51,431 nt of DNA from positions 1 to 51,431 of the forward strand of contig JAGXLU010000012.1 in NCBI GenBank assembly GCA_018334565.1. Reading direction: 5' to 3'. This stretch comes from Halanaerobiales bacterium. GTDB lineage: Bacteria > Bacillota > Halanaerobiia > Halanaerobiales > M55B127. Position numbers and translations under genes: made by a program. Below the pieces are notes generated by a model, which saw only the letters and a program-made list of their open reading frames with translations, was not told the origin of the DNA and made no database searches. This document shows positions 1 through 51,431 of the stretch, piece by piece (positions within the stretch are counted from its first letter, which is position 1; the number at the start of each line of letters is the position of its first letter).

Positions 1-105
1 TTATATAAGATTTGAAACTATATTAATTATTGTATTTAGGAAATTCAAAATTTGTATGGGTTTTAAAAACTTAAATAGAGGTGTAAAATGGAAGGTAATT
101 GATGG

Positions 106-134
106 TTGCATACTAAAATGTACTATGTTATAAT
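106..134 (+). promoter_or_regulatory. Sigma-A-type promoter for the rpmE-tdk-prfA operon
   Basis: A -35 element TTGCAT (106-111) is separated by 17 bases from a perfect TATAAT (129-134). A TG at 126-127 makes it an extended -10. Transcription would start near 141, leaving a leader of about 70 nt before rpmE. Nothing else recognisable lies in bases 1-105; the upstream gene is outside the window. Confidence 0.72.
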
Positions 135-210
135 AATTCTAGCTGTCAACAAGAGATTTAAAATTGAAGATAAATGAAAAGTTTAGATTTTTTAGAAAGA
201 GGTGAAATAT

Positions 211-489
211 ATGCAGAAGGAGCTACATCCAGAATTTAAAGAGGCTACTATTACCTGTGCTTGTGGAGAAGAATACAAAACAATGTCTAGCAGAGACAAT
301 ATCCGTGTTGAGGTATGTTCAAGCTGTCATCCCTTTTACACCGGCAAGAAAAGAAGAGCTGCTAAAGGTGGTAGAGTTGAAAGATTTAATAGGAAATATG
401 GTTTATCAGAAGAAGAAGTCGAATTGGAAGCTAAAGCTGAAAATGAAAAAGAGAGCGAAGCTAAAGAATTAGAAAATGAAGAAGAATAG
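211..489 (+). CDS. rpmE: 50S ribosomal protein L31, zinc-binding form with acidic tail
   Basis: This is ribosomal protein L31 of the large subunit. The N-terminus (MQKELHPEF) and the motifs CAC and [12 protein letters not shown] are typical, and the four cysteines form the zinc site of the C+ type. I place the start at ATG 211, after AGAAAGAGGTG; the in-frame GTG at 202 is part of that ribosome-binding site. The core ends near residue 67. The remaining ~25 residues are a Glu/Lys-rich tail, which makes the protein 92 residues against about 66-70 for most L31 proteins. It is the first gene of the unit, and a hairpin terminator follows at once, so tdk and later genes may be expressed by read-through. 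Identification is secure; the tail is unusual. Confidence 0.96.
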
Positions 490-508
490 TTATTTTAATA
501 ACAATAAT

Positions 509-532
509 GCAGGGCTTTAGCTCTGCTTTTTT
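509..532 (+). terminator. Rho-independent terminator after rpmE
   Basis: A 7-bp stem GCAGGGC/GCTCTGC (one G-U pair) with loop TTTA is followed by six T. It sits 20 bases past the rpmE stop and before the tdk ribosome-binding site. Confidence 0.75.
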
Positions 533-577
533 CTTATTTAAAGAAATAATTAGTTGATAGGAGAGGAGCAAACTTGC

Positions 578-1177
578 ATGTATAAGATTAATAACAGTGG
601 CTGGATAGAAGTTATTACAGGGCCAATGTATTCTGGTAAAAGTGAAGAGCTTATCAGGAGAATCAGAAGAGTCAAGATTGCTAAAAAGAAAGTAAAAGTA
701 TTTAAACCACTGATCGATGATAGATATAGCAATGATAATGTTGTTTCACACAGCGGAGACAGTATTGAAGCCATTCCGGTCGATAGACCACAGGAACTAA
801 TCTCTAGATTGGAGGATGATCCTGAAGTTGTTGCGATAGATGAGATTCAATTTTTTTCTGAGGATATTGTTCCAATATGTGAACACCTTGCAGACAAGGG
901 TCTCAGGGTAATCGTAGCAGGTTTAGATAGGGATTTTCGGAATGAGCCTTTCACACCTGTCCCTGAACTATTAGCCAGGGCAGAATATATAGAAAAATTA
1001 CATGCGATCTGCCTGCAGTGTGGTGATCCTGCTACAAGGACTCAAAGATTAATAGATGGAGAACCTGCTTCATATAATGATCCCGTTATTATGGTGGGTG
1101 CAAGTGAAAATTATGAAGCAAGGTGTAGAAGCTGTCATGATGTAAAAGACAAACCTAAAGGAGATATATATGAGTAG
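578..1177 (+). CDS. tdk: Thymidine kinase (type II, TK1-like)
   Basis: This enzyme phosphorylates thymidine to dTMP with ATP in the salvage pathway. Visible motifs are the P-loop [11 protein letters not shown], the SHSG segment, the Walker B-like DEIQFF and the lasso/zinc region with CLQCG and CRSCH, whose four cysteines bind zinc in TK1-type enzymes. At 199 residues it has the normal length. I chose ATG 578 because GGAGAGG lies 12 bases upstream; the longer frame from TTG 554 would include that site. The gene ends 8 bases inside the next gene, so the two are translationally coupled. The position between rpmE and prfA is typical for Firmicutes. Confidence 0.96.
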
Positions 1178-2054
1178 AGAAGTTAGTTATGGCGGTCAGG
1201 CTGTCATTGAAGGAGTTATGATGAAAGGCTTAAACCGCTTAGCGGTAGCAGTTAGAAAACCGGATAATTCAATAGTCGTTCAAAGAAGAAAGTTGACACC
1301 TTTGAGTGAAAAATTTAAGTTTTTCGGGTGGCCATTTATTCGAGGTGTAGTAACCCTTTTTAGCTCACTGATTTTAGGTATGCAATCTTTAACATATGCT
1401 GCCAATCAAGTAACAGAAGAAGATGAAGAACTCAGCCCATTTGAGATGAGTTTAACGATAATTGTTTCACTGGGATTGGCCTTATTATTATTTGTTGCCC
1501 TCCCGGCTGGTATTATTGCTCTTATCCAGCAATATATTCATTATGATCTATTATTAAATGTTATCGAGGGTTTAATTAAGATTACTGCCTTTTTGACGTA
1601 TATTGTATTGATAGGGAAATTGGATGATATAAAAAGGGTTTTTATGTATCATGGGGCTGAACACAAGGTAATTCACAATTACGAATCAGATAAGGAATTA
1701 TCAGTAGAAAATGCTAGAGAATTCACAACCCTACATGCCAGATGTGGTACCAACTTTTTATTTATAGTTATTATACTGAGCATTCTGTTTTTTTCATTTT
1801 TTGGTAGGCCTTCCTTTTTATACAGGATATTATACCATATATTATTGCTGCCCATTATAGCCGGAACCTCTTATGAAGTTATTAAATTAGCTGGTGGGGA
1901 TAATGTTAATCCATTGATCAAAGTACTTGCCACACCAGGCTTATGGCTGCAGAAGTTAACTACAAATGAGCCAGATGATGATATGCTGGAAATAGCCATA
2001 ACAGCCCTAAAGGGCGTACTTCCTGAAGAAGAAAGAGGTGAAGAGTATGTTTGA
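1170..2054 (+). CDS. DUF1385 membrane protein (YqhQ-like)
   Basis: This is a DUF1385-family protein recognised by its N-terminus [14 protein letters not shown]. It has 294 residues with about four to five hydrophobic segments (roughly residues 52-75, 92-125, 135-155, 195-215 and 218-240) and a conserved motif [15 protein letters not shown] in the cytosolic part, rich in His and Glu. The biochemical function of the family is not known to me. It often neighbours prfA in Clostridia, as here. It overlaps tdk by 8 bases, and prfA starts 8 bases before its stop, so the three genes form one tight unit. No ligand or substrate can be named from the sequence. Confidence 0.85.
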
Positions 2055-3117
2055 TCTGGAAGCTAAATTAGCAGAAAAATATGAAGAATATAAAAAACTA
2101 AATAAGAAGATCAGCGATCCTGAGGTAATGAATGATTCCAACAAATATCAGAAGCTTCTTAAAAAACATGCTAAGCTTAAAAAAATAGTTAATTATTATA
2201 AAGAACACAAAAAGCTTAAAAAAGGAATTGAAGAAGCCAGGGAGATTATTGAAGAAGATGATTCTGAAATGCAAGAATTAGCTGAAATGGAAATAAAAGA
2301 TTTGAAACCACGTCTGCAAGAATTAGAAGAAAAATTACCGATTATGCTCTTACCTGAAAATCCTCAGGATGAAAAAAATGTAATAGTAGAAATCAGAGCT
2401 GGAGCCGGTGGAGATGAAGCCGGCTTATTTGCAGCAGACCTATTTAGAATGTATACCCGTTATGCAGAAAACAATAATTGGAAATGGGAACTAATGAGTG
2501 CTAATGAATCAGGGGTGGGTGGTTTTAAAGAGGTTATCTTTTCTGTTGAAGGCAAGGATGTGTATAAACACCTTAAATATGAGAGTGGAGTTCATCGGGT
2601 TCAAAGGGTTCCCTCGACTGAGTCCAGTGGTCGTATTCATACATCTACAGCTACAGTTGCGGTTTTACCCGAAGCTGAAGAAGTAGATATTGATATTGAT
2701 CCCAATGATTTAAAAATCGATTTCTTTCGTTCCAGTGGTCCTGGTGGACAGAGTGTAAATACTACCGATTCAGCTGTAAGGATTACACACCAGCCCACTG
2801 ATTTAACCGTATCCTGTCAGGATGAAAAATCTCAACATAAAAATAAGGCAAAGGCGATGCGCGTTTTAAGGGCTCGTCTGCAGGAAAAAAGGGAGAAAGA
2901 AAAACAAGCCGAGAGAGCAGAAGCTCGCAAAAGTCAAGTTGGGACCGGCGAAAGAAGTGAGAAGATCAGGACATATAACTTCCCTCAGGGTAGGGTAAGT
3001 GATCACAGAATTAATTTAACAGAACATAAATTAGAAAAAATACTTGATGGTAATCTTAATATTGTAATAGAACCCTTGCTTGAAGAAGATACAATGAAAA
3101 AATTAGAGAAGGTGTAA
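2047..3117 (+). CDS. prfA: Peptide chain release factor 1
   Basis: RF1 recognises UAA and UAG stop codons and triggers peptide release. The GGQ tripeptide is at residues 233-235 within [10 protein letters not shown], exactly the E. coli numbering. The codon-recognition tripeptide at 189-191, usually P-A-T or P-V-T in RF1, reads P-S-T here. It is clearly not the S-P-F of RF2. The N-terminal helical domain (1-110) and the Lys-rich stretch before the C-terminus are normal. ATG 2047 follows GAAAGAGGTG and gives 356 residues; an upstream in-frame GTG (2038) lies in that site. prmC, which methylates the GGQ glutamine, follows 3 bases later. Confidence 0.97.
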
Positions 3118-3120
3118 TAT

Positions 3121-3978
3121 TTGAATATCAAGGAAGTTTTGCTCAATACAGAAAAGTATTTTGAAAAAAATAATATTGATAATCCTCGTTTGGATGCAGA
3201 AGTACTGCTGGCAGATCTTCTTGATATGGAGAGAATTAGATTATATGTTAACTTTGATTACCCCTTGAAGGAAGAAGAAATTTCCAGATATAGGCAAATG
3301 ATTAAATCAAGAGCTAGGCATATTCCGGTTGCTTATATTACAGGCCACAAGGAATTTATGTCGCTTGATTTTTATATTAATCAAAATGTTCTTTTACCTC
3401 GACCGGAAACAGAAATACTGGTTGAATACCTTATAGATTACTTTCAGGAAAAAGAAATGGAAAAAGTTAATATTGTAGAAGTAGGGACAGGTAGTGGTGC
3501 AATTATGGTTAGTCTGGGCTATTATTTAAAAGAGGCTAGAATTTTGGGTGTAGAAATTGATTCAAAAGCTTTACAGGTTAGCAGAAAAAACATTCAAAAA
3601 TATGGATTGGAAGACAGATTGAAGTTAACTAGAGGTAATCTTTTAAAACCTTTAATAAAAAAAAGTGTTGACAATGTAGATCTCATTGTTTCCAATCCAC
3701 CTTACATTAGTGATGAAGAGATGCAAAACCTTCCCTCTGAAGTTAAAAAAGAACCACATAGAGCTCTTTATGGTGGGAAGAGAGGTCTGGATATATATAA
3801 GAAGTTGATCAAACAGGCGCCACAGATATTAAAAAATAGGGGAATGATAGCTGTGGAAATTGGTTATAGACAGGCTGATCATGTTGAAAAGATTTTAAGG
3901 GAAAATAATTTCAAAAAGATTGAAGTTAGAAAAGATTATGCTGATAAAGATCGATTCATCTTAGCACATAAGGGGTAA
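3121..3978 (+). CDS. prmC: Release factor glutamine methyltransferase
   Basis: PrmC (HemK) transfers a methyl group from S-adenosylmethionine to the GGQ glutamine of release factors. The N-terminal helical domain (1-85) is followed by the SAM-binding motif VGTGSGAI and the catalytic NPPY motif (SNPPYIS), which binds the target glutamine. The length of 285 residues is normal. The start is TTG 3121, with AGAAGGTG upstream; no ATG fits the conserved N-terminus. It is 3 bases after prfA, its substrate gene, an arrangement conserved in most bacteria. Confidence 0.96.
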   Translation: MNIKEVLLNTEKYFEKNNIDNPRLDAEVLLADLLDMERIRLYVNFDYPLKEEEISRYRQMIKSRARHIPVAYITGHKEFMSLDFYINQNVLLPRPETEILVEYLIDYFQEKEMEKVNIVEVGTGSGAIMVSLGYYLKEARILGVEIDSKALQVSRKNIQKYGLEDRLKLTRGNLLKPLIKKSVDNVDLIVSNPPYISDEEMQNLPSEVKKEPHRALYGGKRGLDIYKKLIKQAPQILKNRGMIAVEIGYRQADHVEKILRENNFKKIEVRKDYADKDRFILAHKG

Positions 3979-3982
3979 AAAT

Positions 3983-5050
3983 ATGTATAAAACAGCTTTA
4001 TTAAAGATTAAAAGGGACTTAATCAATAATAAAAATATTGAAATAATTGAGCAAACTAAAGCTATTAAACAGGCAGCTGAACTCATCGTAGAAAATGAGG
4101 TGGTGGCGTTTCCTACAGAAACAGTCTACGGCTTAGGGGCTAATGCTCTACAAGAAAAAGCGGTTTTAAAAATATTTGAGGCTAAAGGTAGACCAACTGA
4201 TAATCCATTAATAGTTCATATTTCGCGTCGAGAACAGCTTTTTAAATTAATTAAAGGCTATATTTTAAAAGTAGCTGATAAGCTAATTGATGAATTTTGG
4301 CCAGGTCCTCTGACCATAATTTTTAAAAAAAGCAGCCAAGTTCCTCAAATAACAACGGCCGGTCTCGAAACTGTTGCTGTCAGAATGCCTTCTCATCCCA
4401 TTGCACTTGCCTTGATTAATCAGACAGAACTTCCCCTGGCAGCACCGAGTGCCAATTCATCAGGGTTTCCTTCTCCTACAAGTGCTGAACATGTGTATAG
4501 TGATTTAAATGGAAAGATCCCCCTTATTATTGATGGGGGAATTTGTGATATAGGCTTAGAATCTACAGTTGTTGAGATTCAGTCTGAACAAGTAAATATT
4601 CTGCGACCAGGTGCTATCACCATGGAAATGATTAAAAAAGTAGTCGGCAATACACATTTGGTCAAAACAATTAACCATAAAGAGTATGTAAAGCCTAAAT
4701 CCCCTGGTATGAAATATAAGCATTATTCACCGAGTACCCCTTTATGGATTGTTAAAAAGGATAGTTCTATTACCAAAATTTTAAAAAAAAATAACATAAA
4801 TAATGAAAAGACTCTAATTATAGTTTCATCTGAAACTTTACAGAATCTCAAGTTAAATCAAATTAAAGCTAGAATTAAGAATTTGGGTTCTATCAATGAT
4901 CTTAATTATATAGCAAAAAATTTATTTAAAATTTTAAGAGAAAGTGACCTTGAGGATTTCAAATTAATCTTAATCGAAGAAGTTTCCCAAAAAGATATTG
5001 GAATAGCGGTTATGAACAGATTGACAAAAGCAGCTACAAAAATAATCTAA
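3983..5050 (+). CDS. sua5: Threonylcarbamoyl-AMP synthase (Sua5/YwlC type)
   Basis: This enzyme makes threonylcarbamoyl-adenylate from threonine, bicarbonate and ATP, the first step of the tRNA t6A37 modification. The TsaC-like catalytic domain spans about residues 22-210: FPTETVYGLGA, KGRPTDNPL, APSANSSG and a serine-rich ESTVVEI strand. A linker containing SPGMKYKHYSP, the known flexible motif of Sua5, leads to the C-terminal Sua5 domain (about 240-355), so this is the long Sua5 form and not the short TsaC. It begins with an extra ~20 residues before the core. It lies 4 bases after prmC, matching the Bacillus order prfA-prmC-ywlC. Confidence 0.95.
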   Translation: MYKTALLKIKRDLINNKNIEIIEQTKAIKQAAELIVENEVVAFPTETVYGLGANALQEKAVLKIFEAKGRPTDNPLIVHISRREQLFKLIKGYILKVADKLIDEFWPGPLTIIFKKSSQVPQITTAGLETVAVRMPSHPIALALINQTELPLAAPSANSSGFPSPTSAEHVYSDLNGKIPLIIDGGICDIGLESTVVEIQSEQVNILRPGAITMEMIKKVVGNTHLVKTINHKEYVKPKSPGMKYKHYSPSTPLWIVKKDSSITKILKKNNINNEKTLIIVSSETLQNLKLNQIKARIKNLGSINDLNYIAKNLFKILRESDLEDFKLILIEEVSQKDIGIAVMNRLTKAATKII

Positions 5051-5065
5051 CGAGGGAGGGTAGAG

Positions 5066-5515
5066 ATGAAGATATTATTTGTATGTACCGGTAATACCTG
5101 CCGTAGCCCTATGGCTGAATATTTTGCAAAAAAATATATTGAAGACAATAATCTCAAGGACTATGAATTTGATTCTGCTGGTATTAATGCAAGAGTTGGA
5201 CAAGGGGCTTCCTCAGAAGCAATTGAGGTTATGGAGGAAATTGGAATTGATTTAAGCGGACATAAGGCCAAGATGTTAAGGGAAGAAGACCTAAAGGAAA
5301 ATGATAAGATATTTACTATGACAAATAATCACCGTAAAGTCATCCAAGACATGTATGATCATGATAACATATATAATCTAAAATATAGTATCCAGGCCTG
5401 TGAAAACTGTGATATTTTAGATCCATATGGATTTGGAATCGAAAAATATAGAGAAACTAGAGATGAGATTAAGCACACTATAAAAGAACTTTTTACAAAG
5501 CTGAAAAGGGATTAA
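5066..5515 (+). CDS. ywlE: Protein-arginine phosphatase (low-MW phosphatase family)
   Basis: The protein belongs to the low-molecular-weight phosphatase family: the CX5R loop CTGNTCRS covers residues 7-14 and the general acid lies in the DPYG motif near residue 120. Threonine at position 11 of the loop is the residue known to give B. subtilis YwlE its phospho-arginine preference over phosphotyrosine, so it should reverse McsB arginine phosphorylation. The kinase gene is not in this window. At 149 residues the length is normal. A good site GAGGGAGGG precedes ATG 5066. This seems to be the last gene of the unit that starts with rpmE. Confidence 0.88.
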   Translation: MKILFVCTGNTCRSPMAEYFAKKYIEDNNLKDYEFDSAGINARVGQGASSEAIEVMEEIGIDLSGHKAKMLREEDLKENDKIFTMTNNHRKVIQDMYDHDNIYNLKYSIQACENCDILDPYGFGIEKYRETRDEIKHTIKELFTKLKRD

Positions 5516-5622
5516 AAAGGCAGGAATAATACTTCTTATCTAGAATACTTTAAGTTAGAATAATGGTCGAATATTCAATTTAAGAAAGTCAATTTATTGA
5601 TCTTTTTATCAGCTAGCTAAGC

Positions 5623-5656
5623 GGCAAACAAAATTAAATTTTTTAATGTTTTTGCC
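5623..5656. repeat. AT-rich inverted repeat between ywlE and upp
   Basis: GGCAAA (5623-5628) pairs with TTTGCC (5651-5656), and an inner ATTAAA/TTTAAT extends the hairpin. No clean T-run follows on the + strand. It may end the upstream transcript or act as an operator for upp; the sequence does not decide this. Confidence 0.35.
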
Positions 5657-5771
5657 TAATTTATTATTTAAAATGGCAGAGAGTATTAATTGATTGCAAA
5701 TTAAATATCTCGAGAAATTTAGATAACAGAACAGATGGATTGTAAAAAAGATAAGGGGGAATAATATAACC

Positions 5772-6401
5772 ATGGGAGAAGTAATTCTTATAGATCATCC
5801 GTTAATTCAGCACAAGTTGACATTGATTAGAGATAAAAATACAGGGCCAAAAGAGTTTAGAGAACTTGTTGATGAAGTATCTACCTTAATGGTTTATGAA
5901 GTCACAAGAGATTTACCTTTAGAAGATGTAGAAGTAGAAACACCTATTTGTAAGGATACATTTAAAGTAATCTCAGGTAAAAAAATTAGCATCGTACCTA
6001 TTTTGAGAGCAGGATTGGGTATGTTAAATGGTGTTTTACAGTTAATTCCTACAGCCAAGGTTGGTCATATCGGTCTATATCGTGATCCGGATACCTTAGA
6101 AGCAGTTGAATATTATTGTAAACTTCCCAACGATATTGAAGAACGAGATTTACTTATCGTTGACCCTATGTTAGCCACAGGTGGTTCAGCCTGTGCGGCA
6201 ATTAACTTTGTAAAGGAGAGAAATCCTCGGGGTATTAAGCTTTTGGTATTAATAGCTGCTCCAGAAGGAATTGAAAGGATTAAAGAAGAACATCCTAATG
6301 TAGATATTTATACGGCAGCAATAGATGATAAATTAAATGAGCATGCTTATATTGTACCGGGCTTAGGAGATGCAGGGGACAGATTATATGGGACAAAATA
6401 A
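5772..6401 (+). CDS. upp: Uracil phosphoribosyltransferase
   Basis: This enzyme converts uracil and PRPP to UMP in pyrimidine salvage. It shows PILRAGLGM near residue 78, the PRPP-binding loop [11 protein letters not shown] near 130-140 and the uracil-binding C-terminus [16 protein letters not shown]. At 209 residues it is full length. ATG 5772 follows AAGGGGGA. A 256-base gap separates it from ywlE, so it probably has its own promoter; TTGCAA (5695-5700) with TTAGAT (5719-5724) is a weak candidate. In Bacillus, upp also sits just before the atp operon; here rpiB and glyA, often found between ywlE and upp, are missing. Confidence 0.97.
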
Positions 6402-6425
6402 GCTTCATTAAAGAAGGGAATTAAA

Positions 6426-7475
6426 GTGATTAAAAAATTAGTCTTGATCTTTATAACCAGTTTAATAATCAGTTATATACTAACTCCCCTCGCAAAAAAA
6501 ATAGCCTACTTTTTTGATGGATTTGACCACCCGTCACAGCGTCGAGTCAATACTAGACCTATTCCTAATACAGGAGGAATAGCTATCTTTGTTTCTTTTA
6601 TACTCAGCTACTATTTTTTTAATACTCATTCTATTTCTACTTATGGTATTATGGCAGGTTCTGCCTTTATATTTGGTCTGGGATTGGTGGATGACATTTA
6701 TGAAATTTCTCCTCTTATAAAGCTGTTGGGACAGATTGCAGCTGCTGCAATATTGATTTTTTTTGGCGTGCAGATTCAATTTATTACTAATCCCCTGGGC
6801 GGAATTATCTATCTGGGTTATTTCGGTATCCCCGTGACAATTATATGGGTTGTGGGGATCACAAATACAGTTAACCTAATAGATGGTCTTGATGGTCTTG
6901 CTGCTGGTATATCAATAATAGCTACGATGACCTTATTTTTTGTTGCAATACAGGAATATAGATTTATACCTGCTATTTTAGCTATCGCTTTAGCCGGTAG
7001 TTTAGTTGGATTTTTAAAGTATAATTTCCATCCGGCCGAAATCTTTATGGGTGACTCAGGTTCGATGTTTATTGGCTATATTTTATCAGCTATTTCTATC
7101 ACAGGTGCATTAAAAAGTGCAGCTGCAGTAACCCTGATTGTACCAATTTTGGCACTTGGTATTCCTATTTTTGATACCATTTTTGCTATTGTCAGGAGGA
7201 TTTACCATGATAAGCCTATTGGAAAAGCCGATCGAGGACATATCCATCATCGGCTTTTAGCTTTAGGTTGGAGTCATCGTCAGGCTGTTATCATTGTTTA
7301 CGGAAGCAGTATATTTTTAGGGACTACTGCTTTAATTATTAACGGGCTAGATATAAAAAATGGCATGATACTTTTCGGTCTTGCTGTAGCAGGTGTTATA
7401 TATGGAGCGTGGCGGTTGGGAATATTTTCTACAGAGATTCCTACTGAAAGCAAGGCCTGGGATGAAGGAAAATAA
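6426..7475 (+). CDS. Undecaprenyl-phosphate sugar-1-phosphate transferase (WecA/TagO family)
   Basis: This is a polytopic membrane enzyme of the MraY/WecA/TagO family that transfers a HexNAc-1-phosphate, usually GlcNAc-1-P, from its UDP form to undecaprenyl phosphate. About ten hydrophobic helices are visible. Family motifs are LVDDIYEIS, NLIDGLDGLAAG, FMGDSGSMF and the cytosolic HIHHRLLALG loop, which is characteristic of WecA/TagO and absent from MraY. GTG 6426 is the start, with AGAAGGGA upstream. In this LPS-bearing organism it may initiate O-antigen or another surface polymer; the substrate sugar is inferred from the family only. It lies 24 bases after upp, probably in the same transcript. 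Confidence 0.88.
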   Translation: MIKKLVLIFITSLIISYILTPLAKKIAYFFDGFDHPSQRRVNTRPIPNTGGIAIFVSFILSYYFFNTHSISTYGIMAGSAFIFGLGLVDDIYEISPLIKLLGQIAAAAILIFFGVQIQFITNPLGGIIYLGYFGIPVTIIWVVGITNTVNLIDGLDGLAAGISIIATMTLFFVAIQEYRFIPAILAIALAGSLVGFLKYNFHPAEIFMGDSGSMFIGYILSAISITGALKSAAAVTLIVPILALGIPIFDTIFAIVRRIYHDKPIGKADRGHIHHRLLALGWSHRQAVIIVYGSSIFLGTTALIINGLDIKNGMILFGLAVAGVIYGAWRLGIFSTEIPTESKAWDEGK

Positions 7476-7582
7476 TTCTTTACAAAGATTATCCTATGTG
7501 ATAAATTTAATTATAGTTATAATCATGATTATATTTTTTAAACTTTGTTACAACTTTTCTCAGCTAAAATAAAATAGCAGGG

Positions 7583-7603
7583 TTTAGTGTATAACAAACT
7601 AAA
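7583..7603. repeat. Short inverted repeat upstream of the atp promoter
   Basis: TTTAGT (7583-7588) and ACTAAA (7598-7603) form a 6-bp inverted repeat with a 9-base spacer, just before the -35 element of the atp operon. It could be an operator; no known regulator motif was recognised. Confidence 0.3.
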
Positions 7604-7611
7604 GGTTAAAA

Positions 7612-7641
7612 TTGGATATTTAAAAACAGTTATGATATAAT
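7612..7641 (+). promoter_or_regulatory. Promoter of the atp operon
   Basis: TTGGAT (7612-7617) and TATAAT (7636-7641) are 18 bases apart, with TG at 7633-7634 giving an extended -10. The site is 44 bases upstream of the first atp gene and inside a 209-base gap. Confidence 0.65.
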
Positions 7642-7684
7642 TTTTAATAAATAAGTAAAAAAATTACAGCCAGGGGTAATTAGA

Positions 7685-7918
7685 ATGGAAGAGAAAGACT
7701 GGCGCAAAATTATGAGATCAATGAGTCTTTTGACTCAACTGGGGATTGTTATTTTGGCGAATATTGCCCTGGGATTTTACCTCGGCTTTAAATTAGATCA
7801 ATGGTTAAATTACAATTTGATATTTAAAATTTTAGGAATCCTAATTGGAGTCGCCTCCGGGTTTTATTCTGATTACCAAATAATTAAGGGTTCTATGAAA
7901 GATGATGATGAGAATTAA
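7685..7918 (+). CDS. AtpZ/AtpI-type small ATP synthase helper protein
   Basis: A 77-residue protein with two transmembrane helices (about residues 16-35 and 43-65) joined by the loop GFKLDQWLN. It resembles the AtpZ/AtpI-family proteins that open many atp operons and help assemble the c ring or carry Mg2+/Ca2+. It is the first gene of the operon, and atpB follows at once. A second, different AtpI-like gene lies at 8925, so the operon has two such helpers. The assignment rests on size, topology and position more than on catalytic motifs. Confidence 0.72.
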   Translation: MEEKDWRKIMRSMSLLTQLGIVILANIALGFYLGFKLDQWLNYNLIFKILGILIGVASGFYSDYQIIKGSMKDDDEN

Positions 7919-7954
7919 GTGTACTTAAGTTTTATTGAGAAAGGAGATTTTTCT

Positions 7955-8614
7955 ATGAATCCCGGTCCACAAGTTGTAACTCACCTATTTGGCAAATCAT
8001 ATTTACCTGTGACCGATACTTTGCTTATTGGTTGGCTGTCTGTTATTTTGATCATTATATTGGCCAAGTATTTGACTAAAAATTTAAAGCTCAGGCCGGA
8101 AGGCAAGCAAAATGTTGCCGAGTTAATGGTTACAGCAATATATGATCAAATTGAACCGATGCTTCCAGGAGAAGGCTGGAGGTTTTTGCCTTTTATTGCC
8201 ACCATTTTTATATATATTGGATTTTGCAATTTAATAGGTTTTGTGCCCGGATTAACCAGTCCAACGGGAGATTTGAATACCACTTTAGGTTTGGCTTTAG
8301 TAGTGTTTTTAGTAAGCCACTATGAGGGCATGAGGGAAAAAGGTGTTTGGGGATATTTTAAGAGTTTTGGGCAACCGGTCATCTTTCTTTTGCCTTTAAA
8401 TATTGTGAGCGAATTTGCTAAACCGATATCACACTCCTTCCGTCTTTTTGGAAACATTGTTGGGGGAGGTATCATCATAACCTTGATTTATCAAGCAGCT
8501 CCGGGGTTAGTACCAGTACCTCTGCATGCCTGGTTTGATCTATTTATTGGGTTAATACAGGCCCTTATTTTTGGTATGGTTGCAATTTCTTACATTTCAG
8601 TAGCAAAGTCTTAA
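7955..8614 (+). CDS. atpB: ATP synthase Fo subunit a
   Basis: Subunit a forms the ion half-channels next to the c ring. The protein has 219 residues and five to six transmembrane segments. The essential arginine helix reads ISHSFRLFGNIVGG (arginine of FRLFGN), and the last helix contains LIQALIFGMVAISYIS. ATG 7955 is preferred: it follows AAAGGAGA, while the in-frame GTG at 7919 lies directly after the upstream stop and would add a tail not seen in the family. The upstream gene ends 36 bases earlier and the first c subunit starts 34 bases later. Confidence 0.95.
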   Translation: MNPGPQVVTHLFGKSYLPVTDTLLIGWLSVILIIILAKYLTKNLKLRPEGKQNVAELMVTAIYDQIEPMLPGEGWRFLPFIATIFIYIGFCNLIGFVPGLTSPTGDLNTTLGLALVVFLVSHYEGMREKGVWGYFKSFGQPVIFLLPLNIVSEFAKPISHSFRLFGNIVGGGIIITLIYQAAPGLVPVPLHAWFDLFIGLIQALIFGMVAISYISVAKS

Positions 8615-8630
8615 TTTAGATTTATTTTAG

Positions 8631-8903
<273 letters not shown>

Positions 8904-8924
8904 AAAAGTTTTGAGGTTTAATTT

Positions 8925-9627
<703 letters not shown>

Positions 9628-9638
9628 TTACGAAATTA

Positions 9639-9668
9639 AGAGAGGGGATTAATTCCCTCTCTCCTTTT
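9639..9668 (+). terminator. Intra-operon hairpin after atpE (leaky terminator or processing site)
   Basis: AGAGAGGGGA (9639-9648) pairs with TTCCCTCTCT (9653-9662), leaving a 4-base loop, and is followed by CCTTTT. It lies in the 103-base gap between the c gene and atpF. It could reduce transcription of the downstream genes or protect the upstream mRNA, raising c relative to the F1 subunits. Confidence 0.6.
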
Positions 9669-9730
9669 AGCATTTATTTTATTCATAATTTTCCCATTTG
9701 ACATTTTCATTTTGCGGGAGGTGAACGACT

Positions 9731-10231
9731 TTGGTTAACATTAACACCACCTTATTATGGCAGGTACTCAATTTTTTAGTACTTTTATGGTTATTAAAAA
9801 AATACCTATATGGACCAATTAAGGAGATATTAGATAAAAGAGAAAATACCATTAAAAATGAAATTGCAGAAGCTGAAAAAGAACATGCAGAAGCAATGGA
9901 GTTAAAAGAAGAACACAGAGCCGAACTTAAAAGAGCTAGAGAAAAATCATCTGATATAGTAGATAAGGCCGAGAGAAGGGCAAGAGAACGTTCCAAAGAA
10001 ATTATAACTCAGGCCAAAGTACAGGCTGAAAAAGTAGAAGAAGATAAATTAAAAGAAATAGAACAAGCCAAAGTAGAAGCGAGAAAAGAGATTAGAGATG
10101 ATTTTACTGATATAACTTTATTGGCTGCTGCTCAGATGATTGAAAAAGAGCTTGATCGAAATAAACATGAAGAGTTGATGGCAAAATATATTAATCAGTT
10201 AGATAAAAAAAAGCTGGGTGATGTTCAGTGA
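9731..10231 (+). CDS. atpF: ATP synthase Fo subunit b
   Basis: Subunit b forms the peripheral stalk. It has one N-terminal transmembrane helix (LLWQVLNFLVLLWLLKKYLY) and the typical motif GPIKEILDKRE, then a long charged coiled coil to residue 166. The start is TTG 9731 with GGGAGG 9 bases upstream; no ATG is available at the right place. atpH overlaps its end by 4 bases (GTGA), so the two are coupled. Confidence 0.95.
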   Translation: MVNINTTLLWQVLNFLVLLWLLKKYLYGPIKEILDKRENTIKNEIAEAEKEHAEAMELKEEHRAELKRAREKSSDIVDKAERRARERSKEIITQAKVQAEKVEEDKLKEIEQAKVEARKEIRDDFTDITLLAAAQMIEKELDRNKHEELMAKYINQLDKKKLGDVQ

Positions 10232-10788
10232 AAAAAGATGAAATTGCCCGACAATATAGCAAGGCACTTTTTGAGATTGGAGAAGAGCAAGATATTTTAA
10301 TGGAACTTTATAAAGAGATTAATGAACTTTGGGCAGTTATCAATAAAAATGATAAACTCAAAGAGGCTCTTTTACATCAAAGGGTATTGGTTGAAGAAAA
10401 AAAAGCTGTTTTTAAGACTGTTTTTTCAGATAAATTGACAAAGCAACTTTTCCAATTCATGATGCTTCTTATCGAAAAAAGAAGGATATATTTTATTGAA
10501 AATATAATTAATGAATTTGAAAAGTTAGTCTATAAAAAAGAAAATATAATGATTGCTGAAGTAATAACAGCTGTAGATATGAAACCTGAGATGAAAGAAA
10601 ACCTTCAGGAAAAGTTAGAGGAATATGTCGGTACAAAAATAGAGATGCATAATAAACGTGATTCTGAGATAATAGGTGGAATGATCATAAAGATTGGCGA
10701 TTATCTAATAGATGGTAGTATAAAAAGCAAACTTGAATCCCTTGAAGAAAAGATTAAGAAGATTCCATTACATGAGATAGGGGTGTAA
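10228..10788 (+). CDS. atpH: ATP synthase F1 subunit delta
   Basis: The delta subunit joins the F1 head to the peripheral stalk. The N-terminal six-helix domain begins with IARQYSKALFEI, a conserved opening, and the C-terminal part has the family motif IGGMIIKIGDYLIDGSIKSK. It has 186 residues. The start is GTG 10228 inside the end of atpF. Seven bases separate it from atpA. Confidence 0.95.
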   Translation: MKKDEIARQYSKALFEIGEEQDILMELYKEINELWAVINKNDKLKEALLHQRVLVEEKKAVFKTVFSDKLTKQLFQFMMLLIEKRRIYFIENIINEFEKLVYKKENIMIAEVITAVDMKPEMKENLQEKLEEYVGTKIEMHNKRDSEIIGGMIIKIGDYLIDGSIKSKLESLEEKIKKIPLHEIGV

Positions 10789-10794
10789 TTAAAT

Positions 10795-12339
10795 ATGGAA
10801 CTTAGACCAGAGGAAATAAGTTCGATTATTAAAAAAGAAATTGAAGATTATGATAAAAAGATTGAATCAATAGGAGTAGGAACCGTACTTGACGTAGGGG
10901 ATGGTATCGCTCATGTTTATGGCTTAGAAGATGCCAAATCAAATGAGCTGTTGGAATTTCCTAACAATGTTTATGGAATGGCTTTAAATTTAGAAGAAGA
11001 TAATATTGGTGTGGTATTATTGGGAGATGAAACCAAGATTAGTGAGGGTGATACCGTAAAAAGAACCGGTAATGTAGTAGAGGTACCGGTGGGGGAAGCC
11101 CTTTTAGGCCGTGTTGTAAATCCACTTGGACAGCCGCTGGACGGCAGAGGTGAAATAAAAACTGATCGAACAAGACCGGTAGAAAAAAAAGCACCTGGTG
11201 TAATTGAGAGGCAACCAGTTAAAGAACCGCTGCAAACCGGTTTGAAGGCGATTGACTCTATGGTTCCTATTGGTAGGGGTCAGCGTGAGTTAATAATCGG
11301 AGATCGTCAGACAGGTAAAACAGCAATTGCTGTTGATACAATTATTAATCAAAAAGATGAAGATGTAATCTGTATATATGTTGCAATTGGTCAAAAGCAA
11401 TCAACAGTGGCTCAGATTACTGAGGAATTAAAAGAACGGGGGGCTATGGATTATACAATCGTAATATCAGCATCAGCTTCTAGGCCTGCACCCATAAGAT
11501 ACCTGGCTCCTTATGCAGGATGTGCTATGGGTGAATACTTCATGTATGAAGAAGACAAAGATGTACTTGTTGTCTATGATGATTTATCCAAACATGCGGT
11601 AGCCTATCGTGCAATGTCATTACTATTGAGGAGGCCACCTGGGAGAGAGGCTTATCCCGGTGATGTATTTTATTTACATTCTCGCTTACTGGAGAGGGCA
11701 GCCAAATTAAATGATGAAAGAGGGGCTGGCTCTTTAACAGCTCTACCAATCGTAGAAACCCAGGCTGGAGATGTTTCTGCCTATATTCCAACTAATGTTA
11801 TATCTATAACTGATGGTCAAATATATCTAGAAAGTGAGTTGTTTTTCTCTGGTGTGAGGCCGGCAGTTAATGTTGGTATTTCGGTTTCTCGGGTTGGAGG
11901 TAATGCTCAAATTAAGGCGATGAAGGACATTGCCGGTACCTTAAGGCTTGATCTTTCACAGTATAGAGAACTGGAGGCTTTTGCTCAATTCGGTTCTGAT
12001 CTGGATGAAGCGACACAAAACAAATTGTCTCGAGGAGAAAGAATAGTTGAAGCGCTCAAACAACCCCAGTATTCACCGATGCCGATCGCAGAGCAAATAA
12101 TTGTAATTTATGCGGTGGTAAACGGCTATCTTGATAATATACCTGTTGACAATGTAGAGAGATTTGAAGATGAGCTCTTATCCTTTATAGATACAAACCA
12201 TGCGTATTTAAAAGAAAAAATAAAGGCCGAGGGAAAATTAACCGATGAGATAGAAAACAAATTGATTTCAGTTATAGAAGAATTTGAGGAATCATTCACA
12301 GTCAGAAAAGAAAGTATTGTTCAAACTGAAGAAGGATAA
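10795..12339 (+). CDS. atpA: ATP synthase F1 subunit alpha
   Basis: This is the non-catalytic nucleotide-binding subunit of the F1 hexamer. The P-loop GDRQTGKT is at residues 169-176, and the arginine-finger region with [10 protein letters not shown] is present. At 514 residues it is full length. The N-terminus [12 protein letters not shown] is the usual delta-binding segment. ATG 10795 is close to the preceding GGGGTG. It lies in the canonical order F-H-A-G-D-C. Confidence 0.98.
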
Positions 12340-12402
12340 GAGAAAAAATTATTAGAATTAATCAATTAAAGGTGAACTGCCTTTAAAATTGAGGTGAATT
12401 TT

Positions 12403-14755
<2,353 letters not shown>

Positions 14756-14757
14756 AA

Positions 14758-15183
14758 ATGGCTCCTAAAAAGAAAATAGTATTAGAAATTATAACACCAG
14801 GGGAAACTGTGTTTAAAGAAAAAGTAAATCTTCTAGAGGCCCCGGCTGTAGATGGGCTTATAGGAATTTTACCAAGACATGCACCTTTGATAACTGCTTT
14901 GAAAACAGGGGTTATCAGGGTTGTTATTAATGATAAAGAAAGATTTATTTCAGTTAGTGAGGGTATTATGGATGTCAAACCTGATCAGGTTAATATAGTG
15001 GCTAGAACTGCTGAACTGCCAGAAAACATAGATCTTGAAAGAGCAAAAGAGGCAAAAGAGCGGGCTGAAGAAAGATTAAAAGAGTCCAGTGCTAAAATTG
15101 ATCATGCGAGAGCTGAAGGTGCTATGGAAAGGGCTATATCAAGGATTAAAGCGGCAGACAAGCACAGCAGTCAATATTATTAA
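14758..15183 (+). CDS. atpC: ATP synthase F1 subunit epsilon
   Basis: Epsilon couples the shaft to the c ring and can inhibit ATP hydrolysis. The N-terminal beta-sandwich has the conserved [26 protein letters not shown] and VSEGIMDV segments; the C-terminal helical hairpin (about 90-141) contains the usual charged [14 protein letters not shown] stretch. The protein has 141 residues. It starts 2 bases after atpD and is the last gene of the operon. Confidence 0.97.
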
Positions 15184-15195
15184 TATAGATATTTA

Positions 15196-15220
15196 AGTCC
15201 CAGGTTATGGGGCTTTTTTT
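15196..15220 (+). terminator. Terminator of the atp operon
   Basis: AGTCCCA pairs with TGGGGCT (one G-U pair) around a 5-base loop, followed by seven T. It lies 12 bases after the atpC stop codon. Confidence 0.8.
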
Positions 15221-15298
15221 CTTATGCTCAGTTACTGATTAGTATTTATATAATAGTTTTTTAGGCTAAAATAAGAGGATTATTAGCAACCACATTTG

Positions 15299-15327
15299 TT
15301 GAAAAAAAACAAAAATTATGATATTCT
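15299..15327 (+). promoter_or_regulatory. Candidate promoter of murA
   Basis: TTGAAA (15299-15304) and TATTCT (15322-15327) are separated by 17 bases, in the 240-base gap between the atp terminator and murA. It would give a leader of about 90 nt. Confidence 0.5.
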
Positions 15328-15423
15328 AACTAAGAATGTATAAGCCTTGAATGCAGGTGTTTTGAATTATATATAGAATTTATTATATAGAGATTTTTTT
15401 CAGTAATGAAAGGAGCATATAAA

Positions 15424-16671
15424 TTGTCCAAATTTATTGTTAACGGAGGTAACTCTTTAGAAGGTTTGGTTAAAATAAATGGTGCAAAAAATGCTGCTTT
15501 ACCTATAATAGCAGCAACTTTATTAGCAGATACACCCAGTAATTTGAAAGATATTCCAATATTGAGAGATGTTACTAATTTATGTGAAATAATAAGAAGG
15601 ATGGGCGCCGATGTTAAACAGAGCGGACATTCGGTTGAAATAGATCCTAGAAGTTTAAATACTTATGAGACAGATAAAGAGCTAGCTAAAAAATTGAGGG
15701 CATCCTACTATATTTTAGGAGTAATGCTCGCTAAAAATGGGGAGGCCAGGACCTCTTTACCAGGGGGTTGTAATATTGGCAATAGGCCGATCGATTTACA
15801 CCTGAAGGGTTTTAAGGCTTTAGGAGCAGATGTGTCATTAAACCATGGAATTGTTGAGCTTAAGGCCAATAAATTAATAGGAGATAAAATATATCTTGAC
15901 TATCCCAGTGTAGGTGCATCTATCAATATTATGTTAGCTGCCAGTATGGCAGAAGGTAAGACTATAATAGAAAATGCTGCTCGTGAACCAGAACTAGTTG
16001 ATTTAGCTAATTTCTTAACTGTAATGGGAGCTAAGATAAAGGGAGCTGGTACTGATATAATTAAGATCGAAGGAGTTGATAGTTTAGAAGGTCGGGAACA
16101 CAGAATTATCCCGGATCGCATTGAGGCAGGTACATTTATGATTGCTGCTGCCTTGACAAGGGGGGATGTGTTTGTTAAAAATGTTTTAACTGAACACATC
16201 AAATCCCTGATAGCAAAATTGCATGAGATGGGTTTAGAAATAAAGGAGGAGATCTCTGGAGTAAGGGTAAGCGGTAATGGGAGATTGGATTCAGTCGATG
16301 TCAAAACACTTCCCTATCCTGGTTTTCCAACTGATCTTCAGTCACAGATCATGGTCCTATTAACACAAACTGATGGTACGAGCATTATTAAAGAAACAGT
16401 TTGGGAAAATAGGTTTATGCATGTAGATGAATTAAAAAGGATGGGTGCAGATATAACTATAGATGGTCACAGTGCCCTTATCAGAGCCAGTAATTTATCT
16501 GGAGCCGAAGTAACGGTTACTGATTTAAGGGCAGGTGCTGCTCTGGTTCTTGCGGCTCTGATTGGAGAGGGCAGTTCAGAGATTAGAAAAATTCATCATG
16601 TAGAAAGAGGGTATGAAGGCATAGAAGAAAAATTATATGGACTGGGAGCCGATATCAAAAGAGTCGAATAG
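15424..16671 (+). CDS. murA: UDP-N-acetylglucosamine 1-carboxyvinyltransferase
   Basis: MurA transfers enolpyruvate from PEP to UDP-GlcNAc, the first committed step of peptidoglycan synthesis. Lys22-Asn23 (NGAKNAALP) and the active-site Cys116 in GGCNIGNRPID are in place, so the fosfomycin target cysteine is present. I chose TTG 15424, which follows AAAGGAGC at 8 bases and gives the usual start SKFIVNGG; the ATG at 15406 lies before that site. The protein has 415 residues. In Bacillus and Clostridia murA also follows atpC, often before sporulation genes and mbl; here only mreB follows. Confidence 0.97.
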   Translation: MSKFIVNGGNSLEGLVKINGAKNAALPIIAATLLADTPSNLKDIPILRDVTNLCEIIRRMGADVKQSGHSVEIDPRSLNTYETDKELAKKLRASYYILGVMLAKNGEARTSLPGGCNIGNRPIDLHLKGFKALGADVSLNHGIVELKANKLIGDKIYLDYPSVGASINIMLAASMAEGKTIIENAAREPELVDLANFLTVMGAKIKGAGTDIIKIEGVDSLEGREHRIIPDRIEAGTFMIAAALTRGDVFVKNVLTEHIKSLIAKLHEMGLEIKEEISGVRVSGNGRLDSVDVKTLPYPGFPTDLQSQIMVLLTQTDGTSIIKETVWENRFMHVDELKRMGADITIDGHSALIRASNLSGAEVTVTDLRAGAALVLAALIGEGSSEIRKIHHVERGYEGIEEKLYGLGADIKRVE

Positions 16672-17055
16672 GCAAAAAATATTTAAAATCCTGGGTCTTA
16701 GGTCTTAAATTTTGGGATTTTAATTTTTAACAAATTACAATCAAATAAAGAGCTAGTTGAAATATTGGCTAAACTGATAAAGATTCAGGAAGACTTAGTA
16801 CAAGAGCAATCTACAGATCGATATATCTCCATTCCTATTTTTTTAATCTCTATTTATATTTTCTGCTTTGTAATTTAATATAAATTGCAGCTGCTGTGGT
16901 CTGTATCTTGGTATTGTACTAAGTTTTTATATTTAAAATATATGTAAAATTAGATATAAAAAGATTTTTCATATAAATTAACAAAATATGGTTAAATATA
17001 TTTTTGATTTATATAAACAAAAATTTTTAAACTGCATAAGGAGGTAAATTAATTT
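16672..17055. other. 384-base gap between murA and mreB
   Basis: A weak stem AAAATCC/GGATTTT (16685-16691 and 16715-16721, long loop) followed by T-rich sequence may end the murA transcript. A short open frame lies at 16765-16878 (see separate entry). From 16880 to 17038 the sequence is very AT-rich with no convincing paired promoter boxes, and AAGGAGG at 17038-17044 is the mreB ribosome-binding site. In related Firmicutes spoIID and spoIIID commonly occupy this slot; nothing like them is seen. Confidence 0.6.
16765..16878 (+). CDS. Possible small membrane protein or gene remnant
   Basis: The frame ending at TAA 16876-16878 is open from 16702 and reads like a real peptide: an amphipathic charged helix (KELVEILAKLIKIQEDLVQE) followed by a hydrophobic segment (ISIPIFLISIYIFCFVI). 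The only reasonable start I see is TTG 16765, which gives 37 residues; the ribosome-binding site is poor (AAAGAG about 12 bases upstream). The open frame extends further upstream without a good start, so it could be the 3' remnant of a larger gene. I do not recognise the family. It is weakly supported. Confidence 0.3.
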   Translation: MAKLIKIQEDLVQEQSTDRYISIPIFLISIYIFCFVI

Positions 17056-18072
17056 ATGGGGTTGTCAAAAAAAATAGGAATTGATCTAGGCACGGCTAAT
17101 ATATTGATATATGAAAAGGGTAAAGGTATAGTAATACAGGAGCCATCTGTTGTGGCTATTGACAAAAACAACGATAAAGTATTGGCTGTAGGTAAAGAGG
17201 CAAGAAGAATGTTAGGCCGTACCCCAGGTAATATTATAGCTACAAGGCCTTTAAAAGATGGTGTTATTGCTGATTTTGAAGTAACGGAGTTAATGCTAAA
17301 ACATTTTATTTCTAAAGTTGTAAAACAGAGATTTTTATTTAAACCGACGATCATGATCTGTATTCCAGAAGGGATTACCGGTGTGGAGAAAAGGGCCGTC
17401 ATGGACGCTGCTTCCCAGGTTGGTTCCCGGAACACATATCTTATTGAAGAACCGTTAGCTGCTGCAATTGGTTCTGGTCTAAAAATAGAAGAACCGGACG
17501 GCAGTATGATTATAGATATAGGTGGGGGTACAACTGAAATTGCCGTAATATCTATGGGTGGGATTGTAGTAAGTGAATCTTTAAGGATTGGTGGAGACAA
17601 ATTCGATGAAGCCCTCGTGCGCTATATAAGGAATAAATATAATATGGTGATTGGTGAGAAAACAGCTGAAGAAGTAAAAATGGAAATTGGATCAGCCTGG
17701 ATAGATGGAGAAAGCAGAGAATATGAGATGAGGGGCAGAAATTTGATGACTGGTATGCCCAAAAATCTCACCATCAGTTCCATGGAGACTGTGGAGGCTT
17801 TTAAAGAAAATATTACTACTATAATAGAAAGCGTAAGACATGTATTAGAACAAACCCCACCCGAGTTATCTTCAGATATTATGGACAAGGGAGTTGTACT
17901 AACTGGGGGAGGTTCTTTACTACATGGTTTGGATACTTTAATATCTAAAGAGACACAAATTCCTGTTTTTCCCGCCGAGTCACCTTTATCCTGTGTGGCA
18001 GAGGGAACAGGTATTGCATTAGAAGAACTTGAGAACTTAAAAGACATTTTAACTTCCAGTGATATGTTGTAA
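17056..18072 (+). CDS. mreB: Rod-shape protein MreB/Mbl (bacterial actin)
   Basis: This actin-like ATPase polymerises under the inner membrane and guides cell-wall elongation. The phosphate 1 loop GIDLGTANILIY, the phosphate 2 loop DIGGGTTEIAVI and the adenosine motif VLTGGGSLLHG are all present in 338 residues. Segments such as RRMLGRTPGNI and LEQTPPELSSDIMDKGVVLTGG resemble Mbl as much as MreB, which fits the usual atpC-murA-mbl order. No mreC or mreD follows, as is common for the Mbl copy. AAGGAGG is 11 bases upstream of ATG 17056. Confidence 0.93.
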   Translation: MGLSKKIGIDLGTANILIYEKGKGIVIQEPSVVAIDKNNDKVLAVGKEARRMLGRTPGNIIATRPLKDGVIADFEVTELMLKHFISKVVKQRFLFKPTIMICIPEGITGVEKRAVMDAASQVGSRNTYLIEEPLAAAIGSGLKIEEPDGSMIIDIGGGTTEIAVISMGGIVVSESLRIGGDKFDEALVRYIRNKYNMVIGEKTAEEVKMEIGSAWIDGESREYEMRGRNLMTGMPKNLTISSMETVEAFKENITTIIESVRHVLEQTPPELSSDIMDKGVVLTGGGSLLHGLDTLISKETQIPVFPAESPLSCVAEGTGIALEELENLKDILTSSDML

Positions 18073-18102
18073 AAGTAAATAAATCGGAAGGGATTTGATA
18101 AT

Positions 18103-19914
18103 TTGAATAGATATATAAAAACCTTATTTGTTATATTATTATTTCTAACAATTTTAAGTACTAATGTTTTAGCAGAAAATCCCTCGATAATTTCAATTGA
18201 TAAACTGCAGCCCGGACAGAAAGGTATTGCTAAAACTGTGTTTGCAGGTACAGAGATAGAAGAGTTCCCAGTAGAAGTTGTTAATATTGTTAAAGGACAG
18301 AGGATTGAATCTAATTTGATATTAATCAAGGCCTTTGGTGATATAATTGACAAGATAGGCGGAATTGCTTCTGGAATGAGTGGAAGTCCGGTATATATAG
18401 AGGGGAAACTAGCTGGAGCAATTAGTTACAAATGGGAGAATTCAGAGCATAAATATGCCCTGGTTACCCCGATTCAGGAAATGTTAGATTTAAAAAAGCA
18501 AGGAAAAGATCTATCTTTTTATGATGAATTAAATACGGTACAGACACCTATCATGGTGGCTGGATTAAGTGGAAGATCGCTTGATAATTTAAAAGATGGC
18601 TTAGCTATAAAAGATAGCCGTATTATTAGTGGTTTGAGTGCAAGCCACCATCTTAATACCAATGAAGATTTTAAGTTTAAAGCAGGTAGTGCTATTGCTG
18701 TTCAACTAATAAGAGGTGACGTGAGTGTTGCTTCTATTGGTACAGTCACACTTGTTGATAAGGGTTATGTATATGCTTTTGGCCATCCATTTTTAAATAA
18801 AGGAGAAAGTAATTATTTGATGAGTGGTGCTTATATTGATGCCATCATCCCCAGCCAAAGTCAGCCGTTTAAAGTTGGTAGTCCTCTTGATGAGCTGCTG
18901 GGAATTGTTCAAAGTGATAGAAATGCAGGTATTTTGGGAAGAATAGATCAATTTCCTAATATCATACCGCTGACAGTTGAGGTTAAAGATAATAGCTTAA
19001 AAACGAGTCGCGTAGTTAGAACTCAAATTGTTAATGATGAAAAAATGTTAAGAGAGTTAGGCAGCAGTGTTATTTTAGAGTCTATAGATAGCACATTAGA
19101 CAGGATAGGTGAAGGAACTTCTAAGGTTAATATTGCTGTTACAGGTTCAAATCTTCCGGAAGGAAAGATAGAAAAAGAAAATATGTATTACAGTAATAAT
19201 GATATTGCTGTAGCAACTCTTATTGATTATAATAGGTTGATGGATTTAATTGTACGAAATTCGTTTAAAGAAATAAATATATTTGATATCAAGGTAAATA
19301 TAGAGGTAGATAAAACCGATGATATTGCTTTAATAGAAGAGGCAGAAATATTAGATAAAGATATTTATCCTGGTGACACTTTATATCTAAAGTTAGTTCT
19401 CAGGCCATATCGAGCAAATGCAATCAGCAGAGAATTATCAATAGAGATACCTGAAGATATAAATATTGGAATGGCTACACTAACTTTGAGTGCTGGTTAT
19501 GGTAATTTACTTGATAGCAGAGACAATCAAGAAGAAGAGAATGATATGAACCGGGCTGTTATCGAAGGTTATAAAAGTTTTGAAGAGTTAATTGAAGATT
19601 ATTTAGAAGCACCTATGAATAATGAAATAACATTACAGGTTTACCCGGCTTTTATTTCACAAGATCAGGCTGGAATTGAAGAAAAAGCAGAGGGCTCTGA
19701 AGTAGAAGATTCTAACGATGTTCAAGAAAAAGAAACTGACACCGGTGATGATCAGTCAGAAGCTGCTGAGCCAGAGGAAAAGCCTGAAATTAAAAAGAAA
19801 ATCTATACGGATTATGTTTTAGAAGGCAGTTTGGCCCTTGATTTTGAGGTTAAAGAGAAACCGGACAATGAGAAAGAGACTAAGACTAATCTACCAAAAC
19901 TTAGTAAGGAATGA
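18103..19914 (+). CDS. Exported SpoIVB/S55-domain protein, likely serine peptidase
   Basis: A signal peptide (about 1-24, ending VLAEN) leads into a domain with GIASGMSGSPVYIEG; Ser95 within GMSGSP matches the catalytic serine motif of SpoIVB (MEROPS S55). A His-containing motif YAFGHPFL with His228 resembles the SpoIVB catalytic histidine region, but it lies after the serine motif, opposite to the order I recall for SpoIVB. The middle (about 360-480) looks beta-rich and the C-terminal part (about 525-565) is a Glu/Asp-rich linker followed by a short conserved-looking end. The start is TTG 18103 with GGAAGGG upstream. It begins the envelope cluster directly before TamB and BamA, so a role in envelope quality control or processing, not sporulation, is inferred. 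Confidence 0.72.
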   Translation: MNRYIKTLFVILLFLTILSTNVLAENPSIISIDKLQPGQKGIAKTVFAGTEIEEFPVEVVNIVKGQRIESNLILIKAFGDIIDKIGGIASGMSGSPVYIEGKLAGAISYKWENSEHKYALVTPIQEMLDLKKQGKDLSFYDELNTVQTPIMVAGLSGRSLDNLKDGLAIKDSRIISGLSASHHLNTNEDFKFKAGSAIAVQLIRGDVSVASIGTVTLVDKGYVYAFGHPFLNKGESNYLMSGAYIDAIIPSQSQPFKVGSPLDELLGIVQSDRNAGILGRIDQFPNIIPLTVEVKDNSLKTSRVVRTQIVNDEKMLRELGSSVILESIDSTLDRIGEGTSKVNIAVTGSNLPEGKIEKENMYYSNNDIAVATLIDYNRLMDLIVRNSFKEINIFDIKVNIEVDKTDDIALIEEAEILDKDIYPGDTLYLKLVLRPYRANAISRELSIEIPEDINIGMATLTLSAGYGNLLDSRDNQEEENDMNRAVIEGYKSFEELIEDYLEAPMNNEITLQVYPAFISQDQAGIEEKAEGSEVEDSNDVQEKETDTGDDQSEAAEPEEKPEIKKKIYTDYVLEGSLALDFEVKEKPDNEKETKTNLPKLSKE

Positions 19915-19967
19915 TGTAAATGTAATAATACGGCTTTTAATATTTTTAAGAGAGCTGGAGGATATAT

Positions 19968-22900
19968 ATGAAATATAGAAATATTTTAATACTAACTTTA
20001 ACAATATTAATCCTCGCTGCAGGTTATTTTTTCTATAGAGATTTCACTCTTGACCCTCAAAATACAATTGTAAGGTATCTTGAAGAAGAGAGTGGATATG
20101 AGATAGTATATTCAAAAGTTAATCTATGGCCTCTTAATCAGATAAAAATAGAGGATCTTATTATAAATGGGGATAATTTTAAACTTACAGCCCAAAAAGT
20201 AAGGATGGGTTATTCGGTGTTTGATTATCTGGTCAACTCAGAAAAGGCCGCCAAAATTATCAAGAATGTTTATCTTGAGAAACCAGAGCTTATCTATGAA
20301 TCAAAAAAACAAAGACAAAGTGAGCAGTTATCTTTTATGGAGATCAAAGATATTGTATTTAATCAAACAGATCAGTTATATGTTGATATTAAAGATGGTA
20401 AAATTAATTTAGTATTTGCAGATAATCTTTACCAGGTTAATTCTCTAAACTCAGCAATGAAAATTGACAGTGGGCGAAAACATATTGTAGTTGAAGTAAA
20501 AAAAGGTTTTGATCTTAAAGGCCCGCTTTATGATCAATTTGAATTGGAGAAAATCACTACAGATAATTTTAAGATCTCAGCTGAATTGAATAATGAAAGC
20601 TGGGATTTATACTTTAAAAATAGAGAACTAAATATTTCTGAATTTGATGTTCTGATTACAGATTTTATAAAAAAAGAAATTCCAGATTATCTAATAGATG
20701 ATATTCAAGGATCAGCCAGCCTTGATTTTCATTTGACAGGATGGAAAGAAGAGATTCTGAATTATCAATCTAATATCAAAATAAAGGATACTCAATTTAA
20801 CTTAAAACTGAAGTCGGATTCTGCTCAAAAGAATGTTAAGCTGCCGGAGGTATCTCTTTATTTAGATTCTAAACAGGATAAGATTTTTTTGGAAAATTTA
20901 GACCTGTATTTAGATGATGTGGGATATAATTTTGAGGCTGTTTATGATCTTAAAGATGAACGCTACAGTGGCAAATTAACCAGTAATGATTTTAAAATAG
21001 ATAGTAACTATTTGAATAATTTTTTAAAAAAAGAGTTAGCATATAGTTTTTCTGCAGAAGGTGAATTTAAGGCAGATTTTGATGGAGATTTTAGTGATAT
21101 AAATATTATTTCTGAAATCAACCTTGATCAGCTGAAGGTTATGGAACATCGATTTAAAGATGTTTCGGCTGAGCTACGCTATTTACAAAATAGTGTTTAT
21201 CTTGATCAGTTGAATTTAAAAGCCTTTTCAGGAGCCAGCCTTGAATTAGCGGGGTTATACCAGATTACAGATGGTTATTATCATATGGACATTAAGGCTG
21301 AAGGTATCCAGCCTGGTATATATTATAATGACAAAATTATACGGGATCTCATTTCTGATAATCAATATAATTTTAAACAATATTTGGGAGGAGAGCTGGA
21401 TTTCAATCTCAGGACTACTGGTTCGAACAGGACAAAAACATATATTGCAGAGGCTGAATTTAGTTTTTATCCAGATCAGTCCAATATACTGAGTAAAAAT
21501 GGAGTTAATCAATTAAACAGTCACTTATTATATACTGATAAAAAAATATATATTGAGGATGGTAAGATAAATTTTTTAAAAGAGGAATTGAATTTATTCG
21601 GAGAAATAGATTTAAAAGAGGACAGTATTTGTGTTAAACTAGAAGGCGAAGGGGTGGAGCTTGATCCTCTTAATGACCATTTTGAATTAACATTAGATGG
21701 GAAAAATGAAATAGATATTAGTGCTGTGATAGAGGGAGAACTAAATAATCCTCTAATCAAAGGAGAAATTGCAAGCAGTCGTCTAAGCTATCAAGATTAT
21801 GAGGTTAAAGAACTCTTATTAGATTTTTCTTATTTAGAGAAAAAAATAAATGTAAAAGATCTAAGTTTTAATATTGAAGGTGAGAAAATTACAGGCATGG
21901 GTAGTTTAGATCTTGCCGATAATTTAAAATTAACAGATTCAACCGTTGATCTATCACTAAAGACAACTATTATTAACTATGATAAATTACAAAAATTCAT
22001 AAATTTTGACCTACCGCTTACAGGTGGATTTCAAGTTAATTTACAACTGGCAGGCATAATAAATGATTTAAAAGCAGAAGGCCATATTATTTCAGAAAAT
22101 ACTCAAATTGAAATTGATAAAAAAATATATAAGTTAGATCAATTAAAAACAGACATCTGTTGGTTTTTAAAAGAAAATCTATTTGAATTAAAAAACGGTC
22201 TTATAATAAAAGATAATATTAATCTTATTGTTGAAGGTATTTATCAAGAAAATAATATTGATTTAGATTTCAAAGCTAATAATTTTAATATAGCTTTACT
22301 AGAATTAGACAATAATGCTAGGGGAATTTTTGTTATAGAAGGCAAAGTAGATGGTAATATTAGCGATCCAGAAATTAAGATGAGTTTTTTATCAGATGAT
22401 TTCAATTATAATAGACTAATGGCTGATAAATTTTCTGGCCAAATAACCTATAATGATGATACAATAAGATTTAAGGATATTGAGGCTAAAAGTGATTCTT
22501 CGATTTATAATATCACAGGTATGATTTCTAATTTAAGTGAAGAGCAAAATTTGAATATGGCGATACATACTGACAGAGGTCATCTGAGAGATATATTAAA
22601 TATTGTAGATTATGACATTCCATATGATCTGGAATATGCAATCAGTGGTAATTTAAAGTTGGGTGGAAGCATTGAAGATCCCAAAGCAGAGATAAGACTA
22701 TCAGTTTTTAGTAATCAAGTAGATCTCTTAGATATTGAAGGTGAGATAGGGAAGAAAATCGATTTAAAAATGACGGGACGCGAACTTCCCTTAAGTCTGT
22801 TCAAATTACCAGATTCCATCGATTATGATATTCAGTATCAGGGTGATCTCAACTTTAAGGCAGAAATGCACGGGACAAGAAAGGATTATGAAATTAGTCT

Positions 22901-24329
22901 CGAGACCAGTTTAGAAAATTTGCAAGTAATTGGTTTAAAATTAAGTGATATAAAGGGTAGTTTTTGTTATTATACTGATGGTACTCTTGAGATCAACCAG
23001 GCTCTACAGCAAAAAGAAGGACAGAAAATAGAAGTTAACGGTGCTCTCAATCTTTTAACAAAACAAATCTCAGAACTTAACATGGATTTAGAAGATTATA
23101 AATTAAACCATATGGATGGAGTAAACAGTGATGTTGAAAATTTGAATGGCAGTTTAAATGGAAAGGTAGTTTTAAAAGGCGATATAGAAAAACCAGATGT
23201 TGATGGCCAAATAAATATAGATATATCTGAACTGCTTATAAAAAATATCAAATCTATAGAAAAGTTTAATGGGCAGTTATCTTTCGATGAAGAAACTATT
23301 AATCTCAGAGATTTTTCTGGACAATATGATGAAGGCAGTTTTGAGTTAAATGGTAATATAAATTATACGGATAGAAAAAATTTCTGGGATATAAAATTAA
23401 CTGGGGAATCTTTTTCCTTGAACCGGGGCTCATTTAATGGTAAGTTCAACTCTGAAATAAGAGTAATTAATGAGTTAAAGAAGCCACTTATAGAGGGTGA
23501 TTTAACAATCTATGACTTTATAGTTGATAGTGATTTAAATTGGCCTATTTCAAATGGAAATGGACAAATTAGTTATTTCGAACCCCAGTTGAAATTAAAT
23601 CTAATTCCCAGAAAAGATGTGTATTTCAGAGATGAGAATATAGATATAAAAGTGGAAGGAGGGAGCTTAGAGCTAAATTATCTGGAAAATGAATTAATAT
23701 TTATTGGTGAGTTAAATAGTAATCAGGGCAGTCTTGATTATTATAATAATAAATTTATTGTAGATATTGTTAATGCCGACTTTGATAGATATAGTGATAA
23801 TATACCTTTTATTCATCTGGTGGGTTCTACCATAAATAGCGGTGTTAAAATCTATATATATGTGGATGGTCCTGCTGACAATTTAAATATTGGTTTTGGC
23901 TCACAGCCCGAATTACCACAGGAGAGGATAATAGCCTTACTTACCCGCAAGGGAGGGTTAAGGGGTTTTACATCTGAAGAAGGAGTTGAGCCGGGGTCTA
24001 TTGTCCAATCAGAGTTATTTAGATTTGTAGGAGAAAAATTGCAGCTAGAATTTATACAGAAGTTAGAAAGGAATTTACAAAAAATATTTGAGCTGGACCG
24101 TTTTGAGATAGATACATATTCTCTGGCAGGAGAACGTGAAATTACTATTTACTTAGGAAAAGAGCTTACAGATGATCTATATCTACAATATATAGGAACC
24201 TATTCCCCTGAAATCAGCAGTAGTGAGATTTCTTTTGAATACAATATTAATGAATATTTGAACTTAGAAGGCGGCTGGTATGGGGAAGATGATTATAGAT
24301 TTTTATTGGAGGCAAATATTGAATTTTAA
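19968..24329 (+). CDS. tamB: TamB/AsmA-like inter-membrane protein (DUF490 C-terminus)
   Basis: A very long (1453 residues) protein with an N-terminal signal anchor (about 5-24) and many repetitive beta-strand segments of the form KLEGEIDL or ISGNLKLGGSIEDP, typical of the AsmA/TamB superfamily that spans the periplasm as a hydrophobic groove. The C-terminal ~350 residues fit the TamB domain (PF04357): the final strands include IALLTRKGG and the protein ends in a barrel-like YRFLLEANIEF. TamB-like proteins are known to move phospholipids between membranes or assist barrel proteins. It lies 15 bases upstream of bamA, an adjacency also seen in other diderm Firmicutes. ATG 19968 follows GAGCTGGAGGA. 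Confidence 0.9.
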   Translation: MKYRNILILTLTILILAAGYFFYRDFTLDPQNTIVRYLEEESGYEIVYSKVNLWPLNQIKIEDLIINGDNFKLTAQKVRMGYSVFDYLVNSEKAAKIIKNVYLEKPELIYESKKQRQSEQLSFMEIKDIVFNQTDQLYVDIKDGKINLVFADNLYQVNSLNSAMKIDSGRKHIVVEVKKGFDLKGPLYDQFELEKITTDNFKISAELNNESWDLYFKNRELNISEFDVLITDFIKKEIPDYLIDDIQGSASLDFHLTGWKEEILNYQSNIKIKDTQFNLKLKSDSAQKNVKLPEVSLYLDSKQDKIFLENLDLYLDDVGYNFEAVYDLKDERYSGKLTSNDFKIDSNYLNNFLKKELAYSFSAEGEFKADFDGDFSDINIISEINLDQLKVMEHRFKDVSAELRYLQNSVYLDQLNLKAFSGASLELAGLYQITDGYYHMDIKAEGIQPGIYYNDKIIRDLISDNQYNFKQYLGGELDFNLRTTGSNRTKTYIAEAEFSFYPDQSNILSKNGVNQLNSHLLYTDKKIYIEDGKINFLKEELNLFGEIDLKEDSICVKLEGEGVELDPLNDHFELTLDGKNEIDISAVIEGELNNPLIKGEIASSRLSYQDYEVKELLLDFSYLEKKINVKDLSFNIEGEKITGMGSLDLADNLKLTDSTVDLSLKTTIINYDKLQKFINFDLPLTGGFQVNLQLAGIINDLKAEGHIISENTQIEIDKKIYKLDQLKTDICWFLKENLFELKNGLIIKDNINLIVEGIYQENNIDLDFKANNFNIALLELDNNARGIFVIEGKVDGNISDPEIKMSFLSDDFNYNRLMADKFSGQITYNDDTIRFKDIEAKSDSSIYNITGMISNLSEEQNLNMAIHTDRGHLRDILNIVDYDIPYDLEYAISGNLKLGGSIEDPKAEIRLSVFSNQVDLLDIEGEIGKKIDLKMTGRELPLSLFKLPDSIDYDIQYQGDLNFKAEMHGTRKDYEISLETSLENLQVIGLKLSDIKGSFCYYTDGTLEINQALQQKEGQKIEVNGALNLLTKQISELNMDLEDYKLNHMDGVNSDVENLNGSLNGKVVLKGDIEKPDVDGQINIDISELLIKNIKSIEKFNGQLSFDEETINLRDFSGQYDEGSFELNGNINYTDRKNFWDIKLTGESFSLNRGSFNGKFNSEIRVINELKKPLIEGDLTIYDFIVDSDLNWPISNGNGQISYFEPQLKLNLIPRKDVYFRDENIDIKVEGGSLELNYLENELIFIGELNSNQGSLDYYNNKFIVDIVNADFDRYSDNIPFIHLVGSTINSGVKIYIYVDGPADNLNIGFGSQPELPQERIIALLTRKGGLRGFTSEEGVEPGSIVQSELFRFVGEKLQLEFIQKLERNLQKIFELDRFEIDTYSLAGEREITIYLGKELTDDLYLQYIGTYSPEISSSEISFEYNINEYLNLEGGWYGEDDYRFLLEANIEF

Positions 24330-24344
24330 CTGAGGAGGAAGACG

Positions 24345-26018
24345 ATGAAGAGAAGATATCTCATAATGATGTTAACTGTATTTTTGTTTGTCTGTTTGAT
24401 AACAGTTCCCCTATCTGCACAGTCACAAGACCAGGTAATAAAAGCTATTGAAATAAAAGGCAATGATAACCTGATGAGTAATGAGATAATTTCTGTGATT
24501 GAAACTGAAGTAGGTGATCGCTTCAATAGTGATCAGGTTAGAGATGATATGCAGACAATCTACGATTTGGGCTACTTCCAGGACATTACAGTCAATTTTC
24601 AAAATTTTGAAGGTGGGCTGAAAGTAATCTTCAATGTTGTAGAAAACCCCATAATTGAGGGGATAAATATAGAAGGGATAGAAGTATATGATAGGGCTCA
24701 GGTTATAGAATGGCTGGGTGTAAAATCAGGCAGCTTACTAAATGTAAAAAAATTAAATGAAGGTTTAGAAAATGTAACAAAAAAATATCAGGATGATGGA
24801 TATGTTGTGGTAAACTTTGCAGATGTAAATATTTCAGATAAAGGCATTTTAAATATTGTTTTAGAGGTAGGTCATGTTAACGATATAAAGGTGGAAGGAA
24901 ATGAAAAAACAAAAGATTATGTAATTTTACGAGAAGTTGATATTAAAAAAGGGCAGATTGTAAATATAAATGATATCAGGGCTGCTTCGCGTAAAATTTT
25001 CAATCTAGATTACTTTACAGATATAAATCCCGAGTTACAGAGGGTCAGTGAAGATAATAATGATGTTAATATAGTAATTAAATTACAGGAAAAAAAGACC
25101 GGCAATTTTAATTTTGGTGGTGGTTATAGTTCGCGGGAAGGTTGGTTTGGGTTTGTGAAAGTTAATGAATCAAACTTGGGCGGCAATGGCCAGACCTTAA
25201 GTTTTAATTATCAGTTCGGTAAGAATAGTTACTATAATCTTAGTTTCTCTGAGCCTTATTTAATGAATTTTAATACCTCTTTTGCGATAAATTTATATAA
25301 TAGAAATGAAGAGGGTGAAGATTTCGATACAAACCAAAAATATAAAACAGATACTACAGGTGGCACAGTATCTATAGGGCATGATCTGTTTTTTGATTGG
25401 CACGGGACTGCCCAATATAAATTAGAAAATATAAGTACGAACTATTTAGATGAGGAAATTGCAGACACCACAAACGAATTGAGAAGTGTAACCCTAAAAA
25501 TAGCAAAAAACACAACCAATTATCTTGTTAATCCTACCAAAGGTAAAAATGATAGTTTTTCCATTGAACATGCTGGTTATTTTCTGGGTGGAGATGATTA
25601 CTTTACCAAATACAACTTTGAATTTCGAAGATATTATCCCGGATTTAAAGGAGATCAATCATGGGCTTTAAGGCTTAAAGGTGGAACTTCTACGGGTGAA
25701 CTCCCCCCTTATGAGAAATACAAATTAGGTGGTGCAGATACTTTAAGGGGTTATGAATTAAATTCCTTTAGTGGTGATAAAACCCTTTTGACACAGGTAG
25801 AATATAGAATACCATTTTTAGATAACCTAACCGGTGTAATCTTTGTTGATGGTGGGCAGACCTGGGATAAAGCGGAAGAAGTAAAACTTGAAGATTTACA
25901 ATATGGTAAAGGCTTGGGTGTGAGATTAAATACGCCTATTGGCCAGATCAGATTAGATTACGGTTGGGATGACCAAGAACAAGGAATGACTCACTTCAGT
26001 TTGGGTAATACATTTTAA
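24345..26018 (+). CDS. bamA: Outer-membrane assembly factor BamA (Omp85 family)
   Basis: BamA inserts beta-barrel proteins in the outer membrane. A signal peptide (1-25) precedes three POTRA domains (about 31-103, 104-180 and 181-255) and a C-terminal Omp85 barrel (about 258-557) ending in HFSLGNTF with the terminal phenylalanine. The conserved loop-6 motif is LRGYELNSF. E. coli BamA has five POTRA domains and 810 residues; this 557-residue, three-POTRA form matches compact Omp85 proteins. It is coupled with tamB upstream and three chaperone-like genes downstream. GAGGAGGA lies before ATG 24345. No BamB-E lipoproteins are visible in the window. Confidence 0.94.
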   Translation: MKRRYLIMMLTVFLFVCLITVPLSAQSQDQVIKAIEIKGNDNLMSNEIISVIETEVGDRFNSDQVRDDMQTIYDLGYFQDITVNFQNFEGGLKVIFNVVENPIIEGINIEGIEVYDRAQVIEWLGVKSGSLLNVKKLNEGLENVTKKYQDDGYVVVNFADVNISDKGILNIVLEVGHVNDIKVEGNEKTKDYVILREVDIKKGQIVNINDIRAASRKIFNLDYFTDINPELQRVSEDNNDVNIVIKLQEKKTGNFNFGGGYSSREGWFGFVKVNESNLGGNGQTLSFNYQFGKNSYYNLSFSEPYLMNFNTSFAINLYNRNEEGEDFDTNQKYKTDTTGGTVSIGHDLFFDWHGTAQYKLENISTNYLDEEIADTTNELRSVTLKIAKNTTNYLVNPTKGKNDSFSIEHAGYFLGGDDYFTKYNFEFRRYYPGFKGDQSWALRLKGGTSTGELPPYEKYKLGGADTLRGYELNSFSGDKTLLTQVEYRIPFLDNLTGVIFVDGGQTWDKAEEVKLEDLQYGKGLGVRLNTPIGQIRLDYGWDDQEQGMTHFSLGNTF

Positions 26019-26043
26019 TAGACTGTGAAAGGAGTAATATGTT

Positions 26044-26499
26044 TTGGATAAAGATAATATTATATTTATAACTATAGTAGTTATTGTGGTAGTAACAAGC
26101 GGCTTATTACTCCTGATTGATTACTTTAATTTAGAAGATAAAAACGAGCTAGCTGGTCAAATTGGTTATGTGGATATTCAGACGGTTTTTGTTAACCATC
26201 CTTCAAAGGAAAAGGCAGAAAATGAAATCAATGATCTTGCCAGAGATCTTCAATTAGAATTGGAGAACAAACTGGAAGATGTGCCCAAAAAAGATCATCA
26301 GAAATTGATTAATGAATATCAGGATTTATTATCTCAAAAGGAGAATAAGTTGATCGATAATATTATATCTGATATAGAAATAACAATTAAGACAGTAGCA
26401 GAAGACAATGAGATGAAATTAATACTAAAAGGTGAAGACATATTAGAGGGCGGGATAAATATGACTCCCTTAATTTTGGAAAGTATTATTGAACAATAA
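26044..26499 (+). CDS. Membrane-anchored Skp/OmpH-like periplasmic chaperone (1)
   Basis: A 151-residue protein with an N-terminal uncleaved helix (about 5-26) and an OmpH/Skp pattern: IGYVDIQTVFVNHP, then a Lys/Glu-rich coiled coil (50-120) and a short C-terminal strand MKLILKGEDILEGG. Skp holds unfolded outer-membrane proteins on their way to BamA. Unlike E. coli Skp, which is soluble, this one seems tethered to the inner membrane. The start is TTG 26044, with GAAAGGAG upstream; the ATG at 26039 is in another frame. It lies 25 bases after bamA. Confidence 0.8.
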   Translation: MDKDNIIFITIVVIVVVTSGLLLLIDYFNLEDKNELAGQIGYVDIQTVFVNHPSKEKAENEINDLARDLQLELENKLEDVPKKDHQKLINEYQDLLSQKENKLIDNIISDIEITIKTVAEDNEMKLILKGEDILEGGINMTPLILESIIEQ

Positions 26500-26519
26500 G
26501 AGGGAAGGAAGAGCGGGCT

Positions 26520-27479
26520 ATGTTCAGAGATCTTTTTAGTGTTTTGTTGATTGTTCTAATTATTATAACAGGTTTTTTTACCTATATCATATTCTTTGAA
26601 ATTGAAGAAGCTAAATCGCCTTCCTTCAATATAGATCGAGAGGCATATAAAATTAAGCCGGATTTTGAGCCGACCGTATTTGTAGATAAATTCAAAGTTC
26701 CTTTTTTTGCTTCTTTAGACGATCAAGAACAGTGGGCTGACCGCCAGGAGAAATTAAGTGATGATTACGAAATATCTTTTAGTGAGATACAGTTTAATAA
26801 ATATATATTATATTTTGATCAATACAGCAGTGATATCACAAAATTAAGAGAAGAGTTGGACAGGCAGTTTGCAGAATATGAAATAGAGGCTGATAATATA
26901 TTGGATAAAAAGATAGCTTATTATACTTCAATGATTGATCATGAAGTAGAGAGATCTCTTGAAAATTTAATCATAGATTACAGAGAAGAGTTCGAAGAGT
27001 TTGAAAGCGAGCTTAAAAAACAAAGGAGCAATGAGCTTTTAAATTATAGATTAAAGTTAGAAACACTGGACCTTACAGACGAGCAAAAAAAAGATTACAA
27101 AGATAAGATGGCAGAAATAGAGCTTGAAAAGAGAATTAGAATAAATAATAAGTTAAATGAAATATATTATGAGTTAAAAACAGCAAGTCAGCTACTCAAT
27201 GAAAATAAAGCGGAAAAGGTGAGTTATTTACTCGAAAAATTTGCAGAGAAAAAAAACAAGCTTGTAGCAAATAGGAAAAGAGAAATAGAAGCTTCTTATC
27301 TTACTTACCAACAGCAGAGATATATTGCGGCTACTCATAATATTTATCAGGCTGAAGAACTCATTAATGAAGAGAAACAGGAAATATTAGCTGTGCTAAA
27401 AATTGTTGATGAGGTTGTCAAAGATGATCTGGAGGTCTTAAAAAGCGCATATTCAACTGTGAACAAGGAGAGGAATTAA
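26520..27479 (+). CDS. Membrane-anchored coiled-coil protein between two Skp-like genes
   Basis: A 319-residue protein with one N-terminal transmembrane helix (about 7-28) and then a long, highly charged helical region (about 95-319) with heptad-like patterns of Lys, Glu and Leu. No enzymatic motif or known domain was recognised. Both neighbours are Skp/OmpH-like, and the length and charge pattern suggest an enlarged relative of Skp or a partner that keeps outer-membrane proteins unfolded in the periplasm; this is inference from context. ATG 26520 follows AGGGAAGGAAGAG. Confidence 0.65.
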   Translation: MFRDLFSVLLIVLIIITGFFTYIIFFEIEEAKSPSFNIDREAYKIKPDFEPTVFVDKFKVPFFASLDDQEQWADRQEKLSDDYEISFSEIQFNKYILYFDQYSSDITKLREELDRQFAEYEIEADNILDKKIAYYTSMIDHEVERSLENLIIDYREEFEEFESELKKQRSNELLNYRLKLETLDLTDEQKKDYKDKMAEIELEKRIRINNKLNEIYYELKTASQLLNENKAEKVSYLLEKFAEKKNKLVANRKREIEASYLTYQQQRYIAATHNIYQAEELINEEKQEILAVLKIVDEVVKDDLEVLKSAYSTVNKERN

Positions 27480-27893
27480 ATGTATAAAAAGCTTTCAATT
27501 ATACTAATATTAATCATTATTGGTTTAACAGCATACTATAATTTTTATAGTACAGAAAAGCAAATTGCTATTATTGATATGGAGAGACTGATAAAAGATA
27601 GTGAAAGGGCAAATCAACTGAAGCTGTTATTACAAAAAAAAGGTGAAGAACTAAAAGAAGAGTATGAAAATAATGAAAATCAGCCTGAAGATCAAATAAA
27701 TATTAAATATACACAACAAAAACAGGAAATCGAAGATCAGTTAAATATAGAAATTGAACAGATATTAAAAGAAATAAACCAAAATCATAAGTATTCTGTA
27801 GTTCTATATAAAAATAAAGTATATTACGGTGGGAAAGATATTACAAATGAAGTTGCTCAACTATTAGATGAGAAATATTATGAGGTTGATTAA
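27480..27893 (+). CDS. Membrane-anchored Skp/OmpH-like periplasmic chaperone (2)
   Basis: A 137-residue protein with an N-terminal helix (about 5-20), the OmpH-like strand [16 protein letters not shown], a Gln/Glu-rich coiled coil and the C-terminal strands [20 protein letters not shown], which end in the usual Skp/OmpH fashion. It begins on the base after the previous stop codon, and lpxD follows 2 bases after its own stop. It is the third of three anchored, helical proteins between bamA and lpxD; in Proteobacteria a single skp occupies this place (bamA-skp-lpxD-fabZ-lpxA-lpxB). Confidence 0.78.
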
Positions 27894-27895
27894 AA

Positions 27896-28948
27896 ATGAA
27901 ACCGAGTGACTATAAAGATAAAAATGAGGTTAAAACAACATATAAGATAAAAGAACTGCTTACAAAAATAGATGGCCAATATGAAGGACAGCTTTCTTTA
28001 GAACAAACCATAAGGGGTGTTAGTAGTATAGCAAATAACAGTCCAGACAGAATTACCTTTGCTGAAAATCAAAAATATATTAAAGAGGCTGAAAAGGAGG
28101 CAAAAGGAGTAGTATTAGTTGATGAAAATTGTCGGGAAAATGATATTAATAATTCGATAAAAGTTAAAAATATTAGGTTGAGTTATGCTCAAATTGCTAA
28201 GTTATTCAATCCTGTTCCTTATTATAATCCTGGAGTGGATCAGACGGCAGTACTCAAAAAAAATGTCTCTATAGCTAAAAATGTTTCTATTAACAGCGGT
28301 ACATATATAGGTGAAAACACAATAATTGAAAAAGATGTTGTGATAGCCCCTGGTGTAAAAATTGGCAGGGACGTTAGGATCGGTTCAAATACTGTAATAC
28401 ACCCTAATGTTGTGATCGAAAGGGATAGTATAATTGGTAAAGATGTAATTATCGAGGCATCTACAGTTATTGGTTCTGAGGGCTATGGATATGTTTTTTC
28501 AGAGGGCAAACATCATCATATTCCTCAACTTGGTAATGTAATTATCGAAGATGATGTAGAAATAGGGGCTGTGGTAACCATAGACCGTGCGACTCAATCC
28601 TCTACAGTTGTTAAAAAAGGGACAAAAATTGACAACCAAGTTCAAATTGGTCATAATGTACAAATAGGTTCTAACTGTCTGTTAGTTGCACATGTAGCAA
28701 TTGGTGGTAGTTCTATTTTGGGGGATAACGTCATCCTGGCAGGTCGGGTTGCAGTCTTTGACCATGTTAAAATTGGTGATAATGTTAAAGTTGGAGCCGC
28801 AAGTATTGTGACTTCCGATATCCCGGTGGATTCTTTTTATTTAGGTAACCCCGCTCAAGAAAGGATTAATGAATTAAAAGCAAGGGCACTTAAAAATAAG
28901 TTAGTTAATTACAGAAAGGAAATATTTAATTTAAAGAAAGAAAAATAA
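27896..28948 (+). CDS. lpxD: UDP-3-O-acylglucosamine N-acyltransferase
   Basis: LpxD adds the second primary acyl chain (amide at position 2) in lipid A synthesis. An N-terminal uridine-binding domain (about 1-110) is followed by a left-handed beta helix of hexapeptide repeats (for example [16 protein letters not shown]) and a helical C-terminus. The catalytic histidine motif is present in [13 protein letters not shown]. The protein has 350 residues. It sits between the Skp-like genes and lpxC. A start at ATG 27896 is supported by position only; the upstream AAATATTATGAGG is a moderate ribosome-binding site. Confidence 0.93.
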
Positions 28949-29006
28949 AAACTTAATTTTTTTTGTAGTGATTTTGATTTGCTTATTAATTAAGGGGATG
29001 AATGCT

Positions 29007-29867
29007 TTGTCCGAGCAGTTACGCGAACAGAAAACAATAAACAGAGAAGTTAATATTTGTGGAATTGGTCTTCATTGTGGACGGCCAGTTAAACTTGTTT
29101 TAAAACCTGCTCCGGCAGATTCAGGAATAGTTTTTAAGAGAACTGACCTTAAAGGGCACCCAGAAATCAAAGCTGTGGTTGATAATGTAACTTCAACAAG
29201 GAGATCCACAACTATTGGTCATAGGGATATTCCAATTAAAGTACAGACTATTGAACATTTGATGGCTGCTTTAAGGGTCTTTAATATTGATAATGTAATG
29301 ATAGAGATTGATAATGAGGAGCTGCCCGCTCTGGATGGTAGTGCCCAATTATATGGTGAACTTTTAAAAAAGGCAGGTGTAAAAGGTCAGAAGAAAACAA
29401 AAAGAATTTTTAAGATCAAGCAGAGTATTCATTTAAAAGAAAAAGATACTTATCTTGGTTTGTTTCCTTCTGATGTTTTCAAAATAAACTATCTTTTAAA
29501 GTATGACCACCCCATAATTGGAACAGAATATTTGGAATATATTTTTGATAAAGAGAGTTTTACCAAAGAAATTATGCCAGCGCGCACCTTTGGTTTTAAA
29601 AGTGAGGTTGAGAATTTAAAAAAAAGAGGTTTGGCCTTAGGGGGCAGCCTGCAAAATGCTGTTTTACTAGATAAAGATGGTGTTGTTAATGATTTAAGAT
29701 TTGATGATGAATTTGTCAGACATAAAGTTTTAGATATGGTGGGAGACTTATATTTAAATGGTCCCATTATTTGTGAAATTATAGGGATCAAAACTGGACA
29801 CCGTAATAATTATGAGCTAAACCGGCACATTCAGGCTTTAAAAATAAAAAATGGATGGGGTGAATAA
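29007..29867 (+). CDS. lpxC: UDP-3-O-acyl-N-acetylglucosamine deacetylase
   Basis: LpxC is the zinc enzyme that commits the cell to lipid A by removing the 2-acetyl group. Zinc ligands and catalytic residues are all visible: Glu83-His84 (TIEHLMAAL), His239 and Asp243 (VRHKVLDMVGD) and the general-acid His265 (TGHRNNYE). The protein has 286 residues. TTG 29007 lies 8 bases after AAGGGGA and fits the family N-terminus; ATG 28998 directly abuts that site and would be poorly placed. In the usual cluster LpxC is followed by FabZ, as here. Confidence 0.95.
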   Translation: MSEQLREQKTINREVNICGIGLHCGRPVKLVLKPAPADSGIVFKRTDLKGHPEIKAVVDNVTSTRRSTTIGHRDIPIKVQTIEHLMAALRVFNIDNVMIEIDNEELPALDGSAQLYGELLKKAGVKGQKKTKRIFKIKQSIHLKEKDTYLGLFPSDVFKINYLLKYDHPIIGTEYLEYIFDKESFTKEIMPARTFGFKSEVENLKKRGLALGGSLQNAVLLDKDGVVNDLRFDDEFVRHKVLDMVGDLYLNGPIICEIIGIKTGHRNNYELNRHIQALKIKNGWGE

Positions 29868-29868
29868 C

Positions 29869-30294
29869 TTGCATAATATTGAAGATATATTGGATGTCTT
29901 ACCACACAGATATCCTATGTTATTGGTAGATAAGGTTCTTGATTTGCAGCCGAAGGAAAAAATTATTGCAATAAAAAATGTCAGCTATAATGAAAATTAT
30001 TTTCAAGGCCATTATCCAGATAAGCCCATAATGCCCGGAGTTCTTATTATAGAGGCTCTAGCTCAAGCAGGTGGTTTTTTAATGCTTCATAGTGTTGAAC
30101 AAGAAAATGATTCTCTACCTTATTTTGCCGGTATTGATAAAGCTAAATTCAGAAAACCGGTGCAGCCGGGCGATCAGCTTAAGCTGATTTGTAATGTTAT
30201 TAATTTTAAGGGGAGAGCCACTAAGGTTCAGGCTGAGGCATTTGTTGGTGATGATTTGGTAGCAGAAGGTAGACTGCTTTTTGCAATGAAATAA
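29869..30294 (+). CDS. fabZ: 3-hydroxyacyl-ACP dehydratase
   Basis: FabZ dehydrates 3-hydroxyacyl-ACP, competing with LpxA and LpxD for the same substrate. The motifs LPHRYPMLLVDKV and GHYPDKPIMPGVLIIEALAQ are complete, with catalytic His48 and Glu62 (numbering from TTG 29869). That start lies 5 bases after GGGGTGA; GTG 29860 or ATG 29851 would extend it by 3 or 6 residues and overlap lpxC. The gene follows lpxC immediately. Its position between lpxC and an lpxA-like gene is the common arrangement. Confidence 0.94.
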   Translation: MHNIEDILDVLPHRYPMLLVDKVLDLQPKEKIIAIKNVSYNENYFQGHYPDKPIMPGVLIIEALAQAGGFLMLHSVEQENDSLPYFAGIDKAKFRKPVQPGDQLKLICNVINFKGRATKVQAEAFVGDDLVAEGRLLFAMK

Positions 30295-30316
30295 TTTTGA
30301 AAGGAGTCTTGTTATC

Positions 30317-31117
30317 TTGAACTCAAATATGAACAATAAAGTGATTAATATATCTGATAATTATAAAAATTCATATATTCACCCAAAGGCAGAGATTGGT
30401 AAAAATGTTGAAATAGGACCTTATTCAATTATTGGGCCATATGTCAAAATAGGGGATAATACTAAAATTGGAACCCATGTTACAATTACCGGGGATACTT
30501 TTTTGGGAAAAGCAAATAAAATATATCATGGTGTGTCTATTGGTTCATGTCCACAAGGGGCTAAAAAAGAAGGCCAGATATTTATCGGTGATAATAATAT
30601 ATTCAGAGAATATGTAAATATAAAAAGTGATTCAGACCGCGGCAATGCTGAGACTAAAATAGGCAACAACAATATGATTATGGCTTACTGTCACATTTCT
30701 GCAAATTGCAATATTTCCAGTGATGTTATTATGTCTAATGCTACATCTGTAGGGGAAGATGTCATAATAGAAGATCAAGCAGTGGTGGCAGGTATGACTA
30801 ATGTAAAAGAATATGTTAGAATTGGTAGAATATCTATGGTAGGGGCACATTCTAATGTGTTAAAAGATGTACCACCTTATATAATTGTGGATGGACATCC
30901 TGCTCAGGTTTCTGGCATAAATGTAATTGGCTTAAGAAGAAACAGCATAAAACCTGCAGTAAGAAGAGAAATTAAAAAGGCATACAAGATACTATATAGA
31001 TCTGATTTAAACATTGACGAAGCAATTATGGAGATGGATAATACCTTGAATGCAGATCAAAATATAGAATACTTTTTAAGATTTTTAAGAAATGTAAAAA
31101 GGGGTATTTGTCGTTAG
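30317..31117 (+). CDS. LpxA-like acyltransferase paralog lacking catalytic histidines
   Basis: The overall fold is LpxA: hexapeptide repeats from residue 20 to about 195, the VPPYIIVDGHPAQ motif, and a helical C-terminus ending RGICR, in 266 residues. The gene is where lpxA belongs, between fabZ and lpxI. The active site is altered. Aligned by coil position with E. coli LpxA, the general base His125 is Ala129, His99 is Lys103, His144 is Asp148 and His160 is Lys164; only His122 is kept (His126). Loss of His125 abolishes E. coli LpxA activity. The frame is intact, so this is probably a conserved pseudoenzyme, a partner subunit, or an acyltransferase with different chemistry. A competent LpxA is encoded at 45305. 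The start is TTG 30317 with AAAGGAG. Confidence 0.82.
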   Translation: MNSNMNNKVINISDNYKNSYIHPKAEIGKNVEIGPYSIIGPYVKIGDNTKIGTHVTITGDTFLGKANKIYHGVSIGSCPQGAKKEGQIFIGDNNIFREYVNIKSDSDRGNAETKIGNNNMIMAYCHISANCNISSDVIMSNATSVGEDVIIEDQAVVAGMTNVKEYVRIGRISMVGAHSNVLKDVPPYIIVDGHPAQVSGINVIGLRRNSIKPAVRREIKKAYKILYRSDLNIDEAIMEMDNTLNADQNIEYFLRFLRNVKRGICR

Positions 31118-31132
31118 AAAGGTGTAACTGCT

Positions 31133-31948
31133 ATGGAAAAAGTAGGACTGATAGCTGGATATGGAAAATTACCCCTACTCTGGATTAAAGAAGCCAATAA
31201 GAAAGATGTGAGGGTACACGCCTTTTTAATTAATGAAGAATACAGCGTAAATATTGCTGGTTATGCTTATACAGTAGATTATTTAAACTTAACCCAGCTG
31301 GATAGACTAATCCAGAAGATGAAAAATTATAATTTGGATAAAATAATAATGTTGGGCAAAGTGGATAAAAAGCATATTTTCAAAAAGAATAATTTTGATC
31401 AAAGATTTAATTTGTTATTTTTAAAGCTTCAAAATTTAGAAGATCATACTATATTAGGAGAAATAGTTGAGGAATTTAAGAAAGAAAACTTAGAAGTTTT
31501 AGATCAGAGGATATTTATGGATGACTTTTTAGTTGATAGCGGTCAAATTAATAATATTGAACCTGATCAACAGTTAAAAAAAGAGATGCAGTATGCTTAT
31601 CAAAAAGCAAAGAAAATTGCCAATTTAAACATTGGACAAACTATATTGACTAAAGATAAATCTGTAGTAGCTGTTGAGGCTCTGGAAGGCACGGATTTGA
31701 CCATTAAGAGAGCAGGCAGCCTGGTTAAAAAAGGCACTATTATGGCTAAAGCTAGTAAAGACAGACATGATTTCCGCTTCGATATTCCCACAATAGGTCT
31801 AGATACAATTAGAAATTTGATTTCTATAAATGCAAAAGGTCTTGTTTTGGAGAGCAAAAAAATTTTAATCATTAATCAAAGAAAAATTATTAAATTAGCT
31901 GATCGAGCTAATTTATCTATAATATCTATATCACCGGAGGAGGTTTAA
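31133..31948 (+). CDS. lpxI: UDP-2,3-diacylglucosamine pyrophosphatase LpxI
   Basis: LpxI hydrolyses UDP-2,3-diacyl-GlcN to lipid X and UMP, replacing LpxH. The N-terminal domain starts GLIAGYGKLPLLWIKEA and the C-terminal domain has the catalytic aspartate, Asp217, in RFDIPTIGLDTI (D225 of the Caulobacter enzyme, from memory). The protein has 271 residues. LpxI is the version found in alpha-Proteobacteria and diderm Firmicutes. It is followed 1 base later by lpxB, the next enzyme in the pathway. Confidence 0.93.
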   Translation: MEKVGLIAGYGKLPLLWIKEANKKDVRVHAFLINEEYSVNIAGYAYTVDYLNLTQLDRLIQKMKNYNLDKIIMLGKVDKKHIFKKNNFDQRFNLLFLKLQNLEDHTILGEIVEEFKKENLEVLDQRIFMDDFLVDSGQINNIEPDQQLKKEMQYAYQKAKKIANLNIGQTILTKDKSVVAVEALEGTDLTIKRAGSLVKKGTIMAKASKDRHDFRFDIPTIGLDTIRNLISINAKGLVLESKKILIINQRKIIKLADRANLSIISISPEEV

Positions 31949-31949
31949 A

Positions 31950-33101
31950 ATGTCTGGTAAAGTGATGGTAGTAACTGGTGAATTATCAGGTGACCAGAGG
32001 GCAGCAGAGGTTGTTGAAGAGATAAAAAGACTTAATCCCGGGGTAGAATTCTTTGGTATGGGTTCAGATAGATTGAAAGAACAATCTGTGGAAATAATCA
32101 TTGATCCGACTGAAATTAACTCTATCGGATTTTTAGAAGCAATAAAAAATTACAAAGCACATAAACATAATTATGATATTTTAAAAGATGCTGCTCAGGA
32201 AAGAAGGCCCGATGTATTTTTTTTGATTGACTTTTCTGGTTTTAATATTAAGATGGCTAAATTGGGTACAAGATTAGGCATACCCGTTGTAGATTATTTC
32301 CCTCCTTCAGCCTGGTTGTGGGGTGAATGGAGAGCAAGAAAAATGGCCAAATATGGTGCTGTAATAGCGGCGAATCTTCCCATGGAAAGAGATATATATC
32401 GAGCCAAGGGTGCTGAAACTGTTTTTGTGGGGCATCCTTTAATAGATAAAATTGATATTAATTTGGATAATATTGAACTAAATGAAATCTTTGAAATTAA
32501 AGATAAGGAGTTCCCTATTGCTTTACTGCCAGGCAGTAGAAAAGAGGAAATCGAAAAACTACTTCCCCTCATGATTGAAACAGCTCTTAAACTAAAGAAG
32601 GACAATAGCAATTATGTTTTTTTCATACCTGCAGCAAATTTAAAGTTGGCCGATTTAATTGAAGACATTTTGATCAAATATCCGATTAAGGCAAAGGTTG
32701 TAAAAGACCATACCCACCTGATTTTAAAGTTGGTTCGTTTTGCTATCGTTGCTTCTGGTACAGCAACCTTGGAAGCAATGATTTTGAATACGCCGATGGT
32801 GATTATATATAAAACCAGTAATCTAACCTATCACATTGCTAAATTATTTTATAAGAAAGATTATTTCGGCATGCCTAATATTTTATCAAACAGTGAAATA
32901 GTTCCTGAAGTAGTTCAAAATGATCTTACTGTTGATAATATTTACAAAGAAGCCCGCAATATTCTTTCCAAACCTTATCTAATGACAGATATTAAAATTA
33001 AATTGGTTTCAGCTTCTGAGAAACTGGGCAAAAAGGGTGCCATACATAAGACGGCTAAACTTGTAATGCGGGAAGGGAATATTGATGTACTTCAGAGATA
33101 A
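31950..33101 (+). CDS. lpxB: Lipid-A-disaccharide synthase
   Basis: LpxB (glycosyltransferase family 19) condenses lipid X with UDP-2,3-diacyl-GlcN to form the beta-1,6 disaccharide. Motifs are TGELSGDQRAA near the N-terminus, SIGFLEA, the PPSAWLWGEWR segment, LLPGSRKEEIEKLLP and ASGTATLEAMILNTPMVIIY. The protein has 383 residues. It follows lpxI by one base, with CCGGAGGAGG upstream of ATG 31950, and its end overlaps lptC by 17 bases. No lpxK or kdtA is in the window. Confidence 0.95.
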   Translation: MSGKVMVVTGELSGDQRAAEVVEEIKRLNPGVEFFGMGSDRLKEQSVEIIIDPTEINSIGFLEAIKNYKAHKHNYDILKDAAQERRPDVFFLIDFSGFNIKMAKLGTRLGIPVVDYFPPSAWLWGEWRARKMAKYGAVIAANLPMERDIYRAKGAETVFVGHPLIDKIDINLDNIELNEIFEIKDKEFPIALLPGSRKEEIEKLLPLMIETALKLKKDNSNYVFFIPAANLKLADLIEDILIKYPIKAKVVKDHTHLILKLVRFAIVASGTATLEAMILNTPMVIIYKTSNLTYHIAKLFYKKDYFGMPNILSNSEIVPEVVQNDLTVDNIYKEARNILSKPYLMTDIKIKLVSASEKLGKKGAIHKTAKLVMREGNIDVLQR

Positions 33102-33654
33102 CAAGAAGATATTATTATATATATTCATTATTATTATTATAATTATTGGTGTTTACTATTCCATATATTATGAATTAAAAAGAGAAGATCAAAAAGAACA
33201 AACAAGTGAAACTGAAGTAGAGATAGAAGACTATTTAAAAAATATAGGTTTAGAACTGTACAATAGTGATAAAAGCATCAAATGGAATTTAAACAGCGAA
33301 AAATTGGTCAATGAAAATAATGGAAAACTATATATTATGGAATCAATTAATTTTTTGGCCTATAAAGGAGAGGAATTAATTTATTCGGGAGAGGGTTTTA
33401 AGGCAGTTTATGACAATCAGGCAGGGATTATAAGTTTAAAGGGAGATATTAAAATAAATAAAGGTGACTTAACTCTAAAGGCCGCAGAGATAATTTGGAA
33501 ACAGGATAATGATATTTTAAAAGGTAAAGGTGGAGTTGAATTCGAATCTTCACAATTATATATCAATGCAGATCAATTTGTTACAACACTTTTGTTAGAT
33601 AAGATTGAATTTATAAAAATTAAAGATAATCAAACAAAAGTTGAATGGAGGTAA
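33085..33654 (+). CDS. lptC: LPS export protein LptC
   Basis: LptC is a bitopic inner-membrane protein whose periplasmic beta-jellyroll passes LPS from LptB2FG to LptA. One N-terminal transmembrane helix (about 8-27, very Ile-rich) is followed by OstA-like strands of the form KAVYDNQAGIISLKGDIKIN. The protein has 189 residues. ATG 33085 follows GGAAGGG; a TTG 3 bases earlier is also in frame. It overlaps the end of lpxB by 17 bases and precedes the LptA-like gene, so it is a tight lpx-lpt transcript. Confidence 0.83.
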   Translation: MYFRDNKKILLYIFIIIIIIIGVYYSIYYELKREDQKEQTSETEVEIEDYLKNIGLELYNSDKSIKWNLNSEKLVNENNGKLYIMESINFLAYKGEELIYSGEGFKAVYDNQAGIISLKGDIKINKGDLTLKAAEIIWKQDNDILKGKGGVEFESSQLYINADQFVTTLLLDKIEFIKIKDNQTKVEWR

Positions 33655-33658
33655 TGTT

Positions 33659-34288
33659 ATGAATATTAAGTTTTTCTGCAAAACAGCATTAATATTTTTA
33701 TTTATATTTATATTTTTATTTTCCTTAAATCTTAGTATCTCAGCTCAAAAAAATCTAACCGCCGACAAATTGATATTTGAACAAGATGAAAGCGGTGCAA
33801 GCATTGTAGAAGCAACTGAAAATGTTAAAATGATCTATAATGAAATTAAAATTACCGGGCATTATGCCTTATTTGAACAGGAAATTCAGATAATTACATT
33901 CGAAAATAATGTTAAGGTAATTATGGGAAAAAGGGAACTGAGCAGCAATAAACTGATATTTGATATGGAAAATGAAAATTTAGAAATGTCTGGTGATGTG
34001 AAATTAATAGATGAAGATCTTAAAGTGAACAGTGGTAGTTTAAGTTACGATAAAACTGATCAGATATTGAATTTCTTAGATGATTCTTATATAGAATATG
34101 ATACAATTAAAGCAAGTGCTAACCAGATAAAGATATGGGAAAAAGAAGATAGAGCCCTTTTGATCGGCAATGTAGAGGGTACCCAGGGTAAAAATAGATT
34201 TACGGCTGATCAGATAGAAATATTAAACAGGGAAAATAAAATAGAAATGGTTGGTAGCGCAAAACTAATCTTCGATTCAGAGGAGTAA
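33659..34288 (+). CDS. lptA: Periplasmic LPS bridge protein LptA (OstA-like)
   Basis: A signal peptide (about 1-29, ending SISAQ) leads to a 180-residue OstA/LptA domain made of beta-strand repeats such as LTADKLIFEQ, LSSNKLIFDMENENLEMSG and GKNRFTADQIEILNREN. LptA subunits stack head-to-tail to bridge the periplasm. The 209-residue length is slightly larger than the E. coli protein. The start is ATG 33659, after ATGGAGGT; the frame from 33641 begins inside lptC. It is followed 6 bases later by lptB. Confidence 0.86.
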   Translation: MNIKFFCKTALIFLFIFIFLFSLNLSISAQKNLTADKLIFEQDESGASIVEATENVKMIYNEIKITGHYALFEQEIQIITFENNVKVIMGKRELSSNKLIFDMENENLEMSGDVKLIDEDLKVNSGSLSYDKTDQILNFLDDSYIEYDTIKASANQIKIWEKEDRALLIGNVEGTQGKNRFTADQIEILNRENKIEMVGSAKLIFDSEE

Positions 34289-34294
34289 ATATAA

Positions 34295-35014
34295 ATGACA
34301 ATTAGTGCCAAAAAACTCATAAAAAAATATGGTAAAAGAAAAGTAGTCAATAATGTCGATCTTAAGGTAAATAAAGGAGAAATTGTTGGTCTTCTCGGTC
34401 CTAATGGAGCTGGAAAGACCACCACATTTTACATGATAGTCGGTTTAATCAAACCGGATCATGGGCAAATTTTTATGGATGATTTAGAACTGACACATCA
34501 GCCTATGTATCAGCGTGCTAAAAAGGGTATTGGATATCTTGCACAGGAGGCCTCTGTTTTCAGAAAGATGACTGTCTATAATAATATTATGGCCATCTTG
34601 GAATTAAGAGATTTAAGTAGAGAAGAAATGAAAGCTAGAGCAGAAGAACTTATCGATGAATTTAGATTGAATACAATACGAAACAGTTATGGATATCAGC
34701 TGTCAGGTGGGGAACGGAGAAGAGTAGAAATTGCCCGTTCACTGGCTATAGAGCCGTCTTTTATACTTTTGGATGAACCTTTTACAGGTATAGATCCAAT
34801 TGCGGTTAGTGAAATTCAAAAAATAATAATTTATTTAAAGAAAAAAGGTTTGGGGGTTTTAATTACAGATCACAGTGTAAGAGAGACATTAAGTATTACA
34901 GATAGAGCTTATATAATGTATGAAGGAGATATATTGATGTCGGGTAATTCTGAAGAAATTGCAAAAAGTGAGTTAGCCCGCGAGTTTTATTTAGGTGATG
35001 AATTCAAGATATAG
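34295..35014 (+). CDS. lptB: LPS export ABC ATPase LptB
   Basis: LptB powers LPS extraction from the inner membrane. The Walker [15 protein letters not shown] (about 36-49), Q-loop [18 protein letters not shown], signature [15 protein letters not shown], Walker [13 protein letters not shown] and the switch histidine in [10 protein letters not shown] are all present and match LptB closely. The protein has 239 residues. It lies between lptA and the permease gene, as in Proteobacteria. Confidence 0.96.
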
Positions 35015-35037
35015 TCAGCTACTAAGGAGGTAAAGCT

Positions 35038-36135
35038 TTGAAGTTAGTCTATAAATATATATCAAAAGAGCTTATTGCCCCCTTTTTTTTCGGGGTAGCT
35101 GCTTTTGTGGGCATTTTTATAGGAACAGATCTATTATTTGAGCTCACAGACTATTATTCTACCTGGGGAGTCAGCATCGTTACTTTAGTCAAATTATTTT
35201 TTCTAAGTTTGCCCTCTATAATTGTATTAACGTTTCCTATGGCTACTCTTTTAGCAACGATTATAGCTTACAGTAGGTTATCTGGAGATAGTGAAATTAC
35301 TGCCCTTAGAGCAGGCGGAGTAAGTATTGGTAAACTTGTTATACCAGCTCTCGTATTGGGATTAATAATGAGCATATTTGCAGTTAGTCTTAATGAATAT
35401 ATTGTGCCTAATTCCAATTATTTATATGAAAAGATAATTTGGGAGTTTCAACATGGTGAGCAACTTCCTTCTACCCAGTACAATCTATATTTAACACCAA
35501 TTGATGAAAAAAGCAATCGCCCGGATTACATACTTTATACCTATAAATTTAATGGGCAGACAGGTATTATGACCGATGTTTACTTACAGGATTATGACCA
35601 GGGAGAACCTACGGTTTTAATTCAGGCTGAAAGTGCCAAATGGCTTGATACAGGCTGGAAGTTTTTCAACGGGCAAATTATTTATTTAAAAAGTGGTGAG
35701 CGTATACCCGCACTTGAATTTAGTGAGTATAATGCGGTTCAGATATTCAATAAACCAGAAGAAATTTCTAAACTTAATAAAAGTATATCCGATATGAGCT
35801 TCAGTGAATTAAAAAATTATATAGAGCTTAGAGAAAGTCAGGGTAGAGAGACTTTAGAAGAGAGAGTAAAGCTTCATCAGAGGTTATCCATTCCCTTGGC
35901 CAGTTTTATCTTTGCTTTATTTGCAGCACCTTTAGGAATTAAACCGGGTCGATCGAGTGGTTCAGCCGTCGGACTAGGTTTGAGTATTGTTGTTATATTT
36001 ATATATTATATTTTAATGACAGTTGGAGATGCTTTGGGTTCACAGGGTTCGATTCAACCCTGGTTGGGGGCCTGGCTGCAAAATATTATTTTCTTAATAA
36101 TAGGTGGCATCTTATTATATAAAGTTACTCAATAA
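35038..36135 (+). CDS. LptF/LptG-family permease
   Basis: This is a YjgP/YjgQ-type permease with six transmembrane helices, three at each end (about 12-120 and 280-365), around a periplasmic beta-jellyroll (about 130-250). Conserved TM-face motifs such as LPSIIVLTFPMATLLATI are present. E. coli needs two such proteins (LptF and LptG); here only one is encoded, so either it forms a homodimer with LptB or the second gene is elsewhere. The start is TTG 35038, with AAGGAGG 8 bases upstream. It has 365 residues. Confidence 0.9.
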   Translation: MKLVYKYISKELIAPFFFGVAAFVGIFIGTDLLFELTDYYSTWGVSIVTLVKLFFLSLPSIIVLTFPMATLLATIIAYSRLSGDSEITALRAGGVSIGKLVIPALVLGLIMSIFAVSLNEYIVPNSNYLYEKIIWEFQHGEQLPSTQYNLYLTPIDEKSNRPDYILYTYKFNGQTGIMTDVYLQDYDQGEPTVLIQAESAKWLDTGWKFFNGQIIYLKSGERIPALEFSEYNAVQIFNKPEEISKLNKSISDMSFSELKNYIELRESQGRETLEERVKLHQRLSIPLASFIFALFAAPLGIKPGRSSGSAVGLGLSIVVIFIYYILMTVGDALGSQGSIQPWLGAWLQNIIFLIIGGILLYKVTQ

Positions 36136-36149
36136 CAGGAGTGTAAACC

Positions 36150-37421
36150 ATGAGTGGAATTAGTATAATGATATTAGTATTAATATTTAGTGGTATAATA
36201 GCTTATATAGGTGATAGGATCGGAATGAAAGCGGGCAAAAGAAGAATATCTATTTTTGGTTTGAGACCCCGCTATTCTTCTATCATAATTACTGTATTTA
36301 CAGGTATATTAATTGCTTTATTAACTATATCTATCTTGTTATTTGTTTATACAAACCTAAGACAGGCACTTTTTAATATCAATGATGTATTGAATAGATT
36401 AGAAAATTTAAATGAAAAATTGGCTGAGAGAGATCAGGAATTAGGCCAGATGAAGGCGGAAATTAATAATAAAGTTGATGAACTGGAAAGACTAACTATA
36501 CAGCGGGATAGATTAACTACTGAACTAGAGAGCACAGAAGAAGAATATGAAGCAACTAAACAGGATTTAGAAGAAGCTTATCATGAGATTAATCAATTAG
36601 AGGAAAACCGTGAAGAGTTGGGGAAAAACATTGCCCTCCTAGAAGAGGAAAAGGACAAACTGGAAAAACAGGTAAATGAACTTAACCAACAGATCAGCAG
36701 TTTGACCCAGGATTATGAAGATGTGAAAGAACTTGCCAGTCAATATAGGACAGGTATGGTTTATTATATGGGTAAGACCATTGTATATCAAAAAGGTGAT
36801 ATAGTTTACTCTAAAGTTTTAGAAGCAGGTCAATCTCAGGAAAAAATTATTGAGGATTTAAATAAAATGCTGGATGAGGCAAATGAAGAAGCAGTTGAGA
36901 AAGATATTAAAATTGATGAAAATACAGGCAGGGCTATCAGAATTCAATATGAAGATATTTCAAATGTAGCGAAAATATTATTTAATATGGAACCAGGCCA
37001 GAAAGTAATTGTCAGTTTGGTGGCTAGCTTTAATGTGCCCGAAGGAGACTGGCTATCAGTTAACTTTTTATTAAACCGTGATTTTATTGTCTTCAAAACC
37101 AATGAAGTTATTGCCAAAAAAACAATCAATGCCAGCTCACCTACAGAGGAAATAGAGGGGGAATTAGAGGCACTTTTAGATACAATCAATGGTAAAGCAA
37201 TACAGAAAGGAATTTTACCTGATTCCCAAGGGCAGGTTGGGTCTATAGATTTCAGCGAATTTTATAGACTGCTTAATAAGATAAGATCATTAAAAGGAAA
37301 AGTTGAAGTAAAGGTAATTGCTGTAGGAAACATATGGAGAGAAGATAGACTGGGGAATAATATAGATTTTAAAATTGAAACTCCCACAGAAGGGGAAATT
37401 GAAAATGCTAATGGGAATTGA
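36150..37421 (+). CDS. DUF3084 membrane protein with coiled coil
   Basis: A 423-residue protein with two N-terminal transmembrane helices (about 6-26 and 44-66), a long charged coiled coil (about 75-190) and a C-terminal domain (about 195-420) that I recognise as DUF3084. Its function is not established. It follows the Lpt permease by 14 bases and overlaps the YqgF-like gene by 17 bases. Its place inside the LPS-transport unit suggests an envelope function, perhaps an anchoring or regulatory role; that is inference. Confidence 0.8.
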   Translation: MSGISIMILVLIFSGIIAYIGDRIGMKAGKRRISIFGLRPRYSSIIITVFTGILIALLTISILLFVYTNLRQALFNINDVLNRLENLNEKLAERDQELGQMKAEINNKVDELERLTIQRDRLTTELESTEEEYEATKQDLEEAYHEINQLEENREELGKNIALLEEEKDKLEKQVNELNQQISSLTQDYEDVKELASQYRTGMVYYMGKTIVYQKGDIVYSKVLEAGQSQEKIIEDLNKMLDEANEEAVEKDIKIDENTGRAIRIQYEDISNVAKILFNMEPGQKVIVSLVASFNVPEGDWLSVNFLLNRDFIVFKTNEVIAKKTINASSPTEEIEGELEALLDTINGKAIQKGILPDSQGQVGSIDFSEFYRLLNKIRSLKGKVEVKVIAVGNIWREDRLGNNIDFKIETPTEGEIENANGN

Positions 37422-37803
37422 TCCAGGTAGAAGAAAATGTGGTGTTGCTATTTTAAATGAAGCGGGAGAGGTTTTGCAAAAACAAGTTGTTGACACTTCC
37501 AATTTAAGTAAAGTAATTGAAAAGACATTAAATGATTATTCTATCAATAAGTGTATACTAGGCAATGGCACTTATGCTGATAAGATATTTAATATACTAC
37601 AGCTGCTTATAGATGAAAAAAAGATTAAATTTATTGAAGAGGAAAATTCAACTTTTATAGCAGAACAGAGATATCTAAAAGAAAATCCTCCTTTTGGTAT
37701 AAAATTTTTAAACAAGATATTTAGAATTAAACCGAAGAGGCCCTTAGATGATTATACAGCAGTAGTTTTGGTCGAGAAATATCTTAATTTATATAAGGAA
37801 TAA
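37405..37803 (+). CDS. YqgF/RuvX-like RNase H-fold protein
   Basis: A 132-residue protein with the RNase H-fold opening MGIDPGRRKCGVAIL, then IILGNGT-like strands (KCILGNGTYADKI), EEENSTFIAEQRYL and the closing DDYTAVVLVEKYL, whose acidic residues match the catalytic Asp/Glu pattern of YqgF/RuvX (pre-16S rRNA nuclease). Similarity is partial, so it may be a paralog of the housekeeping copy. ATG 37405 lies 9 bases after AGGGG; ATG 37411 is an alternative. It is the last gene of the long envelope unit. Confidence 0.72.
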   Translation: MLMGIDPGRRKCGVAILNEAGEVLQKQVVDTSNLSKVIEKTLNDYSINKCILGNGTYADKIFNILQLLIDEKKIKFIEEENSTFIAEQRYLKENPPFGIKFLNKIFRIKPKRPLDDYTAVVLVEKYLNLYKE

Positions 37804-37843
37804 AAAATCCTCCTCGCATATCTTATTATATATGAGGAGGATT
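37802..37843 (-). terminator. Terminator for the minus-strand beta-barrel gene
   Basis: A 9-bp perfect inverted repeat ATCCTCCTC (37807-37815) / GAGGAGGAT (37834-37842). On the minus strand it is followed by a run of T (37807 down to 37802), which makes it a terminator of the gene ending at 37880. On the + strand there is no T-run, though the stem could slow the incoming transcript. Confidence 0.7.
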
Positions 37844-37879
37844 GGATGTTTATTAATTAAAATAAAAAAACAATTTATA

Positions 37880-38410
37880 TTAAAAGCCGACACTTAAGGA
37901 GAAACTTAATTTTGAATAACTTAAAAAATAGTTTTCTTTAGTACCATTATTTACTGAATACATAATTTCTGCGTTCATTGATTCTGAATGGGAGCCTACA
38001 CCAACTCCATAATAAATTCCTCCATTTAAATCATTTGCAGCATCAAAATCGTCATTACTCTGCAGCATATTATATCCTAATTTGCCAACCAAATATCCTT
38101 CATTATCAGTATAAAATTTTAATAAGCCATAAAAAGGTATAAAGTTAAATTGTGCATTGGCATTATTTTGCAAACTACGCGGTAGTTGGTATGCAGCTCC
38201 TAATCCCAGACTCATATCATTATGGTACGGCATTGTAATTTCACTATTAAAAGTATAACCGGGACTAATTCCATATGTAGTAGATTGCCAGTTCAAAGAG
38301 CCACCCAAATCATAGGATGCTCCAAAATGTATTGAACCTTCTTCTGCTAATGCGCTACTACTTAATAATACTAAAAGTGAAAGAACAAGAAATATACTTA
38401 GTTTTTTCAT
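37880..38410 (-). CDS. Small outer-membrane beta-barrel protein
   Basis: A 176-residue exported protein: signal peptide about 1-22 (LLSSSALAEE), then about eight alternating beta-strands such as IHFGASYDLGGSLNW and MSLGLGAAYQLPRSL, ending in LSFSLSVGF with a terminal phenylalanine, the signal recognised by BamA. The start is the ATG at 38410, which follows GAGGAGGT; an in-frame ATG 15 bases upstream is inside that site. It is the only real minus-strand gene in the window. The specific family is not recognised; an OmpA-like or OmpW-like eight-strand barrel is the best description. Confidence 0.75.
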   Translation of the reverse strand: MKKLSIFLVLSLLVLLSSSALAEEGSIHFGASYDLGGSLNWQSTTYGISPGYTFNSEITMPYHNDMSLGLGAAYQLPRSLQNNANAQFNFIPFYGLLKFYTDNEGYLVGKLGYNMLQSNDDFDAANDLNGGIYYGVGVGSHSESMNAEIMYSVNNGTKENYFLSYSKLSFSLSVGF

Positions 38411-38721
38411 ATTAAACCTCCTCATAATTTATATTTATATACATATAGTTATTGATTTATATTAAATATCCTTCTTTTGTAATAAACATTTTTATCAAAG
38501 GCATTTTAAATAAATTTGAGGCTTAGTTGAATATATAAAATATAAGAGGTATTTTAGGTTGGAATATTAAATTAATATAGCCTATTTTTTTCTTAATAAT
38601 ATTCTTGAAATAAGATATGAATCTGTGTAATTTAAAGTAAAATAATTAGATCAAGCTCTGCTGATTGGTGGTAGCTTTTTGTATTTACAGTAATAATAAG
38701 GATAAATAAGCCAAAATAAGC

Positions 38722-38750
38722 TTGAAATAAATTTGAAACACTGATATAAT
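38722..38750 (+). promoter_or_regulatory. Strong sigma-A-type promoter of the SLH outer-membrane protein
   Basis: TTGAAA (38722-38727), a 17-base spacer and a perfect TATAAT (38745-38750). Transcription would start near 38757, about 320 bases before the ATG at 39077. Confidence 0.75.
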
Positions 38751-38798
38751 TACTTTAAATACTTGGGATAACAGATTTTTACATTTTTCTACAAAAAG

Positions 38799-38822
38799 AT
38801 ATTCCTGTTTTTGCAGGAATAT
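38799..38822. repeat. Hairpin in the leader of the SLH protein gene
   Basis: ATATTCCTG (38799-38807) pairs perfectly with CAGGAATAT (38814-38822) around a 6-base loop. It would sit near the 5' end of the transcript and may stabilise it. Only the minus strand has a T-run after the stem. Confidence 0.6.
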
Positions 38823-38962
38823 TCATCTCGGTATTGAATTATAGTTAGTGATGAATTAATTTTCGTCAGAAATCTTATTATCTCCGACTTAAAATGTGGG
38901 AGAAAGGAGGTGCCCCCCAGATCCGCGTGGTCGTTCATAGATAATGAGGTTCTAACACATAT

Positions 38963-39058
38963 TCATTGATGACTGGTGATAAGGATTATGAGGAAACAAG
39001 GAAACTCATAAATCGAGTCCCAGGGATTGTCAATGAATAATAGAACTAAAAACAATCC
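38963..39058 (+). ncRNA. Structured 5' leader of the SLH outer-membrane protein mRNA
   Basis: Three complementary pairs are visible: TCATTGA (38963-38969) with TCAATGA (39030-39036), enclosing TTATGAG (38986-38992) with CTCATAA (39005-39011); and GGATTGT (39024-39030) with ACAATCC (39052-39058), which ends just before the ribosome-binding site AAGGGGG. The first and third pairs share base 39030, so they compete or stack. No known riboswitch class was recognised. It could control stability or translation of a very abundant protein. Confidence 0.45.
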
Positions 39059-39076
39059 TAAGGGGGAATTATAAAC

Positions 39077-41506
39077 ATGAAAAAAATTACAGTAGTAATT
39101 GCTTTATTATTAGTAGTTGCATTAGCAACTCCAGCGATAGGTTCATCTTTTCCAGATGTACCTTCAAATCACTGGGCTTATGAAGCAGTCAATGAATTAG
39201 TTGCCGCTGGAATCATTGAAGGATATCCAGATGGTACTTATAAAGGACAACAAAGTTTAACAAGATATGAAATAGCTATGATGGTCAGTCGTGCATTAGA
39301 CAATATCGCAGCAGAACGCGAAGCAATGATGGATCGAATAGTAGCTTTAGAAGAAGAAGAGCCAGAAGTTGTAGTAGAAGAAAAAGCACCTGCTGGTTTA
39401 ACATCAGAGCAGGCACAAGATGTTGCCGCTATAGTCAAAGCTCTTATTCAAAAAAATATGCCAGAGGTACCAGAAGTACCCGAAGAATTAACAGAAAAAC
39501 AAATTAATCAAGTGGTTGGTTTGATTGAGGCATTGACCTTTGAATTTAAAGCAGAATTGAAAATATTGGGTTCAGATGTCGAACAATTAGAAATGGATTT
39601 AGAAGAGGTTGAAGCTAGAGTTGCCGCTTTAGAAGATGCAGAACCAATTGTATCTTTCAGTGGAATGTATAGTGTAGACTTTACTGGTGTCTTTACCAAA
39701 GGTGATGCTATTACTCCTGCTGATGAAGCAGATGCTGAAGCAGTATTTGATTATACTGCAAATAGTTACTTTTTTGAAGACCCCTATTCCACAGGTAGTG
39801 GATCTTATGTTGATCAAGTAGATGATTATACAATGAATGAATTTGATGGTACTCCAGATTTCCGCATGACAGATGAAGGAGATTATTACGTAGAGGGTAT
39901 CGATTTTGAGAATTCATTAGACCTTAATGTATCAGTTAAAAAAGGACCACTACAAGCTGATCTTGACTTGGTTGCTAGCACCAATGTATTTGGGGGAGCA
40001 GACTCAGGTAGCTTTGATCTAGATAGTCTATCAGGTACAATTACAACTCCTGATTTTGTTGCAACTATTGCTGATGGGCAGTCAGTTACATTTAAAGATT
40101 ATCTATTTGATGCAGCAACTGTTGATGGTGTTGTAGCTCAAACTGATAACCATACCTTTTTTGTCAGCAGAACTGTTGAAGAAGAAGATAAGGTTTATAC
40201 AGATGTAGTATATGGTGCTGAAGATACCTATACTGCTACTGATAAAACTTACCTGCGTGCAGGTGCTAAAATGGGCTTTGATTTCTTCTTGCCTATGAAT
40301 GCATATATGGGCTATGAATACAACGAAACTGACGATGAGCATCTAGCAGTTGTAGGTTTGGACACAATGTTAGAATTAGCAGGTATGGATATAACTGCAG
40401 ATCTAGCATCTACTGTTGTTGACGGCACTTCAGATATGAACTATCTATTAAAATTAGGTGCAAGTGGAGAAATCGAAATGTTTGATCTTGCATTTAATTA
40501 TGTTAAAAATGAAGGCTATACCGCGATTGTAGGTACTTCACCTGCATCTGGTTATGATGTTAAAGTTGGCGCTAGCTTAGCAATGGTTGAAGGTTCCTTA
40601 TATTATGCAGATTATGGAATTACTGAAACTACTCTAAGAGCAGAAGTACCAGCCGGCGAATTATCCTTTGCTGGTGTTAATGTAGATGGTAGTTATAGGT
40701 ATTCTACTTTTGAAGATGGCGGTCTGAAAGAAGAACGCGCAATTAACGCTTCCACAACTATGGTTGGAATAGATTTATCATACGCATATGACTATGATGC
40801 TGATAATGAAATATTTGATCCAGAATTGGACAGAGTTGACGATGGCCAACCTTCTGTTTTAACAGAAGAAGATGCTGATGTGAATTCACATACATTTGCA
40901 GCTGATTATGCAGTTAATGATATGATAAGCCTTGGTATGACAGCTGAATTTGCCAAAGCTATGGATGATGACGCTACTGATATCGTATGGGCAAGTGAAT
41001 TTGTCAATACAAACACATTCACAGCTGATTATGCAAATGGTCCAATCACCGCTGGATTAGAATATGTAATGGGTGGAGATACTACAATTACCGCTAGATA
41101 TACTCATGACATGTTTGAAGCAGGCATGGCAAAGGTACTTGATGGTGACTTAGTCATTGATGGTACTGTATGGAGTCCTACCTATAATGTAATGGGCTTT
41201 GATGTATCAGCTGAAGCATGTATGATGCGCAATATCGATACAGAAGCTCAAAACTTAGGTGTTATGGTAGATCTAGCTAGAGACTTTAATGAAAGATTAG
41301 CCATGACAGCTGGTATGGAATATGCCAATAAAGAAATCTATGTTGATTATGCTGGCGTTAAAATAGCCGGACACGCTGGTTTTGAATATTCAGTAACTGA
41401 AGATGTTACAGCTAATGCTAATTATGAATATCTCAATTGGGCTGGCGAAACCAATGGTGATTACACAGCTCAAAAAGCTACCATGGGTGTTGACGTAGCA
41501 TTTTAA
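39077..41506 (+). CDS. OmpM-like outer-membrane protein: SLH domain, coiled coil, beta-barrel
   Basis: A signal peptide (1-23, ending AIGSS) precedes one SLH domain (about 24-80: FPDVPSNHWAYEAVNELVAA, then GYPDGTYKGQQSLTRYE). A charged coiled-coil region (about 82-190, rich in Glu and Val) links to a long beta-strand-rich part (about 195-809) that ends in AQKATMGVDVAF with terminal phenylalanine. This is the OmpM layout known from Veillonella and other diderm Firmicutes: the SLH domain binds pyruvylated or polyaminated peptidoglycan and ties the outer membrane to the wall, and the barrel is a porin. It has 809 residues, a strong promoter, a long leader and its own terminator, consistent with a major protein. 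Confidence 0.92.
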   Translation: MKKITVVIALLLVVALATPAIGSSFPDVPSNHWAYEAVNELVAAGIIEGYPDGTYKGQQSLTRYEIAMMVSRALDNIAAEREAMMDRIVALEEEEPEVVVEEKAPAGLTSEQAQDVAAIVKALIQKNMPEVPEVPEELTEKQINQVVGLIEALTFEFKAELKILGSDVEQLEMDLEEVEARVAALEDAEPIVSFSGMYSVDFTGVFTKGDAITPADEADAEAVFDYTANSYFFEDPYSTGSGSYVDQVDDYTMNEFDGTPDFRMTDEGDYYVEGIDFENSLDLNVSVKKGPLQADLDLVASTNVFGGADSGSFDLDSLSGTITTPDFVATIADGQSVTFKDYLFDAATVDGVVAQTDNHTFFVSRTVEEEDKVYTDVVYGAEDTYTATDKTYLRAGAKMGFDFFLPMNAYMGYEYNETDDEHLAVVGLDTMLELAGMDITADLASTVVDGTSDMNYLLKLGASGEIEMFDLAFNYVKNEGYTAIVGTSPASGYDVKVGASLAMVEGSLYYADYGITETTLRAEVPAGELSFAGVNVDGSYRYSTFEDGGLKEERAINASTTMVGIDLSYAYDYDADNEIFDPELDRVDDGQPSVLTEEDADVNSHTFAADYAVNDMISLGMTAEFAKAMDDDATDIVWASEFVNTNTFTADYANGPITAGLEYVMGGDTTITARYTHDMFEAGMAKVLDGDLVIDGTVWSPTYNVMGFDVSAEACMMRNIDTEAQNLGVMVDLARDFNERLAMTAGMEYANKEIYVDYAGVKIAGHAGFEYSVTEDVTANANYEYLNWAGETNGDYTAQKATMGVDVAF

Positions 41507-41538
41507 TTAGAGCTTAAGAAACACTTAAATAATAAAAC

Positions 41539-41572
41539 AAGTCCGGGGAAAGTTATTCCCGGACTTTTTTTA
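41539..41572 (+). terminator. Terminator of the SLH outer-membrane protein gene
   Basis: AAGTCCGGG (41539-41547) pairs perfectly with CCCGGACTT (41558-41566), followed by a run of T. It is among the strongest terminators in the window. Confidence 0.9.
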
Positions 41573-41601
41573 TATATAAATTAGAAAAGTTATTAATTAT
41601 C

Positions 41602-41610
41602 TGGTATAAT
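41602..41610 (+). promoter_or_regulatory. Extended -10 promoter of the barrel gene at 41714
   Basis: TGGTATAAT: TG at 41602-41603 and a perfect TATAAT at 41605-41610. The -35 side is poor (TTAGAA at 41581-41586, 18 bases away), which is common for extended -10 promoters. Confidence 0.5.
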
Positions 41611-41713
41611 ATAGATGATGAGTGGAAAATTATATTATTTTTAAAACTGTAAATGTATTAATACAAGAGGTTAAATATAAATTTATATGTTTAAAAAACG
41701 GGAGGTGACTTAT

Positions 41714-42682
41714 ATGAATAGAAATATGATTATAGTTTTAATTATGTGTATGTTCTTTTCTTATGGATTAAATATCTATGCTCAGGAGCCAGATTTTAAT
41801 AATGAGTTAGGAGATTCGATATTTTATTCTCCTGATTATAATTCTATTAATATAAGTCAATATGTTTTAAACCTGCCTGATCAAGATAGAAATTTTAGAG
41901 ATATAGAATCAGAGTACCAAATTCGTTTAAGAGAATTAGCAGAAAGATATGGTAGTAAACAGGATAACATTTTTAATGTTGTGTTCACCAAAGAGGAACT
42001 GACTGAACTTAATACAAATAATAATATAAGTTATCAACCTTTTTCGAATGTAAATATAGGTCTTAATTATAATCAGGAAGAAGATAACGAAATAATAGAA
42101 AATAAAACTGCAGTGGAAGCCAACTATTCACTAGATGAAAATATTTTAGTTAGAGCTGGTTATGAGTTTTTTAATATTAAGGATAATAACACTAATATTA
42201 ATCAATCTGTCGATGAAAACAATATTGACAGCAGATTCGGTATAAGTTATCAAACTACTGATAGAATAAAAATATTTGGGGACTATATATATAATGATAT
42301 TTTAATGGCCGAGTCCGGCCAGTCAACTGTTTTTGGAATACAATACAATGATATCGATTCAACGATATCTGCAGAATATAGCATAGGCAGCCAAACTGGT
42401 TATGAAGCACGAACTACCGGCATAACCTATCAATACGGCGATTTAGCGAGCTTTAGTGCTTCATATAAATTATTAGATCCCGAACAACTGGCAAATCAAT
42501 TAAAGCAGCAGGAGTGGGATTTTGGTGCTGATATCAACCTGAGTGAACAGTCAACTTTTTCAGTTGGGCTGCAGATTATCAATAATGAAGCCATAGATAC
42601 TAAAGAGGGTAGCAGTACTTTAAATCCAAATAATATTGAACAGGAGACAAATGTGGAGGCTAGTTTTAAAATAAAATTTTAG
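41714..42682 (+). CDS. Exported beta-barrel outer-membrane protein
   Basis: A 322-residue protein: signal peptide about 1-23 (GLNIYAQ), a short helical charged region (about 50-90) with IESEYQIRLRELAERYG, then about ten to twelve amphipathic strands such as VNIGLNYNQEE, ILVRAGYEFFNI and ATISAEYSIG-like segments, ending VEASFKIKF. Terminal phenylalanine and strand pattern support an outer-membrane barrel. No specific family was recognised. The ATG at 41714 follows GGGAGGTGA; the upstream frame from 41687 covers that site. It may be a porin or a surface structural protein. The next gene encodes LptD. Confidence 0.72.
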   Translation: MNRNMIIVLIMCMFFSYGLNIYAQEPDFNNELGDSIFYSPDYNSINISQYVLNLPDQDRNFRDIESEYQIRLRELAERYGSKQDNIFNVVFTKEELTELNTNNNISYQPFSNVNIGLNYNQEEDNEIIENKTAVEANYSLDENILVRAGYEFFNIKDNNTNINQSVDENNIDSRFGISYQTTDRIKIFGDYIYNDILMAESGQSTVFGIQYNDIDSTISAEYSIGSQTGYEARTTGITYQYGDLASFSASYKLLDPEQLANQLKQQEWDFGADINLSEQSTFSVGLQIINNEAIDTKEGSSTLNPNNIEQETNVEASFKIKF

Positions 42683-42732
42683 AGGATATTAAACCATTAT
42701 ATTGTCCTAAACAATTTAAACAAACTTCATTA

Positions 42733-42803
42733 AGGTCTTAAATTTTAATAAAGTTCTTGATGTTTTTCAAGACCTATTTGGCTGAGCTGAATAGGTCTTG
42801 TTT
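42733..42803 (+). promoter_or_regulatory. Possible attenuator before lptD
   Basis: CAAGACCTATT (42768-42778) and AATAGGTCTTG (42790-42800) form a perfect 11-bp stem with an 11-base loop, followed by TTT. An upstream AGGTCTT (42733-42739) can instead pair with AAGACCT (42769-42775). The two pairings exclude each other, as in an attenuator. The short T-run makes termination uncertain. Alternatively the 11-bp repeat is an operator. Confidence 0.42.
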
Positions 42804-42839
42804 ATGGAAAAGTGTTTGTTGTTAGGGAGGAAGGCAGCT

Positions 42840-44537
42840 ATGAGGCGATATTTATTAATCACAATATTTATAATAGTATCAATGTTTTTAGTTATTGAGC
42901 CTTTGATAGCTTTTGAACCTGTCATCAACCAAGAAATCACGGAAGATGTTTCTAACATAGAAGCTGATAATATTTATATAAATAATACAAAAAAAGAAAT
43001 AGAAGCTGTTGGTAATGTCCGGTTGACTAACCAGTCGCTAAAAATTAAGGCTGATAGGCTTGTTTTTAATTATAGGGAAAAAACAATAAATGCTTATGGT
43101 CAACCCATTTTATTTGAGTATAAAGATCGTCTTTTCAACGGAGAAAAGCTTCAGCTTAACTATAAAAAAGAAGTTGTATATTTATATAAGGCAGAAGTCA
43201 AAGTAAAAAAGTTTACATTTAGTGGCAGTGAAATAGAATATTTCCACAATGATATACCTAATTTTATCATCAAAGATGCTTACTATACAACATGTGAGAT
43301 GGAAAAACCACATTACCATTATACAGCTAAGAAGATAACATACTATCCGGATGATAGGATTGTTGGTAAAGATATTAGTTTTTGGTGGAGAGATAAAAAA
43401 ATAGTTAATTTGCCTAGTTTTATTATTAATATCACAACTGATAAAGAAGGTAAAACTGTTGTCGGCAATAACTTTCCCATACCAGAATTTGGATATAATG
43501 GAGGGGAAGGTTTTTTTATAAAAATAAATTATCCATATGAATTTAATGATAAAAACAACGGTAGACTTTATTTTTTAAAAGAAAGCATGGGTGGCTTTCA
43601 AATTAACTTAAACCATAATTATGTTATAGATATGGATAAAAAAATATTTTTATTATATAATGGAGAAAAATACATAGACAAAGAAATTTCAGAAGAGGTA
43701 AAATCATATCAATTAGGCTTTAAACACGAGGTCAATAACAACTTTAAATACAGTCTATATTTAGAAGGATATGATAAATTCAAATACGTTGATGTAGTTG
43801 AAAATGTAAGCTCGATCAATTTAGAATCTACTTATTTAAACAAAAAAATTGCTTTAAATGCAGAATCTAAATATGATCTTAATAAAAAAGAAATGATTAC
43901 GCAAAGTTATATTTTAAATCGAGAAGCTGAGAGTTCTAATTTGATAATAAAATACATAAAGGGAAATAATACTGATTATTTGCCATACGGTAAATTCAAC
44001 TATAAGCTCAATAAGGCTTTAAGTTTTGGTTTAGGCTATGGTTACATAAAAGAAAATAATTTTACTCAGCATAAGTTAGATTACATATTAAATTATAATA
44101 AGGGCATTATAATAAATCGTTCACTTGACTTTTCTTTCGATCAAAACATTAAACACATTTCATATTTGGAAGAGAAAAGTACCGCAACAAATTATCAGAG
44201 CTCTATATTTATGAATATTAATAAAACTTTTTTTGGTTTATTAAGTTTAGCTCAAAGTACCGGCTATGTTATTCAATATAATGAGGGCTATCCCCTATTT
44301 AATATTGATGAAATAAAAAAAGATAAGAAAGTAGTATCAAATACTGAATTAGATTTTTATTACCCTAAAGATAAAGAACATTGGAAATTAGCTTTGCATC
44401 TAGAATATTCTCTTTTAGAAGAGAAATTCCAGCAACGACAAGTAGTCCTTTCACATCAGTATGACTGTTATGGTTATCAAATAAATTATGATTTACATAA
44501 TAAGTCCTTAGGTTTTCAATTTAATTTTATCAATTGA
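42840..44537 (+). CDS. lptD: LPS-assembly outer-membrane protein LptD
   Basis: LptD is the barrel that inserts LPS into the outer leaflet. A signal-like helix (about 1-26) is followed by an OstA/LptA-type domain (about 38-160: IEADNIYINNTKKEIEAVGN, LKIKADRLVFNYREKTI), the conserved motif DAYYTTCEMEKPHYH, and a strand-rich barrel to residue 565 with terminal GFQFNFIN. It is shorter than E. coli LptD (about 780) and has a single cysteine in the TTC motif, so the disulfide scheme of E. coli LptD does not apply. ATG 42840 follows GGGAGG. It is separated from the lpt genes by 5 kb. No LptE is visible. Confidence 0.88.
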   Translation: MRRYLLITIFIIVSMFLVIEPLIAFEPVINQEITEDVSNIEADNIYINNTKKEIEAVGNVRLTNQSLKIKADRLVFNYREKTINAYGQPILFEYKDRLFNGEKLQLNYKKEVVYLYKAEVKVKKFTFSGSEIEYFHNDIPNFIIKDAYYTTCEMEKPHYHYTAKKITYYPDDRIVGKDISFWWRDKKIVNLPSFIINITTDKEGKTVVGNNFPIPEFGYNGGEGFFIKINYPYEFNDKNNGRLYFLKESMGGFQINLNHNYVIDMDKKIFLLYNGEKYIDKEISEEVKSYQLGFKHEVNNNFKYSLYLEGYDKFKYVDVVENVSSINLESTYLNKKIALNAESKYDLNKKEMITQSYILNREAESSNLIIKYIKGNNTDYLPYGKFNYKLNKALSFGLGYGYIKENNFTQHKLDYILNYNKGIIINRSLDFSFDQNIKHISYLEEKSTATNYQSSIFMNINKTFFGLLSLAQSTGYVIQYNEGYPLFNIDEIKKDKKVVSNTELDFYYPKDKEHWKLALHLEYSLLEEKFQQRQVVLSHQYDCYGYQINYDLHNKSLGFQFNFIN

Positions 44538-44550
44538 TGGGGGTATTTAA

Positions 44551-45207
44551 TTGAAAAAAATTCTGATATTATTGGTTTTGTTGATTCTTAGCTGCACTTT
44601 TATGGTATCAGCTAATTTTGAATTAACGGGTAAATTAAAAACAGGTAAAGATGAATATATTTCTAATGAATCAGGGTTTGAAGGTGAGCTTGTAGATTTT
44701 TATAATTACGAGGATCTCTGGTTTAAACTAAAAAATAACCTGGATTATCCAGACTATTATTATTTTAAGCTTAATTATTATCAAAAGCACTATGATCAAA
44801 AGTCGACATATGATAATCAGACGATTGATTTTAGTGGTAATTATACAAATAACTTCAGGAAAAAATACAGAAATAAATTTAAGCTGATTATTAAAGATAA
44901 AAATTATTTAAATGATCTGGATAAGTCTTATACTTCTTATTCTCTCAATTACCAATTTAGACATAAACTAAATACAATAAATCAATATATTCTTGATTTC
45001 AAGACACAACAATTTTACTATACTCTTGATGAGAATAATGATTATAAAGTTGATACATATAAAATTGACTGGCAAAGGGATATAAATAAAAATATAAGGA
45101 TTAATTTCAGTTATAAAATTAAGAAAAAAGAATATTTTTTTCAAAATTCAACAAGTGATAATAAATATGGACAGAGTTTTTCCATAGATTTTAAGTATGA
45201 TCTTTAA
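44551..45207 (+). CDS. Exported beta-rich protein downstream of lptD
   Basis: A 218-residue protein with a signal peptide (about 1-21, VSAN) and then many Tyr/Lys/Asp-rich strands such as YYYFKLNYYQKHY, YTSYSLNYQFRHKL and SFSIDFKYDL. The pattern suits a small outer-membrane barrel. A cysteine at position 15 (LILSC) is not a convincing lipobox. The start is TTG 44551, after GATGGGGG. It begins 13 bases after lptD, so the two are probably co-transcribed. A function as LptD partner is possible but unproven; no similarity to LptE was recognised. Confidence 0.68.
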   Translation: MKKILILLVLLILSCTFMVSANFELTGKLKTGKDEYISNESGFEGELVDFYNYEDLWFKLKNNLDYPDYYYFKLNYYQKHYDQKSTYDNQTIDFSGNYTNNFRKKYRNKFKLIIKDKNYLNDLDKSYTSYSLNYQFRHKLNTINQYILDFKTQQFYYTLDENNDYKVDTYKIDWQRDINKNIRINFSYKIKKKEYFFQNSTSDNKYGQSFSIDFKYDL

Positions 45208-45304
45208 AATATTTTTTAAATCATCTTTATATTGCTGTAAATTCCCTCTTTTCTTTGATAGTATATAATTCACAGTTTGATTAAAGTAATAGGAGGACAA
45301 AACT

Positions 45305-46090
45305 TTGTTAAGTAATAACAAAATTGACCATACAGCTATTATATCTGATTCAGTTAAATTGGGTAATAATGTTGAAGTAGGCCCTTATACGATTATTACA
45401 GAAGAAGTAGAGATCGGCGATAATACAAAGATTGGTGCTTATTGTCATCTTCAGGGTTGGACAAAAATTGGAGATAATAATCTGATTGATAATCATGTTA
45501 CAATAGGATTCCCGCCTCAGAATATAGGATATGATGGCAGTAGGACCTTTGTTAATATTGGTGATAATAATAAAATAAGGGAATATGCAACAATTCATCG
45601 AGGAACAACTGAAGGACGTGGAGAAACTAAGATAGGTGATAATAATACCTTTAAGTTATATTCTCATGTGGCCCATGATTGTTATTTGGGCAACAATATC
45701 ATCCTGGATAATTATGTTAATCTGGCAGGGCATGTAGTAATATATAATGATGCTTATATTGAAAGGATGGTTGGTGTTCATCAGTTTGTAAAAATAGGAA
45801 ATTTAAGTCTTATAGAGGCTCATTCTAAGTTAATAAAAGATGTTCCACCCTATATTGTAGTTAATGGTCATCCCGCCCAGGTGGCAGGAATTAATGAAGT
45901 TGGTCTAAATGATAAAAATGTAGATACTGATGTAAGAGAAGAAATAAGAAAAGCTTACAATATACTCTATGAATCGAATTTAAATATTAGCCAGGCTATT
46001 GAAAAGTTAGAAAAGGTAAGCAAAACTTATGAGCAAATAAAGAATTTCATAAATTTTCTTAAAAATTCAAATAGAGGGATCTGTAGATAA
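45305..46090 (+). CDS. lpxA: UDP-GlcNAc (or GlcNAc3N) acyltransferase LpxA, catalytically complete
   Basis: This 261-residue protein retains all five conserved LpxA histidines: His98, His121, His124 (the general base, in SHVAHDC), His143 (LAGHV) and His159 (VGVHQF). It ends with the usual helical domain and RGICR. Compared with E. coli, the substrate loop reads PQNIGYDG, so the aspartate and lysine at positions 74 and 76 are Asn73 and Gly75. It is followed 18 bases later by GnnA- and GnnB-like genes, which make UDP-GlcNAc3N; the enzyme probably acylates the 3-amino group of that sugar, as in Leptospira and Acidithiobacillus. The start is TTG 45305, with AGGAGGA upstream. Confidence 0.9.
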   Translation: MLSNNKIDHTAIISDSVKLGNNVEVGPYTIITEEVEIGDNTKIGAYCHLQGWTKIGDNNLIDNHVTIGFPPQNIGYDGSRTFVNIGDNNKIREYATIHRGTTEGRGETKIGDNNTFKLYSHVAHDCYLGNNIILDNYVNLAGHVVIYNDAYIERMVGVHQFVKIGNLSLIEAHSKLIKDVPPYIVVNGHPAQVAGINEVGLNDKNVDTDVREEIRKAYNILYESNLNISQAIEKLEKVSKTYEQIKNFINFLKNSNRGICR

Positions 46091-46108
46091 CACAGGGAGG
46101 ATAAGAAG

Positions 46109-47056
46109 ATGGACAGAGTAAAGGTTGGGGTTATTGGTGTAGGCAGTATGGGCAAAAACCATGTACGTTCATATGCTGCTTTAAAACATGTTTGTGAACT
46201 AATAGGACTCTATGATATTAATCAAAGCCGGTCTAGAAAAATGGCTAAAAGTTATGGTATTCGTTCTTTTTCTTCAACTCAGAAGATATTAAAAGAAGTA
46301 GATGCTGTAAATATAGCAACTCCTACGACAACACATTTCGATATAGCTCTTGAGGCTATTCAGGCCGGTAAACATTTATTAATTGAAAAGCCAATTACAA
46401 ATATCATAGAAGAAGCAAATCAAATTTTAAAAGAGGCTAAAAAAAAGTCATTAATAGTTCAGGTAGGTCATATAGAAAGGTTCAACCCTGCTGTTAAGGC
46501 GCTACCTGAGATGTTGAAAGAAGAAAAGATTATAGCAATAGACATCCAAAGAATGGGCCCTTATGATCCCCGAATCGATGATACAGATGTAATTCAGGAT
46601 CTTATGATTCATGATATTGATGTAGTAAGTTCTCTGATACAAGGAGATATAGCTCAGATGAATGCCCTGGCAAGAAAGGTAACTTCGAAAAAACATATGG
46701 ACTTTGCTGTCGCTAATTATCGCACAGAAGATGATATAATTGTTACTCTTACTGCCAGTCGCTCTACAAATAAAAAGGTTCGTAAGATGTCAATTACTAC
46801 TGAAAAATCTTTTATTGAGCTTGATTACATTGGAAGGAAAATAACAAGAACCAGAAGGGGTAATGGCAACTCTAATAAAAACAAACAAAGGGAATATGAA
46901 GAATCTTATGAAAACGAAGAAGAACCTTTAAAAATGCAGTTGATTGATTTTGTCAATAGTATACAAAACGGGACAAAGCCTCTGATTACTGGGTATGATG
47001 GACTTGAAGCTTTAAAACTAACCAAGTTAATCCAAGATAAAGTCTATATAGATTAA
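46109..47056 (+). CDS. gnnA: GnnA-like UDP-GlcNAc 3-dehydrogenase (Gfo/Idh/MocA family)
   Basis: A 315-residue NAD(P)-dependent dehydrogenase. The Rossmann loop GVGSMG is at residues 10-15, the family EKP motif at 93-95 and the catalytic-region motif GHIERFNPAV near 120-129. GnnA oxidises UDP-GlcNAc at C3 so that GnnB can aminate it. The family is broad (WbpB and others act on UDP-GlcNAcA), so the name rests on the neighbours: LpxA before and an aminotransferase 19 bases after. GGGAGGA lies before ATG 46109. Confidence 0.8.
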   Translation: MDRVKVGVIGVGSMGKNHVRSYAALKHVCELIGLYDINQSRSRKMAKSYGIRSFSSTQKILKEVDAVNIATPTTTHFDIALEAIQAGKHLLIEKPITNIIEEANQILKEAKKKSLIVQVGHIERFNPAVKALPEMLKEEKIIAIDIQRMGPYDPRIDDTDVIQDLMIHDIDVVSSLIQGDIAQMNALARKVTSKKHMDFAVANYRTEDDIIVTLTASRSTNKKVRKMSITTEKSFIELDYIGRKITRTRRGNGNSNKNKQREYEESYENEEEPLKMQLIDFVNSIQNGTKPLITGYDGLEALKLTKLIQDKVYID

Positions 47057-47075
47057 AAATTGAGGGGAGTTTAAA

Positions 47076-48161
47076 ATGATACCAATAGCCAATCCAATTA
47101 TCGAAGAAGAAGAAAAAAGTTTAGTTAATGAAGTAATGGACAGTGGAATGCTAGTTATGGGAAAATATGTGAAAAAGTTCGAGGAGAAATTTACGAAATA
47201 CTCAGAAACTGATTTTGGTATAGCAACTTCCAGTGGAACCACAGCTTTAGATGTTGCTCTTAAATCTTTAAACATTGAAGAAAATGATAAAATTATAACA
47301 ACTCCTTTTACTTTCATTGCTAGCAGTAATTCTATTCTATACTCAAAAGCGGACCCTATATTTGCTGATGTTAGAGAAGATAGTTTTAATATAGACCCAG
47401 ATTCAATAAGAAGATTGTTAAAGGAATATCCAGACACCAAGGCTCTCTTAATTGTACACCTTTTTGGGCAACCCTGTGATATGGATGAGATTATAAAAAT
47501 AGTGAATCAACATAATTTATTATTGATTGAAGATAGTGCTCAGGCCCATGGTGCAACCTATAATAATCAGAAAGTAGGTTCTTTTGGTGATGTTTCAGCT
47601 TTTAGTTTTTACCCCACAAAGAATATGACAACTGGTGAAGGTGGTATGGTCTTAACAGATCAAAAGGAGATTATGGAAAAAGCAAGATTATTAATAAATC
47701 ACGGTTCTGCACAGAAGTATCATCATGATATTTTAGGATATAATTACAGGATGACCAATATCGCTGCTGCTATTGGGTTGGTTCAGTTTAAAAAATTAGA
47801 TGAGTATAATAAAATCAGAAAGGAAAATGCCCGAAAATTAACTCAAGGATTAGTTGATCTAAATTGGCTTGAAACACCAGCCGTATTGGAAAACAGGGAA
47901 CATGTTTTTCATCAATATACAATAAAAACAGATTATAGAGATGAACTTTTACAGTACTTAACAGAAAAGGGTATAGGTTATGGAATACATTATCCCTTGC
48001 CAACATATGAACAAAATTTATATCAAAAATTAGGATACAAAGATATTACTTGTCCGGTAACTGAAAGAATTTGCGATCAAGTTGTTTCATTACCAGTACA
48101 TCCTGCCCTTTCTGAAAAAGATTTAAATTATATTATTGATAAATTAAGAAAGTTTAGATAA
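47076..48161 (+). CDS. gnnB: GnnB-like PLP aminotransferase (DegT/DnrJ/EryC1 family)
   Basis: A 361-residue sugar aminotransferase. The PLP-binding lysine is Lys182 in SFYPTKNMTTGEGG; IEDSAQAHGA holds the Asp that contacts PLP, and the family opening is IPIANPIIEEEE. GnnB transfers an amino group from glutamate to the 3-keto sugar made by GnnA, giving UDP-GlcNAc3N. With LpxA two genes upstream, this completes a three-gene cassette for the lipid A diamino sugar. An alternative is a WbpE-type enzyme for a surface polysaccharide, which I consider less likely given lpxA. GAGGGGA precedes ATG 47076. Confidence 0.8.
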   Translation: MIPIANPIIEEEEKSLVNEVMDSGMLVMGKYVKKFEEKFTKYSETDFGIATSSGTTALDVALKSLNIEENDKIITTPFTFIASSNSILYSKADPIFADVREDSFNIDPDSIRRLLKEYPDTKALLIVHLFGQPCDMDEIIKIVNQHNLLLIEDSAQAHGATYNNQKVGSFGDVSAFSFYPTKNMTTGEGGMVLTDQKEIMEKARLLINHGSAQKYHHDILGYNYRMTNIAAAIGLVQFKKLDEYNKIRKENARKLTQGLVDLNWLETPAVLENREHVFHQYTIKTDYRDELLQYLTEKGIGYGIHYPLPTYEQNLYQKLGYKDITCPVTERICDQVVSLPVHPALSEKDLNYIIDKLRKFR

Positions 48162-48357
48162 ATCGCATATATAAAAAATTATATTTTTCCAAACAAATGA
48201 TATGAATTTTATTAAACAGTTTAATTTTTAATGAGACAAAAACAAACTTTAAGTTGTCTTACTATTAAGGAAATGATATTTTATTTATTATTTGCAGGAA
48301 TTTTATGATTTAATAAGAATTATATAATAGAAAATAATAAAAAGAGGTGGTGTCTTA

Positions 48358-49005
48358 ATGAAAAAGGTAATTGTATTTCTTTTGGTATTTAGTTTATTTG
48401 CTTTTGCAGGTGCTGTTATGGCAGAAGGTCACGAATCTACAATGATGGATAAGTTACATTTTAATGGAGGGTTAACCTACAATACTTTTGCTGCTAAATT
48501 ATTAGAAGACGGAGAAGAAGGAGAATCAATCTTTCCTGATGAAATGAAAAATGGTTTTGGATTTTTTGTGGGTGGGATTTATCCAATGAATGAGAACTTC
48601 GGAATAGAATTTGGTTATGATTATGCTGCAGCTAATGCTGTCGATGAAGTTGATAATTTTGAAAGTGATAATAAATTATCAGGATTTTATGGTGGAGTCA
48701 ACTTTACTTTAAATGAAAATATTAAATTAAAGGGTCTCCTCACTTCATATAATCTAAACACTGAATTGAAAGAAATTGGAGAAACCGAACCTGAATATAA
48801 ATTTAACAGCGGTGGTATTGGAGCTATATTAGGTGGAGAGTATCAGTATCCAATGCAGGAAAATATGAATTTGCTGGTTAATTTAGCATATAGATATGCT
48901 TTGATGGATATTACAAATATAAATGCTGAAGATGTATCATCTGAAAATTATCAAATAGATTTAAGTGGTTTAAGACTCGGAGTTGGAGTCAATATAGGTT
49001 TTTAA
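48358..49005 (+). CDS. Small outer-membrane beta-barrel protein
   Basis: A 215-residue exported protein: signal peptide about 1-22 (GAVMAEG), then strands such as LHFNGGLTYNTFAAKLL, NFGIEFGYDYAAAN, SGFYGGVNFTLNENIKLKG and MNLLVNLAYRYALMDI, ending in LRLGVGVNIGF. Eight to ten strands fit an OmpA- or OmpW-like barrel. The family is not precisely recognised. It is preceded by a TATAAT at 48323-48328 without a clear -35 box and by AAGAGGTGGTG. It stands alone, with a terminator behind it. Confidence 0.75.
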   Translation: MKKVIVFLLVFSLFAFAGAVMAEGHESTMMDKLHFNGGLTYNTFAAKLLEDGEEGESIFPDEMKNGFGFFVGGIYPMNENFGIEFGYDYAAANAVDEVDNFESDNKLSGFYGGVNFTLNENIKLKGLLTSYNLNTELKEIGETEPEYKFNSGGIGAILGGEYQYPMQENMNLLVNLAYRYALMDITNINAEDVSSENYQIDLSGLRLGVGVNIGF

Positions 49006-49023
49006 AATCACTTCTTTTTATGC

Positions 49024-49047
49024 CCCCCATCTTTAATCAGGTGGGGG
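49024..49047 (+). terminator. Terminator of the barrel gene at 48358
   Basis: CCCCCATCT (49024-49032) pairs with AGGTGGGGG (49039-49047) with one G-U pair and a 6-base loop. The T-run after it is poor (ATTATTAAATTTT), but position and stem strength support a terminator. Confidence 0.6.
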
Positions 49048-49144
49048 ATTATTAAATTTTAAGACTTATTCTATAGTAATGAGGTCCACGCCATTTAAAA
49101 TTTATAATAACTTTATTAATCTATTATAAATTTAGATTTGCAAC

Positions 49145-49255
49145 TATCAACTTTTTAAATAAATTATATTTCTTTCGATGTTAATCAAGTTACGTTTAAG
49201 TTGATAAGCTTATATATATATTTAGATAATTCCCATAGTATTATGGGCTTTTTTT
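49145..49255 (+). ncRNA. Candidate small RNA with its own terminator
   Basis: TATCAACTT (49145-49153) pairs perfectly with AAGTTGATA (49198-49206), and a hairpin CCCATA/TATGGG (49232-49247) followed by seven T comes next. No gene ends near this terminator, so a short transcript is likely, perhaps starting near 49085 behind a weak TATAGT at 49072-49077. It could also be a second terminator of the barrel gene at 48358. Confidence 0.35.
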
Positions 49256-49655
49256 AATTCAAATAAAAAAAGGGTTTTAACTTTATAAATTGAATTATTA
49301 TAGATTAAGGGAGAGTATAATTTTTTAAACCCTTAAATCCAAAGTAGTATTGATAAGAACTTATTTAATTTTTAGATATTATAAAGATATAGACATTATA
49401 TGATTAAAAAATATTTTTGTTGTTTAATCACATTTTATTTACCAATTTTTAATATAACAATATTTAATAATTAAAAAATAGTTAATTTTTTTTATCAAAA
49501 AGATGTTTATTAACAAAGGGAATGCAGTTTTTCATTTATCTTTATAGATTGAGGTTGCTTTAAATTTATTTTAATGCCAGGATATATTTTCCTATTTTAA
49601 TGATATTAAATAAATTTCTTGATAAAATAACAACCTAGAGAGGTGTATTTTTTTA

Positions 49656-51392
49656 ATGGATTATAAGCAGAGATATAAAAAGTGGTTAAAAGATGATTAT
49701 TTTGATGATGAAATAAAAGCTGAATTAGAAAAAATACAAGATAACGAAAAAGCAATTGAGGATCGTTTTTATAAAGACTTAGAGTTTGGTACCGGCGGTA
49801 TGAGGAGTAAAACCGGGGCTGGCACCAATAGGATTAACAAATATACAATTAGGAGGGCTACTCAGGGTTTTGCTAATTATATTATTAATTACTATGAAGA
49901 TGAAGGTAAGAATTCCGGGGTTGTGATAGCTTATGATCCACGTCATAAATCTTCAGAATTTGCCTTAGAAGCGGCCCGCGTTCTGACTGCCAATAATATT
50001 AAGACTTATCTCTTTGATTCCCTACGTCCTACTCCGGAACTTTCTTTTGCAGTTAGAAAATTAGAAGCTTGTGGTGGTATTGTTATAACAGCCAGTCATA
50101 ATCCGCCTGAGTACAATGGTTATAAAGTGTATGGTCCAGATGGATGTCAGGTTGTACCTAATCTAGCGAGAAAAATAATAGCAGAAATAAATGAAATAAA
50201 TAATTTTTCAATGGTAAAAGTAATAAACAAAGAAGCAGCTCAAAAACAAGGATTATTAAAATATATTGGTGAGGATATTGACAGTAGTTATATTAAAAAA
50301 ATGGTTGATGTGATTCCCCACACAGAGCTATCTAAGAAAAAGGGTGGGGATCTCAATATAATCTATACTCCTCTACATGGCAGTGCTTATAAATTGACAG
50401 AAAGGCTGTTAAAAAATCTGGGTTTTGTTAATCTAACAATTGTGGAAAAACAGGCTGTTTTTGATCCGGACTTTTCAACAGTTGAAAGTCCAAACCCAGA
50501 AGAATATTCTGCTTTTGAAATGGCTTTGGAATTGGCGGATGAGCAAGATGCAGATTTGATTATGGGAACTGATCCTGATGGCGACCGAATGGGGGCCATA
50601 ACCAAAGATGCAGGTGATCATTATATAGCTCTCAATGGTAATCAACTTGGTATATTAATGTCAGATTTTTTATTAAATAATACAGAAGTTCCTAAAAATG
50701 GTGTTATAATTAAATCTATTGTTTCTACTGAATTAATTAAAAAAATAGCAGCTGAACATAATGTCGAAGTTATTGATGTTTTAACTGGTTTTAAATATAT
50801 AGGTGAATTGATAACAGAGTTTGCAGAAAAAGGAAACAAGAACTTTATTTTAGGATTTGAAGAAAGCTATGGATATTTAATAGGAGAATATGCCAGAGAT
50901 AAAGATGCGATAGTTGCATGTGGTTTAACGGCTCTAATAGCCCTTCATTATAAAAGAAAGGGTAAAACCCTTTATCAGAGATTACAGGAGATATATGATG
51001 AATATGGATACTATGAAGAGGCATTAGTGTCAATAAGAAGAGGAGGAAAGGAAGGTCAAGATAAGATAAATGGAACTCTAAAAAAATTAAGAGAGGAAGG
51101 TGTTGAAGAGATAGCCAATCAGGAGGTTATCTTATGGAAAGATTATCAAAAAAGAAAAGTATATAATTTAAAAGATAGTTCAGAAAGTGAAATTAATTTA
51201 TCAGAATCAAATGTATTGCAGTATATATTAGAAGATGAAAGTTTAATTACAGTTCGACCTTCTGGAACAGAGCCTAAGTTAAAAGTATATTTCGCAGTCA
51301 ATGATAGGACTGAAAAATCTGCTGAAAATAAATTAGAAAAGATTAAAGATATGTTTTCTAAAAGAGTTGAAAAAATAATTGAGAGTATCTAA
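49656..51392 (+). CDS. pgcA: Alpha-phosphoglucomutase (PgcA-like)
   Basis: This alpha-D-phosphohexomutase interconverts glucose-1-phosphate and glucose-6-phosphate. The phosphoserine loop TASHNP has Ser147; Asp306, Asp308 and Asp310 (TDPDGDRMG) bind Mg2+; GFEESYGY is the sugar-binding loop and RPSGTEPK the phosphate-binding loop. Its 578 residues match B. subtilis PgcA (about 580) and not the shorter GlmM or ManB types. It would feed UDP-glucose and surface-polymer synthesis. ATG 49656 is 11 bases after AGAGGTG, a rather long spacing. It is preceded by a long gap and is probably transcribed alone or with the gene that begins after the window edge. Confidence 0.93.
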   Translation: MDYKQRYKKWLKDDYFDDEIKAELEKIQDNEKAIEDRFYKDLEFGTGGMRSKTGAGTNRINKYTIRRATQGFANYIINYYEDEGKNSGVVIAYDPRHKSSEFALEAARVLTANNIKTYLFDSLRPTPELSFAVRKLEACGGIVITASHNPPEYNGYKVYGPDGCQVVPNLARKIIAEINEINNFSMVKVINKEAAQKQGLLKYIGEDIDSSYIKKMVDVIPHTELSKKKGGDLNIIYTPLHGSAYKLTERLLKNLGFVNLTIVEKQAVFDPDFSTVESPNPEEYSAFEMALELADEQDADLIMGTDPDGDRMGAITKDAGDHYIALNGNQLGILMSDFLLNNTEVPKNGVIIKSIVSTELIKKIAAEHNVEVIDVLTGFKYIGELITEFAEKGNKNFILGFEESYGYLIGEYARDKDAIVACGLTALIALHYKRKGKTLYQRLQEIYDEYGYYEEALVSIRRGGKEGQDKINGTLKKLREEGVEEIANQEVILWKDYQKRKVYNLKDSSESEINLSESNVLQYILEDESLITVRPSGTEPKLKVYFAVNDRTEKSAENKLEKIKDMFSKRVEKIIESI

Positions 51393-51431
51393 ACTCAAAA
51401 AGGAGACTGTCTAAAATTAAAGAGGGTTATG

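Follow-up and report, generated by a model that had tools for sequence, protein, structure and literature searches.

LpxA, a homotrimer in the textbooks and a target for drugs, catalyses the first step towards the lipid anchor of the outer membrane. In the 51,431-nucleotide stretch of a Halanaerobiales contig analysed here (the window), the gene at the usual lpxA place, here called lpxA1, encodes a protein without the general base of the enzyme. A reading made from the sequence alone had pointed this out and offered three explanations: a non-catalytic partner of a second LpxA, a regulator of flux into lipid A, or an acyltransferase with different chemistry. The question is what this protein contributes.

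The open reading frame coordinates bear out the position of lpxA1 between fabZ and lpxI (Table 1); it starts with TTG, with AAGGAG 10 bases upstream. Alignment with E. coli LpxA, whose numbering is used below, confirms that His99, His125, His144 and His160 are replaced and that His122 is kept. To the losses already listed it adds those of Gly143 and Gln161, and no replacement histidines are seen at aligned positions. Automatic annotation would, as anticipated, call the protein plain LpxA, with scores of 282.9 and 259.9 bits that pass both NCBIfam equivalog cut-offs (226 and 231). The protein has the hexapeptide repeats and, at its C-terminus, the LpxA domain, Pfam Hexapep and Acetyltransf_11 being found in LpxA1 as well as in the second LpxA of the window, LpxA2. 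The AlphaFold model of LpxA1 is moderate (pLDDT 80.7, pTM 0.58) and is not used for any claim about geometry; its 30 best matches in the PDB are all LpxA, at a low TM-score (about 0.4).

Table 1. Genes of the window and active-site positions of the two LpxA-like proteins (E. coli residues named as counterparts).
Feature	Positions	Strand	Remark
lpxD	27896..28948	+	LPS pathway
lpxC	28968..29867	+	LPS pathway
fabZ	29851..30294	+	lpx operon
lpxA1, U-type LpxA subunit, 266 aa	30317..31117	+	uridine/acyl face kept, catalytic face lost
Lys103 for His99	30623..30625	+	LpxA1 alignment with E. coli LpxA
Met122 = Met118	30680..30682	+	LpxA1 alignment; uridine/acyl face, kept
His126 = His122	30692..30694	+	LpxA1 alignment; sole histidine kept
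Ala129 for His125	30701..30703	+	LpxA1 alignment; general base lost
Glu147-Asp148 for Gly143-His144	30755..30760	+	LpxA1 alignment
Gly159 = Gly155	30791..30793	+	LpxA1 alignment; uridine/acyl face, kept
Lys164-Glu165 for His160-Gln161	30806..30811	+	LpxA1 alignment
Asn202...Gly205-Leu-Arg-Arg208 = Asn198...Gly201-Arg204	30920..30940	+	LpxA1 alignment; uridine-binding motif, kept
lpxI	31133..31948	+	below NCBIfam cut-off, only family matched
lpxB	31950..33101	+	LPS pathway
lpxA2, H-type LpxA subunit, 261 aa	45305..46090	+	catalytic face kept, uridine/acyl face lost
Lys117 for Met118	45653..45655	+	LpxA2 alignment
His121 + His124 = His122 + His125	45665..45676	+	LpxA2 alignment; general base kept
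Gly142-His143 = Gly143-His144	45728..45733	+	LpxA2 alignment; kept
Arg154 for Gly155	45764..45766	+	LpxA2 alignment
His159-Gln160 = His160-Gln161	45779..45784	+	LpxA2 alignment; kept
Gly-Leu-Asn-Asp-Lys for Gly-Leu-Lys/Arg-Arg-Arg/Asn	45902..45916	+	LpxA2 alignment; Arg204 lost (R204D)
GnnA-like oxidoreductase	46109..47056	+	best NCBIfam match UDP-GlcNAc 3-dehydrogenase, below its cut-off
GnnB-like DegT-family aminotransferase	47076..48161	+	passes no NCBIfam cut-off

All four other genomes of the genus contain an LpxA1 orthologue (70-98% identity), and in each the catalytic-side residues have also been lost, so the losses are not due to chance. The reading frame is intact in 5/5 genomes, with no frame-breaking changes seen among these close relatives. 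Within the genus the dN/dS of LpxA1 is 0.02-0.12, indicating purifying selection, at or below the values for its operon neighbours lpxC (0.15-0.19) and fabZ (0.11-0.16). The earlier view that selection has kept the protein is thereby upheld, and dN/dS and conserved frames together rule out a pseudogene. Redundant copies usually lose catalytic residues after duplication, and LpxA1 might on that ground be a decaying duplicate, redundant beside LpxA2; the same dN/dS values and frames speak against this, as does the fact that LpxA2 is itself incomplete, and we give the idea hardly any credence.

The sequence-only reading missed this defect of LpxA2, which affects the opposite half of the inter-subunit site. 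All the catalytic histidines are present in LpxA2, and the changes M118K, G155R and R204D are on the uridine/acyl side, where Asn198 and Gly201 are still present. LpxA2 also passes both NCBIfam LpxA cut-offs (308.3 and 293.3 bits), and its AlphaFold model is good (pLDDT 95.1, pTM 0.90). A third full LpxA is absent: apart from these two, the search of the genome (97% complete) gave lpxD and one short match to a hexapeptide protein, and no more. Besides lpxD, lpxC, fabZ and lpxB, several lpt genes were found in the genome. Between an lptD-like gene and lpxA2, a conserved protein of 218 residues is encoded (44551-45207); it has no NCBIfam match and occurs in genomes of families f1, f3 and f4.

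In solved structures, the LpxA active site sits between two subunits (PMC7072397). That paper, on P. aeruginosa LpxA, tabulates the contacts of E. coli 2JF3, in which Arg204, Arg205, Asn198, Met170 and Met118 of one monomer line the uridine pocket, and Gln73, Asp74, Leu75, Lys76, His125, Gly143, His144, Gln161 and Phe162 of the other line the GlcNAc pocket. Gly155, Met170 and Gly173 have been placed across the interface from the Gln161 backbone and Arg258, although the Gln161 side chain is grouped with Arg204 and Asn198 in water-mediated contacts (PMC6408518). This assignment of residues to subunits rests on the two papers, which agree on Gly155, Met170 and Gly173 against the Gln161 backbone, and is independent of the present analysis; the grouping of the Gln161 side chain speaks against it. 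As the residues concerned are on opposite subunits, LpxA1 has lost one wall of the site and LpxA2 the other. The complementary defect of LpxA2 argues that LpxA1 is most likely not merely a structural partner, but would supply the uridine/acyl-binding wall.

We consider it highly probable that LpxA1 and LpxA2 are the obligate subunits of a single hetero-oligomeric LpxA, most likely a heterotrimer, whose active site they share. LpxA2 would provide the catalytic wall and the sugar contacts (His125 as base, His122, Gly143, His144, His160 and Gln161), and LpxA1 the wall that binds uridine, phosphate and acyl chain (Met118, Gly155, Asn198 and Arg204). A complete site would exist only where LpxA1 meets LpxA2 with the right handedness, and homotrimers of either protein would be inactive. 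Such a composite site would explain why an LPS pathway is present with no complete LpxA chain. Since a three-membered ring of two subunit kinds has one correct interface, a mixed trimer, whether 2:1 or 1:2, would be expected to hold one working site instead of three. This is wasteful and counts against the split, as do the His122 kept in LpxA1 and the Asn198 and Gly201 kept in LpxA2. The physical assembly, its stoichiometry, activity and substrate are what we infer from sequence.

LpxA was sampled first in 60 related genomes, then in 299 across the phylum. In most LpxA-bearing genomes it is single-copy with both walls intact; single-copy genomes of the same class keep both faces, and the uridine-side residues are kept by single-copy LpxA of other phyla too. 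Pairs of a U-type (like LpxA1) and an H-type (like LpxA2) are found in 17 genomes of four families, ten of them from Halanaerobiales (f1 and f5) and seven from a distant class (f102 and f118), where the partners co-occur without an intact copy as far as searched. Most genomes are drafts, and in three incomplete assemblies (G004, G007 and G030) one partner only was seen. Because the lpx contig of G007 stops just past lpxD, this genome was dropped as a natural control for LpxA2 alone.

Residues were counted from the face lists of the two papers, filtered for conservation in at least 90% of 115 reference LpxA; part of the residue table had been seen before the lists were taken. In the U-types of the 17 genomes, face A (the uridine side) is kept at 84/85 positions and face B (the catalytic side) at 11/119; the H-types keep 21/85 and 109/119, respectively. 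Other invariant residues are kept at 73% in U-types and 78% in H-types. Random column choices were as extreme in 0/20000 permutations, a figure that, the genomes being related, gauges column specificity and not the number of independent events. Met118 and Gly155 are present in 17/17 U-types and 0/17 H-types, and His125, Gly143, His160 and Gln161 in 0/17 U-types and 17/17 H-types. In most f5 H-types (L065, L066, L067, L070 and L071), the whole Asn198-Arg204 (NxxGLRR) segment is gone by deletion, not substitution. The loss of opposite faces is reciprocal, has occurred repeatedly and is maintained by selection. A decaying duplicate would hardly have kept face A to this extent over deep divergence while face B was lost. 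In one genome (G008, L072:6415-8331), a U-type LpxA lies inside an open frame of 639 residues, which is either a fusion or a mere stop-free stretch.

The same positions bear on the proposal that LpxA1 transfers acyl groups by different chemistry or to a different substrate, with other residues acting as base. In its favour, LpxA1 keeps the acyl and uridine faces. The face-B positions, however, vary freely among U-types (A, E, S, P or V at position 125), unlike a new catalytic centre there, and none of them was seen to have gained a conserved polar residue; we regard this proposal as very improbable.

The locus of each type differs between lineages. In Halanaerobiales it is the U-type that occupies the lpx locus, the H-type lying between an lptD-like gene and the gnnA/gnnB-like pair; f102 and f118 have the loci swapped, with the H-type at the fabZ-lpxI locus and the U-type elsewhere. 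In trees, the Halanaerobiales pair nests within Halanaerobiia LpxA (support 99/99), and the f102/f118 H-types group with the single-copy LpxA of their neighbours. In a two-tree test, one common origin is rejected for the H-types (p-AU 0.00027) but not for the U-types (p 0.15), with long branches making the detailed placement of the f5 and f102 U-types unsafe. It is safe to say that the split appears to have arisen independently at least twice.

LpxA2 might instead need no partner, forming an active homotrimer whose nucleotide binding is altered (perhaps to suit UDP-GlcNAc3N), leaving LpxA1 as a regulator or scaffold that, for example, binds acyl-ACP or UDP-GlcNAc and sets the flux into lipid A. 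The full catalytic face of LpxA2 and the adjoining GnnA/GnnB-like genes fit the first half of this idea, and the uridine motif and C-terminal domain of LpxA1 the second. Against it, Met118 and Gly155 are missing from every H-type and the NxxGLRR segment from most in f5, residues that single-copy LpxA keeps even in other phyla. A regulator also leaves unexplained why its partner lost exactly the opposite face, in two lineages with the loci swapped, and we judge the idea unlikely. Among the three explanations first offered, the partner of a second LpxA is thus favoured; the regulator and the different chemistry have gained no support of their own.

A stepwise path to the split enzyme is open, since genomes exist that combine an intact LpxA with one of the two types. 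Four Halanaerobiales genomes (G006, G014, G022 and G025) have an intact LpxA1 and an H-type LpxA2, and two genomes of two other families (G121 and G041) an intact LpxA and a U-type; these are plausible intermediates. The second LpxA of G041 (L045:1054-1866) keeps the uridine face, His122, His125 and His144 and has Gly143 replaced by Glu, His160 by Tyr and Gln161 by Glu, so that it looks like an early stage of catalytic-face loss. That of G121 (L163:5617-6546) keeps the uridine face and has lost most of the catalytic face, the intact copy being at the lpx locus. LpxA would first have been duplicated; one copy would then have shed a wall, mixed trimers covering for the loss; finally, the other copy would have shed the opposite wall, locking the pair.

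The LpxA of Leptospira interrogans is selective for UDP-GlcNAc3N. Its structure (3HSQ) has Gly at the position of Lys76 (PMC7072397 Table 1), as has LpxA2; unlike the pair described here, it combines the two faces in a single chain. Halanaerobiales H-types have other residues in place of Asp74 and Lys76, and in most Halanaerobiales the H-type gene is adjoined by a gnnA/gnnB-like pair (the functions of GnnA and GnnB are described in PMC5644692). In G024 (L049:5699-7657), a gnnB-like gene directly follows the H-type gene, and gnnA was not detected anywhere in the genome. The replaced residues, the Leptospira glycine and the neighbouring genes together suggest, as a weaker link, that the Halanaerobiales substrate is probably UDP-GlcNAc3N from the GnnA/GnnB-like enzymes, giving an amide-linked acyl chain. 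A universal link was rejected. No GnnA was found at 1e-20 in f118, G403 and G404, only distant matches in G243 and G402, and the f102/f118 H-types keep Asp74 and, in most, Lys76 as well; the substrate switch is therefore proposed for Halanaerobiales only. In the two cases read in the f102/f118 lineage (G243 and G314), a gnnB-like gene lies beside the U-type. G020 has a gnnA/gnnB-like pair (57% and 56% identity; L080:5187-7256), and its sole detected LpxA is canonical, with both faces.

Heterotrimers with sites between protomers are known elsewhere. The gamma-carbonic anhydrase of plant complex I (CA1, CA2 and CA2L) shares this arrangement, and it too has the left-handed beta-helix fold. Some of its subunits are without the catalytic histidine, so that one of three sites can be active, as has been inferred (PMC7447434). 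Its catalytic role is uncertain, whereas the reciprocal loss seen here suggests an essential enzyme. Yeast PPCDC (Hal3/Vhs3 and Cab3), unrelated in fold and reaction, likewise has a homotrimeric ancestor with interface sites followed by a heterotrimer, which is proven there and which we infer here; its essential His and Cys are on opposite sides of the interface, with one active site per heterotrimer (PMC4626798). With known LpxA (E. coli 1LXA/2JF3, P. aeruginosa 5DEM), the pair shares the fold, the C-terminal domain, the operon place and both NCBIfam models, and LpxA1 and LpxA2 together contain both the uridine motif and the catalytic histidines. The difference is that known LpxA forms homotrimers whose three sites are identical (PMC6408518), while here there is one wall per chain. 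Nothing relevant on a paired or heteromeric LpxA was found in the open-access literature.

Taken as a whole, a split, obligately heteromeric LpxA that evolved at least twice in diderm Firmicutes and is tied in Halanaerobiales to a change to 3-amino (amide-linked) lipid A is a likely account. If true, an obligate heteromer formed by complementary degeneration, twice and with swapped loci, would provide a clear natural example of the ratchet-like evolution of protein complexity, in a normally essential pathway. Standard annotation names each gene lpxA and reports two copies where there is perhaps no complete one. The pair allows one to test directly which residues act across the interface, and would open a way into the poorly known lipid A that diderm Firmicutes make.

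Follow-up and report, generated by a model that had tools for sequence, protein, structure and literature searches.

Complementary half-site losses in two LpxA paralogues beside a GnnA-GnnB cassette suggest a composite UDP-GlcNAc3N acyltransferase in Halanaerobiales

LpxA performs the first step of lipid A synthesis, and as a drug target it is treated as a single-gene homotrimer. The locus described here raises the question of why a member of the Halanaerobiales carries a second LpxA gene, placed directly ahead of a dehydrogenase and an aminotransferase. The window, that is, the whole stretch of 51,431 nucleotides analysed, is one contig of a draft genome that spans 2.16 Mb and is 97% complete; the order to which this genome belongs also contains Halothermothrix and Halanaerobium. 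All features named below lie on the forward strand of the window. The first-pass annotation had described a complete LpxA followed by a Gfo/Idh dehydrogenase and a DegT aminotransferase at 45305-48161, with which the open reading frames and family scores agree. LpxA2 (45305..46090, 261 aa) starts with TTG, and an AGGAGG ribosome-binding site (45291..45296) ends eight bases 5' of it. A GnnA-like UDP-GlcNAc 3-dehydrogenase of the Gfo/Idh/MocA type (46109..47056, 315 aa) and a GnnB-like PLP-dependent 3-aminotransferase of the DegT type (47076..48161, 361 aa) follow after gaps of only 18 and 19 bases, so that the three genes are probably transcribed together. Upstream are located an LptD-like protein (42798..44537, Pfam LptD_N), syntenic with the cassette, and, between it and LpxA2, a likewise syntenic small protein with a signal-like N-terminus (44551..45207), for which family profile searches returned no match. 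A phosphoglucomutase-like gene, its family read from sequence alone, is the conserved downstream neighbour (49656..51392). The order LpxA2-GnnA-GnnB, or most of it, is syntenic in families f1, f3, f4, f5, and f7, usually with the LptD-like gene on one side and the phosphoglucomutase-like gene on the other. Such recurrence in five families of the order indicates that the arrangement is not due to chance. All three cassette genes are under strong purifying selection, as judged by dN/dS.

Regarding the two enzymes behind LpxA2, the dehydrogenase contains an EKP motif, and its top family is NCBIfam UDP-GlcNAcDh_Arch (NF040723), at 259 bits and short of the cut-off of 450, while GnnB contains the PLP lysine motif YPTKNMTTGEGG. 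Among PDB structures, the window GnnA matched 7bvj best (155 bits), the next at 71 bits and WlbA (3q2k) at 47 bits. We take 7bvj to be, in all probability, GnnA from Acidithiobacillus ferrooxidans, and 3q2k and 3q2i to be WlbA; the titles in the PDB listing for 7bvj and for 3q2k/3q2i read just “oxidoreductase” and “dehydrogenase”. One genome, G007, provides a direct comparison, as it carries the cassette plus a separate Wbp-type cluster. The Wbp dehydrogenase of that cluster scored 274 bits to WlbA and 46 bits to 7bvj, and its aminotransferase matched WbpE at 309 bits, against 173 bits for the window GnnB. In the trees, the window GnnA was split from WlbA/WbpB at 100, and the window GnnB fell apart from WbpE in a separate clade, also at 100. 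The window GnnA is thus a predicted UDP-GlcNAc 3-dehydrogenase that groups with GnnA and not with WbpB/WlbA. A UDP-GlcNAc3N pathway had been proposed earlier for the pair, and grouping with WbpB/WbpE, which would speak against it, appeared neither in the scores nor in the trees. The expected placement with GnnA/GnnB holds in part: the enzymes stand apart from WbpB/WbpE, but the lipid A-linked GnnA/GnnB of other phyla are not their nearest relatives. Outside the class, those are proteins of Bacillus, Paenibacillus, and archaea. The same reactions are expected as for A. ferrooxidans GnnA/GnnB, whose presumed structure 7BVJ is the best PDB match, yet the window enzymes occupy another branch of the GnnA and GnnB trees, together with Bacillota and archaea. 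The Bacillus and archaeal UDP-GlcNAc3NAc modules encode a hexapeptide acetyltransferase of 192-194 aa between GnnA and GnnB; unlike them, the window cassette has no acetyltransferase gene, and LpxA2 is located upstream instead. It may be that the class acquired the Bacillota/archaeal module and that LpxA2 took the place of the acetyltransferase.

The altered sugar-facing loop of LpxA2 fits a sugar changed at C3. Two substitutions had been pointed out there previously, Asn73 and Gly75 in the numbering of the protein itself, and they are real: the loop reads QNIG (45518..45529) at E. coli Q73-D74-L75-K76, QDLK. D74 and K76 are altered in every LpxA2 copy. In a comparison of 59 genomes from the class, LpxA that is active but lacks K76 occurs in 20 with GnnA and in 1 without it, only K76-type LpxA occurs in 3 with GnnA, and 31 show neither K76 loss nor GnnA (Fisher p 7e-11, uncorrected for kinship). 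The loop changed independently in at least two lineages, the LpxA2 clade and family f10. Exceptions are G024, with LpxA2 and GnnB and no GnnA, and three genomes (G013, G020, and G026) that have GnnA-GnnB with a QDLK LpxA only, LpxA2 being absent. Elsewhere, the K76 position is occupied by Gly in Leptospira and Ser in C. jejuni, and H. pylori keeps Lys. The idea that loss of K76 marks every UDP-GlcNAc3N-type LpxA was also considered and was rejected, because Nitrospirota with GnnA-GnnB-LpxB keep QDLK. The loop rule is therefore not general, and a loop change by itself is unreliable.

It should be noted that GnnA and GnnB could instead serve a surface polysaccharide of the UDP-GlcNAc3NAc type, LpxA2 being a mere neighbour that uses plain UDP-GlcNAc. 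The affinity with a module of monoderm Bacillota and archaea is in keeping with such a role, as is the location of GnnA-GnnB away from the lpx genes in G020 and G026. We nevertheless regard it as quite improbable, since no acetyltransferase or glycosyltransferase was found beside the cassette, LpxA2 directly adjoins GnnA in five families, and the sugar loops of LpxA2 and the f10 LpxA have altered in step with GnnA. Moreover, GnnA homologues adjoin lpxI or lpxB in other phyla.

LpxA2 itself scores above both NCBIfam LpxA equivalog cut-offs (TIGR01852/NF003657), with 308 against 226 and 293 against 231 bits, and is composed of beta-helix repeats and the C-terminal domain PF13720. Histidine is present at E. 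coli positions 99, 122, 125, 144, and 160, the codon for the catalytic one (His124, E. coli His125) being located at 45674..45676, and Gln161 is also kept. Changes are concentrated in the UDP pocket, where M118K, I152Y, M170L, and R204D are observed in E. coli numbering; at M118/M170/N198/R204, LpxA2 of the window reads K/L/N/D, N198 being the sole survivor. The protein had been annotated as catalytically complete, which is correct for the catalytic histidines, all of which are there, but the half of the site that binds UDP is gone. Excluding G007, M170 was lost in 15/15 LpxA2 copies, and M118 and R204 in 14/15 each, whereas all other active LpxA that were checked keep M118, M170, and R204, save Leu118 in two. 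With the UDP half lost, LpxA2 is probably unable to function by itself. In the LpxA tree, LpxA2 forms a single clade with a support of 99, implying an old paralogue of the order that either disappeared from several lineages or was passed between them.

A possible partner is located in the canonical cluster at 27896-33101, in the order lpxD-lpxC-fabZ-lpxA1-lpxI-lpxB, with lpt genes next to it. The cluster comprises LpxD for the downstream C2 N-acylation (27896..28948), the deacetylase LpxC (28968..29867), FabZ (29851..30294), LpxA1 (30317..31117), LpxI (31133..31948), and the disaccharide synthase LpxB (31950..33101). LpxI reached 103 bits to NCBIfam UDPdiagluDHLpxI, below the cut-off of 400, in a conserved position. 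LpxA1 passes the curated LpxA cut-off (260 against 231 bits), and has Ala129 (30701..30703) at the position of the E. coli catalytic His125. Judged from its residues and substitution rates, LpxA1 is CATALYTICALLY dead, yet under selection. His125 is missing from 11/11 LpxA1 copies of f1 and f5, in which the open frame and the position are retained. His125, His144, His160, and Gln161 are all lost in 5/5 genomes of the window's genus and in 6/6 readable copies of f5. In the remaining genomes of the class, the canonical LpxA always keeps His125. Every LpxA2 genome in which both loci are assembled also carries lpxA1, and a dead LpxA1 in a genome lacking LpxA2 was seen only in G004, whose assembly is 62% complete. 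The dN/dS of LpxA1 was 0.069 (G000/G003) and 0.023 (G001/G002), compared with 0.140 and 0.045 for LpxB; the LpxD row for G001/G002 in the same table was a wrong match and was ignored. Values of 0.02-0.07 despite lost catalysis imply that LpxA1 is not decaying. That it is a decaying gene heading for loss, with LpxA2 as its replacement, would account for the missing catalytic residues and the long branches of the f5 copies, but is scarcely credible given a dN/dS as low as for LpxB or for LptB, a reading frame that stays open in 11 genomes, and retention of 84% of the UDP half-site where the background is 62%. AlphaFold monomer models of both proteins were poor, with a mean pLDDT of 71 for LpxA1 and 79 for LpxA2 and a TM of 0.36 for the LpxA1 model against LpxA folds.

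What LpxA1 has kept becomes clear when the active site is divided by subunit. The LpxA substrate is bound between two monomers, monomer A contributing the UDP pocket and monomer B the GlcNAc and catalytic pocket (PMC7072397), and a second source likewise places the site between adjacent subunits (PMC6408518). Residues were assigned to subunits mainly from the one paper, PMC7072397; PMC6408518 puts the side chain of Q161 together with R204, unlike the assignment used here. The half-site lists consist of the published residues plus H122 and H160; the published lists were fixed by others, part of the pattern having already been noticed before they were consulted. Scoring was limited to positions that do not vary among 37 intact LpxA proteins of the class; it covered 11 LpxA1 copies and 15 LpxA2 copies, leaving out that of G007 and counting that of G030, whose assembly, 76% complete, did not yield the partner lpxA1. 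It can be observed that LpxA1 retains 84% of the A (UDP) sites and 11% of the B (catalytic) sites against a background of 62%, and LpxA2 22% of the A sites and 76% of the B sites against 65%. The only B-side residues lost in all LpxA2 copies are D74 and K76, both in the sugar loop. Permutation of the site labels gave p about 1e-5, the genomes sharing ancestry and hence not being independent. A and B sites interleave along LpxA1, where M118 is kept and H125 lost, H160-F162 are lost and M170 is kept, and regional relaxation is therefore no explanation for the pattern. Both halves are kept in the single LpxA of E. coli, Leptospira, C. jejuni, and family f10. As each of the two proteins keeps one half of the active site, LpxA1 and LpxA2 must probably cooperate.

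LpxA2 could also act alone on UDP-GlcNAc3N, as a homotrimer with a remodelled nucleotide pocket, LpxA1 having become a regulatory pseudoenzyme such as a sensor of UDP-sugar or acyl-ACP. Its catalytic histidines 122, 125, and 160 and Gln161 are all kept, pseudoenzymes frequently turn into regulators, and the LpxA2 of G007 retains M118, M170, N198, and R204, so that both halves can be present in one protein. We consider this unlikely, because these UDP-side residues are lost so consistently in the other copies (M170 in 15/15, M118 and R204 in 14/15 each), and because a regulatory role leaves unexplained why LpxA1 retains exactly the half that LpxA2 has lost. G007 was considered as a clean control, having LpxA2 with both half-sites and no LpxA1, and was withdrawn since lpxI is missing too; the lpx cluster may be absent from the assembly only.

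The scheme that we favour, and hold to be likely, is that GnnA and GnnB supply UDP-GlcNAc3N, that a hetero-oligomer of LpxA1 and LpxA2 N-acylates it, and that LpxC, LpxD, LpxI, and LpxB build a four-amide disaccharide. What the sequences show is the order of the genes, the lost residues, the selection, the phylogeny, and the missing genes, from which the substrate, the hetero-oligomer, and the final lipid are inferred. During the first two steps, GnnA would oxidise the 3-OH of UDP-GlcNAc and GnnB would transaminate the product to UDP-GlcNAc3N. The mixed oligomer would subsequently acylate the 3-amino group. Within it, LpxA1 would bring M118, M170, N198, and R204, which cover the UDP pocket and the methionines on the acyl side, and LpxA2 would bring the pocket for GlcNAc3N together with the histidines of catalysis. 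Were the oligomer a trimer of both proteins, activity would be confined to the LpxA1-to-LpxA2 interface, giving a single site in each trimer. LpxC, LpxD, LpxI, and LpxB would then yield a disaccharide whose four primary chains are all amide-linked; with LpxA1 dead, a catalytic base remains in LpxA2 alone, which makes all-amide primary chains the natural prediction. Families f3 and f7 combine a whole LpxA1 with an LpxA2 that lacks the UDP half, which in itself counts against the scheme; they may represent an intermediate stage in which ester and amide forms are both possible, as inferred for Capnocytophaga canimorsus, f1 and f5 representing a later stage at which LpxA1 catalysis has been lost. 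Halanaerobium sp. MA284_MarDTE_T2 likewise carries the cassette beside an intact LpxA1 and would be expected to make a mixed or hybrid backbone. LpxA is, to our knowledge, a homotrimer wherever it has been studied. The fuller proposal, that LpxA has split into complementary paralogues forming an obligate heterotrimer with one composite UDP-GlcNAc3N site, and that the window's genus makes a Kdo-free, LpxK-free disaccharide from it, is in our estimation somewhat better than an even bet.

Dead paralogues are known as obligatory partners of active ones in hetero-oligomers of the prozyme type, for example the deoxyhypusine synthase of trypanosomes; the proposed LpxA1/LpxA2 pair would resemble them in keeping a dead paralogue as a partner. 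In the open literature searched, no example of an inactive or heterotrimeric LpxA was found. Leptospira interrogans makes GlcN3N lipid A with four amide-linked chains, using an LpxA specific for UDP-GlcNAc3N. Its structure, 3HSQ, whose title names sugar selectivity, is similar to LpxA2 in the replacement of K76 by Gly in the sugar loop; it retains D74 as well as the UDP half-site (M118, M170, N198, and R204), which LpxA2 of the window does not. Capnocytophaga canimorsus combines lpxA, lpxA', gnnA, and gnnB in one genome and makes a hybrid GlcN3N'-GlcN backbone (PMC3342949). This pairing of two LpxA proteins with the Gnn enzymes recalls f3 and f7, which have an intact LpxA1 plus LpxA2, whereas the window's genus and f5 have one LpxA without the catalytic half and another without the UDP half. 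If true, this natural split would show a route from an essential symmetric enzyme to an obligate heteromer, of which the sister families f3 and f7 would still preserve intermediate stages. Within the literature searched, it would also be the first predicted diamino lipid A in a Firmicute.

The fate of the disaccharide differs within the order. LpxB is the final Raetz-pathway enzyme detected in the window's genus, so the detectable pathway would not reach the LpxK step, the transfer of Kdo, or secondary acylation. LpxK, WaaA, LpxL/M, and KdsA, present in most of the order, were undetected in 5/5 genomes of the genus, and heptosyltransferases were not found in 4/5. With completeness of 97, 93, 80, 79, and 62%, the joint absence is unlikely to have arisen by chance. 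Genus g13 likewise lacks LpxK, WaaA, LpxL/M, and KdsA, barring a divergent WaaA-like gene in G022. Complete lipid A is not expected with these enzymes undetected; barring unknown enzymes that finish it, the predicted product is a Kdo-free disaccharide 1-phosphate carrying four acyl chains, all in amide linkage, and the genus may run its outer membrane on such a truncated lipid A. Family f5 has LpxK and WaaA, which indicates that the split of LpxA is independent of the pathway truncation.

Genes for LpxK, WaaA, LpxL/M and KdsA were not detectable anywhere in the genome that carries the window (G000) or across its genus g1 (G000-G004). They were likewise undetectable in genus g13 (G019, G022, G031), except for a divergent WaaA-like gene of G022. 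In nearly all remaining genomes of the order, these genes lie in one cluster. Their non-detection in g1 and g13 suggests an outer-membrane glycolipid without Kdo. In genome G043 of family f10, which is 94% complete, neither LpxA nor GnnA was found, while both are present in the other five f10 genomes; loss of LPS from G043 is possible.

A true WbpB/WbpE-type cluster occurs in G007 (L106, G007:C1, 10994-15988) together with the GnnA-GnnB cassette, and is of use as an internal control. In G013, GnnA-GnnB is situated within an LPS core gene cluster (L103, G013:C13, 8307-10397), without a second LpxA. In G024, GnnB adjoins LpxA2 (L044, 7696-9651), GnnA is absent from the locus, and no strong GnnA was found elsewhere in the genome.

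LpxA1 of G008, the lpx-cluster paralogue, is a 638 aa reading frame (L099, 9418-11334) with long lysine/serine-rich extensions flanking the LpxA core. In G041, a genome without GnnA, the second LpxA (L050, G041:C18, 1054-1848) carries G143E, H160Y and Q161E and retains H125, a separate, partial decay of the B side, the GlcNAc/catalytic pocket. In Verrucomicrobia genomes (L236, L237), GnnA adjoins lpxI and lpxB, and a QDLK LpxA is accompanied by a second LpxA with S or A in place of K76. Both half-sites, A and B, are largely retained, and the arrangement may represent a further two-LpxA hybrid system.
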